From the NCBI RefSeq assembly GCF_002924445.1, contig NZ_PIGG01000026.1, positions 1 through 64,000 on the forward strand: a DNA stretch of 64,000 nucleotides, in the 5' to 3' direction. Made by a program: the position numbers and the translations under genes. Below are positions 1 through 64,000 of the stretch, piece by piece (position 1 is the first letter of the stretch; each line of letters begins with the position of its first letter). The notes under the pieces were generated by a model. That model did not search any database and had not been told where the DNA came from. It saw only the letters and a list, made by a program, of their open reading frames with translations. Source of the DNA: Minwuia thermotolerans. GTDB lineage: Bacteria; Pseudomonadota; Alphaproteobacteria; Minwuiales; Minwuiaceae.

Positions 1-162
1 GCACGCAAAGCCGACAAGGGGAATCCCCATCGGGACTCCACTGTCGGGTTCAATCCACTAGCATGGCCAATTGCAGTAGCCAGCGTCGGTATTTTGGTCG
101 GGATTGTAATTGCCGGAATTTGCGCGGTCGACGTTTTGCCGTTTGAAAAGTGTTCAGAATAG
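1..162 (+). CDS. 3' end of unknown small membrane protein (5' end outside window)
   Basis: Frame 1 is open from the window edge to a TAG at 160-162, giving the last 53 residues of a protein. It holds one hydrophobic segment (PLAWPIAVASVGILVGIVIA, about residues 20-39 of the visible part) and ends in a short polar tail, so it is probably a small protein anchored by a C-terminal membrane helix. The family is not recognised. Base composition is clearly less GC-rich than the rest of the window, and the gene lies against a broken tRNA, which suggests acquired DNA. An antisense frame is also open here but carries no recognisable feature. Confidence 0.45.
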   Translation, partial: ARKADKGNPHRDSTVGFNPLAWPIAVASVGILVGIVIAGICAVDVLPFEKCSE

Positions 163-252
163 AGGATGTGCCGTTTGTAGACTGAAATTTATCAATTTGC
201 TCTGACAGAGAGCTGCCAATCTCATCTAGTTTCGAAACCTTCTGTGCACGTG

Positions 253-316
253 CCGGCACGGGCATTCGCCCAACAGATTTTAAGTCTGTTGCGTCTACCA
301 ATTCCGCCACGCCCGG
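253..316 (-). pseudogene. 3'-truncated tRNA-Leu (anticodon UAA)
   Basis: On the minus strand 64 bases match a tRNA-Leu. They cover a 7-base acceptor strand (CCGGGCG), the leucine D-arm (TGGCGGAATTGGTAGACGC), an anticodon stem ACAGA/TCTGT around a loop containing TAA, and the long variable arm (TGGGCGAATGCCCGT). After GCCGG, where the T-loop TTCRA and the acceptor 3' strand CGCCCGG should follow, the sequence is unrelated. No T-arm or acceptor complement is found before the window edge. The acceptor also starts with C rather than the usual G. The gene is therefore judged non-functional, and the break point is a candidate recombination junction. Confidence 0.75.
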
Positions 317-390
317 TTGCCATGACGCTGGCAGGAAGCCTGCCCCCGCGCCCGCGATTTGCCAAGGGGTGGCGCGCAACCAGCGACGGC

Positions 391-455
391 GCCCTTGGGC
401 TTGACCCAAGGGCCCAGCGGAAAGTCTGACTGGGTCCCGGGGTCGAGCCCCGGGA
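391..455. repeat. pair of intergenic GC-rich hairpins
   Basis: There are two perfect inverted repeats. One is a 9-bp stem gcccttggg/cccaagggc (391-399 and 405-413) and the other an 8-bp stem tcccgggg/ccccggga (435-442 and 448-455). Each has a 5-base loop, and they lie 21 bp apart. Neither is followed by a T-tract on either strand, so they resemble the extragenic palindromes common in GC-rich alphaproteobacteria more than intrinsic terminators. Confidence 0.6.
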
Positions 456-508
456 CGCCGTATTGTGGGTGGCGGTGGCGGAGCGGGTCCGGATGGGTCG
501 GTGGCAGG

Positions 509-700
509 AGTCAGAAGGCGCGCGGGCCAGCCCAACCATCCCCCGCGCGCCGACCGGGAAAGTCAGAAGGCGCGCGGGCCAGCCCACCATCCCCCGCGCG
601 CCAACCGGTAATGCCAGCCATGCCAACCCCGGCGGGCCAACCGGTGATGCCAGCCCAGCCATCCCCCGCGCGCCAACCGGTGATGCCATCCCCCGCCGGC
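509..700. repeat. GC-rich tandem repeat array
   Basis: Two 52-bp units start at 509 and 561, each opening with agtcagaagg. They are followed by two 36-bp units ending in gccaaccgg (about 609-644 and 645-680) and a partial unit. A shared core, ccatcccccgcgcgcc followed by accgg, occurs at 536, 587 and 659, with a degenerate copy near 624. The stretch 317-702 holds no convincing gene. The minus-strand frame through the array would encode a repeated PVGARGM peptide but also runs through the tRNA remnant, so it is taken as non-coding. Confidence 0.65.
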
Positions 701-702
701 TC

Positions 703-1332
703 CTATTGCCCTTCTATGAGTCTTATCAGCGGCAGCCAGTCGTCGACCGCGCCGGCGCGGCGGGAGGGGGCGAGGTCGAAGATGCCCAGGCCGCGCCGCG
801 CCACATCCGGGTAGAGCGCGCGGTCGGCCAGCCGCGCCGCCGTCTCGTGGCCCAGGCCGGCCAGGAATTCGTCCAGCTCCTTCGCCGCGCGGGTGTTGGC
901 GCGCACCCGGTTGGCGACCACGGCCAGGGGCTTGCGCCCCTTGGCGATGGGCTTGATCTCGTCGACCTTCTTCACGAAGCGCTTCGTCGCCGCCTCGTCG
1001 AAGACCGAGGGCAGCACCGGCATCACCACCAGGTCGGCCTGCTTCAGCAGCGCCTGCACGGCCTTCGAGGTGACCCCGGCCGGCGCGTCGATGACCAGCC
1101 GCTCGATCCCCTTCGGCACCTCGCCCGGCCCCTTGCGCCAGTCGAGCCCCTCGATCGCCGCGGCGTCCGCCGGGCGGCGCTTCAGCCATTGCAGGGCCGA
1201 GCGCTGCGGGTCGCCCTCGGCGATGGCGGTCCTGAGCCCGGCGGCGGCGAAGCAGGCGGCGAGATTGGTCGCCAGGGTGGTCTTGCCGCAGCCGCCCTTG
1301 GCGTTGGCCACCAGCACGGATATCAGCGCCAT
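703..1332 (-). CDS. ParA/MinD-type P-loop ATPase
   Basis: 209 residues, starting at ATG 1332. ParA-family ATPases form ATP-dependent dimers on the nucleoid and position plasmids, chromosomes or protein and granule cargoes. The deviant Walker A motif with its signature lysine (AKGGCGKTT) lies near residues 11-19. The DPQ motif (GDPQRSALQW) follows near residue 40 and a Walker B-like LVIDAPAG near residue 80. The protein is short for the family and has no DNA-binding N-terminal domain, as in cargo-positioning ParA proteins. It begins 14 bases after the CYTH-CHAD gene on the same strand, so the two are probably co-transcribed. No parB-like gene is visible. The family is secure; the cargo is unknown. 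Confidence 0.85.
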   Translation of the reverse strand: MALISVLVANAKGGCGKTTLATNLAACFAAAGLRTAIAEGDPQRSALQWLKRRPADAAAIEGLDWRKGPGEVPKGIERLVIDAPAGVTSKAVQALLKQADLVVMPVLPSVFDEAATKRFVKKVDEIKPIAKGRKPLAVVANRVRANTRAAKELDEFLAGLGHETAARLADRALYPDVARRGLGIFDLAPSRRAGAVDDWLPLIRLIEGQ

Positions 1333-1346
1333 TCGCTCGTCCCCCC

Positions 1347-2834
1347 TCAGTCGCGCCAGAACGGCGCCGCCGCCCGGAAATCGTTCCAGGCCGCGATCAT
1401 GTGCGGCTCCACCGCCTTCAGCCGGTGGGTGTACCAGCCCTTGACCAGCGCCGCGCCGACCATCGCTTCCGGCTGGCCCGCGGCGAGATTCTCGGCCAGC
1501 CCCTCGGCCACGGTGGCGTCGTTCATCCGTCCCAGATCGTCCTGCAGCGCGCGCAGGCTCTCGCGGAACGGGCCGATGCTGTCGTCGGGATACAGCGACT
1601 GGAAGAAGTCCAGCGCGTAGCGGAACTTCTTCACCGCGATGCGCACCTCGTGGCGCTGCGCCGTCGGCATGGTCTCGAAATCGCGGCCCTTCTTCCGGGC
1701 CTTGCGGAAGCGCTTGTCGAGCACCCGCGCGGCGAAGGCGGGCAGCGGCTCGCTCAGGTCGCCGGGCCCGGCCATGTCCTCGGCCAGCAGCATGACCTTC
1801 ACGATCAGGCGGCTGAGCTCCCGGCCGGCGCAGAGCTCGCGCACCGCCGCGTAGGCCGCGGCCTGACGGGCCTCGGCGGCCTCCGTCAGCAGCTTCAGCC
1901 CGCGCGCCTCCCCATGCGCGGCGGCGACCGGCGGCAGGGTCTCGGCCAGGAAGACGTCCAGGTCCCGCGCCGGGCCCAGCGCCTTCAACACCGGCCGCGC
2001 GCGCTCGTCCAGGCGCTCCGCCTCCGCGCCGATGGCCTTGCCGAAAACCTTGAAGGCCGAGCGCAGGCGGCGCAGCGCGACGCGGAGCTGGTGCACGCCC
2101 TCCGGGTCGCGGCCGTCGGCGGCGGCGGGGATGTTGGCCATGATCTGGGTCGCGGTCTCGCCCAGGATGCGGGCGATGGCGCGGTTGACCGTGTCGCCGG
2201 GGCCGAGTTCCGGCTTGCGGGCCTTGCGCCAGGCGGGCGGCGCGCCGCCGGCCAGCTCCATGCCGCGGGCGGCCTTGGAGCGCGGCTCCAGCGCCAGCGC
2301 GTGCTTCGACAGCAGCATTTCCGCGGCAGCGAGCACGGCGCGCGGCTCGCCCTTCAGCAGCTCCAGCTCCAGCTCGCCCACGGGCATGCGGCGGTCCCCG
2401 GCCTCGATCCGGCCCGCGTCCAGCGAGCATTCGAGCACCGCGCCGCCGAACTCGACGATCTTCTTCGTGCGGCGGACCACCGTGCGATGCCGCTCCGACA
2501 GCTCCTCGGGCAGGATCACACCCAGCTCTCCGCGCGGCGCGCCGGCGGGCAGCAGGCCGGGATCCGCGGCCGGCGCGTCCAGCGCGGTCTCCCATTCGCC
2601 GCGCGCCAGCTCGCCCTGGCCCTCGCGCTTCAGGGTCAGGATGTGCTCGCCGCCCTTGTCGCGCAGGCGGAAGGTGAAGCCCTTGCGCCAGAGGCGGTCA
2701 TCGGCGGTGTCGTGATAGACGCTGACCACGTCCGTCATCTTCTGCTCGCCGCGCCCCAGGTCGGCCAGCGCCGCCTTCAGGACGCGCGCCGGGCCCGTCA
2801 GCTTGATCTCCACCTCGACAGGCGCGTCCGTCAT
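1347..2834 (-). CDS. CYTH-CHAD protein (inorganic triphosphatase-like)
   Basis: 495 residues. The N-terminal CYTH domain carries the ExExK signature (EVEIK, residues 6-10) and the charged residues of the triphosphate tunnel. The C-terminal half, from about residue 205, is an arginine- and histidine-rich all-helical CHAD domain (VHQLRVALRRLRSAFK near 240). CYTH enzymes hydrolyse triphosphates such as PPPi, and CHAD domains bind polyphosphate. The ATG at 2834 was chosen because AGGGAGG precedes it; the frame stays open 21 codons further upstream. It is followed after 14 bases by a ParA-like gene. An inverted repeat at 2968-2983 lies in the promoter region. Confidence 0.9.
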   Translation of the reverse strand: MTDAPVEVEIKLTGPARVLKAALADLGRGEQKMTDVVSVYHDTADDRLWRKGFTFRLRDKGGEHILTLKREGQGELARGEWETALDAPAADPGLLPAGAPRGELGVILPEELSERHRTVVRRTKKIVEFGGAVLECSLDAGRIEAGDRRMPVGELELELLKGEPRAVLAAAEMLLSKHALALEPRSKAARGMELAGGAPPAWRKARKPELGPGDTVNRAIARILGETATQIMANIPAAADGRDPEGVHQLRVALRRLRSAFKVFGKAIGAEAERLDERARPVLKALGPARDLDVFLAETLPPVAAAHGEARGLKLLTEAAEARQAAAYAAVRELCAGRELSRLIVKVMLLAEDMAGPGDLSEPLPAFAARVLDKRFRKARKKGRDFETMPTAQRHEVRIAVKKFRYALDFFQSLYPDDSIGPFRESLRALQDDLGRMNDATVAEGLAENLAAGQPEAMVGAALVKGWYTHRLKAVEPHMIAAWNDFRAAAPFWRD

Positions 2835-2967
2835 CTCCGCCTCCCTGGGCGCCATCCGGCCGCTGTGCGGCAACCGATCCGGGGACGCCCTGACCAATCC
2901 CGTCCGTTTAACCCGGGCTTCGCGGTCCTGTCAGCCGGAATCGGCATCGGGCCCTGTACAGCCGCGT

Positions 2968-2983
2968 TGTCACAAAAGTGACA
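2968..2983. promoter_or_regulatory. inverted repeat TGTCAC-N4-GTGACA, possible operator
   Basis: A perfect 6+4+6 palindrome lies 134 bp upstream of the CYTH-CHAD start and 57 bp beyond the 3' end of the LpxR-like gene. It has the form of a dimeric regulator site and no T-tract that would make it a terminator. The regulator is unknown. Confidence 0.4.
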
Positions 2984-3039
2984 CATTTGCGGTGTTCAGT
3001 AATCGCAGGTCTCGGGAAGGATTGTTCGGGCGCACGCTA

Positions 3040-4041
3040 TCAATAGCGCGTGGTCAGGGAAATCGCGGCGAAGTAGTGGGGGTCCTGCTGGGTGTCGAAC
3101 TCCCGGCTGCGGCGCACCATGGTATAGGCCAGCCGGAAACCGCCGATATGGATGGCGATGCCGGCATCCGCCTCGAAAACGAAATTGCGTTTGTCGACCC
3201 GCGCGCTCTCGGTGAAGTTGTTGCCGTCCAGGACCAGGTTCTTGGCCACGCCGCGGGCCTGGAAGCCGGTGAAGAAGTACCAGTTGAAATCCGGGGCGCC
3301 GGCGATGAAGCCGCCGCCGGCCAGGCTGGGGCGGATGCGCGGCGGACCCAGGTCGTCCTGCAGGTCCGGCCCGAAGCGGGCGGTGAAGCCCAGCCGGCCC
3401 TCGGTGCGGATGTTGCCGATGCTGACGCCGGCGCTGGGCAGCACGTCGAAATTGTATTCCCGGCTTTCGCGCCAGACCCGCCAGGTGCGGTCGAAGCTGA
3501 GCAACAGGACGGGTTCATTCGACAGCTGGTTGTCCCAGCCCTTGGCGATCTCGCTGGCGATGAGCTGGTGCACCGTGTTCTGGGTGAACTCGCCCATGGC
3601 CAGCGGCCCGACAACGCCGAGCTGAAGGGTCAGGGTGTCCACCGCCGAGGTGCGGTCGACCACGCCGGCGAATTCCAGGTAGAGATAACCGGCATAGGGG
3701 TGCTCGCCGGGCTGCGGATCGGGGTCGGTGATGTCGCGCGGGGTGAACAGGTTCTGGCCGACGGAGACGCCTTCGTAGATGCGGGTCTCGTCCGCCACAT
3801 CCAGGAAGGTCTGGCCCAGCCAGTCGGTCAGGTCGCTGACCGCGCCCTTGGGGCGCAGGTACTGCAGCCGCCAGCCATTGGTGTAGTTCTGGTCGGTGCG
3901 GGCGAAATAGTCGTTCTCGATCACGAATGACAACGTGCCGATCTCGGTCTCGGGCGCCTGCGCGCGCGCGCCTGACAGGACGGACGACAGCGCCAGCAGG
4001 GCCAGCAGGGTCAGCCGGAAACGCGAAGCCTGGGAAATCAT
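3040..4041 (-). CDS. lpxR: LpxR-like lipid A 3'-O-deacylase (DUF2219), outer-membrane barrel
   Basis: 333 residues. A signal peptide (hydrophobic stretch, cleavage near ALSSVLSGARAQA) is followed by a predicted beta-barrel ending in an aromatic-terminated strand (ISLTTRY), typical of outer-membrane proteins. LpxR removes the 3'-acyloxyacyl chain of lipid A with Ca2+. Residues expected for that family are visible: Asn-Asp in IENDYF near residue 42, the TDQNYTNG motif just after it, and a His in GEHPYAGYLYL near 115. The start overlaps the stop of the upstream hot-dog gene as ATGA, so they are translationally coupled. The family is clear; substrate specificity is inferred. Confidence 0.85.
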   Translation of the reverse strand: MISQASRFRLTLLALLALSSVLSGARAQAPETEIGTLSFVIENDYFARTDQNYTNGWRLQYLRPKGAVSDLTDWLGQTFLDVADETRIYEGVSVGQNLFTPRDITDPDPQPGEHPYAGYLYLEFAGVVDRTSAVDTLTLQLGVVGPLAMGEFTQNTVHQLIASEIAKGWDNQLSNEPVLLLSFDRTWRVWRESREYNFDVLPSAGVSIGNIRTEGRLGFTARFGPDLQDDLGPPRIRPSLAGGGFIAGAPDFNWYFFTGFQARGVAKNLVLDGNNFTESARVDKRNFVFEADAGIAIHIGGFRLAYTMVRRSREFDTQQDPHYFAAISLTTRY

Positions 4042-4844
4042 GCACTCATCCGAACCTGTCTCGGTTCGTATATGGCGACATGGTCGATGCGCGCAATGGC
4101 GCGGCCTTCCGAGAACAGGGCGACGTCCAGCTCGACGAAGCCATGGCCCTTGTGGTCATAGCGCCGCGCGACCCGGGCGCGGGTCTCCAGATCGCCGCCC
4201 GCCTGCAGGGGCGCGAAATGGCGCACCGTGCTGCCGACATGGATCCACGGGCCCAGCCGGACATTGTCCTTCAGCGCGCTGTTCGCGCGGCGCAGCAGGA
4301 AGCCCGGATGCACCGCCCCGGTCTCCGTGTAGAGCGGATGCGTCTCGCGCACGTCGGCGCGGTAGCTCTGCTGGCCCGCGCCGTCGGCGGTCTCCCGGAT
4401 CGTGCCCAGCGCCGCGCCTTCGGGCAGGGATTGCGCCGAGGCCGGCGGCCGCGCGTCCGGCGCCGGCAGCCCGGCTGTCGGGTACTGCTCCGGCAGAGGC
4501 GGCTCCGCCGGCTCGGCCAGCCAGGCGGTCGCCGTCGCCAGCTCGGTGTCCCGCGCCGAGAGCGCGATGGCCAGCCGGCCGTCCGCGTCGTCCCGGGCCT
4601 CGATCCGCGCGGTCTCGCCGTCATAGAGCGGCTTGCCGAAGCGGCACTCGATCATGCCCCGGGCGAGGAACGCCGCGCCGAAGCGGATCACCGCCGCCCG
4701 GGTCATGTAGGCGTAGACGTCGACGCCCGGCACCAGGCCGCCCTGGAAACCGAACTTCTTCGCCACCGAATCGTCATGGATTCGGTTCTCGCTGGCCGTG
4801 GCCGTGTTGAAGGCCGCCACCTCGTAGGCAATCGCGCCGCTCAT
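4038..4844 (-). CDS. MaoC-like / hot-dog fold acyl hydratase family protein
   Basis: 268 residues with two tandem hot-dog-like halves. The first contains a hydratase-type motif (NRIHDDSVAKKFGFQGGLVP, residues about 20-40). The second resembles acyl-thioester dehydratases (VHPGFLLRRANSAL near 175). Such proteins act on CoA- or ACP-linked acyl chains. The ATG at 4844 follows a good GGAGG; the frame extends upstream but without a site. The stop overlaps the start of the LpxR-like gene (ATGA), which suggests a shared role in acyl-chain or outer-membrane lipid metabolism. The exact substrate is unknown. Confidence 0.65.
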   Translation of the reverse strand: MSGAIAYEVAAFNTATASENRIHDDSVAKKFGFQGGLVPGVDVYAYMTRAAVIRFGAAFLARGMIECRFGKPLYDGETARIEARDDADGRLAIALSARDTELATATAWLAEPAEPPLPEQYPTAGLPAPDARPPASAQSLPEGAALGTIRETADGAGQQSYRADVRETHPLYTETGAVHPGFLLRRANSALKDNVRLGPWIHVGSTVRHFAPLQAGGDLETRARVARRYDHKGHGFVELDVALFSEGRAIARIDHVAIYEPRQVRMSA

Positions 4845-5025
4845 CGAATTCCTCCCTGTCACGCCGGCCCGAGCATATCGCCTCGCGTCTGAGGGGTCAC
4901 GGGGACCGGCGGCGCGGGCGTACGGGATTTGTCGCCCTGTTTCTTCGCGCCCGAAACAAAAACAGAACATATTGGCGTCGCAATTCTCCAATTGTTGGCG
5001 GCCATCACCATCCAGTTCCGGTCGA

Positions 5026-5072
5026 TTCCATTGACGGCCCATTTTTTTCCACGTATATCCATTTTTGCCCCA
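5026..5072 (+). promoter_or_regulatory. mraZ promoter overlapped by MraZ-type box array
   Basis: A sigma70-like promoter is visible: -35 TTGACG (5031-5036), a 17-bp spacer and -10 TATATC (5054-5059), which predicts a start of transcription near 5066 and a leader of about 105 bases. Interleaved with it on the minus strand are TGGRN boxes: TGGGC 5037-5041, TGGAA 5047-5051, TGGAT 5057-5061, TGGGG 5068-5072, and possibly TGGAA 5026-5030. They repeat every 10-11 bp. MraZ is known to bind direct TGGGN repeats with this spacing and repress its own operon, so autoregulation is likely. The rest of 4845-5173 holds no gene. Confidence 0.65.
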
Positions 5073-5173
5073 GAAAATTCCGTGTATTTCCGGTGAGATC
5101 CAGAAGCCTCGGAGGGGAGAAGGCGTAACGGGCGGCGCGCAGGAAGCCAGAGCAGCGGAGCATCAGGCCGGGC

Positions 5174-5641
5174 ATGAAGTTCTTCCTCGGCACATATGTC
5201 CGAAAGGTGGACCGGAACGGGCGGGTCTCCATTCCCGCCAAATTCCGCACGCTGCTGGGCGAGAGTGACGAGTCCGCCGAAGTTCACATCTTCCGCTCGC
5301 GCCACGACGACAACGTCCTCATCGGCTGCGGCGACGCCTTTCTCGAAAAGCTTTTCGAGCGGCTGGAGCGGGAAGACCCCACCAGCCAGGCCTATGAAGA
5401 CATCAGCTATTCCATCTTCGGCGGGGTCAGTACGCTGACCATCGACGGCGACGGCCGCATCGTCCTGCCGCCCGAACTGCGCGAAGCGGTCGGCGTGGAG
5501 AAGGAGATCGCCTTCGTTGGCCGGGGCGACCAGTTCTCGCTGATGCATCCCGACGTCGCCTCCGGCAAGGTCGAGGAAGGCCGCGTGCGTTCCCGCAGCG
5601 CCCATGAGGGCATGCTGTCCAAGCGGGGGCGGGACGAATGA
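5174..5641 (+). CDS. mraZ: MraZ transcriptional regulator of the dcw cluster
   Basis: 155 residues, the usual length. It has two AbrB-like MraZ domains: the first at the N-terminus (GTYVRKVDRNGRVSIPAKFR) and the second near residue 90 (LTIDGDGRIVLPPELREAVG). Each carries the D-x-x-G-R-[IV]-x-[IL]-P motif. MraZ forms ring-shaped oligomers and represses its own operon through TGGGN repeats, which are seen upstream at 5037-5072. It is the first gene of the division and cell-wall cluster, and its stop overlaps the rsmH start as ATGA. Confidence 0.96.
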   Translation: MKFFLGTYVRKVDRNGRVSIPAKFRTLLGESDESAEVHIFRSRHDDNVLIGCGDAFLEKLFERLEREDPTSQAYEDISYSIFGGVSTLTIDGDGRIVLPPELREAVGVEKEIAFVGRGDQFSLMHPDVASGKVEEGRVRSRSAHEGMLSKRGRDE

Positions 5642-6606
5642 GCGCGCATCTGCCCGTCATGCTGGACGAGGTGACCGCGGCGCTGCGCGTGCGCGACGGC
5701 GGCCGCTATGTGGACTGCACCTTCGGCCTGGGCGGCTACACGGCGCACTGGCTGGCCTCGGCTGACTGCCGGGTCTACGCCATCGACCGGGATCCGGACG
5801 CCATCGCCGCCGCCGAGGTCATGGCCGAGGCTCATGGCGGACGGCTGACGCCCCTGCACGGCGCTTTCGGTGACATGGAGACCCTGTTGCGGGATGCAGA
5901 CGCCGGCGCCGTCGACGGTGTCGCCATGGATCTGGGCGTCTCTTCGCCGCAGCTCGACCGCGCCGAGCGTGGTTTCAGCTTCCTGCGCGACGGGCCGCTG
6001 GACATGCGCATGAGCCGAAGCGGCGAGACCGCCGCCGACATCGTCAACACCTGGGAGGAATCCCGGCTGGCGGACCTGTTCTACCATTATGGCGAGGAGC
6101 GCCGCTCCCGTCCGGCGGCCCGCGCCGTGGTCCGCGCTCGCGACGAAGCGCCCATCGACACCACGGGCCGCCTGGCGGAGATCATCGCCGCCGCCATCCC
6201 CGCGCCGGGCAGCCGCATTCATCCGGCGACGCGGGTCTTCCAGGCCCTGCGCATTGCCGTAAACGACGAGCTGGGGGAACTGCGCCGCGGTCTCCGCGGC
6301 GCGGAACGCGTGCTGGCCGAAGGCGGCCGGCTTGCCGTGGTGAGCTTCCACAGCCTGGAAGACCGGCTGGTCAAACGCTTCCTGACCGAACGCTCGGGCG
6401 CCGAGCCCAGGGGTTCGCGTCACCGCCCCGAGGCCGCGGACGGGCGGGAGCCGTCCTTCCGGCTGCTCAAGCGCGGGGCGATCAAGCCCGGCGACGCCGA
6501 AATCGAACGCAATCCGAGGGCCCGGTCGGCGCGGCTGCGGGTGGCCGAAAGGTCCGCAGCCGCGCCGTGGCCGCCCGGCGCGGGCACGGAGGACGAAGCC
6601 GCATGA
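5638..6606 (+). CDS. rsmH: 16S rRNA (cytosine1402-N4)-methyltransferase
   Basis: 322 residues. RsmH (MraW) methylates N4 of C1402 in the ribosomal P site using S-adenosylmethionine. Visible motifs are the N-terminal HLPVMLDEV, the SAM-binding VDCTFGLGGYTAHWL near residue 22, MDLGVSSPQLDRAERGFSF near 98, the ATRVFQALRIAVNDEL region, and the C-terminal RNPRARSARLRVAE. It overlaps mraZ and ftsL by four bases each (ATGA). Confidence 0.97.
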   Translation: MSAHLPVMLDEVTAALRVRDGGRYVDCTFGLGGYTAHWLASADCRVYAIDRDPDAIAAAEVMAEAHGGRLTPLHGAFGDMETLLRDADAGAVDGVAMDLGVSSPQLDRAERGFSFLRDGPLDMRMSRSGETAADIVNTWEESRLADLFYHYGEERRSRPAARAVVRARDEAPIDTTGRLAEIIAAAIPAPGSRIHPATRVFQALRIAVNDELGELRRGLRGAERVLAEGGRLAVVSFHSLEDRLVKRFLTERSGAEPRGSRHRPEAADGREPSFRLLKRGAIKPGDAEIERNPRARSARLRVAERSAAAPWPPGAGTEDEAA

Positions 6607-6932
6607 AGGGCTATATCGCCATCGCTTCGGTGTTCGCCGGTCTTTCCGTCGTCGGCGGGGTCTACGAGATCGAGCGCCGCCATGACGCCGCGGACAGCCA
6701 CGCCCGTGAGATCGAGCGCCGCATTGAGAACGCCCGGCGCGAGATCCATGTGCTGGAGGCGGAGTGGAGCTATCAGACCCGCCCGTCCCGGATCGAGGAC
6801 CTGGCGGCGCGGCACCTGCCGCTCAAGCCGACCGCGGCGGAGCGCATCCTGGCCGATCCGGCGGCGCTGCAGACCGTCATCGACCGCATGGGCGGCATTG
6901 TCGAAGCCCGATCGACGGAGGCACTGAAATGA
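6603..6932 (+). CDS. ftsL: cell division protein FtsL
   Basis: 109 residues. It has one N-terminal membrane helix (residues 3-22) followed by a heptad-rich coiled coil with an FtsL-type segment, and ends near the division-specific motif region around residue 60. FtsL bridges FtsQ/FtsB to the FtsWI septal synthase. The start at 6603 was chosen for the ATGA overlap with rsmH; the frame is open further upstream. Sequence conservation of FtsL is low, so the call relies on size, topology and its fixed place between rsmH and ftsI. Confidence 0.88.
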   Translation: MKGYIAIASVFAGLSVVGGVYEIERRHDAADSHAREIERRIENARREIHVLEAEWSYQTRPSRIEDLAARHLPLKPTAAERILADPAALQTVIDRMGGIVEARSTEALK

Positions 6933-8689
6933 GCCGCACCCTGTTCGATCCGGCGCCCTCGGCGGAACTTACGGGCCGTGATCTGAAGTCCCGGCTGCCC
7001 TCCAGCGACGCCGCGCGCGTGCGCCGCCGGCTGGTGCTGCTGGCCGTGGCTTTCGCCATCGGGTTCTTCGGACTTTCCGCGCGGACGGTGCAGCTTTCAC
7101 TGCCCGCGCAGCCCCTGCTGGCCGACGCCGCCCAGGCGTCGGAGTCCGAGGCGCCGGCGTCGGCATCCGAGGCGCTGCCCTGGCGCAAGCGGGCTTCCAT
7201 CGTGGACCGCAATGGCGGCCTGCTGGCCGTCGACCTGCCGACCCATACGCTGCTGGTCCACAAGCGGCGGGTGAAATCGATCCCGCATCTGGCGGAACGG
7301 CTGGCCGTGGCTCTTGGCGAAGACGACGCCGCCGGGATCCGCGAGCGGCTGGAATCGGCCCGCGCCAGCGTCATCCTGCGCCGCCGGCTGACTCCCGATC
7401 AGGTGGCCGCGGTCTACCGGGTCGGCGATCCGGCCATCGAGATGCTGCCAACGGTCACCCGCAACTACCCGGCGGGCGCGCTGACCGCGCACGTGGTCGG
7501 CTTCCTGGACGGGGAGCACCGCGGCCGCGCGGGCATGGAGCGGGGCCTCGAGACGCGTCTGCACGATCCCGCCGCGGAACCGGTCGCCCTTTCCATCGAT
7601 CTCGGCGTGCAGCATGTGGTGCACCGGGAACTGAAGCGGGCCATCGAGACCTTCTCCGCCATCGGCGGCGCTGGCGTGGTGATGGACGTGGACACCGGTG
7701 AAGTGATCTCGCTGGTCTCCCTGCCGGACTTCGACGCCAACATGCGCGAGGCGATGCGCGAGGACGCCTTTTTCAACCGCGCCACCTATGGCCGGTACGA
7801 GATGGGCTCCACCTTCAAGGCCTTCACCACGGCCATGGCGCTGGAGGTGGGGCGCATGCGTCTGACCGACGGCTACGACGCGACACATCCGATCCGTTAT
7901 GGCCGCTTCACCATCCGCGACCACCACGCCAAGGCGCGCTGGATGACGGTCGCCGAGATCTTCATGTACTCGTCCAATATCGGCGCGGCGAAGATGGCGG
8001 TGGACGTCGGTACCGAAGCCCAGCGCCGCTTTCTGGGCTCGCTCGGTCTCCTGGACCGGTCGCCGCTGGAACTGCCGGAAGTCATCGATCCCCAGGCCCC
8101 GGCCCGCTGGAAGGAACTCGAGACCATGACCATCGCCTTCGGGCATGGTCTCGCGGTCTCGCCGATGCAGGTCGCCGCCGCCATGGCCGCCATGGTCAAT
8201 GGCGGACGCCACGTCACGCCGACGCTGCTGCGGCGCGGACCCGGCAACCCTGCCACCGAACGCGAGGTGATCTCCCCGGCGACCTCGGAGAAGCTGCGCA
8301 AGCTGTTCCGGCTCGTCGTGGCGGAAGGCACAGGGCGCCAGGCCCAGGCGCCGGGCTATGTCGTCGGCGGCAAGACCGGCACGGCCGAAAAGCCGAAGGC
8401 CGGCGGCTATTCCCGCAAGGCGATGATCACCTCCTTCGCGGGCATCTTCCCGATGCACGACCCGCGATACGTCATTCTCATCATGCTGGACGAGCCGAAA
8501 GGCACCAAGGAGACCTTCGGCTACGCCACCGCCGGCTGGAACGCCGCGCCGACCGCCGGTCGCATCATTCCCGAGATCGCGCCCATCCTGGGCGTGCGCC
8601 CGGTCGCGCCCGACGATCCGCGTGTCATCGAGGCGCTGTCCCTCCCCGCCAACGCCGAACGGACAGCGAGGCGGAATGAAACTCTCTAG
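6929..8689 (+). CDS. ftsI: septal peptidoglycan transpeptidase FtsI (PBP3)
   Basis: 586 residues. A cytoplasmic N-terminus is followed by a membrane helix (about residues 35-55), the PBP dimerisation domain, and a transpeptidase domain. All three penicillin-binding motifs are present: S294-T-F-K, S348-S-N and K482-T-G. FtsI cross-links septal peptidoglycan together with FtsW. It overlaps ftsL by ATGA, and its 3' end overlaps murE by 14 bases. Confidence 0.97.
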   Translation: MSRTLFDPAPSAELTGRDLKSRLPSSDAARVRRRLVLLAVAFAIGFFGLSARTVQLSLPAQPLLADAAQASESEAPASASEALPWRKRASIVDRNGGLLAVDLPTHTLLVHKRRVKSIPHLAERLAVALGEDDAAGIRERLESARASVILRRRLTPDQVAAVYRVGDPAIEMLPTVTRNYPAGALTAHVVGFLDGEHRGRAGMERGLETRLHDPAAEPVALSIDLGVQHVVHRELKRAIETFSAIGGAGVVMDVDTGEVISLVSLPDFDANMREAMREDAFFNRATYGRYEMGSTFKAFTTAMALEVGRMRLTDGYDATHPIRYGRFTIRDHHAKARWMTVAEIFMYSSNIGAAKMAVDVGTEAQRRFLGSLGLLDRSPLELPEVIDPQAPARWKELETMTIAFGHGLAVSPMQVAAAMAAMVNGGRHVTPTLLRRGPGNPATEREVISPATSEKLRKLFRLVVAEGTGRQAQAPGYVVGGKTGTAEKPKAGGYSRKAMITSFAGIFPMHDPRYVILIMLDEPKGTKETFGYATAGWNAAPTAGRIIPEIAPILGVRPVAPDDPRVIEALSLPANAERTARRNETL

Positions 8690-10106
8690 GCTTGCAGGCG
8701 GGAGCGCGGGCGAACTTGGCGATATCGACATCGCCGGACTGACAGCGGACAGCCGGGAAGTACGTCCCGGCTTTCTCTTTGCCGCGCTGCCGGGCGTCCG
8801 CCATGACGGGACCGAATTCGTGCCGCAGGCGGTGGCGAGCGGCGCCGTCGCCGTGCTTGCCGGACGCAGCCTGGACGCCGGCGTGCCGCTGATCACCGGT
8901 CAGGATCCCCGACGCTGTCTGGCGCGCATGGCAGCCCGATTCTACCGTTCCCAGCCGGAAACGGTCGTTGCCGTGACCGGCACCAACGGCAAGTCCTCGA
9001 TCGTGTGGTTCCTGCGCCAGATCTGGGCCGCGGCAGGGATCAACGCAGCCTGCCTCGGCACGCTGGGCGTGACCACCCGGAACGGCCACTATCCCGGTTC
9101 GCTGACGACACCGGACCCGGTGGCGCTGCAGCGACGGGCGGCGGCGCTGGCCAATGACGGCGTGACCCATCTGGCGCTGGAGGCCTCCAGCCACGGGCTG
9201 GCCCAGCGCCGCCTCGACGGGCTGCGGCTCGCCGCCGGCTGCTTCACCAATCTCAGCCACGATCATCTCGACTATCACAGCTCCGTCGAGGATTACCTCG
9301 AGGCCAAGTCCCGGCTGTTCGCCGAGTTGCTGCCAAAGGGCGCGCCGGCGGTGATCTGCGCCGATTCCGAACATGGCGCCACGATCGCCGGCCGCGCCCG
9401 TGAGGCCGGGCTGCGCGTGGTCACCTATGGCCGGAGCGGCGCCGACGTCGCCTACCGCGTGCTGGAGGCCGACCTGGACGGACAGCATCTCGAGATCGAC
9501 GCCGCCGGAGAGCGGGCGCGGGTCCGCCTGCCTCTCGTCGGCGCGTTTCAGGCCGAGAACGCGATCGCGGCCTTCACCCTGGCGACCGTCCTGGACTCCG
9601 GGCGCCGGGGTGCTCTGGCGGCGCTGGCCGGACTGACGGGGGCGCCGGGCCGGCTGCAGCCGGCCGGCAGGTCCGCCGGCGCCGCCGCCTTCATCGACTA
9701 CGCGCATACGCCCGAGGCGCTGCGCGCGGCGATTACCGCCCTCCGGCCCCACACGGCGGGCCGCATCGTCACCGTCTTCGGCTGCGGCGGCGACCGCGAC
9801 CGGGCCAAACGGGCAGTGATGGGCCGGATCGCGGCCGAGCTGTCGGACGTCGCCATCGTGACCGACGACAATCCGCGCACCGAGGACGCCGCCGCCATCC
9901 GCGCCGAGATCATGGCGGCCTGCCCGGGCGGAATCGAGATCGGCGACCGCCGCCGGGCGATCGTGCGCGCCGTTTCCATGCTGCGCCAGGGCGATATCGC
10001 GCTGATTGCCGGAAAAGGCCATGAAACCGGCCAGATCGTGGGCGATCAGGTGCTTCCGTTCGACGACCTGTCGGTGACGGGCGAGGCGATGGAGGCGCTG
10101 ACATGA
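8676..10106 (+). CDS. murE: UDP-MurNAc-tripeptide synthetase, meso-DAP adding
   Basis: 476 residues. It adds the third amino acid to UDP-MurNAc-L-Ala-D-Glu. The P-loop TGTNGKSS lies near residue 103 and the Mur ligase central-domain [11 protein letters not shown] near 168. DNPR at 398-401 is the signature for meso-diaminopimelate. The start at 8676 gives the family's normal N-terminus and a 14-base overlap with ftsI; the frame remains open 18 codons upstream inside ftsI. Confidence 0.97.
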
Positions 10107-11527
10107 TCGATCTCTGGCATGCGGACGAGGTGGCTGCGGCCACGGGAGGGCAGGCGGCCGGCGGCTGGCGGGCCGGCGGCGTCTCCATCGACAGCCGCAC
10201 CGTGACCGGCGGCGACCTGTTTGTCGCCCTGGCAGGGCCGAACTTCGACGGGCACGACTATGTCGAAGACGCGCTCGCGAAGGGCGCCGCGGCGGCCATG
10301 GTCCACCGCGCGCCGGCCGGCGCCGATCCGGCCCGGCTGGTCGTCGTGGGCGATACGCTGAAGGGGCTGCAGGATCTCGGCCGCGCCGCCCGCCAGCGGA
10401 CCTCGGCGAAGGTACTGGCGGTGACCGGCTCCGCCGGCAAGACCGGCGCCAAGGAGGCGCTGCGCCACTGTCTTGCCGCCTGCGGGGTGCGGGTCCACGC
10501 CTCGGACAAGAGCTTCAACAACCATTGGGGCGTGCCGCTGACGCTGGCGCGGATGCCGCGCGACACGGACTACGCCGTCCTGGAACTGGGCATGAACCAT
10601 CCCGGCGAGATCTCGGCGCTGGTCGAGATTGCCCGGCCCGAGGTGGCGCTTATCACCACCATCGCCCCGGCGCACATGGCGGCGTTCGAATCGCTGGACG
10701 CCATCGCCGACGCCAAGGCCGAGATCTTCGAGAAACTCGGTCCGGAAGGCGTCGCGGTCATCCCCGCCGACCTGCCGCAGACCGCACGTCTGACCGCAGC
10801 AGCGAATCGGGCGGGCGCCGGTCGGATCGTGACCTTCGGCGCGGCGGACGCGGCGGATGTCCGGCTGATCTGCGCGAAGGTCAAGGCCGACCGCTCCTGT
10901 GTCCGCGCCGATCTCGCCGGCGTGGAGGCCACGTTCTGCGTCGGCTTGCCCGGCGAACACTGGGTGATGAATGCGCTGGGCGTGCTGGCCGCGTTGCAGG
11001 CTGCCGGCGCCGACATCGGACGCGCGGCCCCGGCGCTGGCGCGGCTGCAGCCGCTCGCCGGCCGCGGCGCGCGCGAACAGGTGCCGATGCGCGGCGACCG
11101 ATCCTTCACCCTGATCGACGACAGCTACAACGCCAATCCGGCCAGCATGCGCGCCGCCTTCTCCGTGCTTGGCGCCGCCGAGCCGGCGGGCCGGGGCCGC
11201 CGCGTCGCCGTGCTGGGCGACATGCTGGAACTGGGCCGCGAATCGGGCCGGATGCACGCAGGCCTGGCCGACGACCTCGCCGAAAGCGGCGTCCGGCTGG
11301 TCTTTCTCTGCGGCCCCGAGATGGCCCGGCTGGAGACGGCGATGAAGCACCGCGCCGACGTCGTGCACGCGCCCGACTCCGAGACACTGGCGCCGAAGGT
11401 GGCCGCCGCGGTCGGCGACGGCGACGTGGTGCTGGTCAAGGGCTCGCTGGGCAGCCGCATGGCGGTCGTCGTCGAGGCGTTGAAATCCCTGGGCGAGGGC
11501 GGCCGCGCAGCCGCCGCCCGCGGCTGA
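10103..11527 (+). CDS. murF: UDP-MurNAc-tripeptide D-Ala-D-Ala ligase
   Basis: 474 residues. It completes the UDP-MurNAc-pentapeptide by adding D-Ala-D-Ala. The ATP loop reads [13 protein letters not shown] near residue 111, with [12 protein letters not shown] near 137 and a central [11 protein letters not shown]. The C-terminal domain holds [12 protein letters not shown]. It overlaps murE by ATGA and is followed by mraY after 11 bases. Confidence 0.97.
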
Positions 11528-11538
11528 AGGGGGCGGAG

Positions 11539-12627
11539 ATGCTCTACAACCTCCTCTCGCCCCTCTCGGAGCAGTTCCTGTTCTTCAACCTGTTCCGCTA
11601 TCTGACCTTCCGGACCGGCGGCGCGGTCATCACGGCGCTGCTCGTCTGCTTCATCGTCGGGCCCTACTTCATCCGCTGGCTGCGTTCCCAGCCGCGCTAC
11701 GCCCAGCCGATCCGCGAGGACGGGCCCCAGGGCCACATCGTGAAGAAGCAGGGCACGCCGACCATGGGCGGTTTCCTGATCCTGTTCTCCGTCACGGTGG
11801 CGACGCTGCTCTGGGCGGATCTGTCGAACCAGTATGTCTGGATCGTCATGATGGTGACCCTCGGCTTCGGTCTGGTCGGCTTCGTCGACGACTATTCCAA
11901 GGTGAAGGGCGGCACCCATCGCGGCCTGCCGGGACGGTTGCGCCTGGGCGTCGAGTTCGGGATCTGCCTGGTGGCCACCGTCTGGCTGGCGCTGATTGCG
12001 CCGGAGAACCTGTCCAACCGGCTCGCCTTCCCGTTCGTGAAGGACTTCATGCTCGATCTCGGCTGGTTCTTCGTGCCCTTCGGCATGTTCGTCATCGTCG
12101 GCACGGCGAACGCCGTGAACCTGACCGACGGGCTGGACGGTCTCGCCATCGTGCCGGTGATGATCGCCTCCGCCACTTTCGCGCTGATCGCCTATGTCAG
12201 CGGCCATACGATCTTCGCCGAATACCTCCAGATCAACTTCGTGCCCGGCGCGGGCGAACTGGCGGTCTTCACCGGCGCGCTTGTCGGCGCGGCACTCGGG
12301 TTCCTGTGGTTCAACGCGCCGCCGGCCATGGTCTTCATGGGCGACACCGGCAGCCTGGCCCTGGGCGGCGCGCTGGGCGCCATCGCAGTGGTGGTAAAGC
12401 ACGAGTTCGTGCTCGCCATCGTCGGCGGCCTGTTCGTGCTGGAAACCGTCTCCGTCATCGTTCAGGTGGCCAGCTTCAAGCTGACCGGCCGCCGCGTCTT
12501 CCGCATGGCGCCGCTGCACCACCACTTCGAACAGAAGGGCTGGGAAGAGCCCACCATCGTCATCCGTTTCTGGATCATCGCCCTCATCCTGGCGCTGATC
12601 GGCCTCGCCACGCTGAAGCTGAGGTGA
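11539..12627 (+). CDS. mraY: phospho-MurNAc-pentapeptide transferase
   Basis: 362 residues and about ten predicted membrane helices, matching the family. MraY transfers phospho-MurNAc-pentapeptide to undecaprenyl phosphate to make lipid I. Diagnostic motifs are [10 protein letters not shown] near residue 74, FVDDYSKV near 115, [11 protein letters not shown] near 194, and the C-terminal HHHFEQKGW. The ATG at 11539 follows a GGGGGCGGAG site 11 bases after murF, although the same frame is open far upstream inside murF. Confidence 0.97.
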
Positions 12628-12631
12628 GCCG

Positions 12632-14008
12632 ATGATCGCATTGAGGGGGATGGAGGGGAAACGGATCGCGGTTCTGGGCCTCGGCAAGAGCGGCCTCGCC
12701 ACTGTCCGGGCCGCCCGCGCCGGCGGCGCCGAGGTCGTCGCCTGGGACGACAGCGCCGAACGCCGCGCTGCGCTGAAGGACGCCCCGGTTGAAGCCCCCG
12801 AGCGTATCGACTGGGCCGCCGTCGACATGCTGGTGCCGGCGCCGGGCATACCGCTGACCCACCCCGAGCCGCATCCGGCAATCCGTGCGGCCACGGCGTC
12901 CGGTGTCGAGATCGCGGGCGACATCGAGCTTTTCGTCCGCGCCTGTCCCGAGGCGCGCGTGATCGGGGTCACCGGCACCAACGGCAAGTCGACGACGACG
13001 GCGCTGATCGGACATGTTCTGACCGAATGCAGGGTCGACGCCGAGGTCGGCGGCAATATCGGCACCGCCGCGCTCGATCTGGAGCCGCCGAAGCCGGGCA
13101 CGGTCTGCGTCCTGGAGCTCTCCTCCTACCAGCTCGACCTCACTGAATCGCTGAAGCCGAAGGTGAGCGTGCTGCTCAACATCACCCCCGACCATCTGGA
13201 CCGGCATGGCGGCATGGCCGGCTATGTCGCCGCAAAGGAGCGGCTGTTCGCCCGGGTCGGCCAGGGCGACACGGCGGTGATCGGCGTCGACGACGACTTC
13301 GGCGCGGATCTGGCGCAGCGCCTCGCCGACCGCCACGACGTCCATGTCGTGCCGGTCGCCGTCGGCCGGCCGCTGGCCGACGGGGTCTATGTTCTGAAGG
13401 GGCAGCTGTTCGACGGCGGGCTGAAGATCATGGACCTTGCGGCGGCCAGGGCGCTGCCGGGCGCGCACAATCACCAGAACGCCGCCGCCGCCTACGCGGC
13501 CTGCCGCGCCATCGGCTGCCGGACCGCAGACATCGCCCGCGCCATCGCGAGCTTTCCCGGTCTGCCGCACCGGATCGAACGCATCGGCGAGCGCGAGGGC
13601 ATAACCTTCTACAACGACTCCAAGGCGACCAACGCCGAGGCCGCGGCACGGGCGCTGGGCGCTTTCACCGGCATCTACTGGATCGCCGGGGGCAAGCCGA
13701 AACAGGGCGGACTGGGCCCGCTTTACCCGTTCCTCGACCGGGTGCGCCGTGCCTATCTGATCGGCGAGGCCGAAGCCGCCTTTGCAGACGAGCTGGAGGG
13801 CCGCGTCGAGACCCGGCGCTGCGGTACGCTGGCCGCGGCGGTCGAGACCGCCTGGTCCGACGCCCGGCAGGCCGGTTCCGGCGTCGTGCTGCTGTCGCCC
13901 GCCTGCGCCAGCTTCGACCAGTTCCCGAACTTCGAGGCGCGCGGCGACGCGTTCCGCGCCGTGGCGTCGTTCATCATCGAACGGTCGGACGCGGAGGGCG
14001 CGCCATGA
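12632..14008 (+). CDS. murD: UDP-MurNAc-L-alanine D-glutamate ligase
   Basis: 458 residues. An N-terminal Rossmann-like domain (IAVLGLGKSGLATV) binds the UDP moiety. The P-loop TGTNGKSTTTAL lies near residue 114, followed by ELSSYQLDL and the NITPDHLDRHGGM motif. The C-terminal domain includes FYNDSKATN and LLSPACASFDQF, both family hallmarks. It adds D-Glu to UDP-MurNAc-L-Ala. It starts 4 bases after mraY and overlaps ftsW by ATGA. Confidence 0.97.
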   Translation: MIALRGMEGKRIAVLGLGKSGLATVRAARAGGAEVVAWDDSAERRAALKDAPVEAPERIDWAAVDMLVPAPGIPLTHPEPHPAIRAATASGVEIAGDIELFVRACPEARVIGVTGTNGKSTTTALIGHVLTECRVDAEVGGNIGTAALDLEPPKPGTVCVLELSSYQLDLTESLKPKVSVLLNITPDHLDRHGGMAGYVAAKERLFARVGQGDTAVIGVDDDFGADLAQRLADRHDVHVVPVAVGRPLADGVYVLKGQLFDGGLKIMDLAAARALPGAHNHQNAAAAYAACRAIGCRTADIARAIASFPGLPHRIERIGEREGITFYNDSKATNAEAAARALGAFTGIYWIAGGKPKQGGLGPLYPFLDRVRRAYLIGEAEAAFADELEGRVETRRCGTLAAAVETAWSDARQAGSGVVLLSPACASFDQFPNFEARGDAFRAVASFIIERSDAEGAP

Positions 14009-15126
14009 TCGGTTTCGGACGCACCGACCGCTCGACCCTGGGCCGCTGGTGGTGGACGGTGGACAAGTTCACCCTGGTCGCCTTCGTGCTGCTGATCGGC
14101 ATCGGCATCACCCTGACCCTGGCGGCGGGGCCCGCGACCGCGCACCGCAAGGGGCTGGACCACTTCTTCTTCGTGCAGCGCCAGATGATCTTCCTCGCGC
14201 CCGCGCTGGCGGCGCTGGTCGGCCTCTCGATCCTTTCGGTCGCCCAGGTCCGCCGCCTTGCCATCATCGGTTTCGCGCTGGCCTTCCTCGCCACGCTGGC
14301 GACGCTGTTCATGGGTGTCGACGTCAACGGCGCCACCCGCTGGCTCCGGCTGGGCGGTCTTTCGGTGCAGCCATCGGAGTTCATCAAGCCGACCTTCGTC
14401 GTGGTCACCGCCTGGCTGATCGCCGCCGGCCGCCGCGAACCGGGCGGCCCGCCCGGCGTCGGCATTTCCGCCGTGCTCTGCCTGCTGATCGTCGGCGTAC
14501 TGGCCTTGCAGCCGGACATCGGCATGTCGCTGGTTGTGGCCTGCGTGTGGGCCGCCCAGTATTTCGTCGCCGGGATGCCCATGCTGCTGGTCGGCGTGCT
14601 GGCGGCGGCGGGTGCCGGAGCGCTGTACGGCGCCTATCACCTGTTCGAACATGTCCGGGAACGCTTCGACCGGTTCCTCGATCCGTCCGCCGAGAACTAC
14701 CAGGTCCATCGTGCGCTGGAAGCCTTCGAGGCCGGCGGCCTGACCGGCCGGGGTCCGGGGCAGGGAGAGGTCAAGTACCTGCTGCCCGACGGCCATACCG
14801 ACTTCGTCTTCGCCGTCGCCGCTGAGGAGTTCGGCGCACTGGCCTGCGTCGTCGGCATCGCCCTGTTCGCCCTGATCGTGGTGCGCGGGCTGATGCGCAT
14901 GCGCCGCGAGGACGATCTGTTCGTCGTGCTCTGCTGCACCGGCTTCCTCGCCATGTTCGGCCTGCAGGCGGCGGTCAATATCGGCGTCAATCTCAACCTG
15001 CTGCCCACCAAGGGCATGACGCTTCCGTTCATCTCCTATGGCGGCTCGTCGCTGGTGGCCCTGTCGATCGGCGCGGGATTCCTGCTGGCGCTGATGCGCC
15101 GTCAGGCGCCGGGAGGCGGCGGCTGA
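14005..15126 (+). CDS. ftsW: septal peptidoglycan glycosyltransferase FtsW
   Basis: 373 residues of SEDS family with about ten membrane helices. FtsW polymerises lipid II at the septum in complex with FtsI. Motifs seen are the periplasmic loop GATRWLRLGGLSVQPSEF with KP after it, LLALQPDIGMSLV-like LALQPDIGMS, YQVHRALEAFEAGG, and LPFISYGGSSL near the C-terminus. It overlaps murD by ATGA and shares one base with murG (TGATG). Confidence 0.96.
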   Translation: MIGFGRTDRSTLGRWWWTVDKFTLVAFVLLIGIGITLTLAAGPATAHRKGLDHFFFVQRQMIFLAPALAALVGLSILSVAQVRRLAIIGFALAFLATLATLFMGVDVNGATRWLRLGGLSVQPSEFIKPTFVVVTAWLIAAGRREPGGPPGVGISAVLCLLIVGVLALQPDIGMSLVVACVWAAQYFVAGMPMLLVGVLAAAGAGALYGAYHLFEHVRERFDRFLDPSAENYQVHRALEAFEAGGLTGRGPGQGEVKYLLPDGHTDFVFAVAAEEFGALACVVGIALFALIVVRGLMRMRREDDLFVVLCCTGFLAMFGLQAAVNIGVNLNLLPTKGMTLPFISYGGSSLVALSIGAGFLLALMRRQAPGGGG

Positions 15127-16244
15127 TGGCGGGGCGGAAGAAATTCGTGCTGACTGCCGGCGGGACCGGCGGTCACCTGTTCCCGGCGCAGGCGCTGGCC
15201 GAGCAGCTCGCGCGCCGCGGCCATGGTCTGGCGCTGATGACCGACCGGCGCGGAGCACAGTTCGGCCAGCGGTTCCCCGACGCCGAGATCGTCACTGTCG
15301 AAGCGGCGTCTCCGGCCGGCGGAATCGGCCAGAAGCTGCGGTCCGCGGTACGCATGGGGCGTGGCTGCATGCAGGCGCTGACGGCGCTGCGTCGTCTGGC
15401 GCCTGCGGCCGTCATCGGCTTCGGCGGTTATGCTTCCCTGCCCGCGCTCTGGGCGGCGGGGCGGCAGCGCCGGCCCATCGTCCTGCACGAACAGAACGCC
15501 TTCGCCGGCCGCGCCAACCGGCTCTTCGCCGGCCGCGCCGCTGCGGTCGGTCTCTCCTTCGCTGCGACCGGCGGGTTGGAGCGATTCGGGGACACGCGCA
15601 CCGTGGTGGTCGGCAATCCGGTCCGTGACGCGATCCTGACCCTGCGGGATGCGCCCTATGAAGGCCCCGGTCATGACGGCCCGCTCAACCTGTTCGTGTT
15701 CGGCGGCAGTCAGGGCGCGGCGGTCTTCGCCGAGACGGTGCCCGAGGCGCTGGGCGGCCTGCCCGAGCGGCTCAGGTCGCGGCTGAGCGTCACCCAGCAG
15801 GTTCGCCCGGAGAACATGGATGCCGCCCGCGCCGCCTATGCCGCCGCCGGGATGGAAGCGCGGCTGGAGCCTTTCTTCGAGGACATGGCGGCACTTCTGG
15901 GCAGGGCGCATCTGGTGCTGTCCCGCGCCGGCGCGTCGACCGTGAACGAGCTGGCCGTTGCCGGGCGGCCCTCGGTCCTGGTGCCCTATCCCCACGCCGC
16001 CGACGACCATCAGACTGCCAACGCCCGCGCCATGGCCGATGCCGGCGGGGCCTGGCTGGTGCCCAACGAGAGATTCGACGTGGCGACCTGCCGCCGCACG
16101 CTGGAGGCATTGCTGGAGGATCCGGCGGCCCTGTCGCGCATGGCGGCCGCCGCACGGCAGATCGCGATGCCCGACGCGGCCGAGCGTCTTGCCGATCTGG
16201 TCGAAGAAGTTTCCTGCGTGCGTAGCGTGGAGGACCGGACATGA
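15126..16244 (+). CDS. murG: lipid II synthase MurG (UDP-GlcNAc transferase)
   Basis: 372 residues, GT-B fold. It adds GlcNAc to lipid I on the inner face of the membrane. The N-terminal glycine-rich loop [16 protein letters not shown] lies near residues 9-24, [12 protein letters not shown] near 121, FGGSQGA near 190, and the donor-site region [20 protein letters not shown] near 263. Its start overlaps the ftsW stop by one base and its end overlaps murC as ATGA. Confidence 0.97.
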
Positions 16245-17659
16245 CCCAGATGCCCCTGGATATCGGCCCCATCCATTTTGTCGGCATTGGCGGTATCGGC
16301 ATGAGCGGCATCGCCGAGGTGATGCACACGCTGGGTTACCGCGTGCAGGGCAGCGACATCGCCGAGAGCGCCAATGTCGAGCGGCTGCGCGGTCTCGGCA
16401 TCGGGATCTCGATCGGCCATCGCGCCGAGAACCTGGGCGAGGCGCAGGCGCTGGTCGTCTCCTCGGCGGTCAAGGCCGACAACCCCGAGGTCCGCGCCGC
16501 CCGTGAACGACACGTTCCGGTGGTCCGCCGCGCCGAAATGCTGGCCGAGCTGATGCGGCTGAAATGGGCGCTGGCCGTCGGCGGCACCCATGGCAAGACG
16601 ACGACCACTTCCATGGTGGCGCAGTTGCTCGACCATGCCGGTTTCGATCCGACCGTCATCAACGGCGGCATCATCAACGCCTACGGCACCAACGCCCGTC
16701 TGGGCGGCGGCCAGTGGATGGTCGTGGAGGCCGACGAGTCTGACGGCAGCTTCGTCAGGCTGCCGGCCGCGGCGGTGATCGTGACCAACATCGACGCCGA
16801 ACACCTGGATCACTACGCCGACTTCGACGAGATCCGCGACGCCTTCGTCACCTTCGTCGAGAACATCCCCTTCTACGGCGTCGCCGTGATGTGCATCGAC
16901 CATCCGGAAGTGCAGTCGCTGATCGGCCAGATCACCGACCGCCGCGTCATCTCCTACGGCTTCAGCCGCCAGGCCGATGTGCGCGCGGTCGACGAGAGCT
17001 TCAGCGAGGGCGCGGCGCATTTCGCCGTCGAGTTCCACGATCGCCGCACCGGCGCGGAATCCCGCATCGATGACCTGACGCTGCCGATGCCGGGCCGCCA
17101 CAACATCCTCAATGCACTGGCCGCGATCGCCGTCGCGCGGGAGATCGGCATCGGCGACGAGGCGATCCGCGACGGGCTTGCCGCCTTCTCCGGCGTGAAA
17201 CGGCGCTTCACGAAGACCGGCGAGGTCGGCGGGGTCACCGTGATTGACGACTACGGCCATCATCCGGTGGAGATCGCCGCCGTGCTGAAGGCCGCGCGGG
17301 AGAGCACGACCGGCCGCGTCATTGCCGTGGTCCAGCCGCACCGCTACTCGCGGCTCGCCGCGCTCTTCGGCGACTTCTGCTCCTGCTTCAACGACGCCGA
17401 CACCGTGCTGGTGGCGCCTGTCTATCCGGCTGGTGAACAGCCGATCGAAGGTTTCGACCGCGACGCCCTGATCGAGGGGCTGAACGCCCGCGGACATCGC
17501 CGCGTGCGCGCGCTTGCCGGACCGGAAACGCTGGCGGCGATGGTGCTGGAGGAAGCGGAAGCGGGCGACATGGTCGTCTGCCTGGGCGCGGGATCCATCA
17601 CCCAGTGGGCGAACGCGCTGCCCGAACAGCTCCGGGCGCTGCAGGACGGAACGGCATGA
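16241..17659 (+). CDS. murC: UDP-MurNAc L-alanine ligase
   Basis: 472 residues. This is the first Mur ligase of the pathway, adding L-Ala to UDP-MurNAc. Visible are an N-terminal Rossmann motif ([15 protein letters not shown]), the P-loop [12 protein letters not shown] near residue 117, [13 protein letters not shown] near 160, [10 protein letters not shown], and [11 protein letters not shown] near 330. It overlaps murG and murB by ATGA on both sides. Confidence 0.97.
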
Positions 17660-18594
17660 GGGCGGCGGTCATGACACGACGGGCTACATTGCTGATCGAC
17701 CGTCTGCCGCAGGTGCGCGGAAGCTACACGGCCGAGGCGCCGATGAAGGATCTGACATGGTTCCGCGTCGGCGGTCCGGCGGAGGTGCTGTTCCGGCCCG
17801 CCGACCTGGACGATCTCATGCTCTTCATGGCCTACCGGCCAATGGATGCGCCGGTCACCTTCATCGGCGCGGGCGCCAACCTGCTGGTGCGTGACGGCGG
17901 CATCCCCGGCATCGTCATCCGCCTGGGGAAGGGCTTCAATCATATCGAGGATGACGCGCGCGGCCTGCGCGTAGGCGCGGGCTGCAGCAACGTCTCGGTG
18001 GCGCTGCGGGCGCGGGACCGCGGGCTGAAGGGCTACGAATTCCTGCGCGGCGTACCGGGCACCATCGGCGGCGCGCTGCGCATGAACGCCGGCGCCTATG
18101 GTCAGGAGATGAAGGACATTGTGCTCGCCGCGCGCTGGGTGAGGGGGGACGGCCTGCTGCAATGGTCTTCGGTCGAAGAACTCGGCTATGGCTACCGGCA
18201 CTGTTCGCTGCCCGAGGACCGGATCTTCGTGGAGGCGATGCTGCGCGCCGAGCCGGGCGACCGGGAGGCCATCCGCCGCCGGATGGACGAGATCAGCGCC
18301 GAACGCACTACCACGCAACCGGTGAAGACCAGCACCGGCGGCAGCACTTTCGCCAACCCGCCCGCACACAAGGCCTGGGAACTGATCGACCGCGCCGGCT
18401 GCCGCGGCCTGGTGATCGGCGACGCCCAGGTCTCGGAGCAGCACTGCAATTTCCTGATCAACCGCGGCGCGGCCACGGCCGCCGACCTCGAGACCCTGGG
18501 CGAGACGGTGCGCGAACGCGTGAAGGCCGCCACCGGCATCGAACTCCGCTGGGAAATCCGGCGCATCGGCGTTGCCGGGGGGGCGCGGTCATGA
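17656..18594 (+). CDS. murB: UDP-N-acetylenolpyruvoylglucosamine reductase
   Basis: 312 residues. This FAD enzyme reduces UDP-GlcNAc-enolpyruvate to UDP-MurNAc with NADPH. Motifs seen are [13 protein letters not shown] near residue 35, the FAD-binding [15 protein letters not shown] near 72, [20 protein letters not shown] near 132, [11 protein letters not shown] with the catalytic serine, and [11 protein letters not shown] near the end. The ATG at 17656 is used because of the ATGA overlap with murC; a second ATG five codons later is possible. Confidence 0.96.
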
Positions 18595-19496
18595 GCCGGA
18601 TCGCGGTCATCATGGGCGGCTGGTCCGCCGAGCGCGAGGTTTCGCTGGTCACCGGCGGGGCCTGTGCGAAGGCCCTGGAATCGCTGGGCCACGATGTGGT
18701 CCGCATCGACGTCGACCGGCGTATTGCCGAGACCCTGAACGCCGCGAAGGTGGATCTGGTCTTCAACGCCCTGCACGGCCGCTACGGCGAGGACGGCACG
18801 GTGCAGGGGATGCTGGAGATCATGGGCATTCCCTATACCCATTCCGGCGTTCTGGCCTCAGCCCTGGCGATGAACAAGCCCGAAGCGAAGATTCTGTTCC
18901 GCGACGCCGGTATCGCCGTGCCCGACGGCGAGGTCATGACCCGCAAGGCGCTGGCCGCGAGCCGGAAATACGCGCCGCCGCTGGTGCTGAAGCCGCTCAA
19001 CGAGGGCTCTTCGGTGGGCGTCGAGATCATCCTGGAAGGCGACAATTTCCGCCCGCTCGATCAGGGAGATCCGGATGAGCGCCTGCTGGTCGAAAAATAC
19101 ATCCCCGGCCGGGAAATCCAGGTCGCCGTCATGGGCGACCGGGCGCTGGGCGCCATCGAGATCGTCTCGCCGGGCCGTTTCTACGACTACGAGGCGAAGT
19201 ATGCGCCAGGCGGGTCCAGGCACCTGATGCCGGCGCCCATGCCGAAAGCCGACTACGAGCTGGCCCTCGACTATGCGCTGCGCGCCCACAAGGCGCTCGG
19301 CTGTCGCGGTCTGACCCGGAGCGATCTTCGCTACGACGACACCGGTGAGGGCGGCGCGGAACTCTACCTGCTGGAGGTCAATACCCAGCCGGGCATGACG
19401 CCCACGTCCCTGGCGCCGGAAATCGCCGCGCACCAGGGACTCAGCTTCGAGGACCTCTGCAGGGAACTGGTGGAGGACGCATCATGCGACCGTTGA
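18591..19496 (+). CDS. ddl: D-alanine-D-alanine ligase
   Basis: 301 residues, ATP-grasp fold, DdlB length. It supplies the D-Ala-D-Ala used by MurF. Motifs are IMGGWSAEREVSL at the N-terminus, NALHGRYGEDGTVQG near residue 60, LNEGSSVGV near 137 and LLEVNTQPGMTPTSL near 260. The ATG at 18591 overlaps murB as ATGA, and the 3' end overlaps ftsQ by 13 bases. Confidence 0.97.
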   Translation: MSRIAVIMGGWSAEREVSLVTGGACAKALESLGHDVVRIDVDRRIAETLNAAKVDLVFNALHGRYGEDGTVQGMLEIMGIPYTHSGVLASALAMNKPEAKILFRDAGIAVPDGEVMTRKALAASRKYAPPLVLKPLNEGSSVGVEIILEGDNFRPLDQGDPDERLLVEKYIPGREIQVAVMGDRALGAIEIVSPGRFYDYEAKYAPGGSRHLMPAPMPKADYELALDYALRAHKALGCRGLTRSDLRYDDTGEGGAELYLLEVNTQPGMTPTSLAPEIAAHQGLSFEDLCRELVEDASCDR

Positions 19497-20371
19497 TGGC
19501 GGACAGCGCCGACCGCGTGCTGGGCGGCGGCGAGAAGGGCAAGGGCGCGGCGGGCCGCAAGGCGCCGGTGGAGCGGGAACTGTTGCGGCGCCAGCGCCAC
19601 CGCAAGCTCGGCCGCTTCGTCATAGCCGGAGCCTTCGCGGTCGCCCTGGCCGGTGGCTATGTCGGCCTGCAGCGGGACTGGCACGGCGCGGCGCTGGCGG
19701 CGATGGACCGGGGCCTCGACACGGCGTTCCGCGCCGCAGGGCTGGGTGTCGCCGAAGTGACGCTGGAAGGCCGTCGCCGCGCCGGCCCCGAGGCACTTCG
19801 CCGCGCGCTGGGCGTCGCAGTCGGCGACCCGATCCTGCGCCTCGACCTGGAGGACCTGCAGCATCGCGTGGAGGGCGTCGGCTGGGTCGAGACCGCGACG
19901 GTCACCCGCCGTCTGCCGGACCGGCTGCACATCGCCATCATCGAACGCGAGCCCTTCGCGCGCTGGCAACTCGATGGCCGCACCGCGCTGATCGACCGTA
20001 CGGGCCAGGTGATTCTGGCCGATGTGGGCGCGCGCTACCTCACTCTGCCGCGTCTGGTGGGGCCGGGCGCGAACCTCCGTGCGGCCGAACTGTTCGCCCT
20101 GCTGGACAGCGCGCCGGCGCTGAAGCGCCAGGTGAGCACCGCCAGCCTGATCCGGGAACGCCGCTGGGACATCGGCATGGAAAGCGGCGTCACCGTTCGC
20201 CTGCCGGAGACCGATCCCGGCGAGGCCTGGGCCCGCTTCAGCGAGGTCAACCGCCGGGACGGGCTGTTGGAGAAGCGTCTGAATCTAATCGATCTTCGCG
20301 TGCCCGGACGGGTGATCGTGCGGCTGGAGCCGCCGGCCGCCGAACCCGGCGCGGTCGAGCGGGAGACCTGA
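19484..20371 (+). CDS. ftsQ: cell division protein FtsQ
   Basis: 295 residues. It has an arginine-rich cytoplasmic N-terminus, one membrane helix (about residues 43-63), a POTRA domain (AEVTLEGRRRAGPEALRRAL near residue 88), and the FtsQ beta domain. The FtsQBL complex recruits and regulates FtsWI. The ATG at 19484 is preferred because GGAGG lies 8 bases upstream; an ATG at 19496 overlaps the ddl stop but lacks a site. Confidence 0.94.
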   Translation: MRPLMADSADRVLGGGEKGKGAAGRKAPVERELLRRQRHRKLGRFVIAGAFAVALAGGYVGLQRDWHGAALAAMDRGLDTAFRAAGLGVAEVTLEGRRRAGPEALRRALGVAVGDPILRLDLEDLQHRVEGVGWVETATVTRRLPDRLHIAIIEREPFARWQLDGRTALIDRTGQVILADVGARYLTLPRLVGPGANLRAAELFALLDSAPALKRQVSTASLIRERRWDIGMESGVTVRLPETDPGEAWARFSEVNRRDGLLEKRLNLIDLRVPGRVIVRLEPPAAEPGAVERET

Positions 20372-20375
20372 AAGC

Positions 20376-21623
20376 ATGGCCAGTTCGCGTTCCCACATCA
20401 TCGCCGCACTCGACGTCGGTTCCGCCAAGGTGGCCTGCGTCGTCGCCCGGCCCGGCGAGGATGGCTACCGCGTCCTCGGCGCCGGCACGCGGCGCGCGCA
20501 CGGGCTGCGCAAGGGCGTGGTGACCGACATGGACGCGGCGGAAGCCGCGATCCGCGCCGCCGTGGATACCGCCGAGAAGATGGCGGGTATCGCCATCGAC
20601 GAGGTCTTCGTGGTGCTCTCGGGCGGCCATCCCGCCTCCCACATGGTGGGTGTCGAGGTGGCTGCCCCGGACCGTCCGATCGGCGACCATGACGTGCAGC
20701 GCCTGCTGAAGCAGGCCGGTGCGCGCTCGGAGCCGGGCGAACGCTCCGTGCTGCACGCCATTCCCGTGGGCTTTTCCCTGGACGGCGCGGGCGGCATCCA
20801 TGATCCGCGCGGCATGGAAGGCCGGCGGCTGGGCGTCGACGTCCACATCGTCACCGCCGCCACCTCGGCCCAGCGCAATCTGGACATCTGCATCGGCCGT
20901 GCGCACCTGACGCCGGTCGACCTGGTGGCCGGCGCCTACGCGGCCGGACTCGGCGCGCTGACCTGGGACGAGCGGGATCTCGGCGCGGTGGCCGTCGACA
21001 TCGGCGCCGGCGTCACCAAGATCGGCATCTTCCGCGACGGACACCTGATCCACGTCGATTCGGTGCCGATCGGCGGCGCGCACGTCACCAACGACATCGC
21101 CCGCATTCTCGCCACCTCGATCGATGCCGCCGAGCGGCTGAAGACCACACGCGGCGGCGTCTTCGTCGGCCCGCATGACGACGACGAGACGATCCCCGTG
21201 CCCGCGATCGGCGACGGCTGGACCGAGAGCGCATCCAGCCGCATGCCGCTGTCGCTGCTGATCGGCGTCATCCGCCCGCGCGTCGAGGAAATCCTGGAGA
21301 CCGTGCGCGAACGCATCGAATCGAGCGGTCATGCCGCCATGGCCGGGCGCAAGATCGTGCTCACCGGCGGCGGCAGCCTGCTGTCGGGAATCGACCGCCT
21401 CGCCCACGACATCCTGGACAAGCCGGTTCGCATCGGCCGCCCCCAGAACGTCACGGGTCTGCCCGAGGCCATGCTGAGCCCCGCCTACTGTGCGCTGGCC
21501 GGCAGCCTGGCCTTCGCCGACCGCAGGCTGGAGGCCCGGGCGCAGCTCGCCGGCGGCCCCACGGCGCAGCGTCGCAGCGGCGGGCTGATCCGCATCGGCC
21601 GCTGGCTCAGGGAGAACTTCTGA
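20376..21623 (+). CDS. ftsA: cell division protein FtsA
   Basis: 415 residues, actin-like fold. It tethers FtsZ to the membrane. Seen are the phosphate-1 loop ALDVGSAKVACVV, the SHS2/1C region, phosphate-2 motif AVDIGAGVTKIGIF near residue 208, LTGGGSLLSGI near 330, and a C-terminal amphipathic helix (IRIGRWLREN) for membrane binding. It starts 4 bases after ftsQ and is separated from ftsZ by 144 bases. Confidence 0.97.
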   Translation: MASSRSHIIAALDVGSAKVACVVARPGEDGYRVLGAGTRRAHGLRKGVVTDMDAAEAAIRAAVDTAEKMAGIAIDEVFVVLSGGHPASHMVGVEVAAPDRPIGDHDVQRLLKQAGARSEPGERSVLHAIPVGFSLDGAGGIHDPRGMEGRRLGVDVHIVTAATSAQRNLDICIGRAHLTPVDLVAGAYAAGLGALTWDERDLGAVAVDIGAGVTKIGIFRDGHLIHVDSVPIGGAHVTNDIARILATSIDAAERLKTTRGGVFVGPHDDDETIPVPAIGDGWTESASSRMPLSLLIGVIRPRVEEILETVRERIESSGHAAMAGRKIVLTGGGSLLSGIDRLAHDILDKPVRIGRPQNVTGLPEAMLSPAYCALAGSLAFADRRLEARAQLAGGPTAQRRSGGLIRIGRWLRENF

Positions 21624-21652
21624 TGGCCCGGGCCGATCGAATCCACACGCAA

Positions 21653-21668
21653 TTCCCCGGTCGGGGAA
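21653..21668. promoter_or_regulatory. inverted repeat in the ftsA-ftsZ gap
   Basis: The perfect palindrome TTCCCCG-GT-CGGGGAA lies 100 bp upstream of ftsZ in the only sizeable gap of the cluster. It could be an operator or an mRNA hairpin that adjusts FtsZ output. There is no T-tract after it, so termination is unlikely. The ftsZ ribosome site AAGGAGG is at about 21753-21759. Confidence 0.35.
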
Positions 21669-21767
21669 CCGACGGGAAGGCGCGCCCGCGAACAGCGCCA
21701 CGGGACCGGCAAACCGGCCCCGCAACCCTGAACCCCTCTGTCGAGCATTGAGCAAGGAGGCATCAAC

Positions 21768-23432
21768 ATGCCCATCAATCTGACTTATCCGGAACTGACG
21801 GAAACGCTGCCCCGGATCGTCGTCTTCGGCGTGGGTGGCGCCGGCGGCAACGCAGTCAACAATATGATCGAATCCGAACTGCAGGGCGTGGAGTTCGTGG
21901 CCGCGAACACCGACGCGCAGGCGCTGAACAAGTCCCGCGCCTCCAAGCAGATCCAGCTTGGCGCAGGTCTGACCCAGGGGCTCGGCGCCGGCGCCCAGCC
22001 CGATGTCGGCCGCCAGGCCGCCGAGGAGGCCATGCCCCAGCTCATGGAGCATCTCGAAGGCGCACACATGTGCTTCATCACCGCCGGCATGGGCGGCGGC
22101 ACCGGCACCGGCGCCGCACCCGTGATCGCCCGCGCGGCCCGCGAGGCCGGCGTGCTGACCGTCGGCGTCGTCACCAAGCCCTTCCAGTTCGAAGGCAAGC
22201 GCCGCCTGGCGATCGCCGAAGAGGGCGTCAAGGAACTGCAGCGCAATGTCGACACGCTGATCGTCATTCCGAACCAGAACCTGTTCCGCGTGGCCAACGA
22301 GAAGACCACTTTCGCCGACGCCTTCAAGATCGCCGACGAGGTGCTGCACTCGGGCGTGCGCTCCATCACCGACCTGATGGTGCAGCCCGGCCTGATCAAC
22401 CTGGACTTCGCCGACGTCCGCACCGTGATGAACGAGATGGGCAAGGCGATGATGGGCACCGGCCAGGCCGAGGGCGAGGAGCGGGCGCGGCGCGCGGCCG
22501 GCGACGCCATCGCCAACCCGCTGCTCGAAGATCTCAGCCTGAAATCCGCACGCGGCGTGCTGATCAATGTCACCGGCGGCATGGACCTGACATTGCACGA
22601 GGTCGACGAGGCCGCCAGCCTGATCCGCGAGGAGGTGGACGAGGACGCCCACATCATCATCGGCTCCATCCTGGACCCGGAACTGGACGGCCAGATGCGC
22701 GTGTCCGTGGTCGCCACCGGCATCGACGCGATCGAGGAAGAGGCCGCCGAGCCCATGGCCGGCTTCACCCCGCGCGTGGTCGCATCGACGGGTCAAACGG
22801 GCCGCCCGGCTGCCACGACGGCGCAGCAGGCCGCCGCCAATCCGCCGCAGCCGCAGCCTTCCATGCCCCGCATGCCGTCCTTCGGCGCCGGTGCGACAGC
22901 GCTGAAGATGGAGCCGGAGGATCATGCCGCGCCCGATGAGGAAGCCCGCGTTCAGCCTCCGGTGATCGATGACGTCGCCGAAGCGGCGGCGCGTCCCGAA
23001 ACCCGGGCCGAAGCCGCCGAACAGCATGCGGACAAGCAGAACTACGAGTTTCCGACCTTCCCGACCAACCGCAACGGTCCGCCGCCGGCCCGTCCGGTGA
23101 TCGGCAGCAAGGCGCCGGCCGAGCCCGAGCCGAAGCACGCCGGCGCCGCGCCGCGTCATGCTGCGGGAGCGGAAAGGGACGACGCCCCGAAGGCGCGGTC
23201 GCTGTTCGACCGGCTGACCGGCCGCGCGCCGAAGCAGGAGGAGGCTTCGAAACCGGAACCGCGCCGCGGTCTGTTCGGCGCCAGGACCGGGGTTTCCGCG
23301 GAAGACGAGGCCCGCAGCGAGCCCCAGATGGGCGCGCCGCGTCTGGATCTGGGCGAACCGGAACAGAAGCGCAGCCAGGCCGTCGAAGACGACCTCGACA
23401 TTCCCGCTTTCCTGCGGCGTCAGGCGAATTGA
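21768..23432 (+). CDS. ftsZ: cell division GTPase FtsZ with long C-terminal linker
   Basis: 554 residues, against about 380 in E. coli; longer forms are usual in alphaproteobacteria. FtsZ polymerises into the Z-ring. The GTPase core covers residues about 12-320, with [15 protein letters not shown] near 17 and the tubulin signature [10 protein letters not shown] near 107. A disordered Ala/Pro/Glu-rich linker of about 200 residues follows. The C-terminal peptide [14 protein letters not shown] is the partner-binding tail for FtsA and other division proteins. A strong terminator lies 56 bases downstream. Confidence 0.98.
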
Positions 23433-23488
23433 AGACCGCCCCGCCAGAGGCTTGGCAGGGTAACAGAGGGTAACAAAGAGTGACTTGA

Positions 23489-23532
23489 GCGCTGTCAGGG
23501 CCGTTCATATAACCCTGACAGCGCCTTTCTTT
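23489..23532 (+). terminator. rho-independent terminator after ftsZ
   Basis: A perfect 12-bp stem (gcgctgtcaggg 23489-23500 with ccctgacagcgc 23513-23524) is followed by ctttcttt. It should end most transcription of the dcw operon before lpxC. Confidence 0.85.
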
Positions 23533-23551
23533 AAGTGATTCAGTCGCTTAA
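23531..23551. promoter_or_regulatory. inverted repeat in the lpxC leader, possible operator
   Basis: ttaagtga-N5-tcgcttaa is an 8-bp inverted repeat with one mismatch, 91 bp upstream of lpxC and directly after the ftsZ terminator. The spacing between TTAA ends (13 bp) does not fit the CtrA TTAA-N7-TTAA consensus. A second GC-rich inverted repeat (ggccgg/ccggcc) flanks a T-run at about 23567-23595. No clear -10/-35 pair was identified. Confidence 0.35.
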
Positions 23552-23642
23552 TCGAGGCGACAGCAAGGCCGGCGAGGGGCTTTTTTTACCCGGCCGACAG
23601 ATTGGATGAGTACCGGATCGGGTCACGATAGGGGCATTACGC

Positions 23643-24545
23643 GTGAGCTTTCAGAAAACCATCGCGAAGGGCGTCGAGCGCAACGGCGTGGGTCTCCACT
23701 CCGGCGTGGATGTGCGCCTTGCCCTCAGGCCCGCCCCGGCGAATACAGGCGTCGTCTTCCGCCGTACCGACCTGGAAGGCGATGCCGCCGCGATTCCGGC
23801 GCGCTTCGATCATGTCGCCGACACGCGGCTCTGCACGGCGATCGCCAACGCGCACGGCGCGTCGGTCGCCACCATCGAGCACGTCATGTCGGCGCTGTCC
23901 GGGATGGAGGTCGACAACTGCTTCGTGGACGTCTCCGGCCCGGAAACCCCGGTGATGGACGGCAGCGCCGCGCCCTTCGTGGAGATGATCCGCGAGGCTG
24001 GCATCAAGCAGCAGGATATGCCGCGCCGGGTCATCCGCATCCTTCGCGAGGTGCGCGTCGGCGACGACCGGAGCTGGGCGCGGCTGTCGCCGGCGGACGA
24101 GTTCCGGCTGAGCTTCAACATCGCCTTCGACAATGCGCTGCTCGCGGCGCAGTCGACGCAGTTCCATCCCGGCTTCCACAGCTTCGAGCAGGACGTCGCG
24201 CGGGCGAGGACCTTCTGTCTCTACGAGGAGATCGAGGGGATGTGGGCGGCCGGACTCGCCAAGGGCGGTTCGCTGGACAACGCTGTCGTGGTGCAGGGCG
24301 ACAAGGTGCTGAATCCCGAGGGGCTGCGCTACGAGGACGAGAGCGTGCGCCACAAGGCGCTCGACGCGATTGGCGATCTCTATACCGCGGGCCATCGCAT
24401 CGTCGGCGCCTATCACGGCGAACGCGCTGGTCACGGGCTCAACAACCGGTTGCTGAAGGCCCTGTTCGCGGACCGGGCCAACTACGCCATCGAACAGGAA
24501 ACGGCTGACTGGGAAGAACTCAGGCTGGTCGACGCCGCCGACTGA
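23643..24545 (+). CDS. lpxC: UDP-3-O-acyl-N-acetylglucosamine deacetylase
   Basis: 300 residues with a GTG start. LpxC is the zinc-dependent committed step of lipid A synthesis. Zinc ligands are visible as the His of ATIEHVMSAL (near residue 79) and the His and Asp of HKALDAIGDL (near 238-242). The C-terminal motif GHGLNNRLLKAL carries the catalytic His. It sits downstream of the ftsZ terminator, so it probably has its own promoter in 23533-23642. The location next to ftsZ is conserved in many proteobacteria and links envelope synthesis to division. Confidence 0.96.
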   Translation: MSFQKTIAKGVERNGVGLHSGVDVRLALRPAPANTGVVFRRTDLEGDAAAIPARFDHVADTRLCTAIANAHGASVATIEHVMSALSGMEVDNCFVDVSGPETPVMDGSAAPFVEMIREAGIKQQDMPRRVIRILREVRVGDDRSWARLSPADEFRLSFNIAFDNALLAAQSTQFHPGFHSFEQDVARARTFCLYEEIEGMWAAGLAKGGSLDNAVVVQGDKVLNPEGLRYEDESVRHKALDAIGDLYTAGHRIVGAYHGERAGHGLNNRLLKALFADRANYAIEQETADWEELRLVDAAD

Positions 24546-24584
24546 CCGTCGGCATCCCTTCAGACTGGCATTGCTGCGGTGCGG

Positions 24585-24992
24585 CTATTCCGCCGCGATC
24601 CGGTGGGCCGCCGCCTGGATGCTGGTTTCCTCGCCATCGGCCAGCGCGCGCACCAGGCTGCTGATCGCGCCCTTCACGGTGCCGGTCGGCAGGCGATTGA
24701 AATTGCGCGCCAGTTCGATCGTGGTCCGGTTCTGACCGCCATGACCGAGTTCCGGCATCACGGTGGAGGGTTCCAGCCCGTCGAAGAAATATCCGACATG
24801 GCAGCCGAGCCGCCGGGAGAGATCATAGAGCCGTCCCGCACTGACGCGATTGGACCCGGTCTCGTATTTCTGAACCTGCTGGTAGGAGATGCCCAGGGTC
24901 GACGCCAGATCGTGCTGCGTCAGGCCCAGTTCGGCCCTGCGGCTGCGGATCCGCTCCCCGACATGCCGGTCGACGCTTCGGTCGTGTTGCAT
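24585..24992 (-). CDS. XRE-family regulator, PraR-like
   Basis: 135 residues. An N-terminal Cro/C1 helix-turn-helix covers residues about 12-66 (LGLTQHDLASTLGISYQQVQ and KYETGSNRVSAGRLYDLSR). An uncharacterised C-terminal part of about 60 residues follows. The ATG at 24992 is chosen because GGGAGAG precedes it; the frame has another ATG seven codons earlier. It is convergent with lpxC and divergent from bamD. A second protein of the same type lies at 42359-42778. Target genes are not known. Confidence 0.85.
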   Translation of the reverse strand: MQHDRSVDRHVGERIRSRRAELGLTQHDLASTLGISYQQVQKYETGSNRVSAGRLYDLSRRLGCHVGYFFDGLEPSTVMPELGHGGQNRTTIELARNFNRLPTGTVKGAISSLVRALADGEETSIQAAAHRIAAE

Positions 24993-25166
24993 TTGGTCTC
25001 TCCCTGTCACCAATTGTGATCCAGTTGGGGACTTCGGCTCCGGCCGGGCTCGGTCGGCGTCTGGTCCGCAGCCTCAAGCTTCAAGTCCCGTGCCGTCTTC
25101 CGCTACGGCGCGCGGACGGGCTCGGGGCCGCTTGATTTCGCTCATCCGTCGTGAGAATAAGCCCTC

Positions 25167-26018
25167 ATGGACTCCAGATTTCCGATCGTGCGCTCACTGG
25201 GCGCGCTGACGCTGCTGACCCTGCTTGCCGCGTTTCTCGCCGGCTGCTCGGGCGGCGAGGACGAGACTCCGGTCGCCAGCGCGCAGCCGGCCCCGGAACC
25301 CCCGGTCGAAGTGCTCTACAACAGCGCGCTCGATGCGCTCGTGGCGGAGGAGTACGAACAGGCGGCGGCCGGCTTCGATCTGGTCGAGCGGCAGTATCCC
25401 TATTCGGTCTGGGCCACCAAGGCGCAGATCATGGCGATCTTTTCCTATTACATGACCAACGATTACGACCTCGCCATCGGCGCGGCCGAACGCTTCATTC
25501 GCCTGCATCCGGGCAGCAAGGACACGCCCTATGCCCACTACATGATCGCGGTCTCCAACTACGAGCAGATCGCCGATGTGGAGCGCGACCAGGGCCGCAC
25601 GCGCGAGGCGCTGAACAAGTTGCAGGAGGTTCTCCAGCGTTATCCGCGCTCGGCCTACGCTCAGGATGCCCAGGCCAAGCTGGCGCTGACCCGCGATCAT
25701 CTGGCGGGCAAGGAGATGACGGTCGGCCGCTATTACCTGCAGCGCGGTCACTACGTCGCGGCCATCAACCGGTTCCGCAATGTCGTGGAGCAGTTCCAGA
25801 CCACCAGCCACACGCCCGAGGCGCTGCATCGGCTGGTCGAATCCTATCTGTCCCTCGGCGTGACCGACGAGGCGCAGGCGACCGCGGCCGTGCTGGGCCA
25901 CAATTACCCGCAGAGTCAGTGGTATCGGGACTCCTATGCCATGCTCCAGGGCGAGGACCTGGAGCCGGAGCCCAGCGAGGGCTCCTGGATTTCGCAGGTC
26001 TGGAACAGCATTTTCTGA
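25167..26018 (+). CDS. bamD: outer-membrane assembly lipoprotein BamD
   Basis: 283 residues. The signal peptide ends in a lipobox LAGC (Cys near residue 27), so it is a lipoprotein. TPR-type helical repeats follow (EVLYNSALDALVAEEYEQAA, then FDLVERQYPYSVW). BamD is the essential lipoprotein of the BAM complex that folds outer-membrane barrels. The start has no strong ribosome site. The gene is followed by recN after 12 bases. Confidence 0.94.
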   Translation: MDSRFPIVRSLGALTLLTLLAAFLAGCSGGEDETPVASAQPAPEPPVEVLYNSALDALVAEEYEQAAAGFDLVERQYPYSVWATKAQIMAIFSYYMTNDYDLAIGAAERFIRLHPGSKDTPYAHYMIAVSNYEQIADVERDQGRTREALNKLQEVLQRYPRSAYAQDAQAKLALTRDHLAGKEMTVGRYYLQRGHYVAAINRFRNVVEQFQTTSHTPEALHRLVESYLSLGVTDEAQATAAVLGHNYPQSQWYRDSYAMLQGEDLEPEPSEGSWISQVWNSIF

Positions 26019-26030
26019 TGTATATGGGCG

Positions 26031-29770
<3,740 letters not shown>

Positions 29771-29811
29771 AGCGTTCCGGTGTTTGATTGAATCGCCGCC
29801 GCCGCTTGGGT

Positions 29812-29899
29812 GTCATGCCCGCCCCCGTGCGGGCATCCGGCCAGGATCATCGACTTGCGGCGCAGCCGCTCCGAACCCCCGCACAGAGGCGGGGGTGAC
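29812..29899. repeat. inverted pair of REP-like palindromic elements
   Basis: Two hairpins, each with an 8-bp stem and 6-base loop, lie between the convergent ligA and SMP-30 genes: atgcccgc/gcgggcat (29815-29822, 29829-29836) and acccccgc/gcgggggt (29875-29882, 29889-29896). With flanking GTCA/TGAC the 25-base units 29812-29836 and 29875-29899 are inverted copies of each other, matching at 19 of 25 positions. There is no T-tract. They may protect or end the convergent transcripts. Confidence 0.6.
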
Positions 29900-29955
29900 T
29901 CGCCGAGTGAGTGGCGGTTCCGCAATTTGGTGAATCGATCTGTCCCGTTGACCGT

Positions 29956-30810
29956 TTAGTCGCTCCGGCGCAGCCGCACCCGGCATGGCGGAACCGCGAG
30001 GCCGGCGACGCCGATGCCGGTGACATAGATGCTGCCGCAGTTCTCGTGCGGGCCCTCGCGTGAGCCGGTCACCACATAAAGATCGCGGAGATCGTTACCG
30101 CCGAAGGCCACGCTGGTGACCATCGGCAGCGGAACCCGGAGGCTTTCCCGCAGCGACCCGTCCGGCTCCAGCACGGCGACGCGGCCGCCGAAGGCGACGG
30201 CGACAACGACGGCGCCGTCCTCGGCGACGCACAGCCCGTCCGGATGACCGTCCTCGAACTCGGCGAATACCGACCACTCGCCGACCCGGCCGTCGTCGAC
30301 ATCGTAGACCCGGACGATGTTCTTCCGGGCGTCCGAATGGTAGAGCCGCTTGCCGTCGGGCGAGAAGCCCATGCCGTTGGTCAGCATGACGCCGTCGGAA
30401 ACCGTCGAGGCGGTGCCATCCAGGTGAATGACATGGAGGTGTCCCGGCCGTTCGGGATCGCCGCTGAAGACCTGGAAGCCGAGCGAGCCGACAAAAAGCC
30501 GGCCGGCCGCGTCGGTGGTGAAGTCGTTGAAGCCGATGGCCGTTTCGGTGATGTCCTTGTCCAGCAGGATTTCCGTGCGCGTCCCGTCGAAGCTCTTGAA
30601 TGCGATGTTGCGTCCGCCGACCACCACGCCGCCGTCGGCATGATGGACCATGCCGCCGATGCCGCGGCGGTGGGGGAGAAGCGTCGTCACCGCGCCGTCA
30701 CGGCCCAGGGCGTGAACCCCGCCGTTCTGAACGTCGCTGAACAGCAGCCCGCGTTCCGCATCCCACAGCGGCGCCTCGATCAGGCCGTAGCCCGTCGCCA
30801 GTTGCTTCAT
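29956..30810 (-). CDS. SMP-30/gluconolactonase family protein
   Basis: 284 residues, six-bladed beta-propeller. Metal ligands expected for the family are visible as Glu in GLIEAPLWD near residue 12, Asn in GFNDFTTD, Asn in TNGMGFSPDGKRLYHSD, and Asp in HPDGLCVAEDG. Members hydrolyse sugar lactones or related esters. The ATG at 30810 follows GGGAGGA. It stands alone between the pnp terminator and ligA, so the substrate cannot be inferred from context. Confidence 0.85.
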   Translation of the reverse strand: MKQLATGYGLIEAPLWDAERGLLFSDVQNGGVHALGRDGAVTTLLPHRRGIGGMVHHADGGVVVGGRNIAFKSFDGTRTEILLDKDITETAIGFNDFTTDAAGRLFVGSLGFQVFSGDPERPGHLHVIHLDGTASTVSDGVMLTNGMGFSPDGKRLYHSDARKNIVRVYDVDDGRVGEWSVFAEFEDGHPDGLCVAEDGAVVVAVAFGGRVAVLEPDGSLRESLRVPLPMVTSVAFGGNDLRDLYVVTGSREGPHENCGSIYVTGIGVAGLAVPPCRVRLRRSD

Positions 30811-30858
30811 GTCGCATTCCTCCCGCGCGGCATTCTGGGCGAGGGCGTCGGAGCGGGC

Positions 30859-30893
30859 AAAGAAAAACCCCGGAAGCGGCGCTTCCGGGGTTT
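30859..30893 (-). terminator. rho-independent terminator after pnp
   Basis: On the minus strand a 13-bp stem (aaaccccggaagc with gcttccggggttt, arms 30865-30877 and 30881-30893) with a 3-base loop runs into a T-rich tail. It ends the rimP-to-pnp transcript. Confidence 0.85.
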
Positions 30894-30916
30894 CCCGTTC
30901 GGTTCTGGCCGTGGCG

Positions 30917-33082
<2,166 letters not shown>

Positions 33083-33098
33083 TCTTGCATACCTTCCT

Positions 33099-33116
33099 TC
33101 AGCCCCCCTGGGCTGA
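33099..33116 (-). promoter_or_regulatory. hairpin in the pnp leader
   Basis: The 7-bp stem tcagccc/gggctga with a 4-base loop ends 17 bases upstream of the pnp start on the minus strand and abuts the GGAAGG ribosome site. In E. coli pnp is autoregulated through cleavage of a leader stem-loop; a similar role here is inferred only. A second hairpin (gcccggc/gccgggc, 33180-33199) follows the rpsO stop but has no T-tract. Confidence 0.35.
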
Positions 33117-33206
33117 TCCTGAAACCGGAAGGCGGGGTCCGCCCCTGCGGCCCGCGCCTGTCAGCTTTCCGATTTCCTTGCCCGGCGCGACGGCCGGGCC
33201 GCAGCA

Positions 33207-33476
33207 TCAGCGGCGGATTCCGAGACGCTGAATGAGTTCGCGATAGCGCGACTCGTCCTTGCCCCTGACATAGTCAAGCAGCGAGCGCCGCTTGGAGACC
33301 AGCATCAGCAGGCCGCGGCGCGAGTGGTTGTCCTTCTTGTGGGTCTTGAAGTGCTCGGTCAGATTGACGATCCGTTCGGTCAGGATCGCGATCTGCACCT
33401 CGGGGGAACCCGTGTCGCCGCCTTCGCGGGCAAATTCCTTGATCAGTTCCGACTTGCGTTCGGCAGTGATCGACAT
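33207..33476 (-). CDS. rpsO: 30S ribosomal protein S15
   Basis: 89 residues, exactly the usual length. Typical sequence: [54 protein letters not shown]15 binds the central domain of 16S rRNA and nucleates the platform. The ATG at 33476 is the conserved start; the frame runs on upstream. It sits 40 bases after truB and 124 before pnp, the conserved rpsO-pnp order. Confidence 0.98.
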
Positions 33477-33516
33477 CGTATTCTCCATCTCGATTTCGCA
33501 GACCGGCCGCGGCCGG

Positions 33517-34422
33517 TCAGAGATTGAACACACGCACCGGCTCGACGAATTCCGAGCGGTAGCGGGCCAGCGCCACCGGCTTGCGGTCGTGCGTCACGCA
33601 CAGCAATTCCGCCTCCGGGGACGTGAAGTTGAGGACCCGGACCGGCTGACCATGACGAAGTCTGTCAGCCTGCTCACCGGTCAGGGCCAGAGCCGGGATG
33701 TCGTCCAGCGCGGTCTCGATCGGTGACAGGGCCTCAAGGCCGGCGCGCTTATCGCACAGGGAAACGAAATCATCCAGAGAAATCGCCGTGTTTTCGCGGA
33801 ACGGACCCACCGCCGTGCGGCGCAGTTCGGCCACGTGGCCGCGGGCGCCGAGCGCCAGGGCCAGATCGCGCGCCAGGCTGCGCACATAGACGCCCTTGCC
33901 GGAGCGCATCTCGAAGCGGCTGTGGTCCGGATCCGGGTCGTCGATATGCACAAGGCCGTGAATCTCCGCCTCGCGGGGCGGCAGATCCGGCGGGGCGCCG
34001 GCGCGCGCCAGGTCATAGGCCCGCTGGCCATTCACCTTGATGGCGGAGAAGGTCGGCGGGGTCTGCATGATCCGGCCGGTGAACGTGGCCAGCGCGGCGC
34101 CGATCGCTGCCGGGGCTGGCCGGATATCGCTCTCGGCCAGAGCCTCGCCTTCGGCGTCGTCGGTCGTCGTCTGGACGCCCCAGCGCACGGTGAAGCGATA
34201 GACCTTCGTGGCGTCGTTCAGCAACGGCACGCATTTCGTGGCCTCACCGAAGGCGATCGGCAGGATGCCGCTGGCCAGCGGATCGAGGGTGCCGGCATGA
34301 CCCGCCTTCTGCGCATCCAGCAGCCGCCGTGCGCGATTGACCATGTCGGTGGAGGTCGGCCCCACGGGCTTGTCGAGGACCAGCCAGCCATGTACGGGCT
34401 GGCCGCGCCTACGCCGTCCCAT
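33517..34422 (-). CDS. truB: tRNA pseudouridine55 synthase TruB
   Basis: 301 residues. It makes pseudouridine 55 in the T-loop of tRNAs. The catalytic Asp lies in [15 protein letters not shown] near residue 47. [17 protein letters not shown] follows near 73, [20 protein letters not shown] near 126, and [12 protein letters not shown] near 180. It overlaps the rbfA 3' end by 14 bases. Confidence 0.97.
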
Positions 34423-34813
34423 CGTCGTCCAGGTCGCCGCGGACGGCGTCGGAGCGCAGGATCCGGTCGATGTGGTCGGCGTGTTCGAAGGTCTCGTCGC
34501 GGCGGAAGATCAGCTTCGGCGCGTATTTCAGCTTCACCGAGCGGGCGATCCGGCCGGCCAGGAAGCCGGCTGATCGGTTCAGGCCGGCCAGCACGTCCTC
34601 GACCTCGACGCCACCCAGCGGTTCGACGAAAACCGTGGCGTTGCGCAGGTCGGGCGAGAGCGAAACCTCGGTCACGGTGATCGAGCGGCCACTGACTGCC
34701 GGATCCTGGACCTCGCCGCGGTTCAGCGTTTCCGACAACGCGTGACGGATCAGTTCGCCGACACGCAGTTGCCGTGTGCCGGGGCCTTCGGACTTGTTGC
34801 GGTGATGACGCAT
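34409..34813 (-). CDS. rbfA: ribosome-binding factor A
   Basis: 134 residues with the compact RbfA KH-like fold (RQLRVGELIRHALSETL at the start, ITVTEVSLSPDLRNATVFV near 45). It assists late maturation of the 30S subunit. It lies between infB (36-base gap) and truB (14-base overlap), the conserved order. Confidence 0.96.
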   Translation of the reverse strand: MRHHRNKSEGPGTRQLRVGELIRHALSETLNRGEVQDPAVSGRSITVTEVSLSPDLRNATVFVEPLGGVEVEDVLAGLNRSAGFLAGRIARSVKLKYAPKLIFRRDETFEHADHIDRILRSDAVRGDLDDDGTA

Positions 34814-34849
34814 GGGATGGAGAGCGGCCGCTGCGCGCCGGTCATGGCG

Positions 34850-37510
34850 CTACAGCGTCCGCTCGATCTCCTGGATCTCGTACACCTCGATCTGATCGCC
34901 TTCCTGGATGTCCTGATGGTTCTGGAAGGCAATGCCGCATTCGCTGCCCTGGCGCACTTCGGCCACTTCTTCCTTGAAGTGCTTCAGGTTGGCGATGGTG
35001 CCTTCGTGCAGCACGATGCCGTCACGCAGCTGGCGATATTTCGCATTGCGCTTGACCGTGCCGTCGACAACCAGACAGCCGGCGATCTTGCCGACCTTGG
35101 TGATGTTGAACACCTGACGGACCTCGGCCGTACCCAGGTTGATCTCCCTGGCTTCCGGTTCCAGAAGGCCGCTCATGATGGCCTTCAGGTCGTCCGTCAA
35201 CTCGTAGATGACGTTGTAGTAGCGGATATCGACGCCATCCCGCTCGGCCGCCTCGCGCGCCTGCTTGTTGGGTCGTGCGTTGAAGCCGAAGATCACCGCC
35301 CCGGCGGATTTCGCCAGGGTGACGTCGGTTTCCGTGATGCCGCCGACGCCGGCGTGGAGGATCCGCGCCTTGACCTCGTCGGTCGACATCTTCTCCGCCG
35401 AGGCGACGATCGCCTCGACCGAGCCCTGCACGTCGCCCTTGATGAGGATCGGCACCTCGGCCGCCTGGCCTTCCTTGATGGCGGACAGCATCTGCTCCAG
35501 CGTGCCGCGGCCGCCCTGCGAGGCGAGGTGGTTCTTCATGCGCCGGGCGCGGACCTCGGCCACTTCGCGGGCGCGGGATTCGCTGTCGACCACGATGAAG
35601 TCGTCGCCGGCCGACGGGGCGTCCTGATAGCCCAGCACCTCCACCGGACGGGACGGCTCGGCGGCATCGAGGCGAGCGCCGTGTTCGTCCACCAGGGCGC
35701 GGACACGGCCCCAGGTCGCGCCGGAGACGAAGATGTCGCCGACCTTCAGCGTCCCGCCCTGAACCAGAACGGTCGCCACGGCGCCGCGGCCCTGTTCCAG
35801 CTGGGCCTCGATCACCGTGCCGTTGGCGGTGCGGTCGGGATTGGCCTTCAGGTCCATCAGCTCCGCCTGGAGCACGATGGTTTCCACCAGCGAATCGAGG
35901 TTGGTGCCCTTCAGCGCGGAGATCTCGACGACGAGTTGCTCGCCGCCCATCTCCTCGACCACGATATTGTGCTGCAGCAGATCCTGCTTCACGCGGCTCG
36001 GATCGGCGTCCGGCTTGTCGATCTTGTTGACCGCGATGATGATCGGCGCCCCGGCCGCCTGGGCGTGATGGATCGCCTCGACGGTCTGCGGCATGACCGA
36101 ATCGTCGGCCGCAACCACCAGTACCACGATGTCCGTCACCTTGGCGCCGCGGGAGCGCATGGAGGTGAAGGCCGCGTGGCCCGGCGTGTCGAGGAAGGTG
36201 ATCTTCTGGCCGTTGTCCGTGGTGACCTGATAGGCGCCGATATGCTGGGTGATGCCACCGGCCTCGCCGCGGACGACTTCGGTCTTGCGCAGCGCGTCCA
36301 GCACCGAGGTCTTGCCGTGGTCGACATGGCCCATGACCGTGACCACGGCCGGGCGCGGCTTCAGATCGGCGTCCACATCCTGCGGCGGGACGATCGCGTC
36401 CTCGACATCGGTTTCGGAGACGCGCTTGATCCTGTGGCCGAACTCCTCGATGACGAGTTCCGCGGTGTCGGCGTCGATGGTCTGGTTGATGGTCGCCATC
36501 ACGCCCATCTTCATCATCGCCTTGACGACGTCGCCGCCTCGTACGGCCATGCGGTTGGCCAGTTCGCCCACGGTCAGCGCCTCGGGCACCACGACCTCGC
36601 GCACGATCCTGCCCTGGGCCTCCTGGCCGCCGCCGGAGCCCTTGGAGGACCGCTTGTCGCGGTTGGTGCGGCGGCGGAAGGCGGCCAGCGATTTCTGTTT
36701 CTCGCCGGTATCGTCCAGCGCCTGGGATATCGTCAGCTTGCCGCTGCGGCGATTCTTGCCGCCCGGCTTGCCGCGCGCGGGCGGACGCGCCGGCGTCGCC
36801 GCGGGGCGGCCGCCCTTGCGGGCGCGGCTGCTCTCGTCGCTTTCGGTTTCCTCGGCGGCGGCGGCGTCGGCTGTCCTGGCCGGCCGGGGCTTGTCGGTCG
36901 CCTGCTTCGCCTTCTCTTCCGCAGCGGCCTTGCGGCGGGCTTCCTCTTCCTCGGCCTGCCGGCGGGCCTCTTTCTCTTCGGCCTTGCGGCGGGCTTCCTC
37001 TTCCTCGGCCTGCCGGCGCACCTCTTCCTCTTCGGCCTTGCGGCGGGCTTCGGCGGCGGCGAGCCGCTCGGCGTCCTCGCTGGCCTTGGCCTTGCGATCG
37101 GCGGCCTGCGCCTGGGCCGATTTCAGCGCCTTCGCCCGCGCGGCCTTCTCGTCCTCGGTCAGCCGCGGCAGGACGTTGCGGTTGCGCGTCTGCTCCAGAC
37201 GCGAGCGACCGTCGGGCTTCGCCGGCGGCGAGGTCGCGCCCTGACGCCTGGTGATTTCCTCGCGCTCGGCGGCGCGGGCCGGATCGGCCGGTTTGGGCGC
37301 CGGCTGTTCGGACTGTGGCGCGGGGGCCTGCCGCTCGGGCTCGCGCTTCGTCGAGCGCTTCTTCTTGACCTCAACCTGGACGTTGCGCGTGCTGCGGCCG
37401 CCCGAGCCCTGACGGCCCGGACTTCCGTCCGAACGTTTCTTCAGTTCCAGCCGTGCGCCTCGCGAGACGGTCAGTGTCTTCTTCTCGCCAGGTTGCTTTT
37501 GGTCAGTCAT
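34850..37510 (-). CDS. infB: translation initiation factor IF-2
   Basis: 886 residues. The N-terminal 300 residues are highly charged and include an 18-residue repeat encoded by a 54-bp tandem repeat. The IF2 N-terminal helical domain ([20 protein letters not shown]) follows near 315. The G domain has [14 protein letters not shown] near 392, DTPGH near 437 and NKID near 490. Domains II to IV complete the protein, the last binding initiator tRNA. The gene follows ylxR after 18 bases. Confidence 0.98.
36927..37060. repeat. 54-bp tandem repeat inside infB
   Basis: A 54-bp (18-codon) unit recurs with starts at 36929, 36983 and 37037, about two and a half copies. It encodes alternating ARRKAEEEE and RRQAEEEE segments, probably a long charged helix in the IF-2 N-terminus. 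The frame is kept in all copies. Confidence 0.75.
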
Positions 37511-37528
37511 GTACGATCCGCTTTTCCG

Positions 37529-38125
37529 TTACCAATCTACCGGCGAACCCGAGATCAGGCTCAGCCGTTCCGTTTCACGCAGGAACATGTCGGCCAGCCG
37601 CCCCGACGCGACCGCAGCATGTACCACATTTTCCCGGCCCAAGGCCAAGCTCAATTCCTCCCGGCCGAACAGGCCGATCAGAGGCGCCGGACCGGCCAGC
37701 CTGGCCGCCCTTTCCCGGGCGGTCCCGCCGCCGTCGGCGGCGACGATCATGACCGCCGCCTCGCCCTTTCCGGCCTTGTCGGCGACCTTCTCGAAGCCCG
37801 CCGTCACCAGGCCGGCGCCGTTCGCCAGACCCAGAAGGTTCAGGCAACGCCGCCGGAGCAGCCGTTCCGTCAGACCCGCCAGGTCCTCGGGCAGATTCGC
37901 CTCCTCGCGGAAGGCGCGGGGAAAGGGATTCTTCCGCCCCAGCCCTTCGAAGGTCTTCCGCTCGGCCGACAGCCAGGCGCCGCGGCCGGGCAGCTTCTCC
38001 TCGACGTCCGGCGTCACCACCCTGGCCGGATCCAGCACGAACCGGATCAGCCGGGCAGTCTCGCCGCTGGCGCCGCTGACGATGCAGCGCCGCTGCGGCG
38101 TTTCGCGCGCGGGCTTGCCGGTCAC
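37529..38125 (-). CDS. ylxR: YlxR (DUF448) RNA-binding protein fused to an L7Ae-like domain
   Basis: 198 residues from a GTG at 38125, 13 bases after nusA. The first 75 residues are the YlxR domain (TPQRRCIVSGASGETARLIR, then GRGAWLSAE). Residues about 90-195 look like the L7Ae/L30e fold (RRCLNLLGLANGAGLVTAGF, with MIVAADGGGTARERAARL). YlxR is a nucleoid- or RNA-associated regulator encoded between nusA and infB. The frame is also open upstream within nusA, so a longer form is possible. The two-domain form is known in alphaproteobacteria. Confidence 0.87.
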   Translation of the reverse strand: MTGKPARETPQRRCIVSGASGETARLIRFVLDPARVVTPDVEEKLPGRGAWLSAERKTFEGLGRKNPFPRAFREEANLPEDLAGLTERLLRRRCLNLLGLANGAGLVTAGFEKVADKAGKGEAAVMIVAADGGGTARERAARLAGPAPLIGLFGREELSLALGRENVVHAAVASGRLADMFLRETERLSLISGSPVDW

Positions 38126-38138
38126 CGCGTCCGGCGGA

Positions 38139-39704
38139 TCAGACCGCCGGGGATTCCTCGTTTTTGTCGCTCTCCGCAGTCTCTTCTTCCTCGTCGGCGA
38201 ACCAGTGCGCCCGCGCGGCCATGATGATCTCGTTGGCGTCATCGACACTCAGATCGAATTCGCGCAGCGGCGCGTCCGCGTCGGTGACAAGCTCCTCCGA
38301 TGCAAAGTCGCCCAGGTCGTCGAGGGTCTTGACCCCGGCCTCGCCGAGCTTCACCAGCATGGCCGGGGTAAGCTTCTCGATCGCAGCGATGTCGTCGTCG
38401 ACGCCAAGCTCCCGGCGCTTCTCGTCCATCGCTTCCTCGAGCCGCTGGAGATGCTCCTGGGCCCGTGACGACAGCTCTTCGGCGACGTCGCGATCGAAGC
38501 CCTCGATCTCCTCCAGATCCTCCAGCGGGGAATAGGCGACTTCCTCGACGCTGTCGAATCCTTCCGCCACCAATAACTGGGCAATCATCTCGTCGACGTC
38601 CAGAGCCGCGATGAACATTTCCGAGCGTTCGCGGAACTCCGTCTGGCGGCGTTCGGATTCCTCTTCCTCGGTCAGGATGTCGATATCCCAGCCCGAAAGC
38701 TGGGAGGCGAGGCGCACGTTCTGGCCGCGGCGGCCGATCGCCAGGCTGAGCTGGTCGTCTGGGACCACCACTTCGATGCGATTCTGATCCTCGTCCAGCA
38801 CCACCTTCATCACATCGGCCGGCGCCAGCGCGCTGACGATGAAGCTGGCCGGGTCGGAGGTATGCGGGATGATGTCGATCTTTTCGCCCTGCAGTTCGTT
38901 GACCACCGCCTGGACGCGGCTGCCACGCATGCCGACGCAGGCGCCGACCGGGTCGATCGAGGAATCGTGGCTGATCACGGCGATCTTGGCGCGGCTGCCC
39001 GGATCCCGGGCCACGGCCTTGATCTCGATGACGCCGTCATAGACTTCCGGGACTTCCTGGGCGAACAGCATCGCCATGAAGCGCGGATGCGTGCGCGACA
39101 GGAAGATCTGCGGCCCGCGGTTCTCCCGCCGGACATCGTAGATATAGGCGCGGACGCGGTCGCCGGGGCGGAAGGTTTCCCTGGGCAGCAGCTCGTCGCG
39201 GCGCAGGATCGCCTCGGCGCGGCCGAGATCGACCATGACGTTGCCGTGTTCGACGCGCTTGACCAGACCGTTGATGATCTCGCCGACGCGGTCCTTGTAT
39301 TCGTCGTACTGGCGGTCGCGCTCGGCATCGCGGACCTTCTGGAAGATGATCTGCTTCGCCGACTGGGCGGAGACGCGGCCGAAGTCGATGGGCGGCAGGG
39401 GCTCCGAGATCAGGTCGCCGAGCTGGGCGTCAGGGTTCATCTCCCGGGCCTCGTCCAGCGAGATCTGGGTAGCCGCGTCCTCGATCTCGTCGACCGTCTC
39501 GCGCAGGCGCCAGATGCTGATGTCGCCGGATTTGCGGTCGATCTCGGCGCGGATCATGTGCTCGGCGCCGTAGGTCACCTTGGCCGTGCGCTGGATCGCT
39601 TCCTCCAGCGCCTCCATCACGATCTCCGGATCGATGGACTTCTCGCGGGCGACCGCGTCGGCCACCTGCAGCAGTTCCAGCCTGTTCGCTGTGGTCACCG
39701 CCAT
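38139..39704 (-). CDS. nusA: transcription termination/antitermination factor NusA
   Basis: 521 residues. It has an N-terminal RNA polymerase-binding domain, an S1 domain (about 135-205), then two KH domains ([20 protein letters not shown] near 250 and [17 protein letters not shown] near 318). The C-terminal part holds acidic helix-hairpin-helix repeats ([20 protein letters not shown] and [20 protein letters not shown]). It controls pausing, termination and antitermination. It sits 7 bases after rimP. Confidence 0.98.
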
Positions 39705-39711
39705 GATGCTG

Positions 39712-40260
39712 CTACTCCGTCTCTTCCGTCTTGCGGCGCGCCTTTTCGCGCGCCTTGCTTTCCTTGAGGCTCGCCTCGATCAGCCGATCGGTCAGAACCA
39801 GCTTGGCGTCCGCGATATCGTCCAGCGGCAGGGTGACTGCCGCGTCCTCCGGCCTGACGCCGTTCAGTTCCATCTTCACGGCGTCGCCGTCCAGGCCGGT
39901 CAGCAGGCCCTTGAAGCGCTTGCGGCCATCGATCGGCTGGTGCAGCTCCACGCGGGCGTCATGGCCGGCATAGCGCTCGAAGTCCTTGCGCCGGGTCAGC
40001 GGCCGGTCGATGCCCGGCGAGGAAACTTCCAGCGAATAGGCCTCACTGACTGGATCCTCGACGTCCAGCAGCGCCGAGACCGCGTGGCTCACCGTCTCGC
40101 AGTCCTCGACCTCCATGCCGCCGTCCGACATCCGCTCCGCCATGATCTGCAATACGGGCCGCGCGCCGCCCGTGTAGCGGATGCGGACGATCTCGTATCC
40201 CATGCTTTCCAGTGACGGCGCGATCAGTTGCCCGATGCGGTCCGTCAGTGCCGATGTCAT
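39712..40260 (-). CDS. rimP: ribosome maturation factor RimP
   Basis: 182 residues. Needed for 30S subunit maturation. The N-terminal domain has LESMGYEIVRIRYTG and ALLDVEDPVSEAYSLEVSSP, with the GIDRPL motif near residue 88. The C-terminal domain is SH3-like, and the tail is charged. The ATG at 40260 gives the normal family start; the frame is open upstream. It opens the rimP-nusA-ylxR-infB-rbfA-truB-rpsO-pnp series, just downstream of the terminator at 40311-40337. Confidence 0.95.
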   Translation of the reverse strand: MTSALTDRIGQLIAPSLESMGYEIVRIRYTGGARPVLQIMAERMSDGGMEVEDCETVSHAVSALLDVEDPVSEAYSLEVSSPGIDRPLTRRKDFERYAGHDARVELHQPIDGRKRFKGLLTGLDGDAVKMELNGVRPEDAAVTLPLDDIADAKLVLTDRLIEASLKESKAREKARRKTEETE

Positions 40261-40310
40261 GAATCCGGTACCCAAAGATTGCCCAAACCGGCTGCCGACA
40301 CACGCCAGAA

Positions 40311-40337
40311 ACAAAAAAGTGGGCCCGCGGCCCACCC
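40311..40337 (-). terminator. rho-independent terminator after trmB
   Basis: On the minus strand a 7-bp stem gtgggcc/ggcccac (arms 40319-40325 and 40329-40335) with a 3-base loop is followed by six T residues. It lies 66 bases after trmB and 51 before rimP, so it separates the metK-trmB and rimP operons. Confidence 0.8.
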
Positions 40338-40400
40338 GATCCGACGCTCCAAGCAGCGTTTACTGGTGTAGGCCGGATAATAAGGATTTCCGCCACATCT

Positions 40401-41063
40401 TCAAGTGTTTCTCGTGAAGCGGAAATACAGTGGCCGGTCGCCCTTCTCCAGCGCCTTGGCCTCGTAGCGCGTCCGCCGGTGCCCGGCCGGCGGCAGCCGC
40501 CAGTCGCCGGGGCGCTCTGCGGGCCAGTCGAAGTCGGGATGGGCCAGCAGATGACGCAGGATCCAGCGCGCGTAGTCCATGTGGTCGGTGGCGATGCGCA
40601 GATCGGCGCCCGGCTTCAGAACCCGCGCCAGGCTGTCCAGATTCTCCCGCGAGACGATGCGCCGCTTGTGATGACGCAGCTTCGGCCAGGGATCGGGGAA
40701 CAGGATGAAGCAGCGGTCGACCGACGAGTCCGGCAGGCCGTCGAGCAGGGGCCTGACGTCGTCGTCCAGCAGCAGGACGTTCCCCAGCCCCTCGTCCTCG
40801 ATCATGCCGAGCGTCTTGGCCACGCCTTCCAGGAAGGGTTCGCAGCCGATCAGGGTGGCCTCGGGGTGGTCCGCGGCCTGGGCCGTCAGATGCTCGCCGC
40901 CGCCGCTGCCGATTTCCAGCCAGAGCGGCCCGGCAGGCAGGCGCGCCGGATCGGGCGCAAGCCGGGGCAGCAGGTCGTCGATCAGCCGTTCCTGGCGCGG
41001 ACTGAGCCGCTTGCCGCGTCGCCGGCCGTAGAACCGGTAGGGCGGTCCGTCCGCGCGGCCCAA
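40401..41063 (-). CDS. trmB: tRNA (guanine46-N7)-methyltransferase
   Basis: 220 residues. It makes m7G46 in the tRNA variable loop using SAM. The SAM motif LWLEIGSGGGEHL lies near residue 48, CEPFLEGVAK near 74, and the family motif CFILFPDPWPKLRHHKRRIV near 117. It starts one base after metK, which makes its methyl donor. Confidence 0.96.
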   Translation of the reverse strand: MGRADGPPYRFYGRRRGKRLSPRQERLIDDLLPRLAPDPARLPAGPLWLEIGSGGGEHLTAQAADHPEATLIGCEPFLEGVAKTLGMIEDEGLGNVLLLDDDVRPLLDGLPDSSVDRCFILFPDPWPKLRHHKRRIVSRENLDSLARVLKPGADLRIATDHMDYARWILRHLLAHPDFDWPAERPGDWRLPPAGHRRTRYEAKALEKGDRPLYFRFTRNT

Positions 41064-41064
41064 C

Positions 41065-42234
41065 TCAGGCGCAGGCGTCTTTCAGCGCGCCGACCAGATC
41101 CAGCTTCTCCCAGGTGAAGCTGTTGTCGGCGCCCGGTTCGCGGCCGAAATGCCCGTAGGCGGCGGTGCGCTCGTAGATGGGCCGCATCAGGTCCAGGTGC
41201 TGGCGGATGCCCCGAGGACTGAGGTCCATGACCTGGCGCAGCGCGCCTTCCAGTTTCTCCTCGTCAACCTGGCCGGTGCCGTGCAGATCGACATAGACCG
41301 ACAGCGGCTTGGAGACGCCGATGGCGTAGGAAAGCTGGATCGTGCAGCGCTCCGCGAGCTCGGCGCCGACGACGTTCTTGGCCAGATAGCGCGCGGCATA
41401 GGCGGCCGAGCGGTCGACCTTGGTCGGATCCTTGCCCGAGAAGGCGCCGCCGCCATGGGGCGCCGCGCCGCCATAGGTGTCGACGATGATCTTGCGCCCG
41501 GTCAGGCCGGCGTCGCCGTCGGGCCCGCCGATCACGAACTTGCCCGTCGGGTTGACGTAGAATTCGTCCTCCGGGCACATCCAGCCCTCGGGCAGGGCGG
41601 CGGTGACGAAGGGGCGCACCATCTCGCGCACCTCCTCCTGGCTCAGGCCGTCGGCGTGCTGGGTCGAGACCACGACCGAGGTCGCGCCCACCGGCTTGCC
41701 GCCGACATAGCGAAGCGTCACCTGGCTTTTGGAATCGGGGCCGAATGCGGGCTGGCTGCCGTCATGTCGGGCCTTCGCCATGGATTGCAGGATGCGGTGC
41801 GAGAAGTAGATCGGCGCCGGCATCAGCGAGTCGGTCTCGCGGCAGGCATAGCCGAACATGATGCCCTGGTCGCCCGCGCCGAGATCCTTGTTGCCGGTCG
41901 AATCCACACCCTGGGCGATGTCCATCGACTGCTCGTGCAGGTAGATCTGAACCTTGGCGTCGCGCCAGTGAAAGCCTTCCTGTTCGTAACCGATGTCGCG
42001 CACCGCCCGCCGCGCCGTCTCCTCGATCATGTCGTTGGTGATGGACGCCGGCCCGCGGGTTTCCCCGGCGAGCACGATCAGATTGGTCGTGGTCAGCGTC
42101 TCGCAGGCGACGCGCGCGTCCGGTTCGTGCTTCAGGAACAGGTCGACGATCGCATCCGAAATGCGGTCGCAGACCTTGTCGGGATGACCTTCGGAAACGG
42201 ACTCGGACGTGAAAAGATAATTCTGCCGCGGCAC
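41065..42234 (-). CDS. metK: S-adenosylmethionine synthetase
   Basis: 389 residues. It makes SAM from methionine and ATP. Motifs are [20 protein letters not shown] at the N-terminus, [12 protein letters not shown] near 125, and the P-loop-like [19 protein letters not shown] near 265. The GTG at 42234 is chosen because GGAGGGG precedes it and it gives the normal N-terminus; an ORF extension upstream has no family similarity. No SAM riboswitch was recognised in the leader. Confidence 0.96.
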
Positions 42235-42308
42235 CGGGGCCCCTCCATTGTCGTCTGCGGGGCGTGATGCCCTTCGATTTCGATCGCTGTTTCTGGCAAG
42301 CGGAAACG

Positions 42309-42330
42309 GCGCGGTCAAGCGCGACCGCGC
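42309..42330. promoter_or_regulatory. hairpin between the XRE gene and metK
   Basis: A perfect 8-bp stem gcgcggtc/gaccgcgc with a 6-base loop lies in the 124-base gap. The following bases are only weakly T-rich, so it could be a poor terminator or a leader structure of metK. It does not match the SAM-II or SAM-SAH consensus as far as can be judged by eye. Confidence 0.35.
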
Positions 42331-42358
42331 GTGTATCGCCGGCGGTCGGGCTGCCGCT

Positions 42359-42778
42359 TCAGTCCTTGCCGGAGTACTGTCCGCCGATGGCCTTGACCAG
42401 TTCGAACAGCCGCTTGCGCACGGCCGGGTCCGAGATCTTGTCGTAGGCGCGCACGAACTCGAGGATCTCGCGGCGGAAGAGCCGCTCGGAATCGAAGGGG
42501 GTCTGGTCGCCCTCGGAGAGACCGGGAGCCGCCGACGGCTCGCCGTCGCCGCCCGGTGCGCCGTCGAAGAAGAACGATGGCGGCACGTCCAGGATGCGGC
42601 TCAGTTCGAACAGCCGGCTGGCGCCGATGCGGTTGGCGCCGCGTTCGTATTTCTGGACCTGCTGGAAGGTGAGGCCCAGCGCCTGGGCGAGTTTCTGCTG
42701 ACTCAGGCCTTTCAGGGTCCGGCAAAGCCGCACGCGGCTGCCCACGTAGATGTCCACGGGATGCGGATTCTCAGCCAA
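42359..42778 (-). CDS. XRE-family regulator, PraR-like (second copy)
   Basis: 139 residues from a TTG start preceded by AGGGGAA. The helix-turn-helix spans about residues 10-66 ([20 protein letters not shown], then [19 protein letters not shown]). The C-terminal part is uncharacterised ([20 protein letters not shown]). It shares the QQVQKYE-x-G-x-NR core and DGx end of the DNA-binding domain with the protein at 24585-24992. A 7+2+7 inverted repeat lies 80 bases upstream, a candidate autoregulatory site. Its neighbours are lnt (upstream operon) and metK. Confidence 0.86.
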
Positions 42779-42857
42779 TCTGTCGTTTCCCCTTCGTGTC
42801 GTCGCCCGGCTCGGTTTCGCCCGGCGCTCTCAAAATGTCGGACCCCTTCTCCCTTTC

Positions 42858-42873
42858 GCTTCTATGTAGAAGC
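42858..42873. promoter_or_regulatory. inverted repeat upstream of the XRE gene, possible operator
   Basis: GCTTCTA-TG-TAGAAGC is a perfect palindrome 80 bases upstream of the TTG start of the XRE gene. Its size suits a helix-turn-helix dimer. The rest of 42779-43020 shows no gene and becomes AT-richer toward the 3' end of lnt. Confidence 0.45.
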
Positions 42874-43020
42874 CGTGCCGTCGGGTCAAGCGAAAACCAC
42901 GCCTCTAAAGAAGCTGATTAACGCTTCGACAAGGTCTTCAAGCAATCGATGTTCTGGTATATTTGTTTCGCATTCTCAATTACTTGCTGACAATGCCTCG
43001 CAAAATCACGAATATTTTGC

Positions 43021-44613
43021 TTAATGCGTCGTGGAAGCCCTACCGGAAGGTAGGTCTTCATTTCGTCGCGAAAGTAAAGCCCCGGCGGCTACCAATAAAA
43101 GAACCGCCAAGGTCGTTCCGAAGACAAGTGCATTACCGGTTTTTGCATAGAATGTCTTGGCGGCCGGCGCAGGCAGCTGCGCGTCGATCACGCCGGCGCT
43201 GTTGAGCGGCAGCGATGCGACAATTCGCCCGCGGGCGTCCACGACCGCAGAAATCCCGGTGCCGGCGGCGCGGACGAGGGGCAGGCCCTGCTCGACGGCC
43301 CGGAAGCGCGCCATGGTGAAATGCTGATCGGGACCGGTGAGTTCGCCGAACCAGCCGTCATTGGTGAGGTTGAGCAGCCATTCCGGACGCTCACCGCGGT
43401 TGCTGAGAGCGGGGAATATCGCCTCGTAGCAGATCAGCACCGATGCAGGGGGAAGGCCCGGCGGATCAAAGCGTTGGTCCTTCGGGCCGGGGATGAAGTC
43501 GCCCCGGCCCCGGGCCAGTTTCTCGAGACCCAGGAACTGCAGCAGTCCGCGCAACGGCAGGTACTCGCCGAACGGCACCAGGTGGGTCTTGTCGTAGACG
43601 GCGACGATGCCCGCCGCCGGGTCGATGGCCAGAGCCGAGTTGTGCGGCATTTCCCGCCCGTCCCGGACCTCGACGCGCGGCGCCCCGGTGATCACCAGTC
43701 CGCCCCGGCCATCGTCCAGCGAGGCGGCGATGGCGCCCAGGGTCTGACGCGGCTGCTCGGCGCGCGAGAGCAGGAAAGTCGCCGCCGTCTCCGGCCAGAT
43801 CACCAGGTCCGGCGTCCCTTCCTCGGCCGGCTGCAGGCTCATCTCGACCAGCTTCTCGAAATTCGTGCGGATCAGGTCAGGCCGCCATTTCTCGCGCTGC
43901 GGGATATTGGCCTGGACGATGCGCAACTGAACGGGTTCGGCGCGCGGGCCCGGCGCATCGAGACGCAGCATGCCGGCGCCGGCGGCCAGTACAGCCGGAA
44001 GGATCAGCGCCAGCGCCGCCCATGTCCGGCGGCGGGGCAGAAAAAGGAGCGCCGGCGCGGCGAAGGCGAGCACCGCGAGGAAGCTCAGCCCATAGACACC
44101 GATCCAGGCGGCGGGCTGCATCGCCGCCGGGTGGAAGCCGAAGGCATAGCCCGCCAGGTTCCAGGGGAAGCCGGTCAGGACATGACCGCGCGCGAACTCC
44201 AGCAGTGTCCATGACGCGGCCAGGGTCGCCAGGCGCAGCGGACCCGGCGCGGTCAGCCGCCAGGCGGCGGTCACGGCGACCGCCGGGAACAGGGCGAGAA
44301 AGGCGGGCAGGCCCAGCAGCGGCCCCGGTATCATCCAGGCGAACTTGTCCGCCTCGACCAGGAAGGCGGATGCGGTCCAGTACAAACCGGCGATGAAATG
44401 GCCCCAGCCGAAGAACCACGCGGTCCAGAAGGCGCCCGCCATCCGCCCGAGCCGGTCGAGCAGCACCGCGAGCCCGGTGAAGGCGACGAAGCCGGCCAGA
44501 GGCAGGTCGAAGGGCGAGAAGACCAGGGTGGCGAGCCCGCCCAGCAGGAACGCCGCCGCCAGACGCAGGGGCGTGGAGAGCATCCGCCGCCCCGCCTGCG
44601 CCGCCTGGTTCAC
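43021..44613 (-). CDS. lnt: apolipoprotein N-acyltransferase
   Basis: 530 residues. Lnt adds the third acyl chain to lipoproteins at the outer face of the inner membrane. About six N-terminal membrane helices precede a nitrilase-type domain (about 225-490), and a C-terminal helix ends the protein. The catalytic triad is visible as Glu in VIWPETAATF, Lys in YDKTHLVPFGEYLP and Cys in LICYEAIFP. It overlaps corC as ATGA. Confidence 0.95.
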   Translation of the reverse strand: MNQAAQAGRRMLSTPLRLAAAFLLGGLATLVFSPFDLPLAGFVAFTGLAVLLDRLGRMAGAFWTAWFFGWGHFIAGLYWTASAFLVEADKFAWMIPGPLLGLPAFLALFPAVAVTAAWRLTAPGPLRLATLAASWTLLEFARGHVLTGFPWNLAGYAFGFHPAAMQPAAWIGVYGLSFLAVLAFAAPALLFLPRRRTWAALALILPAVLAAGAGMLRLDAPGPRAEPVQLRIVQANIPQREKWRPDLIRTNFEKLVEMSLQPAEEGTPDLVIWPETAATFLLSRAEQPRQTLGAIAASLDDGRGGLVITGAPRVEVRDGREMPHNSALAIDPAAGIVAVYDKTHLVPFGEYLPLRGLLQFLGLEKLARGRGDFIPGPKDQRFDPPGLPPASVLICYEAIFPALSNRGERPEWLLNLTNDGWFGELTGPDQHFTMARFRAVEQGLPLVRAAGTGISAVVDARGRIVASLPLNSAGVIDAQLPAPAAKTFYAKTGNALVFGTTLAVLLLVAAGALLSRRNEDLPSGRASTTH

Positions 44614-45557
44614 GCCCGCGGCGGGTCGCTGCCGGCGGTTTCCGGTGTCCGCGCGGTCCGGTGCACCTTCAGCCTGTGGATGCGGCGGGGATCGGCGTCG
44701 ACGACCTCGAACTCCAGGCCGCAGTCATGGCGGATGACTTCGCCGCGTTTCGGCACGCGGCCCAGGGCGACAAAGACGAAGCCGCCCAGCGTGTCGATCT
44801 CCTCGTCCTCCTTGTCGGCCAGCAGGTCGCAGCCGACGCGGGACTCGAACTCTTCCAGCTCGAAGCGGGCGTCGACGTCGATGCTGCCGTCGGGCTGCTC
44901 GATGAACAGGGGATCCGCCTCGCTGTCATGTTCGTCGCGGATGTCGCCGACGACCTCCTCGATCAGGTCCTCGATGGTGACCAGACCGTCCACGCCGCCA
45001 TATTCGTCTACCACGATGGCCAGATGACGGCGGTTGGCCCGCATCTCGACCAGCAGGTCTATGACCGGTTTCGAAGGGGGCACGACCACCGGCTCGCGCA
45101 GGATCGACTGCAGGTCGACCTGGCCGGTATGGCCCCAGAACTTCACCAGATCCTTGATGTGCAGAATGCCCGCGATGTCGTCCAGATTGTCGCGGTAGAC
45201 AGGCAGCCGGCTGTGCGGCGCCTCCATGTAGCGGTCCACGACTTCCTCGACGGGCAGGGAAATGTCCAGTGCCACGATGTCGGCGCGGGGAACCATGGCG
45301 TCTTCCACGCGCTTGCCGTCCAGCGCGATGATGTTGGTGAGGAGCCGGCGCTCCTCCAGGCTCAGTCCGTCGTGCTCGTTGGTATCGTGTTCCTCGAGTA
45401 TCTCCTCGAGGCTCTCGCGCCAGCCATTGTCGCCGTTGCGGCCGCGGCCCAGGCCCCTCCAGATGTCGCCGAACCAGCCGCCGAGACCGGAGCCGCCCTC
45501 TTCTTGCTGTTCATCCCCGCCTTCCGCGGGGACGCTACTCGATGCGGAATCGCTCAT
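44610..45557 (-). CDS. corC: CorC/HlyC-type CBS-domain protein
   Basis: 315 residues. The N-terminus is acidic, followed by two CBS domains (VEDAMVPRADIVALDISLPV near 85 and VVVPPSKPVIDLLVEMRANR near 155) and a CorC_HlyC domain (IDTLGGFVFVALGRVPKRGE near 258). Members are linked to Mg/Co resistance or efflux. There are no membrane helices, unlike longer relatives. It lies between ybeY and lnt with ATGA overlaps on both sides. Confidence 0.92.
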   Translation of the reverse strand: MSDSASSSVPAEGGDEQQEEGGSGLGGWFGDIWRGLGRGRNGDNGWRESLEEILEEHDTNEHDGLSLEERRLLTNIIALDGKRVEDAMVPRADIVALDISLPVEEVVDRYMEAPHSRLPVYRDNLDDIAGILHIKDLVKFWGHTGQVDLQSILREPVVVPPSKPVIDLLVEMRANRRHLAIVVDEYGGVDGLVTIEDLIEEVVGDIRDEHDSEADPLFIEQPDGSIDVDARFELEEFESRVGCDLLADKEDEEIDTLGGFVFVALGRVPKRGEVIRHDCGLEFEVVDADPRRIHRLKVHRTARTPETAGSDPPRA

Positions 45558-46072
45558 TGCTCCTGTCCGTCAAGTTGCTGCCCGGCATAGGGGTCGGCGA
45601 TGCCGAGAGAAGACAGGATGCGCCGCTCCATATCCTCCATCAACTCCGCTTCGCCGGGCGTCTGGTGATCATGCCCCAGGAGATGGAGCATGCCGTGAAC
45701 CACGAGATGACACAGGTGGTCCTCGAAAGTCTTTTCCTCAAGTCCCGCTTCGCGCCGAGCCGTCTCCAGCGCCAGGGCGATGTCGCCGAGCATGCCGTCA
45801 TGGCCCGGCCCCGCCACGAGGTCGTCATCGGCGGGGAAGGACAGCACGTTCGTCGGGCCTTTCCTGCCGCGGAACTCGGCGTTGAGACGGCCGATGGCGG
45901 CGTCGTCCATAAGCGCGACGGCGACCTCTGCCCGACCACCATCGCCGGCGGCGGTCCAGGCCGCGGCGGCGGCGCGCCCGATCAGGTCGGCGACGTCAGG
46001 CCAGTCGCCGCTGTCGGTAACGATGTCTGTTTCGAGTGCCGCGTCGTGGTTCGCGGCCGGCGCCACGCCCAT
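45554..46072 (-). CDS. ybeY: endoribonuclease YbeY
   Basis: 172 residues. This metal-dependent RNase acts in 16S rRNA 3' maturation and ribosome quality control. The zinc-binding motif VVHGMLHLLGHDH lies near residue 125, with TNVLSFPADDD near 75. The start at 46072 lies two bases after the phoH stop. The frame is open further upstream inside phoH but has no family similarity there. Confidence 0.95.
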   Translation of the reverse strand: MGVAPAANHDAALETDIVTDSGDWPDVADLIGRAAAAAWTAAGDGGRAEVAVALMDDAAIGRLNAEFRGRKGPTNVLSFPADDDLVAGPGHDGMLGDIALALETARREAGLEEKTFEDHLCHLVVHGMLHLLGHDHQTPGEAELMEDMERRILSSLGIADPYAGQQLDGQEQ

Positions 46073-46074
46073 GG

Positions 46075-47085
<1,011 letters not shown>

Positions 47086-47089
47086 TGCA

Positions 47090-48448
47090 TCAGGCGGCGT
47101 CCCGCGCCGGATCCGCGGCCAGCCGCCCGGAGAGCGAGTTCGCCTTGCCGGCCTCGATGATCACCGGCGCGATGCGGCCCAGCCGGTGGCCGGGGGCGTC
47201 GACATGGACGGCCTGCATGTAGGGGCTGCGCCCGACGAGCTGGCCGTCGCGCCGTCCCGTGCGCTCCAGCAGCACATCCAGGGTGCGGCCGGCGGTGGCC
47301 TGGTTGAAGGCGAGCTGCTGGGCGTTGAGCAGCTCCTGCAGGCGCTGCAGGCGCTCGGCCTTCGCGGCTTCCGGCACCTGGGCCGCGGCCGCGGCCGCAG
47401 GCGTGCCCGGACGCGGGCTGTACTTGAAGGAGTAGGCCTGCGCGTAGCCCACGCGGCGCACAAGATCCATGGTCTGTTCGAAGTCCTCGTCCGTTTCGCC
47501 GGGGAAGCCGACGATGAAGTCTCCGGAAAGCGCGAGGTCGGGCCGCGTGTCCCGCAGACGATCTATGATACGGAAATAGGTGTCACGATCATGACGGCGG
47601 TTCATCGCCGTCAGAACGCGGTCGGCGCCGGCCTGCACCGGCAGGTGCAGATAGGGCATGAGCTGCGGCACCTCGCCATGAGCGGCGATCAGGTCGCCGG
47701 TCATTTCCAGCGGATGCGAGGTGGTGTAGCGCAGCCGCGCCAGCCCCGGCACCTCGGCCAGTTCGCGGATCAGCCGGCCCAGCGTCCAGTCGCGGCCGTC
47801 CGGACCCTCGCCGTGATAGGCGTTGACGTTCTGGCCCAGCAGGGTGATCTCGACCACGCCGTTGGCGGCCATGCCGCGCGCTTCGGCCAGGATATCGCCG
47901 GCGGGCCGCGAATATTCGGCCCCGCGGGTATAGGGCACGACGCAGAAGGTGCAGAACTTGTCGCAGCCCTCCTGCACCGTCAGGAAGGCGGCCGGCCCGG
48001 CGTCGGCCGACGGCGCCGGCAGCACGTCGAACTTCTCGACCACGTCGAAGTCGGTTTCCAGCACCGTCTTTCCGGCGGCGCGTGACGCGCGCGCCACCAT
48101 CTCCGGCAGACGGTGATAGCTCTGCGGTCCGAACACGATGTCGACATAGGGCGCGCGGCGGACGATCTCCTCGCCTTCCGCCTGGGCGACGCAGCCGGCC
48201 ACGCCGATGACCATGTCGGCGCCGGCCTCGCGGCGATGTTCGCGCATCTGACGGAGGCGGCCCAGTTCGGAAAAGACCTTCTCGGCGGCCTTCTCGCGGA
48301 TGTGGCAGGTGTTGAGAATGACCATGTCGGCGTCGGCGGGCGCATCGACCGTGCGATAGCCGAGCGGCTTCAGGATGTCGGCCATACGATCGGAATCGTA
48401 GACGTTCATCTGACAGCCATAGGTCTTGATAAAGAGATTCTTCGTCAC
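47090..48448 (-). CDS. miaB: tRNA-2-methylthio-N6-isopentenyladenosine synthase MiaB
   Basis: 452 residues. This radical-SAM methylthiotransferase acts on A37 of tRNAs. The N-terminal UPF0004 domain has Cys in [18 protein letters not shown] and GVAGC (second cluster). The radical SAM triad is [15 protein letters not shown] near residue 158. A C-terminal TRAM domain ([19 protein letters not shown]) follows. It lies 107 bases after plsC and 4 before phoH. Confidence 0.96.
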
Positions 48449-48555
48449 TCAGGACCGTGTCTTGCGGGGCCGGCGAACCATGCGCCGGGAACCCCATTCT
48501 TACGCGCTCTTCGCAACCTAGCCGCCACGCAATCGAAGTCAAGACCGGCCGGGCT

Positions 48556-49353
48556 TCAGGCGCGGGCGGACAGGGCCTCCGAATTGCCCTCGACGATCAG
48601 CCGGCGGCAGTGCTGCGCCAGGGCCTTGCGGTTGCCGAACTGCTCGATGGTGACCGGTTCGAAGAACTTCAGCGTCGCCTCGTAGGGACCGCCCAGCAGG
48701 AAGTCCTTCAGATGCGGCGCCAGATCCATGTCGCCGTACCAGGCGGCCTTGTCCATGGAGCGGCGGGTGACGGGGAAGCCGTCGACCCGGGTATAGGTGA
48801 TGGAAAACGGCTGCACCTTGAGGGCATGGCCTTCGGCTTTCAGCTCGGCCAGCGAGAAGAATGCGGCGCGGAATTCGCCGATGCGCAGGCCGTCCGAGGA
48901 CGTGCCTTCGGGAAACAGGATCAGGCTGTCGCCCTTCCCCAGCCTTTCGGTCATGTCCTCGCGCTCCTTCGCAGCGGTCTTGCGGTCGCGGGAGACGTAG
49001 ACCGTGCGTTGCAGGTTCGCGAGATACTTGATCACCGGCCAGGTGCCCACCTCCCGCTTGGCGACGAAGGAGGCCGGCAGGACCGCGCCCATCACCACGA
49101 TGTCGACCCATGAGACATGGTTGGAGACGAACAGCGCCGGCTCTCCGATCAGCGGCCGGCCGACGACCCGGATGCGGATGCGCAGCAGCCGCCGTGTGAA
49201 CTGGTGCCAGAAGACCGGTATCCACTTGGCGATGCGCGCGCCCAGCGACAGGCCGAGCGCCGAAAGTGCGAGCCCGACGAGATGGGGGAGCAGCACCACC
49301 AGCGTCATGAGAAGAATCGCCAGGATGACGAACGCGATCCTGATGACAGCCAT
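48556..49353 (-). CDS. plsC: 1-acyl-sn-glycerol-3-phosphate acyltransferase
   Basis: 265 residues. It acylates lysophosphatidic acid. One or two N-terminal membrane helices (5-35) precede the acyltransferase motifs: the catalytic H-x4-D in SNHVSWVDIVVM near residue 78, and LILFPEGTSSDGLRIGEF near 145. It starts three bases after fur, so it is part of the tsaB-rimI-fur operon. The sn-2 specificity is inferred from the family. Confidence 0.9.
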   Translation of the reverse strand: MAVIRIAFVILAILLMTLVVLLPHLVGLALSALGLSLGARIAKWIPVFWHQFTRRLLRIRIRVVGRPLIGEPALFVSNHVSWVDIVVMGAVLPASFVAKREVGTWPVIKYLANLQRTVYVSRDRKTAAKEREDMTERLGKGDSLILFPEGTSSDGLRIGEFRAAFFSLAELKAEGHALKVQPFSITYTRVDGFPVTRRSMDKAAWYGDMDLAPHLKDFLLGGPYEATLKFFEPVTIEQFGNRKALAQHCRRLIVEGNSEALSARA

Positions 49354-49356
49354 GCT

Positions 49357-49791
49357 TCAGTCGTTCTTGCGGTCGGCCCGCGTGCCATAGAGCTCCAGGC
49401 GGTGGCCGACGAGCCGGTAGCCGAGCTGTTCGGCGACGACACGCTGGAGTTCCTCGATCTGTTCGTTGCGGAACTCGATCACCTCGCCGGAGTTCACGTC
49501 GATCAGGTGGTCGTGATGCTCGACCGGCGCCTCCTCGTAGCGGGCGCGGCCGTCGCCGAAGTCGTGGCGTTCCAAGATGTTGGCTTCCTCGAACATCCGC
49601 ACCGTGCGGTAGACGGTGGCGATGGAGATGTTCTCGTCGACTTCGCTGGCGCGCTGATAGACCTGCTCGACATCCGGATGGTCTTCGGATTCGGAGAGAA
49701 CACGCGCGATGATGCGGCGCTGCTCGGTCATCCGCATGCCGATGTCGATGCACTTCTGCTCCAGGCGGGAAGGCTGGTCGTTCGAGGGCAT
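49357..49791 (-). CDS. fur: Fur-family metal regulator (Mur-like)
   Basis: 144 residues. A winged-helix DNA-binding domain (RMTEQRRIIARVLSESEDHP, ISIATVYRTVRMFEEA) is followed by the metal site HHDHLIDVNSGEVIEF. The CxxC pair that binds structural zinc in E. coli Fur is absent, as in alphaproteobacterial Fur/Mur proteins that often respond to manganese. An ATG at 49791 with a GAGAGAG-like site gives the normal start, yet the same frame runs without a stop through the upstream rimI. Confidence 0.92.
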   Translation of the reverse strand: MPSNDQPSRLEQKCIDIGMRMTEQRRIIARVLSESEDHPDVEQVYQRASEVDENISIATVYRTVRMFEEANILERHDFGDGRARYEEAPVEHHDHLIDVNSGEVIEFRNEQIEELQRVVAEQLGYRLVGHRLELYGTRADRKND

Positions 49792-50280
49792 GGTGCAATC
49801 TCTCTCGTTCAGGCCCGCGCTGTATAGCGATGGCGCATCCGCCTCGCAACCGAACGGCAGCCGCCGCGCCAGAACCAGGGCGTCGGCGCCATTGTCGTAG
49901 TATTTTGGTCTGCGGCCAACCTCGTTGAAGCCGAGGCTGCGATAGAGCCGTCTCGCGGCCCGGTTGTGCTCCGATACTTCCAGGAAGAGCGTCGCGCAAT
50001 TCTCCAGTCCGCGGGCCGCGCGCCGAATCAGCTGGCCCGCCATGCCCCGGCCGCGCATCTCCGGCACGACGCCCACGCTGATGATCTCGGCCTCGTCGGC
50101 GGCCTGGCGGACAACCGCGAAGCCGGCGGGGGCGCCATCAAGCGCCGCTATCCAACCGAGTGTGCCCGGCATGGCGAGAATCCCGGCGAAGGCCTTCTCG
50201 TTCCAGGCATCGGCGAAGCAGGCCGCGTGCAGCGCCGCCAGCAGCGCCGGATCGCGCGTGATCCTGATGGCGACAGTCAT
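49357..50280 (-). CDS. rimI: RimI-like N-acetyltransferase, in one open frame with Fur
   Basis: From ATG 50280 a GNAT domain of about 142 residues (VGVVPEMRGRGMAGQLIRRA is the acetyl-CoA site; EVSEHNRAARRLYRSLGF follows) is followed by about 21 residues and then runs in frame into the complete Fur sequence, 307 residues in all. No stop separates them. RimI acetylates the N-terminus of ribosomal protein S18, and it sits beside tsaB (ATGA overlap) as in many genomes. Either a natural fusion is made besides Fur from its internal start, or a stop was lost by mutation or sequencing error. The GNAT part is 49855-50280. Confidence 0.75.
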   Translation of the reverse strand: MTVAIRITRDPALLAALHAACFADAWNEKAFAGILAMPGTLGWIAALDGAPAGFAVVRQAADEAEIISVGVVPEMRGRGMAGQLIRRAARGLENCATLFLEVSEHNRAARRLYRSLGFNEVGRRPKYYDNGADALVLARRLPFGCEADAPSLYSAGLNERDCTMPSNDQPSRLEQKCIDIGMRMTEQRRIIARVLSESEDHPDVEQVYQRASEVDENISIATVYRTVRMFEEANILERHDFGDGRARYEEAPVEHHDHLIDVNSGEVIEFRNEQIEELQRVVAEQLGYRLVGHRLELYGTRADRKND

Positions 50281-50960
50281 CGGTCCGGACGGGGCCGGGC
50301 GGGCGTCGCATCGGCCTGTCTCAGATAGATCGGCGCCGGCGGCGGCGCACCGCGCCACGCAGATCCCCGGGAGGCGGCGATCCGCGCGATGTCGCGGGCA
50401 TCCGGTTCCATGTCGGCGGCCAACACGCCCGGCTGCGTCGCGCCGCAATGGGCGGCGACGAGAGCTGCGCCGCTGCCGGCCAGCGCCGTGCCCGGCACCA
50501 GCATGGCCGCGGCCGCCGCCGCCGGCATCGCCGCAGGCGCGGTCCAGGCTTCGGCGAAGGGTCCGTCGGCGCGGCGGAAATACTGGACGTAGACCTGATC
50601 CCGGCGGGCGTCGATCGCGGCCAGTACCGGCCGGTCGGGCCAGCGCCGCGCGGCGCCGGCGGCCAGCGCTTCCAGGGTTGAGAGTCCGATGACGGGAATG
50701 CCGAGCGCGACCCGGAAGCCGCGCGCCGCGGCCAGTCCGATGCGCAGTCCGGTGAACGTGCCGGGGCCCAGCGTGACCGCGACGGCATCCAGTTGCGCGG
50801 GCGTGGTTCCGGCGGCGTCGAGCACCCGCTCCAGCAGGGGCATCAGAGCTTCGGCATGGCCGCGCCGCCGCCGCTGGAAGACCGCGAACCGCACGCTGTC
50901 CTCCGCCCAGAGGGCGGCCGAGAGCGCGCCGCAGGCGGTATCGAAGGCCAGGATACGCAA
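50277..50960 (-). CDS. tsaB: tRNA threonylcarbamoyladenosine factor TsaB
   Basis: 227 residues from a TTG at 50960, which gives the usual N-terminus MRILAFDTACG and lies 4 bases after the upstream stop. The frame continues upstream without similarity. Further motifs are QRRRRGHAEALMPLLERVL near 33, VTLGPGTFTGLRIGLAAARG near 65, and IDARRDQVYVQYF near 118. TsaB partners TsaD in t6A37 formation. It is coupled to rimI by ATGA. Confidence 0.93.
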   Translation of the reverse strand: MRILAFDTACGALSAALWAEDSVRFAVFQRRRRGHAEALMPLLERVLDAAGTTPAQLDAVAVTLGPGTFTGLRIGLAAARGFRVALGIPVIGLSTLEALAAGAARRWPDRPVLAAIDARRDQVYVQYFRRADGPFAEAWTAPAAMPAAAAAAMLVPGTALAGSGAALVAAHCGATQPGVLAADMEPDARDIARIAASRGSAWRGAPPPAPIYLRQADATPARPRPDR

Positions 50961-50964
50961 GGCG

Positions 50965-51480
50965 TCAGAGGATTTCGCAGGCCTCGGCGAACGCGGGGCG
51001 GTCGCCGGGCGGCTGCAGCGCCGAGGGATCGCCGTGGCCAATGGCGCAGACGAAGCACGACCGCGCGCCGCTGCCGGGAAAGAACGCCGCGTCCACCAGC
51101 GCGGCGTCGAAGCCGCTGATCGGTCCGCAGTCGAGACCCAGCGCGCGCGCGGCGATCATCACGTAGGCGCTCTGCATGGCCGCGTTGACGGTGTCCTCCG
51201 CGCCGGCGCTGTCATGGGCCACGACAACGACGACGGGTGCGGACATGGCCGGTTCGCGCTCCGCCACCGGCAGGGCAGGGGCGAGGCGGGCCTTGGCTTC
51301 CGGCGATTTCAGGAATCGCAGCCGTGCAGTCGCGCCGGCCGGATCGGTCGGGCCCTGGCGCACAAGATCGTAGAGGGCGTGCAGGCTCACGTCCGCGACC
51401 GGCTTGTCCAGCCATGCGCCATGCGTTCCCGCGTGGCGGAAGATCAGGTCCATGCCGGCGTCGCTGAGTATGGATGTCAC
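50965..51480 (-). CDS. short RutE/HadB-like nitroreductase family protein
   Basis: 171 residues, against about 196 for RutE. Conserved pieces are ALYDLVRQGPTDPAG near 37, FLKSPEAKARLAPAL, AMQSAYVMIAARALGLDCGP near 104, and ACEIL at the end. The segment between them that carries WFTSSPQL-like residues in RutE is missing. RutE reduces malonic semialdehyde in pyrimidine breakdown, but no other rut gene is nearby. It may have changed function; FMN binding is likely but unproven. It heads the tsaB operon. Confidence 0.75.
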   Translation of the reverse strand: MTSILSDAGMDLIFRHAGTHGAWLDKPVADVSLHALYDLVRQGPTDPAGATARLRFLKSPEAKARLAPALPVAEREPAMSAPVVVVVAHDSAGAEDTVNAAMQSAYVMIAARALGLDCGPISGFDAALVDAAFFPGSGARSCFVCAIGHGDPSALQPPGDRPAFAEACEIL

Positions 51481-51575
51481 TGGGCGTCTCCATGCCGGGG
51501 CCGAGGTGGCGGAGCGAGGTGCTCCATACTAGATTGACGACCAATTCTGAACAGCCGGTTGAGGAACCCTGAACG

Positions 51576-52592
51576 ATGCCGCGCTTCCGCTTCGCCGCAC
51601 TGCTGCTCGCGGGGCTCGTCGCGTCCGGCGCACGCGCCGCCGACCATGCCGTCGTGTTCATGTATCACCATTTCGGCCAGACGGGTCTGCCGGCGACCAA
51701 TATCCGTCTGGAGCAGTTCGAGGCGCATCTGGATTACCTGGCGGCGGAAAACTACACGGTCTGGCCGCTCTCGCGCGTCGTGCAGGCGCTGCGGACCGGC
51801 GAATCCATGCCCGAGCGGACGGTGGCGCTGACGGCGGACGACGCCTATCGCAGCGTGATGACGGAGGCCTGGCCGCGGCTGAAGGCGCGAGGCTGGCCTT
51901 TCACGCTGTTCGTCGCCACCGACCAGGTCGACGGCGGTGGCAAGCGGCTGTTGGACTGGGACGAAGTGCGCCGGCTGCGCGATGAGGGCATGGAGATCGC
52001 CGGCCATTCGGCAGCTCACGGCCACATGGCGGACATGACGCCGGAGGAGGCGGCAGACGACTTCGAGCGCGCCAACCGGCGGTTCCGGAAGGAACTGGGG
52101 TTCACGCCGGAGATCCTTGCCTATCCCTATGGCGAGTACAGTCGGGCGCTGATCGACGTCGCGCGGCAGGCCGGGTACAGCGCGGCCTTCGGTCAGCATT
52201 CCGGGCCGGTGGGCCCGGGGCGGCCGATCATGGCCCTGCCGCGCTTCGCCCTGAACGAACGCTTTGGCGAGATGGAGCGGTTCCGAACCGCGGCCGCGAG
52301 CCTGCCGCTGCCGGTCGCCGACGCCGAGCCGGCGGACACCCTGCTTCCGGCCGGCGCAACGCCCTTGATCGCGTTCACCCTGCAGGGCGTTGTAGCGCCC
52401 GAAGCCGTGGCCTGCTTCCATTCCTCGGCGCCGGGCCCGCTGCCGCTCGCAATCGAGGGACAGCGGATCAGCTTCGAGTTTCCGGTCCCCGCGCAGCCCG
52501 GGCGTTCGCGCTTCAACTGCACGGCGCCGGCGGGGGAGGGGCGCTTCTACTGGTACGGGCGTCAGTTCGTGGTGAAGGGTGGGCGCGACTAA
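51576..52592 (+). CDS. secreted polysaccharide deacetylase
   Basis: 338 residues with a signal peptide (cleavage near ARA, residue 21). The NodB fold is shown by VVFMYHHFGQTG near 27, the metal/catalytic motif LTADDAY near 84 (usually TFDD), and the zinc motif H-x3-H in AGHSAAHGHMADM near 146. AYPYGEYS near 188 fits motif 3. About 110 extra C-terminal residues form an unknown domain. Substrate (peptidoglycan, exopolysaccharide) is unknown. Its stop overlaps that of the convergent Bax-like gene. Confidence 0.88.
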   Translation: MPRFRFAALLLAGLVASGARAADHAVVFMYHHFGQTGLPATNIRLEQFEAHLDYLAAENYTVWPLSRVVQALRTGESMPERTVALTADDAYRSVMTEAWPRLKARGWPFTLFVATDQVDGGGKRLLDWDEVRRLRDEGMEIAGHSAAHGHMADMTPEEAADDFERANRRFRKELGFTPEILAYPYGEYSRALIDVARQAGYSAAFGQHSGPVGPGRPIMALPRFALNERFGEMERFRTAAASLPLPVADAEPADTLLPAGATPLIAFTLQGVVAPEAVACFHSSAPGPLPLAIEGQRISFEFPVPAQPGRSRFNCTAPAGEGRFYWYGRQFVVKGGRD

Positions 52593-53485
52593 TCCCGGAA
52601 GTTGCGGGCGACCCTGTCGGCCATGACAGGAACGATTCGGCGGTCGAAGTCGCGCAGATCGTTGACCCGCATGATCAGACGCAGGTCGTCTACATAGACC
52701 TGGCCGGTTTCGGCGTAGCGGGTCAGATGGCCGGCGAGCCGGTAGCCGTCGATCAGCCGGCCCTCGCGGCGCATTTCTGCCCGCGCGCGCCGCAGTTCGG
52801 CATAGGCCGGATGCGTGTTCAGGTTCCGCATGTAGGCGTTGACCGATTCCAGCAGGCTGCGGAACGCCTTGACCTCGAAATTCTCGCCGCTGCGGCGGCG
52901 CTCGGGAACGATGCCGTCGCCGCGCGACCAGGTCCGCTGGCCGTAGAGCGCCCGTCCGTCCTGGGCGAAGCGTGAGGTGCCCCAGCCGCTTTCCGTGATC
53001 GACTGGGCGATGGCCAGCGAGGGCGGGATGATATCGACGCGCAGCAGCAGCGGCCGCACGAGGTCGCGCGGCGTGCCGTCCATGCCGTAGTCCCAGGCCA
53101 GTTCCTGGATCCAGAGACGGTCTTCCCGCGTCAGCACGCCCTGACGCGAGATCTCCAGCAGCCGATGGCGATTGGCCAGGATGCGGGCGTTGGCCTCCAT
53201 CACCAGCGGCAGCACCAACCGGATGAAGGTGCGCTTCTTCTGTGCCGTGTCGGCGATCTCGCCGATATCCTCGGGAAGGGCCGTGGCGAAGACCGGCGGC
53301 GGCAGAGCCGCGCCGCGCCGGACTGCGTCAAGGTCGTAGCTCAGCCTGCCCTGCTCCCAGAGAACGGCCGAGTGCGGCGTCGGCGGAGCCGCGCCCTTCA
53401 GCCTGGCCTCCGTCGCGTGGGCACCCTGCAGCAGCAGCGGCAACGCCAAAAGCGCGGCCGCCGCATGGCGTCCATACAGCCCCAT
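52589..53485 (-). CDS. Bax-like glucosaminidase-domain protein
   Basis: 298 residues from ATG 53485, giving a signal peptide (GLYGRHAAAALLALPLLLQG). A GTG 13 codons earlier is possible. The glucosaminidase domain includes LAIAQSITESGWGTSRFAQD with the catalytic Glu near residue 165, ALYGQRTW, and VNAYMRNLNTHPAYAELRRA. This family (Bax/FlgJ-type) cleaves peptidoglycan. Its stop shares bases with the stop of the convergent deacetylase (CTAA). Both enzymes act on cell-surface glycans. Confidence 0.85.
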   Translation of the reverse strand: MGLYGRHAAAALLALPLLLQGAHATEARLKGAAPPTPHSAVLWEQGRLSYDLDAVRRGAALPPPVFATALPEDIGEIADTAQKKRTFIRLVLPLVMEANARILANRHRLLEISRQGVLTREDRLWIQELAWDYGMDGTPRDLVRPLLLRVDIIPPSLAIAQSITESGWGTSRFAQDGRALYGQRTWSRGDGIVPERRRSGENFEVKAFRSLLESVNAYMRNLNTHPAYAELRRARAEMRREGRLIDGYRLAGHLTRYAETGQVYVDDLRLIMRVNDLRDFDRRIVPVMADRVARNFRD

Positions 53486-53572
53486 GGTCAAATACCCCGA
53501 TTTCCGAATCGCCCAGCCGCGCACGCCCCGCGACCCTTGCGTCGTTGTTGTTCTTACGGTTCGGCGCGGAGG

Positions 53573-54136
53573 CTAGACCGCGCGGACCTCTTGCACTTCC
53601 GGCACGTAGTGGCGCAGAAGATTCTCGATACCATGCTTCAGGGTCATTACCGAGCTGGGGCAGCCCTGACAAGCACCTTGCATCGCAAGGTACACGACGC
53701 CGTCATCGAAGCCATGGAACACGATGTCGCCCCCGTCCTGGGCCACGGCGGGCCGCACGCGGCTGTCCAGCAGTTCGACGATCTGCTTGACGATCTCCGG
53801 GTCGCCGTCGCCGGCGTCCGCGTGAGCGCTGGCGGTCCCGATGCTGGCGCCGTCCTCGATCACCGGCAGGCCGGCGCTGAAGTGCTCCATGATGGCGCCG
53901 AGGATCGAGGGCTTGATGTGATGCCACTCGACATTCTCGTGCTTGCTGACCGACACGAAGTCGTGGCCGAGATAGACGCCTTCCACGCCGTCGACCTCGA
54001 ACAGCCGGCGGGCGAGCGGAGAGACGGCCGCGTCCTCGGGGCCGCGGAAGTCGGCGACGCCCTCGTTCATGACCGTGACGCCGGGAATGAACTTCAGCGT
54101 CTGCGGGTTCGGTGTCGGTTCTGTCTGGATGAACAT
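53573..54136 (-). CDS. nfuA: Nfu-type iron-sulfur cluster scaffold
   Basis: 187 residues from ATG 54136, which follows GGAGG. An N-terminal Nfu_N domain (TEPTPNPQTLKFIPG near 4) and a C-terminal NifU domain with the cluster-binding CxxC (GACQGCPSSVMTLKHGIENL near 160) are present. It carries Fe-S clusters to target proteins. It is divergent from the cyclase gene with 138 bases between them. Confidence 0.93.
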   Translation of the reverse strand: MFIQTEPTPNPQTLKFIPGVTVMNEGVADFRGPEDAAVSPLARRLFEVDGVEGVYLGHDFVSVSKHENVEWHHIKPSILGAIMEHFSAGLPVIEDGASIGTASAHADAGDGDPEIVKQIVELLDSRVRPAVAQDGGDIVFHGFDDGVVYLAMQGACQGCPSSVMTLKHGIENLLRHYVPEVQEVRAV

Positions 54137-54274
54137 CCGTTCCTCCGTCATGCCCAGTGGACCCTTGCTCTCGGGTCTCAGGCAGCCTATCTGGCGCGCT
54201 CGGACGCGCCGGTCAATACTGGCCCGTCGCCGACGAGGCCTCGAGAGGGTGGAGTTTCGAAACTGGCGGGGCAT

Positions 54275-55489
54275 ATGCCACAGACTGATCGGGAAACCAA
54301 GACCGCCGTGATCGCCGGCGGCGGCTGGCGCTCGGACCCGATGGCGCTCTGGCTGATGACGGTCCTGCACCGGCCCAATGCCGAGCTGGATTTCTTCGCC
54401 GAGCTCTGCGAGCGGCTGACGGAGGAGGGCATGGAGCTGGCCCGCGGATTCTGCGGGCTGCTGTCCCTTCATCCGCAGTTCGTCTCGCGGAACCTGATCT
54501 GGACGCCGGAAACCGGCAGCGAGGTCAAGGGCCGCGAGCACGGCGTCGTCAGCACGAATTTCTACTACCAGAGTCCTGTCTATCTGATTCACCAGGGCGC
54601 CGAGGAGGTGCGGCAGCGTCTCGATGTGGACGAGGATCTGCTGGCCTTCGATATCTGGAAGGAAGCGCGGGCGGCCGGTATGACCGACTATATCGCCCTG
54701 CCGCTCAGGCATTCGACCGGCGAGGTCAACGTGCTGTCCTTCGCGACCCGCCGGTCCTCCGGCTTTGCCGACGCCGAGATCGCGCGGTTCAAGGATCTGC
54801 TGCCGCTGATCGCGCTCCGCCTGGAGTTGATGAACAGCTATTTCGCCACCAACACGCTGCTCACGACCTATCTGGGCGAGGCGGCGGCGCGGCGGGTGCT
54901 GGCCGGCACCATCCACCGCGCCGAGGGCGAGGCGCTGCGCGCAGCCATCTATTTCTGCGACCTGCGCGGCTTCACGCGCCTCTCCGACCAGCTGGGCGGT
55001 GAGCAGATGATCGAACTGCTGGACGATTACTTCGACTGCATGATCGAACCGATCCGCGCCTGCGGCGGAGAGGTGCTGAAATTCCTCGGCGACGGCATGC
55101 TCGCCATCTTTCCCATGGACGACCGCACCGCCCGGCTGGCCTGCCAGTCGGCGCTGGTCTCCGCGGAGGAGGGCATCGCCAATCTGGCCGCGCTCAGCCG
55201 TCGGCGCGAGGCCGAGGGCCAGCCGCCGCTGGTTGCCGGCGTCGGCCTGCATGCGGGCGACGTGATCTTCGGCAATATCGGCGCGGCGGACCGCCTAGAC
55301 TTCACGGTGATCGGCCGCGCCGTCAATGAAGTCAGCCGCGTCGAGGCCCTGACCAAGCGGCTCGCCCGGCCGGTGCTGATGACTGCCGAATTCGCCCGTC
55401 TGCACGGCGACGGGCGTGCCCTCCGCTCGCTCGGACCGCAGCGGCTGTCCGGCATATCGGAACCGGCCGAGATCTTCGCGCCGGCCTGA
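54275..55489 (+). CDS. class III adenylate/guanylate cyclase with N-terminal GAF-like region
   Basis: 404 residues. The first 190 residues resemble a GAF-like sensor. The cyclase domain follows: metal Asp in IYFCDLRGFTRLSDQL near 230, FLGDGMLAIFP with the second metal Asp and a Lys before it (VLKFLGDG) near 270, and the transition-state Asn/Arg in VIGRAVNEVSRVEAL near 350. The Lys and an Asp in RLDFTVIG fit ATP over GTP, so cAMP is the likely product. No membrane helices. It stands alone. Confidence 0.9.
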   Translation: MPQTDRETKTAVIAGGGWRSDPMALWLMTVLHRPNAELDFFAELCERLTEEGMELARGFCGLLSLHPQFVSRNLIWTPETGSEVKGREHGVVSTNFYYQSPVYLIHQGAEEVRQRLDVDEDLLAFDIWKEARAAGMTDYIALPLRHSTGEVNVLSFATRRSSGFADAEIARFKDLLPLIALRLELMNSYFATNTLLTTYLGEAAARRVLAGTIHRAEGEALRAAIYFCDLRGFTRLSDQLGGEQMIELLDDYFDCMIEPIRACGGEVLKFLGDGMLAIFPMDDRTARLACQSALVSAEEGIANLAALSRRREAEGQPPLVAGVGLHAGDVIFGNIGAADRLDFTVIGRAVNEVSRVEALTKRLARPVLMTAEFARLHGDGRALRSLGPQRLSGISEPAEIFAPA

Positions 55490-55532
55490 CCGCCACCCCG
55501 CCCCGCCCGCAGCCGCAGGACCCAGAATCCGG

Positions 55533-56135
55533 ATGATCCAGTTCGCCCTCGCCGTCGCCTTCCTGATCATCACGCCCGGCCCCGGCGTCCTCTCGGTCGC
55601 CGGCGTGGGCGCCGGGTTCGGCCTGCGCGCCGGCGCGCGCTACATCGCGGGGCTGTTCGTCGGCACCAATCTGGTCGCCATCGCCGTGGTGAGCGGGTTG
55701 TGGGCGGCGCTGTCGACGGTGCCGTACCTGACCACGGCACTGCTGTTCGTTTCGGTCGCCTTCCTGGCCTATCTGGCGCTGCGCATCGCCTTCGCCGGCG
55801 CCTCCATCGCCTTCAACCGCGCGCTCAAGCAGCCCGGCGCGGCGGACGCGGTCTTCCTGCAGTTCGTCAATCCGAAGGCCTATGCGGTCAACACGACGCT
55901 GTTCGCCGGTTTCCCGATGGGCTTCACAGATCCCGCCACCGAGATCGCCATGAAGTTCCTGATCATGAACCTGATCTGGGTGCCGGTGCATTTCGGCTGG
56001 CTGTGGCTGGGCATCACCATCAAGCGCCTGGACCTGCCGGCGCGCACGCAACGGCGCATCAACTATCTGATGGCCGTGGCCATGATGGCGGTCGTGGCGA
56101 TGACGCTGCTGGCCGGCGGCATCGCCGGGGCGTGA
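55533..56135 (+). CDS. LysE/RhtB family exporter
   Basis: 200 residues, six predicted membrane helices, matching the family. The N-terminal motif FLIITPGPGVLSVAGVGAGF (near residue 11) is typical of LysE/RhtB amino-acid exporters, and QFVNPKAYAVN lies near 110. The substrate cannot be told from sequence. The start at 55533 is chosen by family length; it lies 43 bases after the cyclase. It converges on ada with a 13-base gap and no terminator. Confidence 0.88.
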   Translation: MIQFALAVAFLIITPGPGVLSVAGVGAGFGLRAGARYIAGLFVGTNLVAIAVVSGLWAALSTVPYLTTALLFVSVAFLAYLALRIAFAGASIAFNRALKQPGAADAVFLQFVNPKAYAVNTTLFAGFPMGFTDPATEIAMKFLIMNLIWVPVHFGWLWLGITIKRLDLPARTQRRINYLMAVAMMAVVAMTLLAGGIAGA

Positions 56136-56148
56136 GACCGGACGCGGC

Positions 56149-57201
56149 TCAGTCGCGCCGTTCCATCTCCAGCAACGCCTGTTTGCGCTCCAGCCCCCAG
56201 CGGTAGCCATGCAGCTTGCCGTCCGATCCGACGGCGCGATGGCAGGGTATGGCCAGCGAGACGGGGTTCCGCCCGCAGGCCGACCCCACGGCGCGGACCG
56301 CCTTTGGCTTGCCGATCGCCTCGGCGATCTCCGCATAAGTGCGTGTCTCGCCGTAGGGAATGTCCATCAGCGCCTGCCAGACCCGCCACTGGAACGCCGT
56401 CGCCCGAACATCAAGCGGCAGGGCCGGATGCGGGCCGTCGCTGTCGAGATAGGCCGTCAGCGCCGCCAGCGATTCCGAAAGCGCCGCGCCGTCCTCGGCC
56501 AGTTCCGCATTCGGATACTCCTCGCGAAGTTCGCCGGCAAGCCGGGCCGGATCGTCGCCCAGATAGACCGCCGACACGCCCTTTTCCGTCGCCGCCGCCA
56601 GGACCAGGCCCAGCCGGCTCGCAGCGAAGCCGTAGGCCATGCGCACGCCCGGCGCGCCGCGGGCGTAGACGCCGGGCGCCATGCCGAGCGTCCGGTCCGC
56701 GTTCTCGTAGACCCTGCTGGGCGAGCCATAGCCGGCGCCGTAGATGGCGTCGGCGACGCCGTTCTCGGCGCGCAGCCCGGATTTGAGCAATGCCACGCGC
56801 CGGGCCTCGGCGTACTGGCGCGGGCTCAGCCCCACGGCCCTCTTGAACGCCTTCTGGAAGTGATGGGCATTGAAGCCCGCCCGCTCGGCCAGCGCCGAGA
56901 GCGAGGGCACCGCGCCGGCCTCCGTCAGGCTCCGCTCGATGCCGCGCGCGGCATCCTCGATGGCGGCCATCATCGGGTCGGCCAGGTGCTGGCGCTGGGG
57001 ATGGCAGCGCTTGCAGGGGCGGAAGCCGGCCTGTTCGGCCGCCGCCGGCACGTCGAAGAACATCACGTTCTCGCGCTTCGGCGTGCGCGCCGGGCAACTC
57101 GGCCGGCAGTAGATGCCCGTGGTCTTCACACCCAGGACGAAATGGCCGTCGAAGGTCGCGTCGCGCGTCTCGACGGCGGTCCAGAAGTTCTGTTCGGTCA
57201 T
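56149..57201 (-). CDS. ada: bifunctional Ada: methylphosphotriester- and O6-alkylguanine-DNA methyltransferase
   Basis: 350 residues, full-length Ada. The N-terminal zinc site has four Cys in GIYCRPSCPARTP and FRPCKRCHP; the first is the phosphotriester acceptor. An AraC helix-turn-helix follows (about 85-180, LSALAERAGFNAHHFQKAFK and VADAIYGAGYGSPSRVY). The C-terminal Ogt domain has the acceptor Cys in NPVSLAIPCHRAVGSDG near 318. Methylated Ada activates its own gene. The ATG at 57201 follows AGGAG. Confidence 0.95.
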   Translation of the reverse strand: MTEQNFWTAVETRDATFDGHFVLGVKTTGIYCRPSCPARTPKRENVMFFDVPAAAEQAGFRPCKRCHPQRQHLADPMMAAIEDAARGIERSLTEAGAVPSLSALAERAGFNAHHFQKAFKRAVGLSPRQYAEARRVALLKSGLRAENGVADAIYGAGYGSPSRVYENADRTLGMAPGVYARGAPGVRMAYGFAASRLGLVLAAATEKGVSAVYLGDDPARLAGELREEYPNAELAEDGAALSESLAALTAYLDSDGPHPALPLDVRATAFQWRVWQALMDIPYGETRTYAEIAEAIGKPKAVRAVGSACGRNPVSLAIPCHRAVGSDGKLHGYRWGLERKQALLEMERRD

Positions 57202-57275
57202 GGTTCGCTCCTCGATCATGACCGGCAATCTCGTCCTTTCTCCCGGCCGCGGCTATCCGGGGCTTGTCGTCTATA

Positions 57276-59084
57276 TCAGGCGGCGGCCCGGCCGGCATCG
57301 ATGCCCCAGGACCTGGGGATATCGATATCCATGTCCATCAGCATCTGGGCGTAGGCCTTGCCCTGCGGGTCATTGCGCAGGCTTGCCACGCCGCCGCCGC
57401 CCAGGCTGCCGTAGAGCATGAAGTTCATCGCCCCGATGCCGGGGAGGTCGTAGCGGTCCACCTTCACCTGGTCGTCGAAGACATGGGCCATGTAGGCGCC
57501 GACCGCCTCCGCCGTCAGGGCGTGGCGCAGCACAGGCAGGTATTCCGGCCTGCGGGCAATGACGCCGATGTTGGAATGCGCGCCCTTGTCGCCGGATCGA
57601 CCATGGGCCACCGCCAGCAGCGGTACCGTCACCGTCTCGCCGGACGGCGCCTCGGCCGGTACAGCGTCGACGTCGCCGACCATGGCGGGATCAAATCCAC
57701 CCCCGGTCGGCACATCGACATCGAACCTCGCGCCGTCGACGACGACGGAAACGGGCACGTCCGACTTCTTCGCCAGGAAGGAGAACAGGCGGATCACCGG
57801 CTGGGCCTTCGGCCGGCCGGCGCCGAAGCCGGTGGTGCCCTGGCTGAACGACGTTCCGGCCGCCGCAATCTCCTTGGTGAAGATCGAGAGCGCCTTCATG
57901 TCCGGATGCTTGACGGCGAGTTTCATGATCGCCTCGCGCGCGGCCCGGGCGCGGGAATGCGGGCCGTACATGGATTCGCCGCCGAGTACCTCCAGATGGG
58001 TCTCGGTGTAGTCGCCCAGATTCCGCTCCGCCAGCATCCGCCGCGTGCGCTTGAGGATGGCGTCGGCCGTCTTCTCGCACTTCGCCACGGCCTCCCAGCC
58101 GCCGATGGTCATCATGGCGACGGCGCGGAAACCGTCCTGCCAGGTGGCGGAGACCTTGTAGCTGTCCGTCGGCGGTCGGCCCTTCGCGCCCTTAACCAGC
58201 ACGCGGTTCTCGCCGACCTCCTCGACCTCGACCTCCGTGAAGTCGCAGACCACGTCGGGCAGCATGTAGGCGCGGGGATCGCCAATCTCGTAGAGCAACT
58301 GCTCCTTGATCGTCCCGGCCTCGACCAGGCCGCCGGTGCCTTCGGGCTTGGTCAGCACGAAGCTGCCGTCGGCGCGGCATTCGGCGATCGGGTAGCCGAT
58401 GTCGTCCCAGTCGGGGACGCGGTGATAGTCGGTGTAGAGTCCGCCCGTCGCCTGGGCGCCGCATTCCAGGATGTGACCGCACAGGCTGCCGGCGGCCATC
58501 AGGTCGTGGTTGTCCGGCGACCAGCCGAATTCGTGCATCAGCGGTCCGAGGGTCACCGCCGAATCGACCGCGCGCCCGGTAATGACGACGTCCGCGCCCT
58601 CGTCCAGCGCCTTCGCGATCGGCACCGCCCCCAGATAGGCGTTCATGGACCAGCATTTCTCGGGGAAAGGCGCGCCGGAGAACATTTCCGTCACGCCCGC
58701 CTTCCGCAGGGCCTCCTCCCGGTCCATCAGGTCGTCGCCCTCGACCCAGGCGATCTTCAGGCTGACTCCGGCCTCCTCGGCGACCTTGCGCAACGCCTCC
58801 GCGCAGGCCTTCGGATTCACGCCGCCGGCATTGGAGACGACCTTGATGCCCTTCTCGGCGATGTCGCGGATGACCTGTCTCATCGCCACGGAGACGAAGT
58901 CTACCGCATAGCCGGCGTTCGGGTCCTTGGCGCGCATCCGGGCCATGATCGACATGGTGATCTCGGCCAGGTAGTCGAAGACCAGATAGTCGATCTCGGC
59001 GCGGCGTACGAGCTGCGGAGCGCCGACCCCCGAATCGCCCCAGAAGCCGGATGCGCCGCCGATGCGGATGATCTTCTCGCTCAT
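57276..59084 (-). CDS. AtuA-like protein (DUF1446 plus C-terminal AtuA-like domain)
   Basis: 602 residues. Residues about 4-455 are the DUF1446/AtuA domain (IRIGGASGFWGDSGVGAPQL, NAGGVNPKACAEALRKVA, GADVVITGRAVDSAVTLGPL). The last 100 residues form the second AtuA-like domain (LLAVAHGRSGDKGAHSNIGV near 505). AtuA occurs in acyclic terpene (citronellol/geraniol) catabolism, but no other atu genes are nearby, so the pathway is uncertain. No signal peptide. It is divergent from the MscS gene. Confidence 0.88.
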   Translation of the reverse strand: MSEKIIRIGGASGFWGDSGVGAPQLVRRAEIDYLVFDYLAEITMSIMARMRAKDPNAGYAVDFVSVAMRQVIRDIAEKGIKVVSNAGGVNPKACAEALRKVAEEAGVSLKIAWVEGDDLMDREEALRKAGVTEMFSGAPFPEKCWSMNAYLGAVPIAKALDEGADVVITGRAVDSAVTLGPLMHEFGWSPDNHDLMAAGSLCGHILECGAQATGGLYTDYHRVPDWDDIGYPIAECRADGSFVLTKPEGTGGLVEAGTIKEQLLYEIGDPRAYMLPDVVCDFTEVEVEEVGENRVLVKGAKGRPPTDSYKVSATWQDGFRAVAMMTIGGWEAVAKCEKTADAILKRTRRMLAERNLGDYTETHLEVLGGESMYGPHSRARAAREAIMKLAVKHPDMKALSIFTKEIAAAGTSFSQGTTGFGAGRPKAQPVIRLFSFLAKKSDVPVSVVVDGARFDVDVPTGGGFDPAMVGDVDAVPAEAPSGETVTVPLLAVAHGRSGDKGAHSNIGVIARRPEYLPVLRHALTAEAVGAYMAHVFDDQVKVDRYDLPGIGAMNFMLYGSLGGGGVASLRNDPQGKAYAQMLMDMDIDIPRSWGIDAGRAAA

Positions 59085-59168
59085 GTCATCCTCCCCAGAA
59101 TGAACTGACTTTGTGCCGCAGTAGCAGAAAATTGCCCTGACCGCCGCCTCTACCTATCCTGCGCCGCC

Positions 59169-60425
59169 ATGAGCGAGTTGCAAGCCTTCTGGGAAGAGAT
59201 CGAACTCGTCTGGCAGCGCGGCGTCTTCGGCGTGGAGACCGACCGCGCGCTGCTGGCCATCGCCGTCTTCCTCCTTTTCGTCATCCTGCGCGGGCTGTTC
59301 ACCGCGGTCGTGGTGGCAGGGCTGGGGCGTCTCACCCAGCGGACCGAGACCACCATCGACGACCAGATGCTGGAAGCGGCCCGCGGCCCGCTTCGATTCG
59401 TGTTCCTTGTCGCTGGCCTGTTCTTCGCGGCCCGGGTCGCGCCCCTGCCGCCGGAGGTCGACGAGTATGTCACCAGGATCGTCCGCTCGCTGATCGCCTT
59501 CACCATCTTCTGGACCATCTACCGGATGGCGGAGCCGCTGTCGTTCCTGCTTGACCATGTCTCCAACGCCATGCGGGGACAGGAGATCGGCGCCGCCCTC
59601 AAGAAGTTCGCGGTCCGCATCTTCCGGGTCATCGTTGCGGTCATCGGCGCCGCGGCGATCCTGGAGGAATGGGATTTCGATGTCGCCGCCGTGCTGGGTG
59701 GTCTCGGCCTGATCGGGATGGCGGTCGCTTTCGGCGCGCAGAACCTGATCGCCAACCTGTTCGGCGGCGTGGTGATCTTCCTCGACAAGATCTTTGTCGA
59801 GGGACACTGGATTCGCGCCGGCGACGTGGAGGGCGTGGTCGAGAAGATCGGCTTCCGCACCACCAAGATCCGCCGCTTCGACAAGTCGCTGGTCACCCTG
59901 CCGAACACGAAGCTTTCCGATGACGCGGTGGTCAACTTCTCCATGATGACCAACCGCCGGATCTACTGGGTGATCGGGCTGGAATACCGCACCACCCACG
60001 AACAGCTCCGCCAGGTGGTGGAGGGGATTTCGGCCTACGTCCACAACAATGACGACTTCGAGACCGACCCCAACCGCGTCTCCACGCTGATCCACGCCGA
60101 CAGTTTCAACAACTCCTCCATCGACATCATGTTCTACGCCTTCACCAAGACGACCATCTGGGCCGAGTGGATGCGGGTGAAGGAGGAACTGCTCTACGAG
60201 GTGAAGCGCATCGTTGAGGAGGCCGGTACGTCTTTCGCCTTCCCGTCGTCCTCGATCTATGTGGAGGCGCTGCCCTTTGGCGAGCCCGAGGTGCCGATCC
60301 GCATCAAGGACACGCGTTCGTCCGGCGGTGGTGGTGGCGAGCCGGACCGCTCGATCGAGCCAAGTGGCGACACCCAGACCGTCCGGCCCGGCGCCCGCGG
60401 ACCGAGCGGCGAAGACGGGGAATAG
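59169..60425 (+). CDS. MscS-family mechanosensitive channel
   Basis: 418 residues, four or five membrane helices. The pore helix and beta domain are shown by LGGLGLIGMAVAFGAQNLIA near 178, then LFGGVVIFLDKIFVEGHWIR and VEKIGFRTTKIRRFDKSLVT. The C-terminal part is alpha/beta with a disordered Gly/Ser-rich tail. It should release solutes on osmotic downshock or act as a small-conductance channel. It ends 9 bases before the convergent hupE-like gene. Confidence 0.92.
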   Translation: MSELQAFWEEIELVWQRGVFGVETDRALLAIAVFLLFVILRGLFTAVVVAGLGRLTQRTETTIDDQMLEAARGPLRFVFLVAGLFFAARVAPLPPEVDEYVTRIVRSLIAFTIFWTIYRMAEPLSFLLDHVSNAMRGQEIGAALKKFAVRIFRVIVAVIGAAAILEEWDFDVAAVLGGLGLIGMAVAFGAQNLIANLFGGVVIFLDKIFVEGHWIRAGDVEGVVEKIGFRTTKIRRFDKSLVTLPNTKLSDDAVVNFSMMTNRRIYWVIGLEYRTTHEQLRQVVEGISAYVHNNDDFETDPNRVSTLIHADSFNNSSIDIMFYAFTKTTIWAEWMRVKEELLYEVKRIVEEAGTSFAFPSSSIYVEALPFGEPEVPIRIKDTRSSGGGGGEPDRSIEPSGDTQTVRPGARGPSGEDGE

Positions 60426-60434
60426 AGCGGGTGT

Positions 60435-61580
60435 TCAGATGACGCCGATGCGTTCGACGGTCCAGTAGAGGCCGGTGAGCGCGATCGCCGTCGAAGCCGG
60501 TATCACCACGGCGCGGCGGTAGATCCTCTCCGGCAGGCCCCAGATGCCGACGGCCAGCCAGGCCACCAGGATCACGGCGAGCTGGCCGAATTCGACGCCG
60601 ATATTGAAACCGATCAGCGCCTCCAGGAACTCGCCGCGCGCCAGGCCGAGATCCGTCAGCACACCCGCGAAGCCGAGGCCATGTAGCAGCCCGAAGCCGA
60701 AGACGACGAAGGGCCGCCACGGGGTGAGATGGCGGGTGAAGATGTTCTCGATGGCGACGAAGGCGATGGAGAGGGCAATCAGCGGCTCGACGACCGACGG
60801 GTGGAGTTCGACCACGCCGTAGAGCGACAGCGCGAGCGTGATCGAATGGGCCACGGTGAAGGTCGTCACCTGCACCAGAAGCGGCCGCATGCGCTGCGAC
60901 AGGAGAAAGAGGCCGAGGACGAACAGGATGTGGTCGAGGCCCCTGGGCACGATGTGGATGAAGCCCACCCAGAGATAATCGGCCACCACCGCGACCGCCG
61001 TTCGCTGCGGCGCAAGCCCCTCCAGCGGCAGGCTCTGTTCGGTCGTGCCGTCTGAAAGCCACCAGGTACGGAACTCGCTGTCGCCCTCGCGTTTCATCTT
61101 CAGCGCGATGGGGCCGTAGGCTTCCGGGTAGGACCAGGTGAAGCGCTCGGAGCCGGGCGGAATGGGCCCTGCCGCCGCGATGCGGGTGACGCGGGTGACC
61201 GAGATGTCCTCCGCCGGCTGCGGTTCCACCGAAACCAGCTCCGGCACCACCACCCGCCCGTCGAAGCGCAGCGCGAAGTCGTCCATCACCCGCTGGGCGT
61301 CGGCCCGGAAGGCCTCGGTCAGCTCGGCTTCGTTCATGGCGCGGTAGCGGTCGTAGATTTCCGCGTTGGGGCTGTCGTTGGTGTCGTCGTAGCCGGGACC
61401 GATCTCCGCCAGCATTGCCTCGGCGTTCATTTCCATGTCTATCTGGAAACGGCCGTCGGCGCCGAGCACCACTTCCACGACGGAGGGCTTGATCTCGTGT
61501 GCGCCAGCTGCCGCGCCCCACAGAAAAAGCGGCGCCGCCGCGAGCAATGCGAGGATCGAGATGACGAAAGCCCGGCGCAT
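60435..61580 (-). CDS. HupE/UreJ_2 family membrane protein with periplasmic domain
   Basis: 381 residues. A signal peptide is followed by a periplasmic domain of about 170 residues. Six membrane helices follow, with the HupE/UreJ motifs IHIVPRGLDHILFVLGLFLL near 210, TFTVAHSITLALSLYG near 240 and GFGLLHGLGFAG near 290. Their His and Asp residues suggest metal (Ni, Co or Cu) handling. The predicted cleavage AGA^HE would leave an N-terminal His. It is divergent from the DUF4198 gene with 31 bases between, so they probably share a promoter region. Confidence 0.85.
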   Translation of the reverse strand: MRRAFVISILALLAAAPLFLWGAAAGAHEIKPSVVEVVLGADGRFQIDMEMNAEAMLAEIGPGYDDTNDSPNAEIYDRYRAMNEAELTEAFRADAQRVMDDFALRFDGRVVVPELVSVEPQPAEDISVTRVTRIAAAGPIPPGSERFTWSYPEAYGPIALKMKREGDSEFRTWWLSDGTTEQSLPLEGLAPQRTAVAVVADYLWVGFIHIVPRGLDHILFVLGLFLLSQRMRPLLVQVTTFTVAHSITLALSLYGVVELHPSVVEPLIALSIAFVAIENIFTRHLTPWRPFVVFGFGLLHGLGFAGVLTDLGLARGEFLEALIGFNIGVEFGQLAVILVAWLAVGIWGLPERIYRRAVVIPASTAIALTGLYWTVERIGVI

Positions 61581-61611
61581 CGGCCGCTCCCTTTATCGTG
61601 CTGGACGGACC

Positions 61612-62421
61612 ATGGCTTACCGCGTCGCCGCCCTTGGCGCCATCGCCCTGTTGGCCGCCGGCGGGGCCGCGGCGCACGAGTTCTGGCTGCTGCCCGACAA
61701 GAGCCGCGCGGGCACCGACGAGGCCGTGGAGATCACCATCGCCGTGGGCCAGAACTTCGTCGGCAACACCCTGCCATTCATTCCGGACACGACGGAACGG
61801 TTCGACATCTACGGTCCCGGCGGCACGCTGACCGACGCCGCGCGCGGCTTCGCCAGGGATCCGGCCGGCGTGGTGCAGCCCAGCCGCCCCGGTCTCTACA
61901 CGGTCGCCTATCAGAACAAGGGCAATTCGATCGTCATCGACCCGGAGACCTTCAACAAGTATCTCCGCGACGAGGGACTGGATATCGCCCTGGAGCACCG
62001 GCAGGCCAACGGCCTGATGGACACGCCGGGACGCGAGTTCTACACGCGCTACCCGAAGACCTGGGTGCTGTCGGGCGACAATATCGACGCCGGGCGCTGG
62101 GCGCTGGCGCCGTCGAACCTGCGCTTCGAGATGGTGCCGCTGTCGAACCCCTTTCGCTGGCTCTCGGGCGACTCGGTGGATGTACGCGTGCTCTACGAGG
62201 GCCAGCCGCTCGAAGGCGTGCTCGTCACCACCTTCACCAAATCGAGCCAGGGCCGCATCGGCGCGGTCCGCTCCGGCCCGGACGGTGTGGCGAGGATTTC
62301 GATCGACCGGCCGGGGCGCTGGCTGGCGGCGGCGGTGCACATGATCCCCGCCGAGGGCCGCCCCGACATCGACTGGGAAAGCTTCTGGACCAGCTTCACC
62401 ATCGACGTGCCGGCGGAGTGA
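61612..62421 (+). CDS. periplasmic DUF4198 protein
   Basis: 269 residues with a signal peptide ending near AAA^HEFWLLP (residue 22). The beta-rich domain matches DUF4198 (HEFWLLPDKSRAGTDEAVEI, LTDGxxVEVRVLYEGQPL-like GDSVDVRVLYEGQPLEG near 185, DGVARISIDRPGRWLAAAVH near 223). Members often lie beside metal-uptake genes. A free N-terminal His would be a good copper or nickel ligand. It is divergent from a HupE/UreJ-type gene. The ATG at 61612 gives the signal peptide; the frame is open upstream. Confidence 0.83.
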   Translation: MAYRVAALGAIALLAAGGAAAHEFWLLPDKSRAGTDEAVEITIAVGQNFVGNTLPFIPDTTERFDIYGPGGTLTDAARGFARDPAGVVQPSRPGLYTVAYQNKGNSIVIDPETFNKYLRDEGLDIALEHRQANGLMDTPGREFYTRYPKTWVLSGDNIDAGRWALAPSNLRFEMVPLSNPFRWLSGDSVDVRVLYEGQPLEGVLVTTFTKSSQGRIGAVRSGPDGVARISIDRPGRWLAAAVHMIPAEGRPDIDWESFWTSFTIDVPAE

Positions 62422-62477
62422 TGCCACCCATGCGGCGTCCCGGGGTCTTGGATCGTGTCCAGAGACGCTCTTCGGGG

Positions 62478-64000
62478 TCACCCCCTCAGCACGTACTCTG
62501 CGCCCTTCTCGGCGATCATGATTGTCGGCGTGTTGGTGTTGCCCGAGGTGATCGTCGGCATCACCGAGGCGTCGATCACGCGCAGGCCCTCGAGGCCGAT
62601 GACGCGCAGCCGCTCGTCGACCACCGCCTGCCCGTCGTCCGCGCGGCCCATCTTCGCCGTGCCGACGGGATGGAAGATCGTCGTGCCGATGTCGCCCGCC
62701 GCCTGGGCCAGGGCCGCATCGTCGTCGCCGACGCCGGGGCCGGGCAGCAACTCCTCGGGCTCGAACTGCAGCATCGCGGGCTGCCGCATCAGCTTTCGCG
62801 TCACCCGGATCGCGTCCGCGGCGACCTGCCGGTCCTCCGCCGTCGCTAGGTAGTTGGGCGCGATCAGCGGGTGGTCTTCCGGCTTCGGTGAGCGGATGCG
62901 GATCGTGCCCCGGCTGGTCGGCTGCAGGTTGCAGGCGCTGACCGTGATCGCGGGGAAGCGGTGCAGCGGGTCGCCGAACTTGTCGAGCGACAGCGGCTGG
63001 ACGTGGAACTGGATGTTGGCGCGGTCCCGAGACGGGTCGGAGCGGGTGAAGATGCCGAGCTGCGACGGCGCCATGGTTAGCGGGCCTTTGCGGAACAGCG
63101 CGTATTCCAGACCCATCGCCGCGCGGCCGATCAGCGAGTGATAGGTCTCGTTCAGCGTCTTGACGCCGTGGACCTTGTAGATCGCGCGCTGCTGCAGGTG
63201 ATCCTGCAGGTTGCGGCCGACGCCCTGGCGGTCGGCGATGACGTCGATGCCGTGCTCGCCGAGCCATTCCGCAGGCCCCACGCCGGAGAGCTGGAGGATC
63301 TGCACCGAGCCGATGGCGCCGGCGGACAGAATCACCTCGCCCCGCGCCTTCGCCATGTATTCCGCGCCGTCGCGGCGAAACCGCACGCCCACCGCCCGCC
63401 GGCCCTCGAAGGCGACGCGCTCGACGGTGACGCCGGTCTCCACGCGCAGGTTCGGGCGGCGCATCACGGGCTTCAGGAAGGCGCGGGCCGCCGAGACGCG
63501 GACGCCGCGCCTCTGATTGACGTGGAAGTAGCTGACGCCCTCGTTGTCGCCGGTGTTGAAGTCGGGGATCCGGCTGACGCCCATCTGCTCGGCGGCGTCC
63601 TCCACCGCATCCAGCACCTTCCAGGAGACGCGGGGCGGCTCGACCCGCCATTCGCCGCCCGTGCCGTGATGTTCGTTCGGTCCCAGGAAATGGTCCTCGA
63701 TCCGGCGGAAGACCGGCTGCACGTCCTCCCAGTCCCAGCCGTCGAGGCCGAGCTGGCGCCAGTGGCGGTAGTCGTCCGCCTGGCCGCGCATGGAGATCAT
63801 GGCGTTGATGGCGGAACTGCCGCCCAGCGCCTTGCCGCGCGGATAGATCAGGCTGCGCCCGTTGAGTCCGGCCTCGGCCTCGGTCTTGTAAAGCCAGTCC
63901 GAGCGCGGATTGCCGATGGCGAACAGATAGCCGACGGGGATGTGGAACCAGATCCAGTTGTCCCTGCCGCCGCCCTCCAGCACCAGCACCCGGTTCTTCG
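62478..64000 (-). CDS. GMC-family oxidoreductase (5' end outside window)
   Basis: The reading frame continues to the window edge (visible 507 residues, about 25-30 missing at the N-terminus with the FAD Rossmann motif). GMC signatures are visible: YPRGKALGGSSAINAMISMR near the start, GAIGSVQILQLSGVGP in the middle, and the active-site His and Asn in FHPVGTAKMG and SGNTNTPTIMIAEKGAEY at the end. It is similar to choline or alcohol dehydrogenases (AlkJ/BetA type); the substrate is not determined. It stands alone on this side. Confidence 0.92.
   Translation of the reverse strand, partial: KNRVLVLEGGGRDNWIWFHIPVGYLFAIGNPRSDWLYKTEAEAGLNGRSLIYPRGKALGGSSAINAMISMRGQADDYRHWRQLGLDGWDWEDVQPVFRRIEDHFLGPNEHHGTGGEWRVEPPRVSWKVLDAVEDAAEQMGVSRIPDFNTGDNEGVSYFHVNQRRGVRVSAARAFLKPVMRRPNLRVETGVTVERVAFEGRRAVGVRFRRDGAEYMAKARGEVILSAGAIGSVQILQLSGVGPAEWLGEHGIDVIADRQGVGRNLQDHLQQRAIYKVHGVKTLNETYHSLIGRAAMGLEYALFRKGPLTMAPSQLGIFTRSDPSRDRANIQFHVQPLSLDKFGDPLHRFPAITVSACNLQPTSRGTIRIRSPKPEDHPLIAPNYLATAEDRQVAADAIRVTRKLMRQPAMLQFEPEELLPGPGVGDDDAALAQAAGDIGTTIFHPVGTAKMGRADDGQAVVDERLRVIGLEGLRVIDASVMPTITSGNTNTPTIMIAEKGAEYVLRG

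Follow-up and report, generated by a model that had tools for sequence, protein, structure and literature searches.

Side-by-side genes for a CYTH-CHAD protein and a ParA-type ATPase in many Alphaproteobacteria suggest ATP-driven spacing and inheritance of polyphosphate granules

Closest described systems

Carboxysomes and other protein cargos are positioned by ParA/MinD ATPases, which act through very diverse partners (PMC10241942, PMC13052382). The window analysed here, a stretch of 64,000 nt from contig NZ_PIGG01000026.1 of Minwuia thermotolerans, carries a gene pair encoding a CYTH-CHAD protein and a ParA-type ATPase. Like McdAB, the pair combines a ParA/MinD ATPase with a partner other than ParB that marks a cytoplasmic organelle, putatively so in our case. 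Unlike in McdAB, the partner is a polyphosphate-binding CYTH-CHAD protein and not the small McdB, and the modelled fold of the ATPase is nearer to ParF (Z 24.1) than to McdA (Z 19.9). The small plasmid partition ATPases of the ParF-ParG type (TP228) share the size of about 205–209 aa and include the best structural match, at 22–24% identity. However, the window ATPase is paired with CYTH-CHAD, no ParG- or ParB-like gene was found beside it by ParB_N matching on its contig and clustering of neighbouring ORFs, and neither in this genome nor in most of its relatives does the pair lie on a recognised plasmid.

CHAD domains bind polyphosphate and localise to its granules, and in R. eutropha the granules relocate to the poles when CHAD is over-expressed (PMC6537752); deletions of Ralstonia CHAD proteins are cited in the same paper as having no obvious phenotype. 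The CHAD phosins (Tumlirsch and Jendrossek 2017, cited in PMC6537752 and PMC10892726) and ygiF resemble the protein of the pair in CYTH-CHAD domain order, fold and binding residues, but the passages on phosins in these two papers describe them without an ATPase partner. In P. aeruginosa, polyphosphate granules are spaced by AlgP (PMC9239181), probably via the nucleoid; AlgP is a histone-like DNA binder that involves no ATPase and has no sequence relation to the pair. A 2025 review describes the proteins that position polyphosphate in Caulobacter as unidentified and leaves it to be seen whether granule localisation consumes energy (PMC13052382).

A conserved folD-ppk-parA-CYTH/CHAD cluster was published for Acidithiobacillus in 2019 (PMC6416229) and 2024 (PMC10892726). 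The earlier paper interpreted it as cAMP signalling tied to energy status and cell division, and the later one treated it as context for copper resistance and called parA a plasmid partition gene. By gene order this cluster, in which parA stands beside CYTH-CHAD and ppk, is like the loci described here, and the claim of the sequence-only reading that such a unit was not described must therefore be narrowed: the gene order is partly published, and neither paper proposes granule positioning. Within the PMC full texts searched, we found no ParA ATPase tied to the positioning of polyphosphate granules.

The gene pair and its two proteins

Both genes lie on the minus strand. The CYTH-CHAD gene (1347–2834; start ATG at 2834, end of the stop codon at 1347) encodes a ygiF-like phosin of 495 aa, as indicated by its translation, Pfam domains, model and PDB matches, and the parA gene (703–1332; start ATG at 1332, end of the stop codon at 703) encodes a P-loop ATPase of 209 aa, identified by the same means. 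As had been read from the sequence at the outset, they are 14 bases apart and no parB accompanies them. On the coding strand the gap (1333–1346) and its borders read TGA-GGGGGGACGAGCGA-ATG, with a Shine-Dalgarno-like purine run (GGGGGGA) ahead of the parA start. ParB_N had eight matches in the genome, seven of them above the family cut-off, and none was on the 402-kb contig of the window. No match to a sigma-70-like promoter or a terminator was found within window positions 400–3100. The genome contains ppk1 and ppk2 on other contigs, so polyphosphate synthesis is to be expected.

Several other features were recorded around the pair. An inverted repeat, TGTCAC-AAAA-GTGACA (2968–2983), lies upstream of the CYTH-CHAD gene and occurs once in the 64 kb; as a conserved upstream element (TGTCAC-N4-GTGACA) it was rejected, being absent from the sister genome. 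Just downstream of parA there is an intergenic tandem repeat of 36 bases in 3.1 copies (578–688). A tRNA-Leu(TAA) on the minus strand (254–320) lacks its 3' part, and a complete tRNA-Leu stands at the same place in sister genome G006 (L233, 1346–1432), the two sequences diverging inside the 3' half of the tRNA; the broken copy near the contig end may reflect either the insertion of an element or a break in the assembly. A second small ParA-like ATPase is encoded elsewhere in the same genome (G000:C68:68821-69387, minus strand), with 33% identity to the window ParA and counterparts in other members of the genus. A plasmid origin of the pair was considered and set aside: plasmid matches were distant only, one of them on a 1.18-Mb Indioceanicola replicon.

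The CYTH-CHAD protein contains a CYTH (triphosphate tunnel) domain at residues 7–191 (2262–2816, minus strand; E=2e-12) and a CHAD domain at residues 223–447 (1494–2168, minus strand; E=1.7e-52), both exceeding the Pfam cut-offs. In the CYTH motif E7-x-E9-x-K11, E9 was present in 18 of 20 aligned rows and K11 was K or R in 19 of 20, the remainder being gaps, while E7 is known from the window protein, as the other rows start after it. R56 and R122 were invariant, and K69 was found in 17 of the 20 rows. In the CHAD domain, H248, R251, R255, R290, H395, R398, K402, R405, N438 and D439 were invariant among 20 ParA-linked proteins, and on this alignment the conserved basic and histidine residues fit a ygiF-type phosin whose predicted polyphosphate-binding residues are intact. 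The AlphaFold2 model (pLDDT 93.1) was best matched in the PDB by CHAD structure 6qv5 (Z 30.0) and by full-length E. coli ygiF (5a60, Z 28.7). Compared with unlinked proteins, the ParA-linked CYTH-CHAD proteins showed no adaptor element of their own in the form of a terminal tail or module. Two candidates were rejected, a C-terminal FW motif that is common to unlinked CYTH-CHAD proteins too, and basic tails that are present in some genus members and missing from the window protein.

The ParA protein matched Pfam CbiA (E=2.3e-14), and its best NCBIfam match was NF041546 ParA_partition with 127.8 bits, under the cut-off of 180. A deviant Walker A box with the signature lysine (KGGxGKT), AKGGCGKTT, spans residues 11–19 (1276–1302, minus strand), and its K12 and K17 were invariant in all 49 aligned proteins. 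The same was true of D41, D82 and R142; we take D41 to be the catalytic aspartate of Walker A' and D82 to be the aspartate of Walker B. The AlphaFold2 model, built like that of the CYTH-CHAD protein from an alignment of relatives, had a pLDDT of 93.7, and its closest fold in the PDB was ParF (4dzz; Z 24.1, rmsd 2.3, 197 aligned, 23% identity), followed by Synechocystis ParA, MipZ, Soj and McdA. FleN structures also matched, at a lower Z of about 20. By its Walker residues and predicted fold, the window ATPase is a member of the ParA/MinD superfamily.

Conservation of the pairing and polyphosphate genes nearby

The pair was kept in seven of seven genomes of the genus and in one more genome of the family (G008). 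When GTDB was scanned with the ParA alignment, CYTH-CHAD was directly upstream of ParA on the same strand in 19 of the best 80 loci; all 19 were alphaproteobacterial and they included Azospirillum, Pelagibius, Inquilinus, Caenispirillum, Nisaea, Geminicoccaceae and Kiloniellaceae. Gene order and strand were identical at all paired loci, and the gap ranged from -7 to +52 nt in the GTDB and genus loci, a few gaps in Azospirillales being somewhat longer. Of the 50 Azospirillales loci examined, 47 were paired; this non-random draw combined the 30 best loci with 20 taken from further genomes, most of which belong to different genera. Among the three unpaired loci, two showed no CHAD within the flanking sequence retrieved, and in the third 280 nt separate the end of the CHAD match from the ParA match. 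When all neighbouring ORFs at paired loci were clustered, CYTH-CHAD was the sole recurrent neighbour of ParA; no McdB-type partner or carboxysome gene recurred beside it by this clustering, McdB being short and variable. Because the pair is kept in the genus and across Alphaproteobacteria while the other neighbours vary, the pairing goes beyond chance. The sequence-only reading had staked itself on conservation of the CHAD/parA adjacency outside the strain, and it withstood this survey.

In an even sample of 385 genomes across the class, ParA was found in 18, and in 10 of these it adjoined CHAD. A CHAD gene was present in 17 of the 18 ParA genomes, compared with 120 of the 367 genomes in which ParA was not found (Fisher test with kinship ignored, p=1.5e-7); one genome, G331, had ParA and no CHAD match. 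The link required nine changes on the ParA tree (72 rows) and seven on the CYTH-CHAD tree (58 rows), fewer than in any of 500 label shuffles. So few changes on these trees fit an old link with several losses, a single origin not being proven thereby. ParA orthologs that are not beside CHAD occurred in Magnetospirillum, Rhodospira, Rhodobacteraceae and Gammaproteobacteria, and CHAD proteins mostly had no ParA neighbour. Two gammaproteobacterial genomes (G710 and G687) with ParA 4–8 kb from CHAD were left out of the evidence because the two genes do not share an operon there.

Polyphosphate kinase genes were close to ParA at some loci: ppk1 was within 6 kb in three loci only, where the identities of PPK, PPX and transporter were confirmed by Pfam. 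In Rhodospirillales (L043), CYTH-CHAD, ParA, PPK2 and PPK1 follow one another on a single strand, and in Kiloniellaceae (L054) the order is PPK1, Na/Pi cotransporter, CYTH-CHAD and ParA. In Labrenzia (L069), PPK1, PPX, rnd on the opposite strand and ParA stand in order, and CHAD is absent. These three loci tie ParA directly to polyphosphate. In L273–L297, which encode CHAD-only proteins of other Pseudomonadota families, PPK2 was often close and in opposite orientation.

A second ParA subfamily was found beside CYTH-CHAD. Among 20 CHAD loci, mostly CYTH-CHAD, sampled from non-alphaproteobacterial genomes, four (L251, L252, L263 and L265) had a longer, divergent ParA directly downstream of CYTH-CHAD on the same strand, and one of these ParAs had 29% identity to the window ParA over 157 aligned columns. 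A profile of the four led to one further adjacent case from outside the profile set, in the alphaproteobacterial genome G756 (L318). Most members of the wider divergent family in the sample were not beside CHAD. Another 40 CHAD loci, mostly CHAD-only, showed no directly adjacent ParA, and many had PPK2 nearby. The conserved pair, the loci with ppk1, ppk2 and ppx, and the second ParA subfamily together support a functional partnership in polyphosphate biology, and we hold the association of the pair with polyphosphate to be well supported, with high confidence.

Positioning of granules and its alternatives

The best reading, which we consider somewhat better than evenly balanced, is that the pair is a ParA/MinD-type module for positioning polyphosphate granules with CYTH-CHAD as the adaptor. 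It draws on the known behaviour of the ParA/MinD and CHAD families. CYTH-CHAD would coat polyphosphate granules via its CHAD domain, a behaviour established for family members of other species. On binding ATP, the small ParF-like ATPase would form dimers that cover the nucleoid non-specifically. Where these met CYTH-CHAD on a granule, they would be induced to hydrolyse ATP and be released locally, and granules would climb the resulting ATPase gradient, keep apart and reach both daughter cells. Contact between the two proteins, binding to DNA, formation of a gradient and granule positioning itself are all inferred from these analogies. Of the polyphosphate positioning unit claimed at first sight, the partnership in polyphosphate biology has gained support from conservation, the ppk loci and the second subfamily, while positioning and a direct adaptor role keep the standing of a proposal. 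Several observations count against it: granules in P. aeruginosa are spaced by AlgP, the Ralstonia CHAD deletions had no obvious phenotype, linked CYTH-CHAD proteins showed no adaptor element of their own, several ParA orthologs stand away from CHAD and most CHAD proteins away from ParA, and ppk1 was close in three loci only. The fuller version has in our estimate an even chance of being right: ATP-driven granule partition with the coat protein CYTH-CHAD as ParA adaptor, the pairing having originated two or more times with two different ParA subfamilies.

The main rival is a role in polyphosphate metabolism without positioning, in which the ATPase would use ATP to switch or chaperone either PPK or CYTH-CHAD, the latter acting as a short-chain polyphosphatase, and would match turnover to the energy state. 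The conserved active-site residues of CYTH and the presence of PPK1, PPK2 and the Na/Pi transporter in the operons are consistent with this, and regulators such as FleN also have the ParA/MinD fold. We nevertheless think it rather unlikely, since CYTH-CHAD is found paired with two distinct ParA subfamilies, and the nearest folds are those of partition and positioning ATPases, FleN reaching a Z of about 20 vs 24.

It is less probable still that the ATPase links polyphosphate to chromosome segregation or cell division, with CYTH-CHAD as the sensor and the cell cycle as the target. The position of polyphosphate granules in Caulobacter depends on chromosome segregation, according to work cited in PMC13052382, and mraZ is within a few kb of the pair in the genus members examined, at about 2.3 kb in the window. 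However, this proximity was seen in the genus only, the outside neighbours vary among lineages, and no ParB is nearby. The division and cell-wall cluster itself, by sequence mraZ, rsmH, ftsL, ftsI and murE, occupies window positions 5174–10106.

A cAMP signalling operon in which CYTH would serve as a polyphosphate-linked class IV adenylate cyclase, as proposed in PMC6416229 for the Acidithiobacillus operon, is very improbable here, given that over its full length the protein matches the fold of the inorganic triphosphatase ygiF, and the role of ParA would be left unexplained. Adjacency by chance or hitchhiking is scarcely credible: a link missing in some lineages is all that favours it, whereas the pair is kept over many families, even where ParA shares as little as about 43% identity with that of the window, and with no other conserved neighbour, and a second ParA subfamily occupies the same place.

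With granule positioning as the preferred reading, the pair is a named and genetically tractable candidate for the placing and inheritance of polyphosphate granules, for example in the laboratory organism Azospirillum. If the reading is true, a membraneless organelle made of an inorganic polymer would join the list of ParA/MinD cargos, and the CHAD proteins would gain a physiological role.
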